In this document: piece after piece, positions 1 to 34,625 of the stretch
Position numbering within the stretch: position 1 is the stretch's first letter
How the letters are laid out: the number at the start of each line of letters is the position of its first letter
NCBI GenBank assembly: GCA_012974425.1
Contig: JAAXQE010000179.1
Location: 1-34,625, forward strand
DNA: 34,625 bases
Source: Geopsychrobacter sp.
GTDB taxonomy: Bacteria > Desulfobacterota > Desulfuromonadia > Desulfuromonadales > Geopsychrobacteraceae
Direction: 5' to 3'
Notes under the pieces: generated by a model
Seen by the model: only the letters and a program-made list of their open reading frames with translations
What the model was told of the DNA's origin: nothing
The model's database searches: none
Program-made: the position numbers and the translations under genes

Positions 1-415
1 TAGTATTGTCGCTCTCGGTATCATTTATTTGTACTTTCCTCCCTTGCCCAACGGATACGGATTGCCGGCGACCGGATATCAATTCAAAATTTGAATAATT
101 GCAGGAATTTTTTTTTGGCTATTTTTTAATCGAATTTGGATCGGTCGCGGCCTATACAAAATAACAGGAGGGGATTCATTTCATAAAAATACCGCTTGAG
201 CCCAGATCTTTCGACTGCTCCAAAACGGGTTCTCATCTCTTTAAATATCGCCCCTCAGTATGGTACATAAGGCTCCAAATTCATTTGAATAAGTTTCACT
301 TTACAGGTGCGCTAGGCAAATCGTCAAGGAGTTCGGTTGGTTATCTTTTGACGTTCTGTTCAGGCCTTGTTGAATGGGCCTGTTATTATACAGGGGGGCC
401 ATCAAGGAGGCGGTT
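1..415. other. Non-coding region upstream of threonine ammonia-lyase
   Basis: I find no credible gene in these 415 bases. The region is AT-rich, with a run of nine T at about 109-117 that could be the tail of a terminator for a gene outside the window, although no good stem precedes it. Two related AT-rich palindromes lie at 82-96 (ATTCAAA, A, TTTGAAT) and 279-290 (ATTCA, TT, TGAAT). A TTG-started frame at 285-485 runs into the ilvA gene in another frame and has no recognisable content, so I do not call it. Confidence 0.7.
361..389 (+). promoter_or_regulatory. Candidate extended -10 promoter and hairpin before ilvA
   Basis: TGTTATTAT at 381-389 matches an extended -10 element (TG, one base, TATTAT). 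It would start transcription near 396, about 20 bases before the ATG at 416. No convincing -35 lies at the right distance, which is normal for extended -10 promoters. A 6-bp inverted repeat, CAGGCC (361-366) and GGCCTG (377-382), overlaps the upstream part and could be an operator. This is motif matching only. Confidence 0.4.
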
Positions 416-1624
416 ATGGTTGATATCGAAGCGATCCGCAGTGCTGCTGAGCTTTTGCGCGGCAGGGTACGTAACACCGAGTTGATATCATCCCATTATT
501 TTTCTGAGCGGATCGGTTCTCCGCTCTGGTTCAAGTGTGAAAACCTGCAGCGCACCGGGTCGTTTAAGATCCGGGGGGCCAGTAATTACCTGTTGCGTCA
601 ATCGGCGGATGCTTTAGCAGCGGGGGTGGTTACGGCTTCGGCCGGCAACCATGCTCAGGGGTTGGCTTGTGCGGCGGGGCAGGCCGGGATTGCGGCGACG
701 GTGGTGATGCCCAAGACCACGCCGCTGGCCAAGGTGATGGCGACCAAAAGCTACGGCGCCGAGGTGATCTTGCATGGCGCCGGGTTCGACGATGCGGTGG
801 TGCTGGCCCGGCAGCTTGAGCGGGAGCGGGAGCTGCTCTACGTGCCGGCCTTCGATGATCCGTTGATCATCGCTGGCCAGGGGACGGTCGGACTCGAGAT
901 TATTCAGCAACTCCCCGAGATCGATACCCTGCTGGTGCCGATCGGCGGCGGTGGTCTGATCGCCGGGGTGGCGCTGGCGGCGCGCTCTCTGGGACGCAAG
1001 CTGCGGATCATCGGGGTTCAGGCGGCGGCCTGTGCCTCGGCCGTGGCGGCGCGGCGTGAGGGGCAGCCGGTGGCGCTACCGTCGGCAAAATCCTTGGCCG
1101 ATGGCATTGCGGTCAAGCGTTTGGGCGACCAGACCTTTCCCTTGATCGAAAAATATGTCGATGATCTGGTCACGGTTGAGGAAGAGGAGATCGCCCAGGC
1201 GATTGTCAGCCTGCTCGAGATGGGCAAGCTGGTGGTCGAGGGCGCCGGTGCGGTATGCCTGGCCGCATTGCTTTTTCAGCAGCGCACGCTGGCGCGGGGC
1301 AATACGGTCTGTGTGCTCTCGGGGGGGAACCTCGATGTGCAGACTATGTCGCGCGTGATCGAGCGCGGGATGTTGGGCGAGGGGCGCTTCTTGAAGGTGC
1401 GGATCGACCTGCCGGATATCCCCGGCGCCCTGGCCGAACTGGCGACGCTGCTGGCCAAAATCGAAGCCAATATCCTGCATGTCAGCCATGACCGGCGCAC
1501 CGTCGATGTGACCCTGGGGCATTCCGAGGTGCGGCTCGAGCTGGAAACCCGCGGGCCTGAGCATATTGCCCTGGTCCTTGCAACGCTGCGCGAGCAGAAC
1601 TATGCGGCCGCGGTCGAACCCTGA
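416..1624 (+). CDS. ilvA: Threonine ammonia-lyase (threonine dehydratase), PLP-dependent, with C-terminal ACT domain
   Basis: This enzyme deaminates L-threonine to 2-oxobutanoate, the first step towards isoleucine, in the cytoplasm. The 402-aa protein carries the PLP-lysine motif SFKIRGA (K51) and the phosphate-binding loop GGGGL at about 177-181, both typical of fold-type II PLP enzymes. From about residue 325 a shorter ACT-like domain (FLKVRIDLPDIPGALAEL) suggests amino-acid feedback control. Length and layout fit the roughly 400-aa medium form rather than the 500-aa E. coli IlvA with two regulatory modules. I chose ATG 416 over the longer frame starting at 374 because AAGGAGG (404-410) sits 5 bases upstream of it. 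The gene stands alone, convergent with the transporter that follows. A catabolic TdcB-like role cannot be excluded. Confidence 0.93.
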   Translation: MVDIEAIRSAAELLRGRVRNTELISSHYFSERIGSPLWFKCENLQRTGSFKIRGASNYLLRQSADALAAGVVTASAGNHAQGLACAAGQAGIAATVVMPKTTPLAKVMATKSYGAEVILHGAGFDDAVVLARQLERERELLYVPAFDDPLIIAGQGTVGLEIIQQLPEIDTLLVPIGGGGLIAGVALAARSLGRKLRIIGVQAAACASAVAARREGQPVALPSAKSLADGIAVKRLGDQTFPLIEKYVDDLVTVEEEEIAQAIVSLLEMGKLVVEGAGAVCLAALLFQQRTLARGNTVCVLSGGNLDVQTMSRVIERGMLGEGRFLKVRIDLPDIPGALAELATLLAKIEANILHVSHDRRTVDVTLGHSEVRLELETRGPEHIALVLATLREQNYAAAVEP

Positions 1625-1640
1625 GCCTGGCGGCCGGGGA

Positions 1641-2528
1641 TTATTCTTCCTGGATTGAGCGCAGACGCTTGTCGCCAGTCATGCCTAAAGCGACACCGCC
1701 CAGAATAATGATGGTCGAGACGATTAAGCGCGCGCTGAGCTCTTCTGCGAGGAAGAGGGTCCCGCCGATGGCGGCTAAGACCGGCACGGCCAGTTGCACG
1801 ATTGAGGCCTTGGTCGTTGTCATCCCCATGACGGCCAGGTACCAGAGCGCGTAACCGAGCCCGGACGCCAGCCCCCCCGATAGGACCGCCAGCAGAATCC
1901 CGCTTAACGAAAGATGACTCTGGCTGATAAAGCAGAGACTCAAGAGCGCAACAAAGGGGAGCGAAAAGGCAAAGTTCATGGCCGTTTGCGCAAGGGGGTT
2001 TACTGTGTTTCTGCCGCGCAGGGAATAGATCCCCCAGGAGATTCCGGCGCCAGCCATCAGCAGGGAGCCGGTCAGTGAGGGCGCCGTCACCCCTGGGAAA
2101 ACCAGATAGACCAGCCCGCCGAACGCCAGTGAGACGCCCAGGTACTCGCAGCGCTTGAGCCGTTCGCCAGCCAGCAGGGCGGCCATGATCATGGTCATTT
2201 GCACGGCCCCGAACAAGATGAGGGCCCCGGTGCCGGTGGCGAGTGAGAGGTAAGCGAAGGAGAATGCTGCGGCGTAGCTGAAGAGAGCCGCGGCCGAGAT
2301 CCAGCTTCCTCGCCAGGCGGCGGTGGTTTTTGGGGAAAATAATTTCAGGGCAAGGCACAAAACAACTGCGCCGGAAACGAGGCGAATACTTGTGAAGCTG
2401 GCCGCATCAATCTCGCCACTTCTCAAGGCCAGTCGGCAGAGCACCGAGTTGCCGGCAAAAGCGATCAGGGCGCAGCTGGTATAGAGTCCCAGACGCATGG
2501 GCCCAGGTTTGTTTGCTTGATTGTTCAA
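1641..2528 (-). CDS. DMT-superfamily (EamA-type) membrane transporter
   Basis: This is a 295-aa, very hydrophobic inner-membrane protein with about ten predicted transmembrane segments arranged as two EamA-like halves (roughly residues 15-145 and 155-285). That layout is typical of drug/metabolite exporters of the RhaT/YdcZ/PagO kind. The N-terminal helix motif FAGNSVLCRLAL and the second-half stretch LYLAVMGMTTTKASIVQLAVP, read in two parts, fit the family. The substrate cannot be deduced. The first codon is TTG (2528), with AGGGTGG just upstream; an ATG ten codons in (MRLGLYT) is the alternative start. It is convergent with ilvA, with 16 bases between the stops. A role in amino-acid export is possible from the neighbour but is a guess. 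Confidence 0.82.
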   Translation of the reverse strand: MNNQANKPGPMRLGLYTSCALIAFAGNSVLCRLALRSGEIDAASFTSIRLVSGAVVLCLALKLFSPKTTAAWRGSWISAAALFSYAAAFSFAYLSLATGTGALILFGAVQMTMIMAALLAGERLKRCEYLGVSLAFGGLVYLVFPGVTAPSLTGSLLMAGAGISWGIYSLRGRNTVNPLAQTAMNFAFSLPFVALLSLCFISQSHLSLSGILLAVLSGGLASGLGYALWYLAVMGMTTTKASIVQLAVPVLAAIGGTLFLAEELSARLIVSTIIILGGVALGMTGDKRLRSIQEE

Positions 2529-2553
2529 TGGCCACCCTTGGTTGAATTCCCCT

Positions 2554-2582
2554 ATTAAGTCATTTCAAAAAGCCCGGGTCAA
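2554..2582 (-). promoter_or_regulatory. Candidate sigma-70 promoter for the DMT transporter
   Basis: On the minus strand TTGACC (2582-2577) and CTTAAT (2559-2554) are separated by exactly 17 bases and point at the transporter start at 2528. The -35 matches consensus at five of six positions and the -10 at four of six. Sequence match only. Confidence 0.4.
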
Positions 2583-2680
2583 TTAAGTATTTAATCATCA
2601 AGAATTGGAGCCACTCGCAACTTGTTCTCCCGATCCGATAATGGCATAGTGTGCGCGGTCGAAGTCGATATTTTATCTTT

Positions 2681-2698
2681 ACTTAGAAAGGTCTAAGT
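2681..2698 (+). promoter_or_regulatory. Hairpin presenting the ribosome binding site in its loop
   Basis: ACTTAGA (2681-2687) and TCTAAGT (2692-2698) form a perfect 7-bp stem with the four-base loop AAGG, the only Shine-Dalgarno-like sequence before the ATG at 2701. The stem ends two bases before the start codon, so folding should affect ribosome access. The loop lacks the GGA core of a CsrA site, so the controlling factor, if any, is unknown. Confidence 0.5.
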
Positions 2699-2700
2699 GG

Positions 2701-3174
2701 ATGGTCCCCTCATCTGTCAGTAATGCCTGGAACGAGCTTCCGGAAAATAGAAAAGCCGCGGTTTGCCGCTTATGCGCCAAGCAACAACCGACAATTTTTT
2801 CGCGCTGGGTTGATGCTGCCGGGCTGAAAAGTTTCCGTCACGACTCGCTGGTCAACCGCAAGGTCGGCTCGGCGACGCGGCTGGATGCGGTGTTGTTTAA
2901 GGCCGAAGAGGGTCAGTTGGCGGCGGATGTGTTGGTCTCCTTCTTTACCGAACTGGCACCGGAGATCAATGACCAGTACCTCGCGCAGATCGAGGCGGCA
3001 GGTAACGAAGCGGCAGAAACCAAGCTGAAGATCTACGCGCAGCTCGCCAATACCCACCAGGAGTCGCCTTTTATCAGGCTCTATCTGGCTACGGCGCTCT
3101 GGGTAGAGGAATTTGCTGAAGAGGATATCGAGGTTGTTGACAGCCTGGCTGCGGAGCTTGCTTCGCCAGCCTAG
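2701..3174 (+). CDS. Hypothetical protein, 157 aa
   Basis: I do not recognise this protein. It has no signal peptide or membrane segment and looks mostly helical. The N-terminal part is basic and has two cysteines in CRLCAKQQ; the C-terminal third is acidic (WVEEFAEEDIEVVDSL) and ends in an alanine-rich tail. Residues about 85-130 alternate acidic and hydrophobic residues like a helical bundle. Base composition matches its neighbours, so nothing marks it as newly acquired. ATG 2701 follows the hairpin-loop AAGG described separately. The stop lies three bases from the convergent lon stop. It could be a small regulatory or adaptor protein, but no function is supported. Confidence 0.7.
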   Translation: MVPSSVSNAWNELPENRKAAVCRLCAKQQPTIFSRWVDAAGLKSFRHDSLVNRKVGSATRLDAVLFKAEEGQLAADVLVSFFTELAPEINDQYLAQIEAAGNEAAETKLKIYAQLANTHQESPFIRLYLATALWVEEFAEEDIEVVDSLAAELASPA

Positions 3175-3177
3175 GGT

Positions 3178-5577
3178 TCAGTCCGGGCTCAAGGCCGGAA
3201 TGGCAGCGTTTATGACATCCTCGATCTGCGCGGCGAGGATAAACTCCATTTCGGCCCTTACCGGCTCCGGCAAGGTTGACAGGTCTTTTTCATTCTCGTG
3301 CGGCAGAATCACGCGCAGGATCCCCGCCCGCCGCGCGGCCAGAACTTTCTCCTTGATCCCTCCGACCGGCAACACCAGCCCACTCAGGGTGATTTCTCCC
3401 GTCATCGCCGTATCGCTGCGCACCGCATGGCCGCTATAGAGCGAGGTCAGGGCGGTCGCCATGCACACCCCGGCCGAGGGGCCGTCCTTGGGGATGGCGC
3501 CTGAGGGGACGTGGATATGCACCGCGTCGATGCTGCGCGCGATGCCGAGGGCCTGGCACTGCGAAATCACATAGCTGTTGGCGGCCAGCGCCGATTCCTT
3601 CATGACCTCACCGAGATGGCCGGTCAGGGTGAACTTCTCGCCGGCCGGGAGGGCAAGGGCCTCGATATACAAGACATCCCCGCCTGCTTCGGTCCAGGCC
3701 AGGCCGGTGGCCACTCCGGGGGGGAGTTGCTTGCGGATCTGCTCGACGAAGAAGCGCTCCGGGCCGAGCAGCTCGAACAGTTCACCGACCTCTATGCTGA
3801 CGGAGTTGGTTTGCCCCTCGGCAAAGCGGATCGCGATCTTACGCGCCAGGCGGGCCAGCATGCGCTCAATCTCACGCACTCCGGCCTCACGGGTATAACC
3901 GCGAATCGTCGCGGCCAGGGTTTCATCCGGCACTTCCAACTGCTCGGCCAAAAGTCCCGCCTCGGCCCGTTGGCGCGGCAACAGGTAACGTTTGGCGATG
4001 GCCATCTTCTCTTCGTCGCTGTAGCCGCTTAAGGAGAGGGTTTCCATGCGGTCGAGCAAGGGCTTGGGGATGCTGTCGAGGCTGTTGGCAGTGGTGATAA
4101 AGAAGACCTTCGACAGGTCAAAGGGCAGGTCGAGGTAATTGTCGTGAAAGCTATTGTTCTGGGCCGGGTCGAGGATCTCCATTAGCGCGGCGGCCGGGTC
4201 GCCGCGAAAGTCGTGTCCCATTTTGTCGATCTCATCGAACATGATCAGCGGATTTCTGACCCCGGCGCGGCGGATCGCCTGGATAATCCGACCCGGCATG
4301 GCGCCGATATAGGTGCGTCTGTGGCCGCGCAGTTCGGCTTCATCGTGCAGGCCGCCGAGGCTGAAGCGGTCAAACTTGCGCCCCAGGGCTCTGGCGATCG
4401 ACTGGCCGAGCGAGGTCTTGCCGACCCCCGGTGGCCCGACGAAACAGAGGATCGGCGATTTGGCCTGGGGGTTTAGTTTCATGACCGCCAGCTGTTCGAT
4501 GATCCGCTCCTTGACCTCCTTGAGGTTATAGTGGTCCGCGTCGAGCACCTGGCGGGCATTGCTCAAGTCGAGGTTGTCGGTGGTGACCTCAGCCCAGGGG
4601 AGTTCCATGGTCAGCTGCAGGTGGGCCAGGCTCACCTGATATTCGGGCGAACTCGATGGGAGCTGTTCGAGCCGTCCCAGCTCTTTTTCTACCTCAAGCT
4701 TGACCGTCTCCGGCAGACTGCAGTCTGCGAGTTTCTTGCGTAACTCCGTCGCTTCATTCTCTGCCCCACCTTCACCCAACTCCTGCTGCATCGCCTTGAT
4801 CTGCTCGCGCAGCAGGTATTTCTGCTGTTCCTGGTTCAGTTTGTCTTTGGCCTGCTCGGAAATTTTCTTGCGCACCTCAAGGATCTGGATTTCATGGCTC
4901 AGAAAATTGTTGAGCAGTTTTATCGTCTCCTTCTCGCTGGGCGCTTCCAGCAGTTCCTGTTCTTTAGACAGGTCGAGCGGTAACAGCTTGGCGACCGCAT
5001 AGACCAGCGGCATGATATCTTCGCTGGCGGCCGCGACTGACGGGAAGTTGAGCTGCATTTCAGAATGGCTTATGGCGAAGAATTTTTCGGACAGATCGAG
5101 CACTTCACGCCGCAAGGCCTCGGTTTCGACGTTTTGTCTTATGTGCAGCGGGAACGGCTGTACCTGCGCCTTGAGAAAGAGGGGCGAGGGGATTGCATGT
5201 AAAATTCTGACCCGTTCTATGCCGTGAATGATGATCTGCATGGTTGTGCCGAAGCGGGAGATGAGTTGGACGTTTGCGACCGTTCCCACCTCGTAGAGAT
5301 CGGTCACTTGCGGGAGCTCCTGGGTTGCATCCCGTTGGGTGAAGATCGCAACGATCTTGTTTTCACCCTTCAGCGCCGCACTGATCGCCTTGACCGATGC
5401 TGGCCGCTGGATGCTGATCGGCATGGCAAATGTCGGAAAAATTATGACACTCTTCAAGGGTAATATCGGCAGGCTGTATGACTGACTCTCGGTTCCCATG
5501 CTTGCGGCCCAGGGCAATAGTTTCGAATAATCTGTCCCTTTAGGGATAAGTTTATCACTCCGGATTTGATGCGCCAT
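3178..5577 (-). CDS. lon: ATP-dependent Lon protease
   Basis: Lon is a cytoplasmic AAA+ protease that degrades misfolded and regulatory proteins. The 799-aa protein has the LAN substrate-binding domain (from LPILPLKSVIIFP, about residues 36-230), a coiled helical region (about 230-300), the AAA+ module with Walker A GPPGVGKT (381-388) and Walker B LIMFDEID (444-451), and the C-terminal Ser-Lys protease domain with DGPSAG (Ser701) and Lys744 in GGIKEK. Length is standard for LonA. The N-terminus is about 20 residues longer than E. coli Lon before the LAN domain, and no good ribosome binding site precedes ATG 5577; the ATG at residue 27 (MGTESQ) is an alternative. The gene stands alone. No heat-shock promoter was recognised. 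Confidence 0.96.
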   Translation of the reverse strand: MAHQIRSDKLIPKGTDYSKLLPWAASMGTESQSYSLPILPLKSVIIFPTFAMPISIQRPASVKAISAALKGENKIVAIFTQRDATQELPQVTDLYEVGTVANVQLISRFGTTMQIIIHGIERVRILHAIPSPLFLKAQVQPFPLHIRQNVETEALRREVLDLSEKFFAISHSEMQLNFPSVAAASEDIMPLVYAVAKLLPLDLSKEQELLEAPSEKETIKLLNNFLSHEIQILEVRKKISEQAKDKLNQEQQKYLLREQIKAMQQELGEGGAENEATELRKKLADCSLPETVKLEVEKELGRLEQLPSSSPEYQVSLAHLQLTMELPWAEVTTDNLDLSNARQVLDADHYNLKEVKERIIEQLAVMKLNPQAKSPILCFVGPPGVGKTSLGQSIARALGRKFDRFSLGGLHDEAELRGHRRTYIGAMPGRIIQAIRRAGVRNPLIMFDEIDKMGHDFRGDPAAALMEILDPAQNNSFHDNYLDLPFDLSKVFFITTANSLDSIPKPLLDRMETLSLSGYSDEEKMAIAKRYLLPRQRAEAGLLAEQLEVPDETLAATIRGYTREAGVREIERMLARLARKIAIRFAEGQTNSVSIEVGELFELLGPERFFVEQIRKQLPPGVATGLAWTEAGGDVLYIEALALPAGEKFTLTGHLGEVMKESALAANSYVISQCQALGIARSIDAVHIHVPSGAIPKDGPSAGVCMATALTSLYSGHAVRSDTAMTGEITLSGLVLPVGGIKEKVLAARRAGILRVILPHENEKDLSTLPEPVRAEMEFILAAQIEDVINAAIPALSPD

Positions 5578-5632
5578 ACCCGCGCAGGATCAGCCCAGAA
5601 AATATTGCTGAGATAAAAGCTGCAGCACCCTC

Positions 5633-5677
5633 AAAAAGGAAAAGGCCCGGAGCAATATTTCTAGCTGCCGGGCCCTT
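5633..5677 (-). terminator. Rho-independent terminator after xpt
   Basis: AAGGGCCCGG and its partner (plus-strand arms 5641-5650 and 5668-5677) form a GC-rich stem, extended by AGC/GCT inside with one bulged base. On the minus strand it is followed by TTTTCCTTTTT. It lies just after the xpt stop at 5709 and ends the nucleoside operon. Confidence 0.8.
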
Positions 5678-5708
5678 GGACGCTGTTTTCAAATCTGGAT
5701 CTGCCGGA

Positions 5709-6248
5709 TTATTCTTCCGTCGAAAACTGCAGGTCCTCCAGAGTCAGAATCGATTCAATATCCCGTCGTGCTGATTTATTGATGATGACCGCTGTACCGA
5801 TCAGGTTCGCCTCGGCCTGGGCAATCATCTCTTCCATCGCTTTTAAGGTCGCGCCCTTGGCGAAGAAATCATCGATAAAGAGGATTCGCTCTCCCGCGCT
5901 GAGCATCTCTTTGGCGACGTAGAAGCGGGTCGATTCCTGCTTGGTAAAGCTGAAGCTGTCGGCTGCGTAGTAGTCGGTCATGGTCAGCGGCTGCTTCTTC
6001 TTGGCGAAGACGTAGGGCACGCCGAGCATCCCGGCGACCGGTTGGGCGAGGATGATGCCGCTGGTCTCGGCGGTGAGCACCTTGTCGATGCCTTGCTCGA
6101 GAAAGCGGGTCGCAATATCGGCGGCGAGCAGGTCGATCAACTGCGGGTCGACCATGTGGTTCAGAAAGCGGTCGACCTTGATAATTTCACCATCGACCCG
6201 TCCGTCGCGTTTGATCCGTTCAAGCAGGGTTAGGGCGGCGTGATTCAT
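5709..6248 (-). CDS. xpt: Xanthine phosphoribosyltransferase
   Basis: This cytoplasmic salvage enzyme joins xanthine (possibly also guanine) to PRPP to make XMP. The 179-aa protein carries the PRPP-binding motif ILFIDDFFAKGAT (122-134) and the Xpt-type segments KVDRFLNHMVDP (24-35) and SFSFTKQ (98-104), which resemble the Gram-positive Xpt family rather than E. coli Gpt. Its ATG overlaps the TGA of the upstream permease by four bases, so it is the last gene of a five-gene nucleoside uptake operon. That context supports immediate phosphoribosylation of imported bases. Base specificity cannot be read from sequence with certainty. Confidence 0.9.
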   Translation of the reverse strand: MNHAALTLLERIKRDGRVDGEIIKVDRFLNHMVDPQLIDLLAADIATRFLEQGIDKVLTAETSGIILAQPVAGMLGVPYVFAKKKQPLTMTDYYAADSFSFTKQESTRFYVAKEMLSAGERILFIDDFFAKGATLKAMEEMIAQAEANLIGTAVIINKSARRDIESILTLEDLQFSTEE

Positions 6249-7165
6249 TTGCGGTCCTCGCGATCATAGGGCAGGCCGAGATTGCCGGGCTGCTGGCTGG
6301 CGCCTTTTTGCAAGCGCAGGGTGGAAATGACCAGCACGACAATGGTGAAGATGTAGGGGAGCATCTGCAGAATATGCACGCTGACGGTGGTGCCCATTGC
6401 CTGGAAACGTAACTGCATGGCGGTGACGCCGCCGAACAGGTAGGCGCCGCCCAGGGCGCGAAAGCTCGACCAACTGGCGAAGATGACCAGCGCCACGGCG
6501 ATCCAGCCGCGCCCGGCGGTCATATTCTCAATCCACATCGGCGTATAGACAAGGCTCAAGTAGGCGCCACCGATGCCGACGAATCCGCTGCCGCAGGCGA
6601 CGGCTAAAAAGCGGTAGAGATTGACCGGAATACCGCAGGCGTCGGCTGCGGTCGGGTTCTCGCCGACGGTGCGCAGGTTGAGTCCCCAGCGGCTGTGGTA
6701 GAGGAAGAACCAGATCGCTATGACCAGCAGGAAGCTGAAGTAGATCAGCCAGTCCTGGTTGAAGAAGGCCTTGCCGACCAGCGGCAGTTGCGCGAGCAGC
6801 GGCACCGCATGACGTTCGAAGCCCTCGATGGTTTGGCCGACCAGGCCGCGGCCGAAGAGGGCGGTTATGCCGACGCCGAATAGGGTCAGGGCGAGGCCAC
6901 TGACGATCTGGTTCCCGCGCAGTTGCACGCAGATCAGGGCGTGGATGCTGCCGGCGATAAAGGCGGCGACGAAGGCGGCGACTACCCCCAGAAAAAGGCT
7001 GCCGCTGGCGAAGGTCGCCGCGAAGCCGCTTAGGGCGCCGATCAGCATCAGCCCTTCGATCCCCAGGTTGATAATCCCGGCCCGTTCATTGATGATCGCG
7101 CCTAAGGTGGCGAACAGGATCGGCGTGCCGGCGCGCACTGTGGCATCGAGCAGAATCTCAAGCAT
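6245..7165 (-). CDS. Nucleoside ABC transporter permease, second subunit (NupQ/YufQ type)
   Basis: This 306-aa inner-membrane permease of the BPD_transp_2 family would pair with the permease encoded just upstream to import nucleosides or purine bases delivered by the BMP lipoprotein. The motif INERAGIINLGIEGLMLIGA near the N-terminus is typical of this subunit, and eight or nine hydrophobic segments follow. I start it at ATG 7165 (MLEILLDATVRAG) because AAGGAG lies seven bases upstream; the longer frame from 7213 has an Arg/Ser-rich leader unlike the family. The start overlaps the preceding permease stop by eight bases and the stop overlaps xpt by four, implying coupled translation. Confidence 0.9.
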   Translation of the reverse strand: MLEILLDATVRAGTPILFATLGAIINERAGIINLGIEGLMLIGALSGFAATFASGSLFLGVVAAFVAAFIAGSIHALICVQLRGNQIVSGLALTLFGVGITALFGRGLVGQTIEGFERHAVPLLAQLPLVGKAFFNQDWLIYFSFLLVIAIWFFLYHSRWGLNLRTVGENPTAADACGIPVNLYRFLAVACGSGFVGIGGAYLSLVYTPMWIENMTAGRGWIAVALVIFASWSSFRALGGAYLFGGVTAMQLRFQAMGTTVSVHILQMLPYIFTIVVLVISTLRLQKGASQQPGNLGLPYDREDRK

Positions 7166-8225
7166 CGTCCGTCTCCTTGACGCGGCGCAGGCGGAAGTTG
7201 ATAAAGAAGTCACTCGCCAGCAGGAAAAACAGAATCAGGCCCTGAAAGGCGTAGGCGAAAGCCACCGGTAGTTGCCAGGAGAGTTGCAGACTGTCGCCAC
7301 CGACCAGCAGAATCCCCATCAATAACGAGACGATGACCACCCCTAAAGCCGAGCGGCGCGCCAGCCAGGCGATGATGATTGCGGTATAGCCGTAGCCGGG
7401 CGAGATGCCATGCTGCAGGCGGTGTTGCAGACCGGCGACTTCACTGAACCCGGCGACACCGGCGATGGCGCCACTCAAGGCCAAGACCAAAAAGATCGCC
7501 AGACCGGTCTTCATCCCGGCGTAGCGTGCGGCGGCCGGATTGCTGCCGATCGCCTTGACCTGAAAGCCCCAGATGGTGCGCTCCATCAGCAGGTAGACGG
7601 CCAGCGCGCAGAACAGCGCGAGGAAGAAGCCGCTGTGCAGGCGGGTATTGAAATACTCGGTGAGGCGCGCCGCGTCGCTGAATTGAGCGGTCAGCGGAAA
7701 GTTGTAGCCGTCGGGGTTTTTCCAGGGGCCGAAGATCAGATAGTTGGTCAGCAGAATGGCAATGTAGTTCATCAGCAGGGTGACGATGACTTCGTTGACC
7801 TGCCAGAGTGCGCGCAGCAGGCCCGCGACCGCGGCCCAGAGACCACCCGCAATAAAGGCGGCGGCAAACATGGCGGGCAGCATCAGCGGGCTGTCGAGAC
7901 CGGAGAAGAGTGCCACCCCGGTTGCGCCACAGGCCCCCATGTAGATCTGGCCCTCGGCACCGATATTCCAGATCTGCATACGGAAGGCGATGGAGACCGC
8001 CAGGCCGGTGATGATCAGGGGGGTCGCCTTGACCAGGGTCTCCGACAGGCCGTAGCTGGAGCCGAGGGATTCCTTGAGTATCTCGAGATAGGCCGCGGCC
8101 GGATCGACCCCGGCGAAGAAGAGCAGGAAACCGGCGAAGAGCAGGGCGCAGAGCAGCGAGGCTGTGGTTGTCAGGCTACGGAAGAGCGCGGAGCCCTGCT
8201 CGCGTTTTTCGATGCGCAGGATCAT
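7158..8225 (-). CDS. Nucleoside ABC transporter permease, first subunit (NupP/YufP type)
   Basis: This 355-aa multi-spanning inner-membrane protein belongs to the BPD_transp_2 permease family. After a short basic N-terminus it has a membrane segment around residues 20-45. It then carries the family stretch QIWNIGAEGQIYMGACGA at about 84-101, and further helices to the C-terminal FFINFRLRRVKE. It should form the channel together with the next permease. The ATG overlaps the TGA of the ATPase gene as ATGA, tying expression to the operon. Nucleoside specificity is inferred from the BMP and Xpt neighbours; sugar permeases of the same fold are the alternative. Confidence 0.9.
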   Translation of the reverse strand: MILRIEKREQGSALFRSLTTTASLLCALLFAGFLLFFAGVDPAAAYLEILKESLGSSYGLSETLVKATPLIITGLAVSIAFRMQIWNIGAEGQIYMGACGATGVALFSGLDSPLMLPAMFAAAFIAGGLWAAVAGLLRALWQVNEVIVTLLMNYIAILLTNYLIFGPWKNPDGYNFPLTAQFSDAARLTEYFNTRLHSGFFLALFCALAVYLLMERTIWGFQVKAIGSNPAAARYAGMKTGLAIFLVLALSGAIAGVAGFSEVAGLQHRLQHGISPGYGYTAIIIAWLARRSALGVVIVSLLMGILLVGGDSLQLSWQLPVAFAYAFQGLILFFLLASDFFINFRLRRVKETDDA

Positions 8226-9730
8226 GCGGGCACCTCGCCACTCATCATCAGACCGATCTGCTCGCGACTGGCGGTTGCCGGGTCGACGTAGCCGACCAGT
8301 TGGCCCCGAAAGATCACGGCGATCCGATCGGAAATTTTGTAGAGTTCATCGAGGTCCTCAGAGATCAAAATGGTGCTCATACCATCCCCGGCGCCCTCGG
8401 CGATCACCTTGTGAACGTATTCGGCCGAGCCGATATCGAGGCCACGGGTCGGATAGAGTGCGACCAGCACCTGGGGGCGTTCGGAGAGCTCACGCGCGAT
8501 GATGACTTTTTGAATGTTGCCACCCGATAAGAGCCGCACCGGGCTGCCGCTGGGACCGGCCTTGATGGCGAACTGCTCGATCTTCTCCTGGGCGTTCTGC
8601 CGGATGGCGCGGCGGCTTTGAAAGAAACCATTGCGGAAGCGGGCAGAGCGGAAGCTTTTCAGGATCAGGTTCTCGTCGAGACTCAGGTCGGGGGCAATGC
8701 CGATCGCCTTGCGGTCTTCGGGGATATGCGCGATGCCGGCAATATAGCTGCTGCGCGCGCAGCTGCGGGTGATATCTGCTCCTGCGGCCAGCACCTTGCC
8801 ACTGTCGACCCGGGCCAGCCCGGTCAGGGCTTCGGCCAGCGCTTTCTGGCCGTTGCCGGCGATACCGGCGATGCCGAGAATCTCGCCCTTTTTGAGCTGC
8901 AGGCTGAAGTTGTCGAGATCGGCCAGACCACGATCATTGCGCACCGCGAGATTTTCGATTTCAAGCACCAGCTCATCGCTGAAGGGGAGTGACTTCTGCC
9001 ATTCGGGGATGCGATCGTTGCCGATCATCAGCGCCGCGAGGCGATTCTGGTCGAATTCACCAGACTCCAGGGTCGTAACGCTGCGACCTTTTTTGAGGAT
9101 GGTCACCCGGTCCGAGATCTCCATCACCTCGCGCATCTTGTGCGAAATGAAGATGATGCTCTTGCCCTGCTGCTTGAGTTTGGCGAGGACCTTGAAGAGC
9201 TTTGCCGCTTCCTGAGGGGTGAGAACCGCAGTCGGCTCGTCGAGAATCAGTAGACGACAGTCGCGCATCAGCAGCTTGATCAGTTCGATCCATTGCTGGG
9301 CACCGATCGAGAGTTTCCAGACCGGTGAGTCGAGGTCGAGCTCGAGACCAAAGTCGGCGATGGTTTGCGCGATCTTCTCGCGCAGTTGACGGCGTGGAAA
9401 GAGCAGCGGGACATTCTGCAGGGCCACCAGGATATTCTCAAGCACGCTGTGGGCGGGGACCAGCATGAAATGCTGATAGACCATGCCGATCCCCTGTGAG
9501 AGGGATTCACGTGGCGAGGCGAAGCGCACCGGTTGGTCATCGAGCAGGATGTTGCCCTGATCAGGCGCGTAGAAACCGGTCAGCACGTTCATCAGGGTAC
9601 TCTTGCCCGCGCCGTTTTCACCGAGCAGGGTATGGATCTCCCCTGCCGCGATAGTGAAGGAAACCTCATCGAGTGCCACCACGCCGGGGAAGGTTTTACG
9701 GATATGCTGCAGCTGAAGGAGGTTGGGCAT
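8222..9730 (-). CDS. Nucleoside ABC transporter ATP-binding protein with two NBDs (NupO/YufO type)
   Basis: This 502-aa cytoplasmic ATPase powers the two permeases. It is a tandem of two nucleotide-binding domains, like RbsA and MglA. Domain 1 has Walker A GENGAGKST (37-45), a degenerate signature LSIGAQQ and Walker B with D-loop LLILDEPTAVLTP. Domain 2 has a degenerate Walker A (GIAGNGQKAL), signature LSGGN and PTRGLD, where the usual Walker B Asp/Glu pair is replaced. That asymmetry is normal for this family, with one competent site. It follows the BMP gene after a 130-base gap containing a terminator, so it is probably expressed below the binding protein. Confidence 0.92.
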   Translation of the reverse strand: MPNLLQLQHIRKTFPGVVALDEVSFTIAAGEIHTLLGENGAGKSTLMNVLTGFYAPDQGNILLDDQPVRFASPRESLSQGIGMVYQHFMLVPAHSVLENILVALQNVPLLFPRRQLREKIAQTIADFGLELDLDSPVWKLSIGAQQWIELIKLLMRDCRLLILDEPTAVLTPQEAAKLFKVLAKLKQQGKSIIFISHKMREVMEISDRVTILKKGRSVTTLESGEFDQNRLAALMIGNDRIPEWQKSLPFSDELVLEIENLAVRNDRGLADLDNFSLQLKKGEILGIAGIAGNGQKALAEALTGLARVDSGKVLAAGADITRSCARSSYIAGIAHIPEDRKAIGIAPDLSLDENLILKSFRSARFRNGFFQSRRAIRQNAQEKIEQFAIKAGPSGSPVRLLSGGNIQKVIIARELSERPQVLVALYPTRGLDIGSAEYVHKVIAEGAGDGMSTILISEDLDELYKISDRIAVIFRGQLVGYVDPATASREQIGLMMSGEVPA

Positions 9731-9804
9731 AGTGTCCAGTTATTTGTGAAATGCTCACGCGAAACAGGCTGAACTGGGGAAATATGTCTGTTTGACGCCG
9801 GGAA

Positions 9805-9842
9805 TAAAAAAGGCACGCATCACAAAAATGGCGATGCGTGCC
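9805..9842 (-). terminator. Intercistronic terminator between bmp and the ABC ATPase gene
   Basis: Plus-strand arms GGCACGCATC (9812-9821) and GATGCGTGCC (9833-9842) pair over ten bases. On the minus strand the hairpin is followed by TTTTTTA. It follows the bmp stop at 9861 and precedes the ATPase start at 9730. The likely effect is partial termination, giving excess binding protein over membrane components. Confidence 0.8.
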
Positions 9843-9860
9843 CTGGGAGCTCTATTGGGT

Positions 9861-10961
9861 TTACTTGGGGATAGTCCCCTGCACGCCTTCGACAAACCAG
9901 TTCATACCGAGGAGTGCGCCGTCGTCGAGGGTGACGCCAGCGGCGACGGTCTCCTTGCCGGTCTGGTCCTTGAGTGGGCCACTGAAGGGGTGCAGGCTGC
10001 CGGCGACGATCGCCTTGCGTTTCTCTTCAACCAGTTGCCGAACCGCAGTTGGCACCCTGTCGCTTAGGGGCGCAAGCTGAACCAGCTCTTCCTTCATCCC
10101 CCACCAGATCTGAGAGGTTTTCCAGGTGCCGTTTTGGACCTCTGCGGCCGTCTTGGTGTAGATCGAGGCCCAATTCCAGATCGGTGCGGTCAAGAAGGCA
10201 TTGGGGGCAAATTTGCGCGTATCGCTGTTGTAGCCGATCACGTAGGCACCGCGTGCTTCGGCGGCCTGCAGGGTGGCCGGAGCATCCTGGTGCATGGTGA
10301 GAACATCGGCACCGACGTCGAGCAGACTGTCGGCGGCGTCACGCTCGATGCCTGGATCGAACCAGGTCTGGGTCCAGACGACTTTGACCTTGGCCTGGGG
10401 GTTGACGCTGCGCACACCCAGGGTGAAGGCGTTGATGCCACGGATAACCTCGGGGATCGGGAAGGCGGCAACGTAGCCGATGCTGTTGGTTTTGGTCATT
10501 TTGCCGGCGATAATCCCCGAAAGGTAGCGCGGCTCATACATGCGACCGAAGTAGGTGCCGACATTTTCGGCCGACTTGTAGCCGGAGCAGTGCATGAAGA
10601 CGACATCTTTATTTTTGGAGGCGACATCCAGGGTCGCATCCATGTAGCCGAAGCTGGTGGTGAAGATCAGGTTGTGGCCTTTTTGGACCAGTCCGTTGAT
10701 GACCCGCGCCGATTCGGCACCTTCCGGGACCGATTCGATGAAGGTCGAAGGGGTCACGTAGTCGGCCTTTTCCATGGCGACCCGGCCCTGATCATGTGAC
10801 CAGGTCCAGCCGGCGTCGCCAACCGGACCAACATAGACGAAGCCAGCTTTGATCTGTTTGGCGCCAGAGGCCTCAGCAGCCGGTTCGGTTGGTTTTTGAT
10901 CGTTGGAGGTACAGGCCGTCAGCAGTGCGAGTATTGCCAGGGCGGCACAAAACTTTTTCAT
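9861..10961 (-). CDS. BMP-family nucleoside-binding lipoprotein
   Basis: This is the substrate-binding component of the ABC importer. It belongs to the BMP/Med/PnrA family, whose members bind purine nucleosides at the outer face of the inner membrane. From ATG 10961 the protein is 366 aa with a lipoprotein signal: a basic start (MKKF), a hydrophobic run and the lipobox LTAC (Cys17), followed by a flexible linker. The body begins KAGFVYVGPVGDAGWTWSHDQG, read in two parts, a typical BMP start. AAAGG lies eight bases upstream of ATG 10961; an in-frame GTG three codons earlier is less likely. It is the first gene of the operon behind a good promoter. The exact ligand (inosine, guanosine, adenosine) is not determined. 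Confidence 0.92.
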   Translation of the reverse strand: MKKFCAALAILALLTACTSNDQKPTEPAAEASGAKQIKAGFVYVGPVGDAGWTWSHDQGRVAMEKADYVTPSTFIESVPEGAESARVINGLVQKGHNLIFTTSFGYMDATLDVASKNKDVVFMHCSGYKSAENVGTYFGRMYEPRYLSGIIAGKMTKTNSIGYVAAFPIPEVIRGINAFTLGVRSVNPQAKVKVVWTQTWFDPGIERDAADSLLDVGADVLTMHQDAPATLQAAEARGAYVIGYNSDTRKFAPNAFLTAPIWNWASIYTKTAAEVQNGTWKTSQIWWGMKEELVQLAPLSDRVPTAVRQLVEEKRKAIVAGSLHPFSGPLKDQTGKETVAAGVTLDDGALLGMNWFVEGVQGTIPK

Positions 10962-11010
10962 CGGGTTCACCTTTCGTTTGATGACATGGAATTTAATTGA
11001 AGAAACAACT

Positions 11011-11040
11011 CTTGTAGTGCAGAAGCTCTTCTGCTGTCAA
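11011..11040 (-). promoter_or_regulatory. Promoter of the nucleoside operon with palindromic operator in the spacer
   Basis: On the minus strand a consensus -35 TTGACA (11040-11035) is followed 18 bases later by TACAAG (11016-11011; four of six matches to the -10). The spacer is filled by a 16-base inverted repeat at 11019-11034 with seven-base arms GCAGAAG and CTTCTGC around two central bases. A protein bound there would block RNA polymerase. No regulator gene is adjacent. Confidence 0.55.
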
Positions 11041-11045
11041 GCAGA

Positions 11046-12350
11046 TCACTCGGCCTGCAGTTTACTGGTGATATTGTTCCTGAGCCAACTGGCATCCCAC
11101 CATTCGAGGGGTTGCACCGGGACCCCTGAAATAAATACGCCGAGGTGCAGATGATCGCCGCCAGCCATACCGGTGGCCCCGGAGCGTCCAAGCGGCTGGT
11201 TGCGGCTGATCTGATCGCCGACGCTGACGTCAAGCTGGCTCATATGGGCGTAAAGGGTCTGCAGACCCAGGCCGTGGTCGATGACCACGCATTGGCCATA
11301 GATGCCGAGGTAGTCGGCAAAGACCACCTCGCCGGCATTGGCGGCAATGATTTCGGCGCGCGCGACCGAGGCCAGATCGAGGCCGAGGTGGGTCGCACGA
11401 TCGACCTTCTTCCCTTTGTACATGTAGTCACGCGTATCGGCAAAAATCGCCAGGGTCGATGCGCCGGGCTGGCGGATGAAGGCGCCTTCCCACAGCGGCA
11501 GGGGGGCCGTTTGGCGTGAAATCTCGACCATTTTTTGGCGGTTGGCGGCCCGCACATCCCCATTGACCTTGAGGAAGATGTCGAGTGGATCGCTCAGACC
11601 AGGGGCCAGGGCTTCAAACTCGGGGGCTTTCTGCTGCAGAAAGCTGTCGGACAGCTGGATCTGGCGCTGTCGGAATTTACGTTTAATCGTGTTGAAATAA
11701 ATACCGGCCTGCCGCTCATTTCCGGCTAGATCGCGTGCGGTGACGCGCGGCACAAAATCGGCTTCCTCCAGGTTCCATGGCCAGCTGCCGAGCACAATAT
11801 AATCCCCCGAATCCTGCTTGAAACCAGGGAAGAAGTGCTCACCGACTATCAGTCCGGAGGCTTCGACCTCTTCGTTCAACTGGTAACGCACTAGCCCGCC
11901 ACCGCCATGCCGGAAATAATGGGTGCGGCTCAAAACGGAAATGATCGGGGGGCGACTGTCGTAGGTCAGGTCGAAGCTGACCTTGGCGCTGTTCCCCTTG
12001 CCCAGATGGTAGATCGCACGGTCGCCACTGGTGACCTCGATGCTCAGTGGCCCTTCGCTCAGTTTTTTATCGGCAAGTAGCAGATCTAGTTGGGCGAGCA
12101 GGGTTTGGGGCGGAAATTCCCGGGTCAGCAGGACCTGGCGTTTCTCGCCCTGCACGGCTTCGACCGTCACCGTTTTCAGCCCGGTGCCCTCATCGCTCAG
12201 ATCGAGGGCCAGGATGGTTTTATGCGAGATCGGGCCCGATCCGGGGGTCAACCTTGCGAGGGGGGCGCTGGTGTCACGGAAATAGGTGAAGGCGGCCGCG
12301 ATCAGGCCGACGATGATGAGCAGGAGTAGCAGTTTCTTTAGTGATTTCAA
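11046..12350 (-). CDS. M23-family (LytM) zinc metallopeptidase, membrane-anchored
   Basis: A probable cell-wall hydrolase or hydrolase-like protein in the periplasm. One N-terminal transmembrane segment (about residues 6-22) anchors the 434-aa protein. A long beta-rich region (about 40-225) resembling an Ig-like module precedes the C-terminal peptidase domain. All zinc and catalytic positions expected of active LytM are present: H321 and D325 in HLGLD, H369 in LYAHM, and H400/H402 in HLH. It should therefore cleave peptidoglycan cross-links, unlike the degenerate EnvC type. Translation begins at TTG (12350) with GAGGT upstream; no better start exists in frame. It lies between lpd, behind a strong hairpin, and the nucleoside operon promoter, so it is probably its own transcript. 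Confidence 0.9.
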   Translation of the reverse strand: MKSLKKLLLLLIIVGLIAAAFTYFRDTSAPLARLTPGSGPISHKTILALDLSDEGTGLKTVTVEAVQGEKRQVLLTREFPPQTLLAQLDLLLADKKLSEGPLSIEVTSGDRAIYHLGKGNSAKVSFDLTYDSRPPIISVLSRTHYFRHGGGGLVRYQLNEEVEASGLIVGEHFFPGFKQDSGDYIVLGSWPWNLEEADFVPRVTARDLAGNERQAGIYFNTIKRKFRQRQIQLSDSFLQQKAPEFEALAPGLSDPLDIFLKVNGDVRAANRQKMVEISRQTAPLPLWEGAFIRQPGASTLAIFADTRDYMYKGKKVDRATHLGLDLASVARAEIIAANAGEVVFADYLGIYGQCVVIDHGLGLQTLYAHMSQLDVSVGDQISRNQPLGRSGATGMAGGDHLHLGVFISGVPVQPLEWWDASWLRNNITSKLQAE

Positions 12351-12393
12351 TGCAACCTCGATTTGTGGGGGAGTTTTGTAGTCTTTTGTCCTT

Positions 12394-12440
12394 AAATCAG
12401 TTCAGGCCGGAGAAGCTAGATCTCCGGCCTGAACTGATTT
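12394..12440 (-). terminator. Long perfect inverted repeat after lpd, probable terminator
   Basis: Arms 12394-12413 and 12421-12440 pair perfectly over 20 bases around a 7-base loop. The stem ends are AAA/TTT, so each transcript direction gets a short U run (ATTT on minus, ATTTT on plus). The position, 63 bases past the lpd stop at 12503, suits a terminator for the sucAB-lpd operon. The weak T-tract leaves some doubt. Confidence 0.65.
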
Positions 12441-12502
12441 TGGATTCTCGCGGTTCGACCAATTTTTGTCAAGAGAACTTGGCTGAGAATTGCTGGTTTT
12501 AA

Positions 12503-13912
12503 TCAGGCGTGGATCGCCTCCTTGGTGACGGCCAGGGCGGCCTCGCGCAGAGCTTCGGCCAGGGTCGGGTGGGCGTGACAGGTGACGGCCATGTCATGGA
12601 CGCTCCCCCCAAAATTGATCACCGTGGTCGCTTCCGCAATCAACTCCGAGGCATGCGGGCCGATGATGTGGATACCCAGGATGCGCCCGCTCTCTGGATC
12701 GGCGAGGACCTTGATGAACCCCTCGCTGTCGGCCATGGCGAGGGCGCGGCCGCTGGCGGCAAAATAGAATTTGCCAGCCGCAAAGGGGATATTGTCTGCC
12801 TTTAGTCCTGCTTCGCTGCGGCCGACACTGGCGACCTCGGGGTGGGTGTAGGTGACGGCAGGAATCGCCTGATAGTTGAGACTGGCCTGCTGGCCGAGCA
12901 TCCGTTCGACGCAGACCACGCCTTCGTCGCTCGCTTTGTGGGCCAACATCGGTCCGGGGATCAGGTCCCCGATCGCGTAGATGCCGGCAATCTGCGTCTG
13001 GTAGTCTTCATCGACCTCGAGAAAACCGCCCGCGTTGGGGGTCAGTCCGATGGCTTCCAGTCCCAATCCCGCGCTTTGCGGACGGCGACCGGTGGCAACC
13101 AGAATGATTTCTGCCGCGACCGTCTCGCTGCCCCTTTTATTGCTCAGAGCGATATCGAAGCCACTCTTGGCCTTTGCTGCCGATTCGACTTTGGTTTCGA
13201 GGCGGATTTCGAGCCCCTGCTTTACCAGGTTACGCTGCAGCAGTTTGGCGATCTGTGGATCGGTGCCGGGGATCAGTTGGGGGAGCATCTCAACCACGCT
13301 GACCTTGCAACCCAGACGACTCCAGACCGAACCCATCTCCAGACCGATTACGCCGCCACCGACCACCAGCATCGATGCTGGCACCTCTGGCAAGGCCAGG
13401 GCCTCGCGGGCCGAGATAATCGTCTCGCCGTCAAAGGGGAGGTGGGGCAATTCGATCGCCTCACTGCCGGTCGCCAGCAGCAGACGTTTGCCCTTGAGGG
13501 TCAGGACTTCGGCGCCGGAGACTTCAACCCGTTGCACCCCCTCTGTCGCGCCCAGAACTTTCGCGCTGCCGGTGAAGGAGTCGACCTTATTCTTCTTGAA
13601 CAGACCCGCAATGCCGCCGGTCAGTTTGGCTACGATCTCCTCCTTGCGTGTCATCAGTCTCTGCAGATCGAAACGGATATTCTCACAACTGATCCCGTGT
13701 GTATCGAGTCCGTTCTGCATCTTGTAGAGCTGCTCACTCGATTCGAGCAGGGCCTTGCTCGGGATACAGCCTTCATTGAGGCAGACGCCGCCGAGGGTGG
13801 CGCGCTTTTCGATGACCGCAACCCTTAACCCGAGTTGCGCACCACGAATGGCGGCTACATAGCCTCCGGGGCCAGCACCGATTATCAGCAAATCATATAT
13901 TTGATCACTCAT
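12503..13912 (-). CDS. lpdA: Dihydrolipoamide dehydrogenase (E3)
   Basis: The E3 flavoprotein reoxidises dihydrolipoyl groups on SucB and passes electrons to NAD+. The 469-aa protein has the FAD-binding GAGPGG (12-17), the redox-active disulfide motif CLNEGC (C44, C49), a second Rossmann motif (VVGGGVIGLEMGS) for NAD, and the C-terminal interface with the catalytic HPTLAE (H448, E453). These show an active lipoamide dehydrogenase and not mercuric or glutathione reductase. AAGGAG precedes the ATG by six bases. It is the third gene after sucA and sucB, 75 bases from sucB, with an inverted repeat in the gap. It may also serve other lipoyl complexes such as glycine cleavage. Confidence 0.96.
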   Translation of the reverse strand: MSDQIYDLLIIGAGPGGYVAAIRGAQLGLRVAVIEKRATLGGVCLNEGCIPSKALLESSEQLYKMQNGLDTHGISCENIRFDLQRLMTRKEEIVAKLTGGIAGLFKKNKVDSFTGSAKVLGATEGVQRVEVSGAEVLTLKGKRLLLATGSEAIELPHLPFDGETIISAREALALPEVPASMLVVGGGVIGLEMGSVWSRLGCKVSVVEMLPQLIPGTDPQIAKLLQRNLVKQGLEIRLETKVESAAKAKSGFDIALSNKRGSETVAAEIILVATGRRPQSAGLGLEAIGLTPNAGGFLEVDEDYQTQIAGIYAIGDLIPGPMLAHKASDEGVVCVERMLGQQASLNYQAIPAVTYTHPEVASVGRSEAGLKADNIPFAAGKFYFAASGRALAMADSEGFIKVLADPESGRILGIHIIGPHASELIAEATTVINFGGSVHDMAVTCHAHPTLAEALREAALAVTKEAIHA

Positions 13913-13935
13913 TGAACACTCCTTCTATGCAAACC

Positions 13936-13986
13936 GTTCGAGGTTCCATGTTCGATGTTCGACGATGAAAGTCATGAACCTCGAAC
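13936..13986. repeat. Intergenic inverted repeat between sucB and lpd
   Basis: GTTCGAGGTTC (13936-13946) and GAACCTCGAAC (13976-13986) are perfect 11-base inverted repeats, extended by ATG/CAT with one bulge. The 29-base interior contains further TTCGA-type units (TTCGATG, TTCGACG). This reads like a small dispersed palindromic element filling the intergenic gap, or an mRNA-stabilising stem-loop. I see only one copy here, so dispersal is untested. Confidence 0.6.
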
Positions 13987-13987
13987 C

Positions 13988-15220
13988 TCACATTTCCAAT
14001 AACATCTCTTCAGGATCTTCGAGCAGCACTTTGATCCGTTTGAGAAAACTGACTGCTTCGCGGCCGTCGATGATGCGGTGGTCGTAGGAGAGCGCCAGGT
14101 TCATCATCGGGCGGATGTGGATTTCACCCTTCACCACGACCGGGCGGTCCTGAATGGCATGCATGCCGAGGACCGCGCTCTGTGGCGGGTTGAGGATCGG
14201 GGTCGAGAGCAGGGAACCGTAAACCCCGCCGTTGCTGATGGTGAAGGTGCCGCCCTGGATCTCTTCCAGAGCCAGTTTGCCGGTGCCTGCACGTTCGCCG
14301 AAATCACGGATTTTCTTTTCGATATTGGCAAAGCTTAAGCTGTCTGCATCGCGCAGGATCGGGACCACCAGTCCGCGTTTGCCGCCAACCGCGATGCCGA
14401 TGTCGTAGAAATCCTGATAGAGAATATCCGCGCCATCGATCTGGCCGTTGACCGCTTCAAACTCTTTTAAGGCTTCAACGCTGGCCTTGACGAAGAACGA
14501 CATCAGACCGAGTTTCACCTCGTGCTTTTTGGCAAAGCTCTCCTTATGCTTGGTCCGCAGGTCGAGCAGGCGCTTCATGTCGACCTCGTTAAAGGTGGTC
14601 AGCATCGCGGTCTGTTGACGCGCCTTCAACAACTGCTCGGCAATTTTTTTACGAATCGGGCTCATCGCCACGCGGCGGCTACGTGGATCGTCTTTTCTGG
14701 GCGTGGAAAGTGCGGGTGCGGCGGGAAGCGGGTTTACCTCAGCGAGTCGAGGAGCCGCGGTCGCTGGTTGTGGAGTCGCTTGCGTGGCGGGTTGCGGCTG
14801 TGGGGCCGATTTCAGATCGTCGACCAGCACCCGGCCATCGCGACCGCTCCCCTCCAGTTGAGCGGGGTCGAGACCTTTTCCGGCGGCGAGCTTGGGTACC
14901 GCAGGATTGAGCGGTTTGTTCGTGAGCGCTGTCGCTGCGGGTTCAACTGTAGTGGGCGGGGCAGCATCAGTTGCTGCTGCATTTGCCACTCCCCCTGCCT
15001 CGATCCGCCCCAGAATCGCGCCGATGGCGACCGTATCACCTTCGGCCGCCCGAGTTTCGAGAATGCCGGCAGTTTCGGCCAGAATCTCAATATTGATTTT
15101 GTCGGTTTCCAGCTCGACCAGCAGATCGTCAACCGCAACCCGGTCTCCGGTTTTCTTCTGCCACTCGCCGACGATCGCCGCGACGATCGACTCGCCTATC
15201 TCAGGTACCTTGAACTCCAT
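13988..15220 (-). CDS. sucB: Dihydrolipoamide succinyltransferase (E2 of 2-oxoglutarate dehydrogenase)
   Basis: E2 forms the core of the complex and transfers the succinyl group from lipoamide to CoA. The 410-aa protein has one lipoyl domain (about 1-76) with the lipoylated lysine K41 in ETDKIN. An Ala/Pro/Thr-rich linker follows, then a peripheral-subunit-binding domain (about 105-140, [13 protein letters not shown]) and a second linker. The acyltransferase domain (about 180-410) carries DHRIIDG (H381, D385) near the end. The N-terminal sequence VPEIGESI and proximity to sucA point to the succinyl rather than acetyl enzyme. ATG 15220 follows the sucA stop by two bases, with AAGGGG ending eight to nine bases upstream, so the two are translated from one message. 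Confidence 0.94.
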
Positions 15221-15222
15221 AT

Positions 15223-17919
15223 CTATAATCCCCTTGGTTCAGCTGCAAATGCCTGGGCAATAAGGTGCTGCTGCTCTTCGTTGTGTGTGCGGTGCGAGCC
15301 GGAGGCGGTGCTGGCTGATGCCCTGCGCCCAACATATTCGAGCGGATGCCCCAGTTGCGCAGCGAGTTCATCGCGGATCTGTTGCCAGGCGCCGCCGTTG
15401 GCGGTCTCCTCCTGAACCCAGCGACAGAGAGTTTTTTTCGGATAGCCCTCGAGCGCAGTCTGTAATTGCGCGCTATCGAGGGGGTAGAGCTGCTCGATTC
15501 TGATAAGCGCGGTGTCGCTAATTTTTTGCTGCTGGCGATACTGCAGCAGGTCGTAGTAGATACGGCCGCTGCAGAAGAGCAGCCGTTTGACGCCATGTTT
15601 GGCTAGGTCGTCGGCAATGATATTCTTAAAATGGCCGGCAGTGAAATCTGTAATGGTTGAGACGCACAGCGGGTGGCGCAACATCCCCTTGGGGGTGAAA
15701 ACAATCAGCGGGCGGCGGAACGGTTGATGCAACTGACGACGCAGCAGGTGAAACAGTTGGGCCGGGGTGGTCGGGTAGACGATCTGCAGATTGTCGTCGG
15801 CGCACAGCTGCAGGTAGCGCTCGATGCGCGCGCTGGAATGTTCGGGCCCCTGACCTTCGTAGCCGTGGGGCAAGAGCATGGTCAGGGCGCTGAAACGTTC
15901 CCACTTGGTGCCGCTGCTGCTGATGAATTGGTCGATGATGACCTGGGCTCCGTTGGCAAAATCGCCGAACTGCGCCTCCCAGATGGTCAGGCCGTGGGGG
16001 TTCTCGACCGAGTAGCCGTACTCAAAGCCGAGCACCGCAAACTCCGAAAGGGAACTGTTGTGGACATGGAAGCGGCAGTTGTTGTGGGTGGCGATCTCTT
16101 CGAGGGGGGTCAGCCGTGCAGCGCTCCGCATATCGATGAGGGTCGCGTGGCGGTGATTGAAGGTGCCGCGCCTAGAGTCCTGCCCCGAGAGGCGGATGGT
16201 CTTGCCTTCAGCGAGCAGGCTGGCGAAGGCCAGGGCTTCGCCGGTTCCCCAGTCGATCTGGTCGCCTTGGGTGATTTGCGCGAGGCGCCGTTTCATCAGC
16301 CCGGCAATTTTCTTGTGGGGGGTAAAGCCGGCTGGAATGCGGGTGATGAGCGCCCCGAGCTCCTTGAGTTTTTCCTGGGCGACGCTCGTCGCAACCGGGG
16401 CAAAGCTGTAATCCCTTAACACCCCGCTCCATTTGAGTTTAAAGGGCTCGGGCAGCTTCTGCTCCGGACGCTTAAGGGCTTCTTCCAGTTCGTTTTCAAC
16501 CTCGTTGCGGATCTGAGCGAGAATATCTGCTGCGATCCCCTGATCGAGCAGTTGCTGAGAGTAGATATCGGCTGCTGGGGGATGGGTTTTTATCTTCTCG
16601 TACATCAGCGGTTGGGTGAAGAAGGGTTCATCCCCTTCGTTGTGGCCATGGCGGCGGAAGCAGAGGACTTCAATGACGACGTCGCGGCCGAATTCCTGTC
16701 TGAAGTCGAGAGCCAGGTCTGCGGCCTGCAGCAAGGCCTCGGGGTCATCACCATGCACATGAAAGATAGGCGCCATCAGCATCTTGGCGATATCGGTCGG
16801 ATAGCAGGTTGAACGGGAATCGGCCGGCAGGGTGGTGAAGCCGATCTGGTTATTGATCACCAGGTGCAGGGTGCCGCCGGTGCTGTAGCCCTCGAGCGCC
16901 GAGAGATTGAGGGTCTCTGCGACAACCCCCTGACCGGCAAAGGCGGAATCCCCATGAATAAGTAGCGGGAGGATCAGTTTGGGGCCGGCGCTGCCAAGAG
17001 CGTCCTGGCGTGCCCGGCTCTTCCCAACGACGACTGGATCGACTGCCTCGAGGTGGCTCGGATTTGAAGCCAGGGAGATGTGAATCTGCCTGCCGCCTGC
17101 AATGTCCCGGTTGGTTGAGAATCCTTTGTGGTACTTGACATCGCCTTCACCTACGACCTGGTATTCACTGTTGTCCTTAAATTCGGTGAAGATGTTTTCG
17201 AGCGGCTTGTCGAAGATGTTGGCCAGCACGTTGAGTCGTCCGCGGTGGGCCATGCCGATGATAATATCTTGTAAACCAATATGTGCGGCATGATTAATCA
17301 GGTGATCGAGCAGGGCGATGACCGATTCTCCTCCTTCGAGGGAGAAGCGTTTTTGGCCGAGAAACTTTTTATGCAGAAAACGTTCGAAACTGGTCGCCTG
17401 CTGCAATTTCCTTAAGACGGCCAGCTGCTTATCTCTACCGAGATGGGGGTTGTTGCGACTGGTTTCCATCCGTTCCTGTAACCACCCTCGCTCGGCAGGA
17501 ATCGGGTTGTGCATATACTCGACTCCGATTGAACGGCAGTAGGTATGTTGCAGGATCTCGATGATCTCTCCGAGTTTGGCCTGGGGCAGGATGAAATCGG
17601 CGGGAGCGAAGACACAATTCAGGTCGCTATTGCTTAAACCGAAGAGTTCCAGTCGTAACTCGGGGTGGTTAAAGGTGCAGGGGCTGAGGGGGTTGGTGCA
17701 GGCCAGGGTATGGCCAATTTCGCGATAGCGGCGGATCAGGGTCTGGACTGCGGCCGGCCGGTGATCCTGGGTACACTGATGGTCCGAATCCGCTTGACAA
17801 CCGAGTTCGTAGCCTTCAAAGAACCCGCGCCAGTCGGCGGTTACCTTGCTCGGATCATCGCGCCAGAGAAGGTACTGGGCTTCGAGCCACTGGGGTCCGA
17901 CATTGATCGCAAAACTCAT
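15223..17919 (-). CDS. sucA: 2-oxoglutarate dehydrogenase E1 component
   Basis: E1 decarboxylates 2-oxoglutarate with thiamine diphosphate and loads succinyl onto the SucB lipoyl group, within the oxidative TCA cycle. The protein is 898 aa from ATG 17919 ([20 protein letters not shown]), close to the usual 900-940. Motifs include [14 protein letters not shown] (222-235), [15 protein letters not shown] (286-300), GDSAFAGQG (323-331) and NNQIGFTT (356-363), all in the ThDP-binding half, followed by the transketolase-like pyrimidine and C-terminal domains. I reject the longer frame from 18189: ATG 17919 has TTGGAG five bases upstream and matches the family N-terminus, while the extra 90 residues are unlike E1. 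It is the first gene of sucA-sucB-lpd. Confidence 0.94.
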
Positions 17920-18191
17920 ACTGGCTCCAACATCTTTAAAAGTGGCAATGATTTCAGGGCTTAGGGACCCGCACATGGTTCGATGAGTATAAAACATGGG
18001 CGGTAACTCCGCAATCGCCGCCATGGATTGGATTCTAATATTAGAACTTTCAGGAGGGACTTGACCTGGTGAAGGAACGAATGTTAAAGATGCCTTATAT
18101 TTAAGGGTAGGTCCACGAAAATTACTCCTGATGCAACGGCCAACCTCCAAGGGCCAGGGTACGGGAGTTTTTTTATGAAAGGATATCAAAT
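17920..18191. promoter_or_regulatory. Divergent control region between sucA and a small plus-strand gene
   Basis: These 272 bases must hold the sucA promoter (minus) and that of the small gene at 18192 (plus). A perfect 14-base palindrome TTCTAATATTAGAA lies at 18033-18046, about 115 bases before the sucA start, and is a good operator candidate. On the plus strand TTGACC (18060-18065) could be a -35, but no good -10 follows at the right distance. The minus frame stays open through here, which I regard as chance. Confidence 0.45.
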
Positions 18192-18389
18192 ATGGAAATC
18201 AATGCATCGGCCTCCATTGCCAGTCAGCAGATCGGCACCAATAAGGCTCAGACCGGCCTCGATGTTTTGACCCGGACTGTCGCCAAGACAGAACAGGCCG
18301 CGCAGACAAGAGAGCCACAGCCCGAAGCTGTGCGCTCGGATATTGCTCAGCAGACCGGTAAGGGACAGAATATCGATATTAAAGCCTGA
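18192..18389 (+). CDS. Small protein resembling YjfB-type putative motility proteins
   Basis: A 65-aa, soluble, Gln/Ala/Thr-rich protein. Its start (MEINASASIASQQIGTNKAQ) followed by GLDVLTRTVAK resembles the YjfB family of small proteins annotated as putative motility proteins, where a short N-terminal stretch leads into a VLKKAL-like helix. The resemblance is by eye and the family function is unproven. AAAGGAT lies eight bases before the ATG, supporting translation. It is transcribed away from sucA and is followed by a short hairpin (CCCAG/CTGGG near 18430-18447). The C-terminal half is polar and probably disordered. Confidence 0.6.
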   Translation: MEINASASIASQQIGTNKAQTGLDVLTRTVAKTEQAAQTREPQPEAVRSDIAQQTGKGQNIDIKA

Positions 18390-18467
18390 TCTCCAGGCAG
18401 GCTAAAATATTGATTACTGGCTTGTTACTGCCCAGCTTTTTCTGGGTAGCTGCGGGCCGGTTTTGTT

Positions 18468-18827
18468 TTAACCCGCCGGTAAGGGCAGCGGGCGGCCGTT
18501 GTCATCCAGGCGGACAAAGGTGACGCGGGTTGGAAAGACCTCTTTTTCTGTTTTAGCTCCTGGCTCATCGGCAAAAACTTCAACGGCATATGTGACCGAT
18601 GTCTTGCGCTGTTGCTGGCGATCGATTGAAAAACGCAGGATCGACCCGTTGTCGACCCGATTTTTGAAACGGATATCATCCATGCCGATGGTTACCAGAC
18701 TGCAGCCGGGGTACTCGCGTGTGGCGACCATCCAGGCGTTTTCATCGACCCATTTGAGCATGACCCCACCAAACAGATAGCCATGATGGTTCAGATGCTC
18801 GGGGCGCACCAGGGTGAAATTATTCAC
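18468..18827 (-). CDS. Acyl-CoA thioesterase, single hotdog domain (YciA/BFIT-like)
   Basis: A 119-aa cytoplasmic hotdog-fold protein, probably hydrolysing acyl-CoA to free acid and CoA. The family segments are RPEHLNHHGYLFGGVMLKWVD, read in two parts (residues 8-28), where the Asn-His-X-Gly-LFGG pattern precedes the central helix with the catalytic acidic residue, and later strands MDDIRFKNRVDNGSIL. It begins with GTG overlapping the lipA stop as GTGA, so the two are translationally coupled. The link to lipoate is unclear; it may recycle CoA or acyl chains. Substrate chain length cannot be inferred. Confidence 0.82.
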   Translation of the reverse strand: MNNFTLVRPEHLNHHGYLFGGVMLKWVDENAWMVATREYPGCSLVTIGMDDIRFKNRVDNGSILRFSIDRQQQRKTSVTYAVEVFADEPGAKTEKEVFPTRVTFVRLDDNGRPLPLPAG

Positions 18828-19696
18828 TCAGCCTCTCTCTCTGCCTGCTCAGCGGCATGGTAGGAGGAACGTACCAGCGGTCCGGCCTCCACATGTCTGA
18901 AGCCTATCTTCTGGCCCTCTTTCGCCAGCTCCCTAAATTCATCGGGGTGTACATAGCGTTTAACCGGTTCATGCTGTTTGGTTGGAGCCAGGTACTGCCC
19001 CAGGGTGAGGATGTCGCAGCCGCTATCACCTAGATCCTGCATGACCTCGATAACCTCGTGAATCTCTTCACCCAGACCGAGCATCAGTCCAGATTTGCTG
19101 GTAATTTCGGGGGTGGTCTCCTTGATGCGTGCCAGGAGTTCGAGGCTGCGCCGATAATCGGCTTCCTGACGGACCTGGGGATAAAGGCGGGGCACCGTCT
19201 CTATGTTGTGGCCAAGAATGTCAGGCTGGCTTGACAGGATGGTTTTGAGGGCCGGAAAGTCTCCCTGCAGATCTGGAATAAGCAACTCCACCCGGCAATC
19301 ACATTTTTGGCGAATACTCTGGACAAGATCGGCAAAAAATGAGGCCCCGCCGTCGGCCAGATCGTCGCGCGTCACCGAGGTGATTACCGCATGGCGCAGC
19401 CCGAGTTCGGCTATGGCGGTGGCAATTTTTCCGTTTTCGGCCGGGCCTGGTGGCTGCGGGGCGCGCTGTGCAATATTACAGAAGCGGCAACCACGACTGC
19501 AACTGTCGCCCAGAATCATAAATGTCGCGGTGCCAGCGTTCCAGCATTCACCCAGATTCGGGCAGGCTGCACTGCGACAAACTGAATTCAGACCATACTC
19601 GCGGTGGTAGTTGGCGATACGGGCATGGTTTTTTCCTTTGGGTAGTTTGATCTTGAGCCAGTCGGGTTTGCGTTTTGGAAGAGGGGGGTTGCGCAT
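18824..19696 (-). CDS. lipA: Lipoyl synthase (radical SAM)
   Basis: LipA inserts two sulfur atoms into protein-bound octanoyl groups to make lipoyl cofactors, needed by SucB encoded nearby. The 290-aa protein has the auxiliary cluster cysteines C40, C45 and C51 (CRSAACPNLGEC), the radical-SAM cluster motif CSRGCRFC (C66, C70, C73) and the C-terminal RSSY whose serine ligates the auxiliary cluster. All diagnostic residues are present and the length is usual. No lipB or lplA is in the window, so the octanoyl source is encoded elsewhere. The minus-strand upstream region has TTGACC (19770-19765) and an 11-base palindrome GACTC-G-GAGTC (19752-19762), but a weak -10. Confidence 0.96.
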   Translation of the reverse strand: MRNPPLPKRKPDWLKIKLPKGKNHARIANYHREYGLNSVCRSAACPNLGECWNAGTATFMILGDSCSRGCRFCNIAQRAPQPPGPAENGKIATAIAELGLRHAVITSVTRDDLADGGASFFADLVQSIRQKCDCRVELLIPDLQGDFPALKTILSSQPDILGHNIETVPRLYPQVRQEADYRRSLELLARIKETTPEITSKSGLMLGLGEEIHEVIEVMQDLGDSGCDILTLGQYLAPTKQHEPVKRYVHPDEFRELAKEGQKIGFRHVEAGPLVRSSYHAAEQAEREAE

Positions 19697-19794
19697 AGTC
19701 GGTTGCCTGCTCCGAAGACTGTTAGAATGAAAGTGCTGATGCTAAAGGGCTGACTCGGAGTCCCGGTCAAGTCGTGATTGTAGCTAATGTAACA

Positions 19795-19832
19795 GAGAAG
19801 GCCCGAACTTGATGACAGGTTCGGGCCTTCTC
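19795..19832 (-). terminator. Hairpin terminator between rubredoxin and lipA
   Basis: Arms GAGAAGGCCCGAAC (19795-19808) and GTTCGGGCCTTCTC (19819-19832) pair perfectly over 14 bases with a 10-base loop. It lies 28 bases past the rubredoxin stop. The T-tract on the minus strand is poor (TCTGTTACATT), so termination efficiency is uncertain. Confidence 0.65.
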
Positions 19833-19859
19833 GGCTTTATTCCGGGTTTCTTTCGATGC

Positions 19860-20018
19860 TCAAATGACTTCAAAGTTTGACTTGTCGACGCCGCACAGCG
19901 GGCAGACCCAATCTTCGGGGATATCCTCAAAGGATGTTCCCGGTTCAATGCCACTGTCTGGATCGCCAGCAGCGGGGTCGTAGATGTAGTCACAGATGAC
20001 GCAGCGGTATTTATCCAT
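19860..20018 (-). CDS. Rubredoxin
   Basis: A small 52-aa iron-sulfur electron carrier of the cytoplasm, common in anaerobes, where it often feeds oxygen- or superoxide-detoxifying enzymes. The two knuckles are complete: CVIC (C6, C9) and CPLCG (C39, C42), with the conserved [10 protein letters not shown] and [11 protein letters not shown] between them. Length is the normal 52-54. GGGAGG lies five bases before the ATG at 20018 and a good promoter lies upstream. No rubredoxin partner gene (rubrerythrin, desulfoferrodoxin, flavodiiron protein) is in the window, so its redox partner is unknown. Confidence 0.95.
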
Positions 20019-20048
20019 TGGTTCCTCCCTTGGGTTTTGATTTTGCCA

Positions 20049-20077
20049 AGTCTAGCAAATCCTACTAAGTATGACAA
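20049..20077 (-). promoter_or_regulatory. Candidate sigma-70 promoter for rubredoxin
   Basis: On the minus strand TTGTCA (20077-20072; five of six) and TAGACT (20054-20049; four of six) are separated by exactly 17 bases. Transcription would start near 20042, about 24 bases before the rubredoxin ATG. Confidence 0.55.
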
Positions 20078-20108
20078 GGTCGGTAATGAATGCCGATTAC
20101 TCTTCTCT

Positions 20109-20768
20109 TTAGATCATTTCCATGAGTGCTGCGACGGTTTTTTCGATCCCTTCGGCCGCCTGACCAATACTGCCCGCAAGCATATAGGCCGGAGTTGAAA
20201 TTAGTTTGTTGGTCGGGTCGACGACAAAATTGCTGACCGGGCAGTCGATATGCTCAGTCCCCATTTTTACGAGGGCATCAGCCGTCCCTGCATCGGTGCC
20301 GATCGTTAATTTGTGCGCCAGATGATCATCGCCGAGGATGCGCGAGATAAGCGCTGGCGCGATGCAGATTGCGGCCAAGGGTTTTTTGGCCGCAATAGTT
20401 TCGCGGACTAGGCGAGCGACCTCAGGGTGGGCCGAGCAGTCGCTCCCCTGGCTGGCAAAGTCGCAGAGATTCTTGGCGGCCCCGAAACCGCCGGGGAATA
20501 TCAGGGCATCGATTTCATTAATCTGGACCTCGGCAATATCGCGAATCTTGCCGCGCGCAATCCGCGCCGATTCGATAAGGACATTACGGGTCTCTCCTTT
20601 GGCCGCTTCACCGCTCAGGTGATTCACGACTGCAGCCTCCATATTGGGAGCCATACAGACGGCCTCTGCCCCGGCCCGATCAAGAGCGAGCAGGGTGATG
20701 ACTGCTTCGTGGATTTCGCTGCCGTCATAAACACCGCAGCCGGAAAGAACGACACCAACCTTTGCCAT
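20109..20768 (-). CDS. elbB: ElbB-like protein of the DJ-1/PfpI (class I GATase-like) superfamily
   Basis: A 219-aa cytoplasmic protein matching ElbB, historically linked to isoprenoid (lycopene) production and reported to have glyoxalase activity in E. coli. The start KVGVVLSGCGVYDGSEIHEA, the FPGGFGAAKNL segment (91-101) and the nucleophile-elbow cysteine C135 in AAICIAPAL fit the family. I start at ATG 20768 because CAGGAGG lies five bases upstream; the longer frame adds 31 residues unlike the family. It sits downstream of and in the same direction as an XRE-cupin regulator gene, with its own promoter. Physiological substrate unknown. Confidence 0.9.
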   Translation of the reverse strand: MAKVGVVLSGCGVYDGSEIHEAVITLLALDRAGAEAVCMAPNMEAAVVNHLSGEAAKGETRNVLIESARIARGKIRDIAEVQINEIDALIFPGGFGAAKNLCDFASQGSDCSAHPEVARLVRETIAAKKPLAAICIAPALISRILGDDHLAHKLTIGTDAGTADALVKMGTEHIDCPVSNFVVDPTNKLISTPAYMLAGSIGQAAEGIEKTVAALMEMI

Positions 20769-20818
20769 GGAATCCTCCTGATTTTTAAGTGTGGATGATT
20801 GAAGTCTGAGGTAGATCT

Positions 20819-20861
20819 CTTTGTCTTGGACAAAGCATAGATGCCTGCACCGGACTGTCAA
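20819..20861 (-). promoter_or_regulatory. Promoter of elbB with inverted repeat at -10/+1
   Basis: On the minus strand TTGACA (20861-20856) and TATGCT (20839-20834) are 16 bases apart. A 7-base inverted repeat, CTTTGTC (20819-20825) and GACAAAG (20829-20835), touches the -10 and covers the predicted start site. This is a classic repressor position; the XRE-cupin product encoded next door is an obvious but untested candidate. Confidence 0.5.
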
Positions 20862-20905
20862 GTAGAAGTCATTCGGCTTGCCATCTGCATAGGTGGGCAG
20901 GTCCG

Positions 20906-21499
20906 TCAGTTGCGGGTGATGAGGACGGCGAGACCGCGTGCTAGCTTGTCGCCGACAGCGGTCAAACTGTGTGGCTCGCTAGAGTCCCAGTAGACCGAAT
21001 CGCCGGGTTCAATCAGGTAGGTTTCATCGCCATGGCGGAGTTCGATCTGCCCTTCAAGCAGGTAGAGAAATTCTTCGCCAGGATGCTGGACCGGCATGGT
21101 CTGCTCGGTCTGGTGTGGCTCAAACTCCATCATGAAGGGTTCCATGAGCTTGTGCTTCTTGCCGTAGGCCAGCGAGTGATAACGGTACGGCTGTGGGGCC
21201 CCGCCCTGCATGGGGCGGCGGTGGAAGGGGTTCGCATCCCCCGCCCGCACGACTAGACATTTTTGGGTATTGTCGTCTTCTTCAAAGAAGGTCTGCAGTG
21301 GAATCTTGAGCGCTTTGGCGATGCGCAGCAGGGTCGCAAGCGGCGGGATGACTTGTTCGTTCTCTATCTGGGAGAGAAGAGGCTTGGACAACTCAGTTTC
21401 GGTTGAGAGGTCCTGCAGGGTCATACGTCTGCCCTGGCGCAGGTCGCGAATCTGTTGCCCAATTTTTAATTCTTTGACTTCTGCCCTGTATTCATCCAT
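20906..21499 (-). CDS. XRE-family transcriptional regulator with C-terminal cupin sensor
   Basis: A 197-aa DNA-binding protein. Residues 12-66 form an XRE/Cro helix-turn-helix (MTLQDLSTETELSKPLLSQIEN) read in two parts. Residues about 115-190 are a cupin barrel with HPGEEFLYLLEGQIEL and EPGDSVYWDSSEPHSL, where the His/Glu residues could bind a metal or small molecule. This PuuR/SutR-like layout controls metabolic genes in response to a ligand. The frame starts at ATG 21499 without a strong ribosome binding site. It lies just upstream of elbB in the same direction with 137 bases between. A tandem TTTGAT-AA-TTTGAT at 21523-21536 just before its start might be an autoregulatory site. Confidence 0.88.
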   Translation of the reverse strand: MDEYRAEVKELKIGQQIRDLRQGRRMTLQDLSTETELSKPLLSQIENEQVIPPLATLLRIAKALKIPLQTFFEEDDNTQKCLVVRAGDANPFHRRPMQGGAPQPYRYHSLAYGKKHKLMEPFMMEFEPHQTEQTMPVQHPGEEFLYLLEGQIELRHGDETYLIEPGDSVYWDSSEPHSLTAVGDKLARGLAVLITRN

Positions 21500-21822
21500 G
21501 CCGAGACCTATTAATTGCTACGTTTGATAATTTGATTCGACTTACTCCTGGAGACCCGGGAATAACGAAATGTCTTCTTTATGTGCCGCCAGTATCTGAA
21601 ATTGTTGTTCCTACTCCCTCGTTCCGGAGTGGATAGGCAACCTATTTAACTCGCTTTGATTTTTAGCCTTGTCTGGTGAGAAGGTCAAGGATTATCAGGC
21701 TTGAAAGAGCACTCTCTGCCGTTGGTTCCCGGCCCTAGGCGAGCGCGCCTTTTCTGGTGATGAGAGAGGGACTGTGGTAGGTTTGGTCAGAGATTTAACC
21801 TATACCCATTGGATATTCAGAC
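21500..21822. other. Divergent intergenic region between the XRE-cupin and HAD genes
   Basis: No gene is supported in these 323 bases. Two small stems follow one another on the plus strand, ACTCC/GGAGT (21613-21630) and ATAGG/CCTAT (21633-21645), neither with a T-tract. I compared the region by eye with glycine, cyclic-di-GMP and purine riboswitch cores and saw no match. The 13-base motif TTGGTCAGAGATT at 21783-21795, 4 bases before CTATAC, recurs at 24879 and may be an activator-type promoter for the HAD gene. Confidence 0.6.
21783..21806 (+). promoter_or_regulatory. Putative activator-dependent promoter before the HAD gene
   Basis: TATACC (21801-21806) can act as a -10; the -35 slot has no consensus. 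Instead TTGGTCAGAGATT lies directly upstream, identical in sequence and spacing to 24879-24900. Start would be near 21812, leaving a leader of only about 11 bases, which fits the weak ribosome binding site of the HAD gene. Confidence 0.4.
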
Positions 21823-22545
21823 ATGGCTTCTTCATTTCGTGCCGTACTCTTTGACCTTGACGGAACCTTGTTGCAGGTCGAAATGCGTTCGTTCATCTCC
21901 CGCTATATCGCAGGGTATCATGCCTGCTGTAGCGATCTGGTTGAATATGGGCCGTTGCAGCGCGCCATGCGCGCGGGGATTCATCTGCTCCTCGAAACCG
22001 AGTGTGGTGAGCGCAGCAACGAGGAGCGCTTGTTTACTTTTCTGGCCGGTCACCTGCAACAGGATGAAGGGGTTCTGCGCGAGCGATTTCAGCGCTTTAT
22101 CGACGCCGGACTTGCCCCTCTGTCCGTGGGCATTCAGGGGATCCCGGAGGTTGCTCAGTTGCTGGAATGTTGCCAGCAGGCTCAGGTTCCTCTCGTGTTG
22201 GCGACGAATCCGGTTTTCCCGCAAGCTCTGATTGAGGCGCGTTGTCGTTGGGCTGGAATCGATCCGCAGCATTTTGTGCTGGTCACCAGCTTCGAGAATA
22301 GTCGCTACTGTAAGCCCCAGCCCGGCTACTTTGTCGAGGTCACCACAAAGCTTGGCCTCGACCCGCAAGATTGTCTCATGGTTGGAAATGACACCAGTCA
22401 CGATTTGTCTGCGACCGAAACAGGGATGACAACCTGGTTGGTAGATCGTTACCTCCTCGAACGCGAGGGGCCAACCTGGCGGCCCGATTATCGTGGTTCT
22501 CATCAGGAACTCCTCGACTTTTTACGGGTTCACTTTGCGCTCTGA
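21823..22545 (+). CDS. HAD-superfamily hydrolase (phosphatase-like)
   Basis: A 240-aa cytoplasmic haloacid-dehalogenase-fold protein. Motif I is DLDGTLL, with nucleophile D11 and general acid D13. A helical cap follows (about 20-95, subfamily I). Motif II is a Thr in VLATNP, motif III is the Lys in CKPQPGYF, and motif IV is MVGNDTSHDLSAT with two aspartates. All catalytic positions are present, so it should be an active phosphatase, but the substrate is unknown; phosphoglycolate- or pyrophosphatase-like activities are possible. The ATG at 21823 has only a weak GGA upstream. A promoter with a very short leader is proposed. The gene is separated from the next operon by 145 bases. Confidence 0.88.
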   Translation: MASSFRAVLFDLDGTLLQVEMRSFISRYIAGYHACCSDLVEYGPLQRAMRAGIHLLLETECGERSNEERLFTFLAGHLQQDEGVLRERFQRFIDAGLAPLSVGIQGIPEVAQLLECCQQAQVPLVLATNPVFPQALIEARCRWAGIDPQHFVLVTSFENSRYCKPQPGYFVEVTTKLGLDPQDCLMVGNDTSHDLSATETGMTTWLVDRYLLEREGPTWRPDYRGSHQELLDFLRVHFAL

Positions 22546-22597
22546 AATGAAATTTGAATTTGAGTTGCTACCCGCTTTTCTTGCCGGTAGGGCGGAA

Positions 22598-22626
22598 TTG
22601 ACTTGCTGATTTTGCTGGGAATTAAT
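22598..22626 (+). promoter_or_regulatory. Candidate sigma-70 promoter of the rluD-pgeF operon
   Basis: TTGACT (22598-22603; five of six) and ATTAAT (22621-22626; four of six) are 17 bases apart. The predicted start near 22633 gives a leader of about 58 bases to the ATG at 22691, which contains the competing hairpins described separately. Confidence 0.5.
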
Positions 22627-22651
22627 ACACTCACAAAGATAGTCCCAAGCA

Positions 22652-22684
22652 GCCTGCCCACTGGCAGGCCTAGATATGGAGGCC
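22652..22684 (+). promoter_or_regulatory. Leader with two overlapping hairpins at the ribosome binding site
   Basis: Stem 1 is GCCTGCC (22652-22658) with GGCAGGC (22663-22669), loop CACT. Stem 2 is GGCCT (22667-22671) with AGGCC (22680-22684), the latter covering most of the GGAGG at 22678-22682. The two share three bases, so they exclude each other; stem 2 would hide the ribosome binding site. Stem 1 is stronger as drawn. Confidence 0.4.
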
Positions 22685-22690
22685 GCTTTA

Positions 22691-22960
22691 ATGGCACGTC
22701 AGGTAGAAAATCCCGATTTAGCATTTAGGCTCGCGCGTGCGATCGTTTCGGATGTTGCTCTCTACAACCAGAGCAAGGTTGAAGAGGGGATTAAGAATGA
22801 CAGTATTTTTACTTTGCTGGAAGAAGAGCTGGAGGAAGGGCGCGAGCATTTCTTCTCGCGAGTTTCTCCAGACCTTGAGAATCGTGAGCATATGTACGAA
22901 CGTGCGATAGTCGACGTCATGATTAAGCAAGCGGGCAAAATAGAGAGTTCTATCTGGTAA
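22691..22960 (+). CDS. Small hypothetical protein, 89 aa, upstream of rluD
   Basis: I do not recognise a named family. The protein is soluble, acidic and mostly helical, with the patterned segment LLEEELEEGREHFFSRVSPDL, read in two parts, in the middle and a C-terminal helix MYERAIVDVMIKQAGKI. Translation from ATG 22691 is favoured by GGAGG eight bases upstream; an ATG at 22676 lies before that site and is less likely. Its TAA is directly followed by the rluD ATG with no spacer, so the two should be co-translated. The context suggests a role connected with ribosome or RNA work, but that is only position-based inference. Confidence 0.75.
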   Translation: MARQVENPDLAFRLARAIVSDVALYNQSKVEEGIKNDSIFTLLEEELEEGREHFFSRVSPDLENREHMYERAIVDVMIKQAGKIESSIW

Positions 22961-23938
22961 ATGGATTCAGAACTGAAGGTTTTTTTTTCCGAAGAGCGTC
23001 AGCCCGAGCGGCTGGATCTGTTTCTGGGGGGAGAGTTGCCCGGAGTCAGCCGGGCGCAGATAAAACGCCTGATCGATGAAGGCCTGATCCTGGTCGATAG
23101 CGCACCCTCTAAAGCGTCTCTCCGATTACGCGGCGGTGAGGAAATTTGTATCCGCCTCCCTGAACCACAGCCAACGAAGGCCTTGCCTGAAGCGATTCCG
23201 CTGCAGGTTCTGTATGAAGATTCTGACCTGATCGTGATTGACAAGCCTGCGGGCTTGGTGGTACACCCGGCGGCCGGCCATGCCAGTGGAACTCTGGTTA
23301 ATGCCCTGCTGCATCATTGCGGAGACCTTTCGGGGATTGGCGGCGAACTGCGCCCTGGTATTGTGCATCGTCTCGACAAGGATACCTCGGGCGTGATGGT
23401 CGCGACCAAGAATGATGCGACCCACATAGCCTTGGCCGCCCAGTTCAAGGCGCATACCGTCAATCGCAGATATCTGGCATTGATGCATGGTCTTTTGACT
23501 CCGGCGTCTGGCCGAATTGAGTCTGCCATAGGTCGTCATCCTAATCATCGCTTGAAGATGTCGAGCCAGGCACGGCAGACCAAAGCTGCAGTCACCCATT
23601 GGAAGGTTCGCCACTTGTATGAGGCGGACCGCTTGAGTCTCGTCGATCTACGCCTGGAAACAGGACGTACCCATCAGATCCGCGTGCATTTTTCAGAACA
23701 GAATATGCCGTTGGTTCAAGACCCCCTCTATGGTGGACGCGTGCGCACCGGCGCGTTGCAGGATCTGCCATTGAAGAAACTTGCGTTGCAATTGCCCGGA
23801 CAGGCATTGCACGCCAGATTGCTCGGATTCATCCATCCACGAAGTCAGCAGTATCTCGAATTTGTCACCGAACCGCCACCGGCATTTATCGAATTGCTCG
23901 ACTATCTTATGCTGAAATACACAGAAGACAGGTTGTGA
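22961..23938 (+). CDS. rluD: RluA-family 23S rRNA pseudouridine synthase (RluD type)
   Basis: Converts uridines to pseudouridine in RNA, most likely in helix 69 of 23S rRNA if it is a true RluD. The 325-aa protein has an N-terminal S4 RNA-binding domain (about 15-65, RLDLFLGGELPGVSRAQIKRLI in two parts) and the catalytic domain with HRLDKDTSG (136-144, catalytic D139) and RTHQIRVHF further on. Other RluA-family members (RluC, TruC-like) are the alternatives; length and S4 domain favour RluD. In Proteobacteria rluD is often followed by the laccase-domain gene yfiH/pgeF, exactly as here. Confidence 0.9.
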   Translation: MDSELKVFFSEERQPERLDLFLGGELPGVSRAQIKRLIDEGLILVDSAPSKASLRLRGGEEICIRLPEPQPTKALPEAIPLQVLYEDSDLIVIDKPAGLVVHPAAGHASGTLVNALLHHCGDLSGIGGELRPGIVHRLDKDTSGVMVATKNDATHIALAAQFKAHTVNRRYLALMHGLLTPASGRIESAIGRHPNHRLKMSSQARQTKAAVTHWKVRHLYEADRLSLVDLRLETGRTHQIRVHFSEQNMPLVQDPLYGGRVRTGALQDLPLKKLALQLPGQALHARLLGFIHPRSQQYLEFVTEPPPAFIELLDYLMLKYTEDRL

Positions 23939-23950
23939 GCAGGAGTAGTT

Positions 23951-24748
23951 ATGAAGATAAACCGTGTTGAGAAAATAAGTTACCTTGCGCCTGATTGGGC
24001 GGCACAGCAGGGCCAGTTGGCCGCCGGATTTTCTACACGTCATGGTGGCGTCAGTCGTGCGCCCTATAATTCACTCAATCTTGGTTTTGGAACCGAGGAT
24101 CTGAAATCTCATGTTGAGGGGAACAGGGCCAATTTTTGTCGTGCATTTGACCTGCAACCCCATCAACTCCTGACGATCAAGCAGGTTCATGGTAGCAATC
24201 TGCTGTTGATTGATGATGAGAATCTTGATCTCTCTCATTTTTTAACGGTGGAAGCCGATGGGATTATCACCAATCAACGCGGTTTTATGATCGGAGTATT
24301 GGTCGCAGATTGTGTCCCGTTGCTGTTGCATCACCCCGGCAAGGGCGTAGTTGCTGCCGTGCATGTTGGCTGGCGCGGTGCCGCCAACGGCATAATTGCG
24401 CGCGCCATTGAATCAATGCAGGCGCATTTTCACTGTGCGCCCGAGGAGATTTTTGCTGCTGTTGGTCCAGGGATCGGGGCACATCGTTTTGAAGTAGATC
24501 GACCGGTACGCGAGGCCTTTCGGGGTGGTAGTGGTTTTTGGGACCTGATTGCCAAGGAGGTCAAGCTGGGCCATTGGCAGCTTGACCTGCCGTTAAGTTG
24601 TCGCTTGCAGTTGGAATCGCTCGGAGTCCAAAGTGAAAATATCGAGATTGCCAAAGAATGTACCTGTTGTCATCAGGAACTGTTCTTCTCGCATCGGCGA
24701 GACGATGGGCAGACTGGACGCCAACTCGGCTTTATCCAGCTCAAGTAA
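23951..24748 (+). CDS. pgeF: Laccase-domain protein, PgeF/YfiH family (peptidoglycan editing factor)
   Basis: The family is a metal-binding 'multicopper polyphenol oxidase' fold; the E. coli member removes L-Ser wrongly built into peptidoglycan precursors, and others act on purine nucleosides. The 265-aa protein has the zinc/copper ligands H80 (KQVHG), C121 (VADCVPLLL) and H138 (VHVGWRG), at the same C-to-H spacing as E. coli YfiH. A C-terminal CTCCHQELFFSHRRD segment is also typical. It starts 12 bases after rluD and ends in a strong terminator, closing the three-gene operon. Which of the two reported activities applies is not evident. Confidence 0.9.
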   Translation: MKINRVEKISYLAPDWAAQQGQLAAGFSTRHGGVSRAPYNSLNLGFGTEDLKSHVEGNRANFCRAFDLQPHQLLTIKQVHGSNLLLIDDENLDLSHFLTVEADGIITNQRGFMIGVLVADCVPLLLHHPGKGVVAAVHVGWRGAANGIIARAIESMQAHFHCAPEEIFAAVGPGIGAHRFEVDRPVREAFRGGSGFWDLIAKEVKLGHWQLDLPLSCRLQLESLGVQSENIEIAKECTCCHQELFFSHRRDDGQTGRQLGFIQLK

Positions 24749-24752
24749 TATG

Positions 24753-24787
24753 GAGCCCCGCTTGTTCTCAGGTGGGGCTCTTTTTTT
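24753..24787 (+). terminator. Rho-independent terminator after pgeF
   Basis: GAGCCCC (24753-24759) and GGGGCTC (24774-24780) pair over seven bases and are followed by seven T. It begins five bases after the pgeF stop. Confidence 0.9.
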
Positions 24788-24919
24788 CTTGCGAATGTGA
24801 CAATTGTATCATTTTGGTTCGTCGCTTAATCGCAATAAAATGTGATTTTAGTTTGACAGTGTCGATTGTTTTCAGACCTTGGTCAGAGATTAGGACTATA
24901 ATTTGCGAATAACAGTTGA

Positions 24920-24942
24920 AATAAAACTCAGTTTTCTGAGTC
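24920..24942 (-). terminator. Candidate terminator for trkH
   Basis: On the minus strand ACTCAG, AAAA, CTGAGT is followed by TTTATTT. It lies about 70 bases past the trkH stop at 25011. The stem is short (6 bp) but the T-rich tail is good. Confidence 0.55.
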
Positions 24943-24956
24943 CCCGGAGGGGGGGG

Positions 24957-24990
24957 GCCCCCATCCTTTGAAAAGGATGGGGGCTTTTTA
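24957..24990 (+). terminator. Strong plus-strand terminator hairpin
   Basis: GCCCCCATCCTTT (24957-24969) and AAAGGATGGGGGC (24972-24984) pair over 13 bases (a practical loop of four), followed by TTTTTA. The reverse direction is followed by C-rich sequence, so it works on the plus strand only. Confidence 0.8.
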
Positions 24991-25010
24991 GTCTCTAGCG
25001 ACCCGTGCGA

Positions 25011-26456
25011 TTATTTCCGCCAGAAAGAGGGGAAGAACAGGACCAGCACGGTGAAGAGTTCAAGCCGGCCCATCAGCATACAGACAATCAGCACCGTCTT
25101 GGCAAACGCCGGGACATGGGCAAAGTTGTCGACCGGTCCGACCGAGCCGAGTCCCGGGCCTATGTTTGACAGGCAGGCGATAGCTGCCGCGCCGCCAGAG
25201 ACAAGGTCCATTCCGCTGGCCGCAAGGAGCAGCGAAGCGATGAGAAATATTCCGATATAGAGCGCAAAAAAGCCGAGGACTCCGGCGAGAACTTCATTGT
25301 CGACCGGGCGTTTCCCCAGTTTAACCAGGCGCACCGCGCGGGGATGGATCAGACGGAAAATTTGAACCTGAGCGTGCTTGAACAGCAGTAACACCCGCGC
25401 GACCTTCATTCCACCACCGGTCGATCCTGCACAGCCCCCGACGAACATCAGCATAACCAAAATGTACTGGGTAATGACCGGCCAGAGCTCGTAGTCGGCT
25501 GTGCCGAACCCGGTTGTTGTCAGAATCGAGACGACTTGAAAGGCGCTATCGCGCAGGTTGTCGGTCAGCGCTACATAGGTTCCGGATGTGTGGTTGAAGA
25601 GTATCAGCAGGCAAATCGCTCCGAATGTCAGCCAACTGTAGAAGCGCAGTTCCTCGTTTTTGATGCACGTATCCAGCTTGCCGCGCAGTGCTTGAAGGTG
25701 CAGGGTGAAGTTGACTCCGGCCAGAAACATGAAAAAGATGATCACCCATTCGATGTAGGCACTATCGTAGGCCGCAACCGAGGCGTTGCGGGTGGAGAAT
25801 CCACCTGTCGCCAGGGTCGCAAAGGAGTGACAGAGGGCATCGAAGAATGTCATCCCGCCCAGCATCAGCATCAGGGTTTCCAGGCTGGTCAGCAGCAGAT
25901 ACACCCCCCAGAGGAGTTTGGCGGTATCCTGGATGCGTGGCTTGAGGCGGTCAGCGGTCGGCCCTGGGACTTCGGCCTTGAACAGCTGCATTCCCCCAAC
26001 TCCGAGCATGGGAAGAATTGCCAGCGAGAGGACAATTATCCCCATCCCGCCAAGCCAGTGAGTCAGGGCGCGCCAGAAGAGCAGGCTTTTGGGCAGGGCT
26101 TCTATATCGGTAAGAATGGTCGATCCGGTCGTCGTGAAGCCACTCATGGTTTCAAAGACGGCATCCAGTGAGGATGGGATTGCCCCCGAGTAGATGTAGG
26201 GCAGGGCTCCAAACAGGGCAAACAGGGTCCAGCCGAAGCAGACGACACCAAAACCTTCGCGCACGGAGAGCTCTTTGCGGCTGCGGCAGAAATAGAAGAG
26301 TGTCCCTCCACAACTGGCGGTGGTCAGCGCTGCAAACAGGAAACTGGTCGCTACACCATCCTGATAATAGAGCGAGAACGGGATCGGGATCAGCAGGGTC
26401 CCGGCCAGGTAGAGCAGCAGGGCGCCTAATATGCGTAGGGTGAGGATCAGGTTCAT
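25011..26456 (-). CDS. trkH: TrkH-type potassium uptake membrane subunit
   Basis: The channel-like subunit of the Trk K+ uptake system in the inner membrane. The 481-aa protein shows the fourfold M1-P-M2 plan with four selectivity-filter loops: MSGFTTTGST, ATLATGGFST, SILTTTGFGT and LSNIGPGLGS, each carrying the expected glycine. A short cytoplasmic loop motif GGCAGSTGGGMKVARVL lies between the third and fourth repeats, as in TrkH/TrkG. It follows trkA by 25 bases, so the regulator and channel are co-transcribed. The start ATG has only a distant GGAG (about 16 bases upstream), suggesting coupling to trkA translation. Confidence 0.95.
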   Translation of the reverse strand: MNLILTLRILGALLLYLAGTLLIPIPFSLYYQDGVATSFLFAALTTASCGGTLFYFCRSRKELSVREGFGVVCFGWTLFALFGALPYIYSGAIPSSLDAVFETMSGFTTTGSTILTDIEALPKSLLFWRALTHWLGGMGIIVLSLAILPMLGVGGMQLFKAEVPGPTADRLKPRIQDTAKLLWGVYLLLTSLETLMLMLGGMTFFDALCHSFATLATGGFSTRNASVAAYDSAYIEWVIIFFMFLAGVNFTLHLQALRGKLDTCIKNEELRFYSWLTFGAICLLILFNHTSGTYVALTDNLRDSAFQVVSILTTTGFGTADYELWPVITQYILVMLMFVGGCAGSTGGGMKVARVLLLFKHAQVQIFRLIHPRAVRLVKLGKRPVDNEVLAGVLGFFALYIGIFLIASLLLAASGMDLVSGGAAAIACLSNIGPGLGSVGPVDNFAHVPAFAKTVLIVCMLMGRLELFTVLVLFFPSFWRK

Positions 26457-26481
26457 TGGGCTTGAGAATTCTCCACTCGCG

Positions 26482-27831
26482 TCAGGCGAAGAAGCGTTCG
26501 ACTTTCGCCAGGGAGCCGGGCAGGGTGAAGATGACTACCCGGTCACCGGCAGCCAGGCGACTTTCCCCGGTCGGGATCTCGTAATCCTCGCCGCGCACGA
26601 TCGCGCCGATAATGGCACCACGTGGGAAATGGAGATCTTTTAGGGGCGTATCGAGGATGCCGGTGTCGGATTTGACCTCGATCTCCAGTACTTCCGAGTT
26701 GCTCCCCTCTATGGTTGCCAGTGAGATGATCTCACCGCGCCGGACAAAGCGCAGGATTGTAGAAGCGGCCGCCAGGCGGGGTGAAATACAGGCGTCAATC
26801 CCCAGATCAGAGGCGAGGCCGAGCAGCTCCGGTTGATTGACCAGTGCCAGGGTGCGCCGGACTCCCTGCTGGCGCGCGAGGAGGCAGGTCAGGATGTTGG
26901 TCTCATCTTTTTCGGTGACAGCGATGAATACGTCGGCACCCTCCAGGCCTTCATCCTTGAGGGTTTCGATATCGCTCCCCTCGGCTTTAATCACCAGGGT
27001 TTTCTCGAGTTCCCCCGCGAGTATCAGGCAGCGCTGTTCATCCTTGTCGATCAGTTTGACTTCGGACTGAGCTTCAAGGTTGCTCGCGATCTGCTTGCCG
27101 ATATTGCCGCCGCCGAGGATGAAAACGCGGCGGTTGCGGCGCTTCTCTTCGCTGCCGGAATGGAGCATATACTGGATAGAGGGCAGGTCTTTCTGGTGCG
27201 CAATAAGGTAGATTCTGTCACCTGCCTGGATGATGTCGTCGCCATGTGGGATAATGGTTTCTTCACCGCGACTGATCGCAACGATGACGAAGCGGTACAT
27301 GCCGCGCAGTTCGCCCAGCTCAGCCAGGGTCAGGTCACACAGCGGGTTCTCCTTGCTGATCCGGTAGCCGAGAAATTGGACATGCCCCCCGGCAAACTCG
27401 GCGACATCGAAAGCCCCGGAACTGTCGGCGATCTGCACCAGCTCCTCGGCGACCGCATCCTCAGGATTGATCAGCAGGTCGATGCCGAGTTTTTCCTTGG
27501 TGAGTTTTGCGCGGTTGCCGGTATATTCTATGCTTTTGGTTCGCGCAACCCTGGTTTTCACCTGATATTCACGGGCCATGAGGCAGGCCAGGATGTTGAC
27601 TTCATCCAGATCGGTGACGGCGATGAAGATGTCGGTGGTGGTGATGCCCGCCTGCTCAAGGACTTCGGCACTGGCGCCGTTGCCGGTGATCCCGAGGACA
27701 TTGAGACGGTCCTGGGCGTGTTGAATCTTTTCTGCGCTTCGGTCGACAAGGGTGACTTCGTGCCCCTCACGCGACAAGCGATCACTGAGAAAGTAGCCGA
27801 CCTGGCCAGCTCCTACAATCAGTATTCTCAT
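26482..27831 (-). CDS. trkA: TrkA potassium uptake regulatory subunit (two RCK units)
   Basis: The cytoplasmic gating ring of the Trk system, binding NAD(H) or ATP and controlling TrkH. The 449-aa protein is an internal duplication: Rossmann unit 1 begins MRILIVGAGQVGYFL (GAGQVG 7-12) and unit 2 begins VFILGGGNIGKQI (GGGNIG 240-245), each followed by a TrkA_C domain (about 145-225 and 370-449). Length is standard. It leads the trkA-trkH operon. The 222-base region before it holds a 10-base palindrome ATTGCGCAAT (27915-27924) and an ATCCGG/CCGGAT stem (27926-27942). There is no clear terminator after the upstream phosphopantetheinyl transferase gene, so read-through from the ole genes is possible. 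Confidence 0.95.
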   Translation of the reverse strand: MRILIVGAGQVGYFLSDRLSREGHEVTLVDRSAEKIQHAQDRLNVLGITGNGASAEVLEQAGITTTDIFIAVTDLDEVNILACLMAREYQVKTRVARTKSIEYTGNRAKLTKEKLGIDLLINPEDAVAEELVQIADSSGAFDVAEFAGGHVQFLGYRISKENPLCDLTLAELGELRGMYRFVIVAISRGEETIIPHGDDIIQAGDRIYLIAHQKDLPSIQYMLHSGSEEKRRNRRVFILGGGNIGKQIASNLEAQSEVKLIDKDEQRCLILAGELEKTLVIKAEGSDIETLKDEGLEGADVFIAVTEKDETNILTCLLARQQGVRRTLALVNQPELLGLASDLGIDACISPRLAAASTILRFVRRGEIISLATIEGSNSEVLEIEVKSDTGILDTPLKDLHFPRGAIIGAIVRGEDYEIPTGESRLAAGDRVVIFTLPGSLAKVERFFA

Positions 27832-28053
27832 GGTATCTCTGTGTCCCTCGCTAGCTCATCCTTCAGTGCATGATCTTAAGCAGTTGAACGCGCAACAATC
27901 GCACAAATCGGCCAATTGCGCAATAATCCGGACGGCCCGGATCCCCCCGCATTTTAGTCATCACGCCACACAAGGACTCTGCTTTTTAGCTGGCGGAGCG
28001 GGCGAAGGGGAAGCTCTGGCTGCATGGCCCTGGGAATTGAATTCATGCTGATC

Positions 28054-28737
28054 TCAATGGAGATGCCAGCGTTGGACCTTTATAACCTCAGTTGCAAGCG
28101 CCAGGGCACCAAGATAATCCCTATGGACGGAAAAGGATCTTATTCGCCAACCGGTACCTTGCCCCATCCGGGAAGGAGTGGAAAAGCCGCCCCCTTGTCC
28201 CTTTAATCTGGCCTCGTTGCGGGTCCAGATTCGGTAGAAGGCCCGCCTGCGTCTTTTACGTGCATACTGGCCCAGACATACGACTTCGGCGGGAGAAAAG
28301 ACCAGGTCGGCCATTTTTTCATACTCCAGTTGAGAGTCAATTTTCTCAATGTCGACGCCGACGACAAGCCCTGAGGCCACCGCCAGCAGCCCCCAGTTAC
28401 CGGCATGGGAGAGGTTGAAGGAGAGCTGTTGGTCGCTTTCAGCGGCCAGGCGGGGTTTGCCCTGTACTCCATAGCTGAATTCTATGGCTGCAGGCTGGAG
28501 ATCGAGGTAGCGTGCCAGGATCTGCCGCAAGCGCCCGCGCGCCGCAACAAAACTGATTGATTTCAGCGGGTCGAACAGGCGCTCGGCCCGCAGCAGTTCG
28601 TCGCTGGACAACAGCGGCTTCAAGCCGGCAATCACATCTGCGGACAGATCGATGCGGAAACGCCAGAGATGAACCTCTCCGCGGGCAAGCTTGATTGTTG
28701 AAGGAGGATCTCCCCAGGGGCTCAGCAGAACAGACAT
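28054..28737 (-). CDS. 4'-phosphopantetheinyl transferase, Sfp type (PfaE-like by context)
   Basis: Transfers phosphopantetheine from CoA to the serine of acyl-carrier domains. The 227-aa protein carries the Sfp/Gsp motifs: FNLSHAG (107-113, H111), VGVDIEKI (126-133, metal ligands D129 and E131) and FYRIWTRNEARLKGQGGG (167-184, E175 and K179). Its size matches the group that activates polyketide, non-ribosomal and Pfa synthases, not the 125-aa AcpS. It lies 38 bases after oleD in the same direction as the Pfa and ole genes. I infer that its job is to activate the tandem ACPs of the Pfa synthase, as PfaE does in marine bacteria. The ribosome binding site is weak. General cellular PPTase duty cannot be excluded. 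Confidence 0.88.
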   Translation of the reverse strand: MSVLLSPWGDPPSTIKLARGEVHLWRFRIDLSADVIAGLKPLLSSDELLRAERLFDPLKSISFVAARGRLRQILARYLDLQPAAIEFSYGVQGKPRLAAESDQQLSFNLSHAGNWGLLAVASGLVVGVDIEKIDSQLEYEKMADLVFSPAEVVCLGQYARKRRRRAFYRIWTRNEARLKGQGGGFSTPSRMGQGTGWRIRSFSVHRDYLGALALATEVIKVQRWHLH

Positions 28738-28775
28738 TGCGCAAGATCCGTATATAATCGTGGAGCGAGGATTGC

Positions 28776-29795
28776 TTATCGACCCGCAACCGTTTCATCT
28801 GGGCTTTCGCGTTCCGAGAGCCATTTCTTTAGGCGGAGCATCCCCTCGTCGAAGGAGACCTGCGGCGCGTAGCCGAAGTCTTGCTGCGCAGCCGCTATGT
28901 TGAACCAGTGGGAAGTGGACAGTTCGCGCGCCACGAAACGGGTCATGCGCGGTTCGCTCTGCAGTCTCAGCAGACCGTAGACCTTCTCCATGGTCCAGCC
29001 GATGGCGTAGGCCAGTTGCGGTGAGATGGTCCCGGAAACCGGCGGCACACCCCCGGCGTCGAGGATCCGATCGACTATGTCCCACAGGGGCAGAGGTTCG
29101 CCCTGGGAGAGGAAATAGGCTTTGCCGGCCACGACAGAGGCAATCTCGAGCCGGTCGGCGGCCTGAATATGGGCTCGGGCCGCGTTGTCGATATAGATGG
29201 TGTCGGCCAGGCACTCTCTCTTGCCGATGCGGCGCAGGGCGCCCTTGGCACCGCGTTCAAGAATCCGCGGCACCAGATGATTGTCTTCCGGGCCCCAGAT
29301 CAGGTGCGGCCGCAGGGCGACGGTCGCCAGCGACTCGTCATTGGCCTGCAGCACCAACCGCTCGGCCTCGGCCTTGGTCTGCGGATAGAAGGCCTCATAA
29401 TGCTCCGGGTAGGGGACCGACTCGTCGACATCTTCCATGTCGCTGCCGTCAAACACAACGCTGGGCGAGCTGGTATAAACCAGACGCCTGATGCCATGCT
29501 GGCGACAGGCCGCGATGACATGCCTGGTACCGAGAACGTTGGCCTGGTAGAACTCCGCATGGGGTCCCCAGACACCGGCCTTGGCGGCGACATGAAAAAC
29601 CAGCTCGCAGTCTCTAGCGGCCTGCTTGACCGCTTCGGCATCGCTCAATTCGCCACGACAATGCTCAACCCCCAGTTCGGCCAGGGCCGCATGTTCACTG
29701 CGCGAGAAGGAGCGCACCTGGTCACCGCGTTCACGCAGCAGCTTGACAATCGCCTTGCCGAGAAAGCCGCCGCCACCGGTCACCAGCACCTTCAT
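28776..29795 (-). CDS. oleD: OleD, NAD(P)H-dependent 2-alkyl-3-oxoalkanoate reductase
   Basis: OleD reduces the 2-alkyl-3-keto acid made by OleA to the 2-alkyl-3-hydroxy acid. The 339-aa protein is an extended short-chain dehydrogenase: a Rossmann start with TGGGGFLG (6-13), the cofactor-side VFHVAAKAGVWG, catalytic serines in YTSSPSVV (107-114) and the Tyr-Lys pair YPQTK (Y137, K141). It resembles 3-beta-hydroxysteroid dehydrogenase-like OleD proteins. ATG overlaps the oleC stop as ATGA. Position directly after oleA-B-C makes the assignment firm; alone it could only be called an epimerase/dehydratase-family SDR. Confidence 0.92.
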   Translation of the reverse strand: MKVLVTGGGGFLGKAIVKLLRERGDQVRSFSRSEHAALAELGVEHCRGELSDAEAVKQAARDCELVFHVAAKAGVWGPHAEFYQANVLGTRHVIAACRQHGIRRLVYTSSPSVVFDGSDMEDVDESVPYPEHYEAFYPQTKAEAERLVLQANDESLATVALRPHLIWGPEDNHLVPRILERGAKGALRRIGKRECLADTIYIDNAARAHIQAADRLEIASVVAGKAYFLSQGEPLPLWDIVDRILDAGGVPPVSGTISPQLAYAIGWTMEKVYGLLRLQSEPRMTRFVARELSTSHWFNIAAAQQDFGYAPQVSFDEGMLRLKKWLSERESPDETVAGR

Positions 29796-31483
29796 GACAA
29801 TTTCTCCCCGGCCCAGAGAGCCAGTTTCTCGCGAAAGATCTTGGCATTGTGCCTTATGTCCACCGGGAAATCCGGATGGAAGAGGATGGTCTCGATATTG
29901 CTGGTGATGGAGTGAGCGGCACCGATGGCCAGCAGTTCCTGCCTGATTCGATCCTGTCCGGCACTATCGACCCCTTTTTCCAGCTCGACACAGAGGATCG
30001 GACGCTGACAGCCCGGCTCTCCGACACCAACCAGGGCGCTACGAAACAGATCATCATGGGTATTGAAAATCGCCTCGCAGGGGATGGTGAAGAGGGTCTC
30101 TGCGGCCGTCATGACCCGGTGGGCCTTGCGGCCACAAAACCAGATACGGCCCTGCTCATCACGGTAGCCCAGGTCGCCCATGCGATGATAAAAGCCGCCC
30201 TGATCCGGGTCTGGTATTTTTCCCAGCTCCATCGACTGCGGGCGGTTGAAGTAGCTCCGCGTCACCTGCGGCCCCTTGACGACAATCTCGCCAACCTCAC
30301 CCACCGCAAGACCTAAGTCTGCATGCCATTGTGCGATCGGGGCATCGGAGATGGCAATGATTTCCAGCTCAATCCCGGGGACCGGCTTACCGACACAGAC
30401 ACCACGCCCCTGGTCGGTGGCCTGGCGGGTCTCAGCCAGAATCTCGGCACTGCCGATCGAACAGACCGGCAAGGCTTCGGTGGCCCCATAGGGGGTAAAG
30501 ACCTGGGCTTGGTCCGAGAGCAGGTTGGTGAAGCGCTCCAGGACCCTTGCGGGTACCGGCGCCCCGGCCGAAATAGCCCGTTTGAGACTCGGCAGCTTGA
30601 TCCCCTGTGCTTCGCCAAAACGGCCGATCCGGTCGATGAGAGCCGGAGAGCCGAACATGGTCGTAATCTCAAATTTTTCAATCGCCGCGATAATCTTGGC
30701 CGGGTCGACATCGGCCGGGCGGGTAAAGTCCATCTCCGGTACCACCGAGCTCATCCCCAGCGCCGGAGCGAAGAGCGCAAAGAGCGGGAAGGTCGGCAGG
30801 TCGATTTCGCCGGGGCGGATGTCGTAGATCTGACGCAGCATCTCGACCTGCGCGGAGAAGTTGCCGTGGCTGTAGACCGCGCCCTTCGGCACGCCGGTAC
30901 TGCCGCTGGTGAAGAGAATCGCCGCAATTTCGTCGGCCTCGGTATGCGCCATCTCGTACGGTTTATCCCGGGGGATCGTTTTCAACAGCTGCTCGAGGCT
31001 GGAACCGCCCCAGCAGAGCCGTCGACCGACGGTCAGGAGGATCTTTAGCGTCGGCCTGGCCCAGCCGAGCAGCACGCGGGCCAGGTGCGCCTTGGGGATG
31101 CCGATAAAGGCCTGGGGTTGCGCTTCGGCGAGACAGGTCTTGAGGTTCTTGACCCCCATGCCCGGATCGACCAGTACTGGTACCGCACCGATCTTGAAGA
31201 GGGCGAAGGTCAGGGCAAAGAATTCGAAACCGGGAGGCACCATCAGCACCGTACGCACACCGCGCCTTATGCCCAGAGACTCTAGGGCCAAAGCCATGCG
31301 ACTGCTTTCGCCATCGAGTTGGGCAAAGCTGTACTGAGCGTAGTCGGTCTGCTGTTGACGGTCGGTCCCCCGGGGAATGTAGATTGCCGGAGCCTGCGGC
31401 TGCAGTTGCGCCATCCTGGGCAGGTGCGCTGCGACATTGGCCGAGCAGGGCGGAGATGCTGGGGAGCTGGCCGCCTGGTTCAT
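29792..31483 (-). CDS. oleC: OleC, ATP-dependent beta-lactone synthetase (olefin biosynthesis)
   Basis: A member of the acyl-AMP ligase superfamily. Known OleC enzymes use ATP to turn the 2-alkyl-3-hydroxy acid into a cis-beta-lactone. The 563-aa protein has the adenylation P-loop ILFTSGSTGVPKG (189-201), the motif YGATEA (332-337), and a later hinge region with MGDLGYRDEQGRIWFCGR, read as two parts, typical of adenylating enzymes. Length fits OleC. The start overlaps the oleB stop as ATGA and the end overlaps oleD, so B-C-D form one translationally coupled unit. A plain acyl-CoA ligase is the alternative from sequence alone, but the gene order argues against it. Confidence 0.93.
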   Translation of the reverse strand: MNQAASSPASPPCSANVAAHLPRMAQLQPQAPAIYIPRGTDRQQQTDYAQYSFAQLDGESSRMALALESLGIRRGVRTVLMVPPGFEFFALTFALFKIGAVPVLVDPGMGVKNLKTCLAEAQPQAFIGIPKAHLARVLLGWARPTLKILLTVGRRLCWGGSSLEQLLKTIPRDKPYEMAHTEADEIAAILFTSGSTGVPKGAVYSHGNFSAQVEMLRQIYDIRPGEIDLPTFPLFALFAPALGMSSVVPEMDFTRPADVDPAKIIAAIEKFEITTMFGSPALIDRIGRFGEAQGIKLPSLKRAISAGAPVPARVLERFTNLLSDQAQVFTPYGATEALPVCSIGSAEILAETRQATDQGRGVCVGKPVPGIELEIIAISDAPIAQWHADLGLAVGEVGEIVVKGPQVTRSYFNRPQSMELGKIPDPDQGGFYHRMGDLGYRDEQGRIWFCGRKAHRVMTAAETLFTIPCEAIFNTHDDLFRSALVGVGEPGCQRPILCVELEKGVDSAGQDRIRQELLAIGAAHSITSNIETILFHPDFPVDIRHNAKIFREKLALWAGEKLS

Positions 31484-32397
31484 TGTGCGCTACCGACCAG
31501 CGCTACGGCCGGCGTTTCAGCCAGTGGATGCGCGGCCAGGAATTGTTCGATAATCGGAATCACCTCATCCTTGGCATCTTCCAGAATATAGTGCCCGCAA
31601 TCGGCAAAGGCATGGACTTCCGCCTTGGGGAAGCGCCGCTGCCATTCCTTGAGGAAGTGCCGGTCGAAGACAAAATCCTTCAGACCCCAGCAGATGGTCA
31701 TCGGCAGTTCGGCGAAACGTTCGAGCCCCGCCTCGACCTCACTGATCAGCTCATAGCCGGGATCTTGCGGCGCAAGCGGGATATCCTGGACAAAGCGCAG
31801 GGTGGCGACGCGGTTGGCGGGCGTATCGTAGGGCGCACAGTAGGCTTCGCGCAGCTTGGCAGCCATCGGATTGCGTTTGCAGCCGACGCGGGCGGCCATC
31901 GCAGCAAACATGTTCAGCTGCTGCACCAGGAAGGAACCGATCACCGTATCGCGGCAGATCTTCAGCGCCAGGGGAAATTTCTTCCCTGCCGGCAGATGGA
32001 AGGCGGCGGTATTGAGAATCACCAGGCGGGAGATCCGTTCGGGGTGCCGCGCGGCGTAGGCCATGCCGATCATGCCGCCCCAGTCGTGCACCACCAGGGT
32101 GATCCGTTCGCGCAGGCCGAGATGCTCAAGCAGGGCCTCGAGGTCATCGACCCGTTGTTCCAGGCGGTAAGAATAGTCGGCGGCAGCCGGTTTGTCCGAC
32201 AGGCCGCAGCCGATGTGGTCGGGGACGATGACGCGATATCCGTTCCGCAGCGCGCGGGTCAGGTTGCGGTAGTAGAAAGACCAGCTCGGGTTGCCGTGCA
32301 CCATGACCACCGGGTCGCCCTGACCCTCGTCGAGGTAATGGTATTTGAGGCCGCTCAGCTCGAGGAAGTTATTCTTAAAGGAGTTGAAATCGTTCAT
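31480..32397 (-). CDS. oleB: OleB, alpha/beta-hydrolase-fold beta-lactone decarboxylase
   Basis: OleB removes CO2 from the beta-lactone to give the cis-alkene. The protein resembles haloalkane dehalogenases: oxyanion region VHGNPSWSFYYR, nucleophile Asp in VVHDWGGMIG and catalytic His in CGHYILED near the C-terminus. An Asp, not Ser, nucleophile is what OleB requires. I start at ATG 32397 (MNDFNSF, 305 aa), which overlaps the oleA TAA as TAATG; a GTG two codons earlier is also possible. It is a separate gene here, whereas some bacteria have an oleBC fusion. Without the neighbours it would be called a haloalkane-dehalogenase-like hydrolase. Confidence 0.93.
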   Translation of the reverse strand: MNDFNSFKNNFLELSGLKYHYLDEGQGDPVVMVHGNPSWSFYYRNLTRALRNGYRVIVPDHIGCGLSDKPAAADYSYRLEQRVDDLEALLEHLGLRERITLVVHDWGGMIGMAYAARHPERISRLVILNTAAFHLPAGKKFPLALKICRDTVIGSFLVQQLNMFAAMAARVGCKRNPMAAKLREAYCAPYDTPANRVATLRFVQDIPLAPQDPGYELISEVEAGLERFAELPMTICWGLKDFVFDRHFLKEWQRRFPKAEVHAFADCGHYILEDAKDEVIPIIEQFLAAHPLAETPAVALVGSAQ

Positions 32398-33440
32398 TAC
32401 CACTGAATCCCCAGCATAAGACAGTTCAGGCCGCTGCCGATTCCGAGAAAGCCGACCATGTCGCCGGGCAGCAGAACATCGCGTTCCTTGGCGATTGCGG
32501 CGGTGACCGGCAGAGAGACCGTCCCCATGTTGCCCAGGAACTCAAAGGTGGAGAAATCCTTTTCCTCATCGATCCCGATGGTCTGCAGGATCAGTTTCTG
32601 ATGGGCCTCACCTACCTGGTGACAGATGACCTTGTCGAACCGATCGGTGGTCAGACCCAGTTCCCGGGTAAAGGCGTCCCAGGTCCGCTTGCCCAGTTCA
32701 ACGCCGTGCTTCATGACCGCTACGGCATCGGTATGCATATAGGGGACGTGATTCTCCGGATCCTTGGAATCGATCCCCCAGCGACAGAGGCTGTGGTGCT
32801 GCGGCTCGGCCAGGTTGATGCCCCCGAGCAGACGTGGCCGTCGCGCGGGGGTGAAGGAACCGTCGGTCAGCAGGACGGCGGCCGCCCCCGAGCCGCCGGT
32901 CAGGGTCGCCAACGACTTGGTGAAGGTTTCCATGGTCGGATGATCCAGCATCTGCTGAATCATGACCTCGTTGATTTCGCGCGAACTCTCGCAGGCGACC
33001 ACCAGACCGGCCCTGATCTGACCCAATTCGATACGGTTGGCGATATCGAGCACCCCGTTGAGCACGCCGAGACAGGCATTGGAGGTGTCGTAGATCGCCG
33101 CGTCTCCCCGCACCCCGAGGGCCGCAGCCACCTGACAGGCGGTGGCCGGCTCGAAGTGTTCGCGGCAGACCCCGGCGTAGACGACGGCGCCGATATCGGC
33201 CGGGGAGATATTGCGTTCGCGCAACGCCTTCCTGGCTGCGGCGATGGCCCCTGCAGAGACCGGCGTGTTCGGTTTCCACCAGCGCCGTTCCCTGATGCCG
33301 GTCAGAGCTTCCAACTGTCCGAGGGGAATATGCAGGGCGTCATACATCGGCTGCAACCGGTTTTCCAGTTCCGTCGAGGTAACGACGATCGGCGCCAGTT
33401 CATAGCCGACCGCTTCAATATAGACTCGTGAGTACTTCAT
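32397..33440 (-). CDS. oleA: OleA, head-to-head acyl-CoA condensing enzyme (thiolase superfamily)
   Basis: OleA joins two fatty acyl thioesters by non-decarboxylative Claisen condensation, giving a 2-alkyl-3-keto acid. The 347-aa protein has the catalytic triad of the family: C123 in SNACLG, H274 in ICHQVGEAH and N304 in FLGNMGTVS. E97 in REHFEPATA lies 26 residues before the cysteine, the same spacing as Glu117 and Cys143 of Xanthomonas OleA, the residue that sets OleA apart from FabH. This supports true OleA rather than KAS III. It leads oleABCD, with a candidate promoter in the 99-base gap after the Pfa gene; the ribosome binding site is only GGTGG. Confidence 0.95.
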   Translation of the reverse strand: MKYSRVYIEAVGYELAPIVVTSTELENRLQPMYDALHIPLGQLEALTGIRERRWWKPNTPVSAGAIAAARKALRERNISPADIGAVVYAGVCREHFEPATACQVAAALGVRGDAAIYDTSNACLGVLNGVLDIANRIELGQIRAGLVVACESSREINEVMIQQMLDHPTMETFTKSLATLTGGSGAAAVLLTDGSFTPARRPRLLGGINLAEPQHHSLCRWGIDSKDPENHVPYMHTDAVAVMKHGVELGKRTWDAFTRELGLTTDRFDKVICHQVGEAHQKLILQTIGIDEEKDFSTFEFLGNMGTVSLPVTAAIAKERDVLLPGDMVGFLGIGSGLNCLMLGIQW

Positions 33441-33489
33441 TTAGACCACCATTCTTACCGTTAATAGCTGCTTGCACAGGGTTTCGCAC

Positions 33490-33518
33490 ATGATATCTGC
33501 TGAGGCACAGGCAGGCAA
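33490..33518 (-). promoter_or_regulatory. Candidate promoter for the oleABCD unit
   Basis: On the minus strand TTGCCT (33518-33513; four of six) and TATCAT (33495-33490; five of six) are separated by exactly 17 bases. The predicted start lies near 33483, giving a leader of about 43 bases. No convincing terminator for the Pfa gene lies in the gap, so both read-through and separate initiation are possible. Confidence 0.45.
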
Positions 33519-33539
33519 GTCTTTGCTGCCTTCTGATTT

Positions 33540-34625
33540 TCAGCGCATCCGGATGGAAAAATCATTCATCTGATAGATCACCTTGCCGTCGACCGACAGG
33601 TAGCCCTTGGCACTGAGCAGCCTCTTTTCATCATCCACCGCCGTGACCAGCGCTTCGACCCTGACCCGCTCATTGGAGGGGATGATCTGACCGCGATAGT
33701 TCCAGCTGTGTTTGCTGCCGAGAACCAGGGTCTCGAAGACCGTCTCGGCATCGACTCCCCAGCGCTTCATGGCGACCAGCTTGAGCAGTTGCAGGAACGA
33801 TTCGAGGCCGAGGGAACCGGGGCAGACCGGATCCTGATAGAAGTGGGCCTTGAAGAACCACTCGTCGGCATCGACCAGCTTGCTGCCGCGGATGAAACCG
33901 AGACCTTCAGGGCCGCCGTCGGCGATGAAGAGCTCGATCTCATCGATCATGCGCAGCCTGGTCTCCGGAAAGGGAGCCGCGCTCGGGTAGGCGAACTGCT
34001 CAGCCCTGGCAATCTCCGTAGCGCTCGGCTCATAGGGTTTGGCCTCGCGCACCCCGACCTGTTGGGCCAGGGATGCTGCCGAGAAGAAGCCGAACACCGT
34101 ATCACCGCTATAGATCGGCCCCTGAGAGTCGCTGATTTCGAAGTCGTAGCCCTGAATGATCATGCCGCCGCTGTTGGCGATGCGGGTGATCTTGACCCGG
34201 GTGGTGAGGGTGCCCGATTCCGGGGTGACAGGGCGATGTTGCACCGCATTGCCGTCGAGATTGCGAAACTTGAGGTCGGTGTTACTGGTCAACGCCGAGC
34301 CCAGATAGGCGGCCAACCAGCCACAGGGTTGCAGGCCGGTCTCAAGCAGGACACTGAAGGGCATCTCCGGTTGCCGCGCCGCCTGGAAGTACCAGGCATC
34401 GGTCGGCACGTCGTACTCCGCCTCGACCCTTGCCCCCTCGATCAGCTTGAAGGGCTCGCCGCTGACGTCGGTGATGCGGTCCAAAAACTGAAATGGCGGG
34501 CCGGGCAGGCGCGCAATCTTGCGCTCTTGGTCGAAGACCCGGTAGGGCTCACCGAAGGCCTCCGAAGGATTGCCCGTCGAATAGGCCAGGATGCTCTGGT
34601 AATCATAGAGCACCCGCTTAGGGAC
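33540..34625 (-). CDS. pfaC: PfaC-like polyunsaturated fatty acid synthase subunit, C-terminal dehydratase domains (partial, cut by window edge)
   Basis: The frame is open to the last base, so the 361 residues seen are the C-terminal end of a larger protein; the GTG at 34613 is not a start. Two FabA-like hotdog dehydratase domains lie in tandem, as at the end of PfaC (KS-CLF-DH-DH). Numbering from that GTG, domain 1 (about 30-185) has RQPEMPFSVLLETGLQPCGW. Domain 2 (about 215-355) has AHFYQDPVCPGSLGLES, where H257 aligns with FabA His70 and E271 with FabA Asp84. Domain 1 has no histidine at the matching place. The enzyme dehydrates or isomerises acyl-ACP during polyunsaturated chain building. 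KS and CLF domains should lie just beyond the edge. Confidence 0.85.
   Translation of the reverse strand, partial: VPKRVLYDYQSILAYSTGNPSEAFGEPYRVFDQERKIARLPGPPFQFLDRITDVSGEPFKLIEGARVEAEYDVPTDAWYFQAARQPEMPFSVLLETGLQPCGWLAAYLGSALTSNTDLKFRNLDGNAVQHRPVTPESGTLTTRVKITRIANSGGMIIQGYDFEISDSQGPIYSGDTVFGFFSAASLAQQVGVREAKPYEPSATEIARAEQFAYPSAAPFPETRLRMIDEIELFIADGGPEGLGFIRGSKLVDADEWFFKAHFYQDPVCPGSLGLESFLQLLKLVAMKRWGVDAETVFETLVLGSKHSWNYRGQIIPSNERVRVEALVTAVDDEKRLLSAKGYLSVDGKVIYQMNDFSIRMR

Follow-up and report, generated by a model that had tools for sequence, protein, structure and literature searches.

A perfect palindrome in the conserved promoter of a putative purine-base importer operon of Geopsychrobacter sp. 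probably arose by mutation within one lineage

Between the -35 and -10 elements of the predicted promoter of a bmp-family operon in Geopsychrobacter sp. lies a perfect 7+2+7 inverted repeat, GCAGAAG-N2-CTTCTGC. Such a repeat within a promoter spacer raises the question of whether it is the operator of a repressor or has some other origin. We examined it within the stretch of 34,625 nucleotides on which it lies (hereafter the window) and in related genomes. The coordinates and letters of the original prediction (11011-11040, TTGACA, 18-bp spacing, 7+2+7 repeat) are correct when the minus strand is read directly (Table 1).

The promoter and the operon downstream

TTGACA starts 5 bases past the stop codon of the upstream M23 peptidase gene. 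On the other side, TACAAG is followed by a leader of about 50 bases, the ribosome-binding-site-like sequence GAAAGGTG and the bmp ATG. TACAAG matches TATAAT at four of six positions and has no final T, which is why a stricter promoter scan of 10400-11600 listed nothing at the TTGACA/TACAAG site.

The genes from 5709 to 10961, which their layout suggests form one transcript, encode a substrate-binding protein, an ATPase, two permeases and, as the last gene of the run, a protein resembling xanthine phosphoribosyltransferase. Among PDB chains, the Bmp protein matched 6pi5 (AtzT) with 398 bits over residues 35-366 and 3s99, a Brucella protein, with 361 bits; other matched chains reached at most 82 bits. 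The transporter proteins also match NCBIfam models named 'putative B6 ABC transporter', with scores below the cut-off. AtzT, as its published account states, was found with guanine bound and has a KD of about 110 nM for it, and eight residues are named there for its ligand site and hydrogen-bond network (PMC6834077). Mapped by hand with a numbering offset of 5, four of the residues so named are kept in the window protein (Ser97, Phe98, Glu165, and Trp194) and four are changed (Tyr45 to Trp, Asn169 to Gly, Asn218 to His, and Asn220 to Asp); the His and Asp at the last two positions are shared with 3s99. Because the nearest solved relatives are guanine-bound AtzT and 3s99, and because the Xpt-like gene ends the run, the best label for this operon appears to be import and salvage of some purine base, which should probably replace the original name, 'nucleoside operon'. 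Among the literature titles seen on this group and its purine control, we recognised none as describing this promoter.

Table 1. Features of the bmp promoter and the adjoining genes; positions are those of the window.
Feature	Coordinates	Strand	Evidence and remarks
-35 element TTGACA	11035..11040	-	sequence; invariant in 8/8 aligned genus members including the window; part of the strict promoter at 24/54 other bmp loci
Promoter spacer	11017..11034	-	18 bp in the window; 17 bp in the 7 other aligned genus members
Perfect inverted repeat 7+2+7	11019..11034	.	single place in own genome; at bmp in none of the other genomes of the 44-genome family set
Arm adjoining -35, reads GCAGAAG	11028..11034	-	derived arm; CAGAAG replaces GGAAA of three close relatives (alignment and template-switch check)
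Arm adjoining -10, reads CTTCTGC	11019..11025	-	common to G020, G022, G023, and G024 (alignment); proposed template
-10 element TACAAG	11011..11016	-	sequence; TANAA form in 8/8 genus members including the window
GAAAGGTG, ribosome-binding-site-like	10968..10975	-	GAAAGGT invariant in 8/8 genus members (alignment)
bmp-family (AtzT-like) substrate-binding protein gene	9861..10961, ATG 10961	-	Pfam Bmp, 213 bits; nearest PDB chains 6pi5 and 3s99
ABC transporter ATPase	8222..9730	-	Pfam ABC_tran
ABC transporter permease	7158..8225	-	Pfam BPD_transp_2
ABC transporter permease	6245..7213	-	Pfam BPD_transp_2
Xanthine-phosphoribosyltransferase-like gene	5709..6248	-	best NCBIfam models below cut-offs; 108 bits to 1y0b
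Upstream M23 peptidase gene	11046..12350	-	5 bases between its stop codon and -35

Distribution of the promoter and of the palindrome

A Bmp protein was matched in 39 of the 44 family genomes, our own included, and a separate scan of GTDB genomes yielded 80 bmp loci. We examined the upstream regions of 54 other loci; 26 distant ones (L084, L086-L091, and L093-L111) were left out of the upstream counts, and the paralogous or extra loci L112-L126 enter no count. The ninth genome of the genus, G018, has no bmp match and is absent from the alignment of eight genus members. An exact TTGACA-16..19-TANAA arrangement was present upstream of bmp at 24 of the 54 other loci, the window not counted, as against 0.14% of letter shuffles, and its spacer measured 17 bp in all but one of these 24. 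The strict form was missing from 30 loci. Four of them (L058, L063, L070, and L073) carry TTGACA with TAAATA or TAAACA at 17-18 bp, and the remaining 26 have neither form; a looser scan of those 26 found other candidate pairs at some (e.g., L044, L071, L075, and L078-L080) and none at others. Within the genus alignment, TTGACAG and TANAA are kept in all eight members, the window included.

The promoter consensus of sigma-70 is TTGACA, 17 bp and TATAAT. The bmp promoters share with it the exact -35, a -10 of TANAA form and, in 23 of the 24 other strict loci, the 17-bp spacer; the window differs from it in its 18-bp spacer and its imperfect -10. Conservation among relatives thus upholds the promoter call: with hexamers conserved at orthologs, 11011-11040 looks like a real sigma-70-type promoter, and RNA polymerase would read TTGACA and TANAA as a sigma-70-like signal of the housekeeping type. 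This promoter form, common to bmp operons in several Desulfuromonadales genera, is a better-supported object than the candidate operator. Another group of bmp loci (L046, L048, L050, L052, L053, L057, and L059), two of them labelled Geobacteraceae, has a different promoter pattern, TTGACA-N17-TAGAA(G/A) with a GGGTTTTGAGT-like stretch in front of it.

The palindrome does not share this distribution. It is missing from all seven other aligned genus members and from the spacers of all 24 other strict promoters, six of which belong to the same genus relatives. The longest arm in those 24 spacers averages 2.71 bp, compared with 2.59 in shuffles, and the largest outside the window has 5 bp (L046, shuffle P 0.034). 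The exact pattern was found in two of the 44 family genomes, namely at the bmp site of the window and at one place inside an open frame of G036, so that at bmp the dyad is known from one genome, the window's own. That genome holds no second copy of the exact sequence, and a genome-wide repeat element can be ruled out on this ground. Allowing at most two mismatches, we counted 34 places in the own genome, including the window site, versus 15 for a reversed-pattern control. The other 33 comprise 28 inside open frames of at least 100 codons and five outside, and the predominance of open frames in this excess points to codon composition. The seven scanned genes adjoining the five outside places encode, according to Pfam, an amino-acid-type binding protein, a permease, a multicopper-oxidase-domain protein, an IS200-like transposase, a radical-SAM molybdenum-cofactor protein, a cNMP-binding-domain protein and one unmatched product; none is recognisably purine-related. 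Two places deviate by a single mismatch, one in an open frame (L129) whose translation looks kinase-like by eye and one between amino-acid-type transporter genes (L130/L170). On L170, two near-copies of the dyad stand 10 bases apart at 1175-1216, in the gap between the genes for an amino-acid-type binding protein and a permease.

Short-loop dyads of this size are common as such, and filling a promoter spacer with one is rarer. Inverted repeats with an arm of at least 7 and a loop of 0-8 number 37 in the window, against 23.2 +/- 5.0 in 15 dinucleotide shuffles; four of those in the window have a loop of exactly 2, where shuffles have 2.8. About 6% of shuffles of the 84-bp intergenic stretch contain a short-loop repeat with an arm of at least 7, and when the letters of the 18-bp spacer were shuffled 500 times, no arm reached 7.

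This rare placement, together with the purine-related genes downstream and a promoter region, spacer included, that is more conserved than its flanks among three relatives, speaks for the palindrome as the operator of a purine-responsive repressor that would block RNA polymerase between -35 and -10. A dyad near a purine transport operon is a feature shared with operators of PurR and other purine repressors. However, this site differs from those operators in two ways: the dyad is not conserved at orthologs, and no regulon-like second site was found among the five near-matches outside open frames in the own genome, none of which lies near a recognisable purine gene. Moreover, Pfam identified no regulator among the scanned neighbouring genes, with 2701-3174 unmatched. 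The original prediction had linked a repressor operator to conservation of the palindrome upstream of orthologous operons, and seven genus relatives, 24 spacers and 44 family genomes gave the opposite outcome. Since no bmp ortholog examined carries the palindrome, the operator reading is not supported, and we regard it as improbable. A still slimmer chance attaches to a role in RNA, in which the repeat would form a hairpin that terminates the upstream M23 transcript or attenuates the operon. The arms are capable of pairing and lie just past the M23 stop codon, but no T run follows the repeat, and a terminator scan was empty there. Fold z-scores came to -0.18 and 0.44; in the minimum-energy folds predicted for the region, the two arms are not paired with each other. 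Folding and the missing T run led us to reject a terminator or attenuator hairpin. Nor did Rfam match any family in the window at gathering scores or in 10940-11120 at E<=1, which also counts against the hairpin; a known structured RNA or riboswitch was rejected on this basis, and the predicted lack of a purine riboswitch was borne out as far as known families go.

Probable origin of the palindrome on one branch

On the evidence of the aligned spacers, a mutation specific to this lineage explains the palindrome better than an inherited operator does. G022, G023, and G024 surround the window on the tree and share the identical spacer GGGAAAAGCTTCTGCAC, whereas the window has GCAGAAGAGCTTCTGCAC. 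The two differ by one inserted C, a G-to-A and an A-to-G change, all within 7 bp. Taken together, these changes replace GGAAA with CAGAAG, the exact reverse complement of the CTTCTG that follows 2 nt downstream, so that copying this neighbouring stretch once in reverse complement would account for the whole cluster. The tree built from the flanks, (G024,(window,(G022,G023))), gives support of 98/97 to the group of four and 91/95 to the group of three, and a tree that groups the three relatives together was not rejected (p-AU 0.053). Among the eight aligned sequences the inserted C and the A-to-G change are private to the window, and the G-to-A step hangs on the fork with 91/95 support.

We therefore consider it likely, though by no means certain, that the site is the conserved promoter of a purine-base importer operon whose palindrome arose by mutation on the window's own branch, plausibly through one template switch, and was not inherited as an operator. 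On this branch GGGAAA, which forms the left half of a 17-bp spacer, would have become GCAGAAG; a single switch of template during replication plausibly copied CTTCTG from 2 nt downstream. The change would have lengthened the spacer to 18 bp and may slightly alter promoter strength. PMC8794818 describes how a template switch can create a perfect hairpin in a single event, and PMC7202029 is a further paper on template-switch mutations. The present case resembles the quasipalindrome mutations outlined in these papers in that a cluster of changes copies the neighbouring reverse complement and yields a perfect inverted repeat in one step. It is unlike the cases they present in being deduced from one lineage and one locus, and in concerning a promoter and not an RNA gene (PMC8794818; PMC7202029).

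Independent point changes and one insertion, without any template switch, could also have produced a dyad that is no operator. This account overlaps with the preferred one, from which it differs in the origin step only, and it draws on the abundance of short-loop repeats with arms of at least 7, both in the window and in shuffles of the intergenic stretch. However, the three changes fall within 7 bp and match one reverse-complement copy. When we simulated clusters of the same make-up that spanned 6 bp or more, 233 of 107268 (0.2%) could be explained by a single local copy of no fewer than 6 nt; with a G020-like ancestor, which requires one substitution fewer and a span of at least 5, 897 of 71615 (1.3%) were explained by a copy. 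In 0.4% of trials, independent changes yielded a 7-bp arm. These simulated odds overstate the case for a template switch, since it was its palindromic form that drew attention to the site. An unfiltered explained-by-copy rate of 10%, which counted copies down to 3 nt, is superseded by the filtered simulation. Origin by independent changes is thus possible and, in our judgement, clearly the less probable of the two routes.

For further work, these results remove one candidate purine operator. They also carry a warning: a perfect dyad found in a promoter spacer may have arisen recently as a by-product of mutation, and a look at the orthologs should precede any proposal of an operator.

Probable constraint on the spacer beyond the hexamers

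Between G022 and G024, none of the 46 promoter columns differs, compared with 16.6% of the flank columns, the flanks being almost wholly coding; between G022 and the window, four of the 46 promoter columns and 15.9% of the flank columns differ, and three of the four are the spacer cluster. The three relatives (L032, L033, and L037) do not differ from one another at any of the 46 columns of the bmp promoter region, which corresponds to 11002-11047, and their flanks differ by 6-17%. Promoter columns so much more conserved than their flanks suggest that constraint may reach further than the two hexamers. It is likely, on these alignments, that some constraint acts on the spacer of the relatives and that the window has departed from it.

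Control might accordingly be sought in the region but outside the palindrome, with a regulator or a polymerase preference using the non-palindromic stretch upstream of -10 (CTGNNCTA or GGGAAAAGCTTCTGCAC). The lack of any difference over 46 columns among G022, G023, and G024 fits this proposal, as does the recurrence of CTGNNCTA before -10 at bmp in several genera: TTGACA-N11,12-CTGNNCTA occurs at 72 places in the 44 genomes, 13 of them bmp promoters, versus 29 for the reversed control. Yet the spacer is not the same in other groups of bmp loci, and the genes downstream of the two other TTGACA-N12-CTGNNCTA places of the own genome are an alpha/beta-hydrolase gene and an Rnf-Nqr gene, neither of them a purine gene. 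The occurrence of CTGNNCTA at non-purine genes makes it look like a general promoter preference, and we consider specific control through this stretch unlikely. Because the promoter region is so unusually conserved among the relatives, we also weighed a newborn operator: one template switch in the ancestor of the species would have turned a constrained, non-palindromic spacer into a dyad, creating a new candidate repressor site along with the 18-bp spacer. If true, an operator would have been caught at birth, but we hold this to be very improbable, and a recent mutation without operator function remains our preferred reading of the palindrome.

A regulon built on the CTGNNCTA element was rejected on account of the genes that follow its other places in the own genome. 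These places are L201 1201-1226 and L202 1026-1051, and the alpha/beta-hydrolase gene appears MetX-like by eye.
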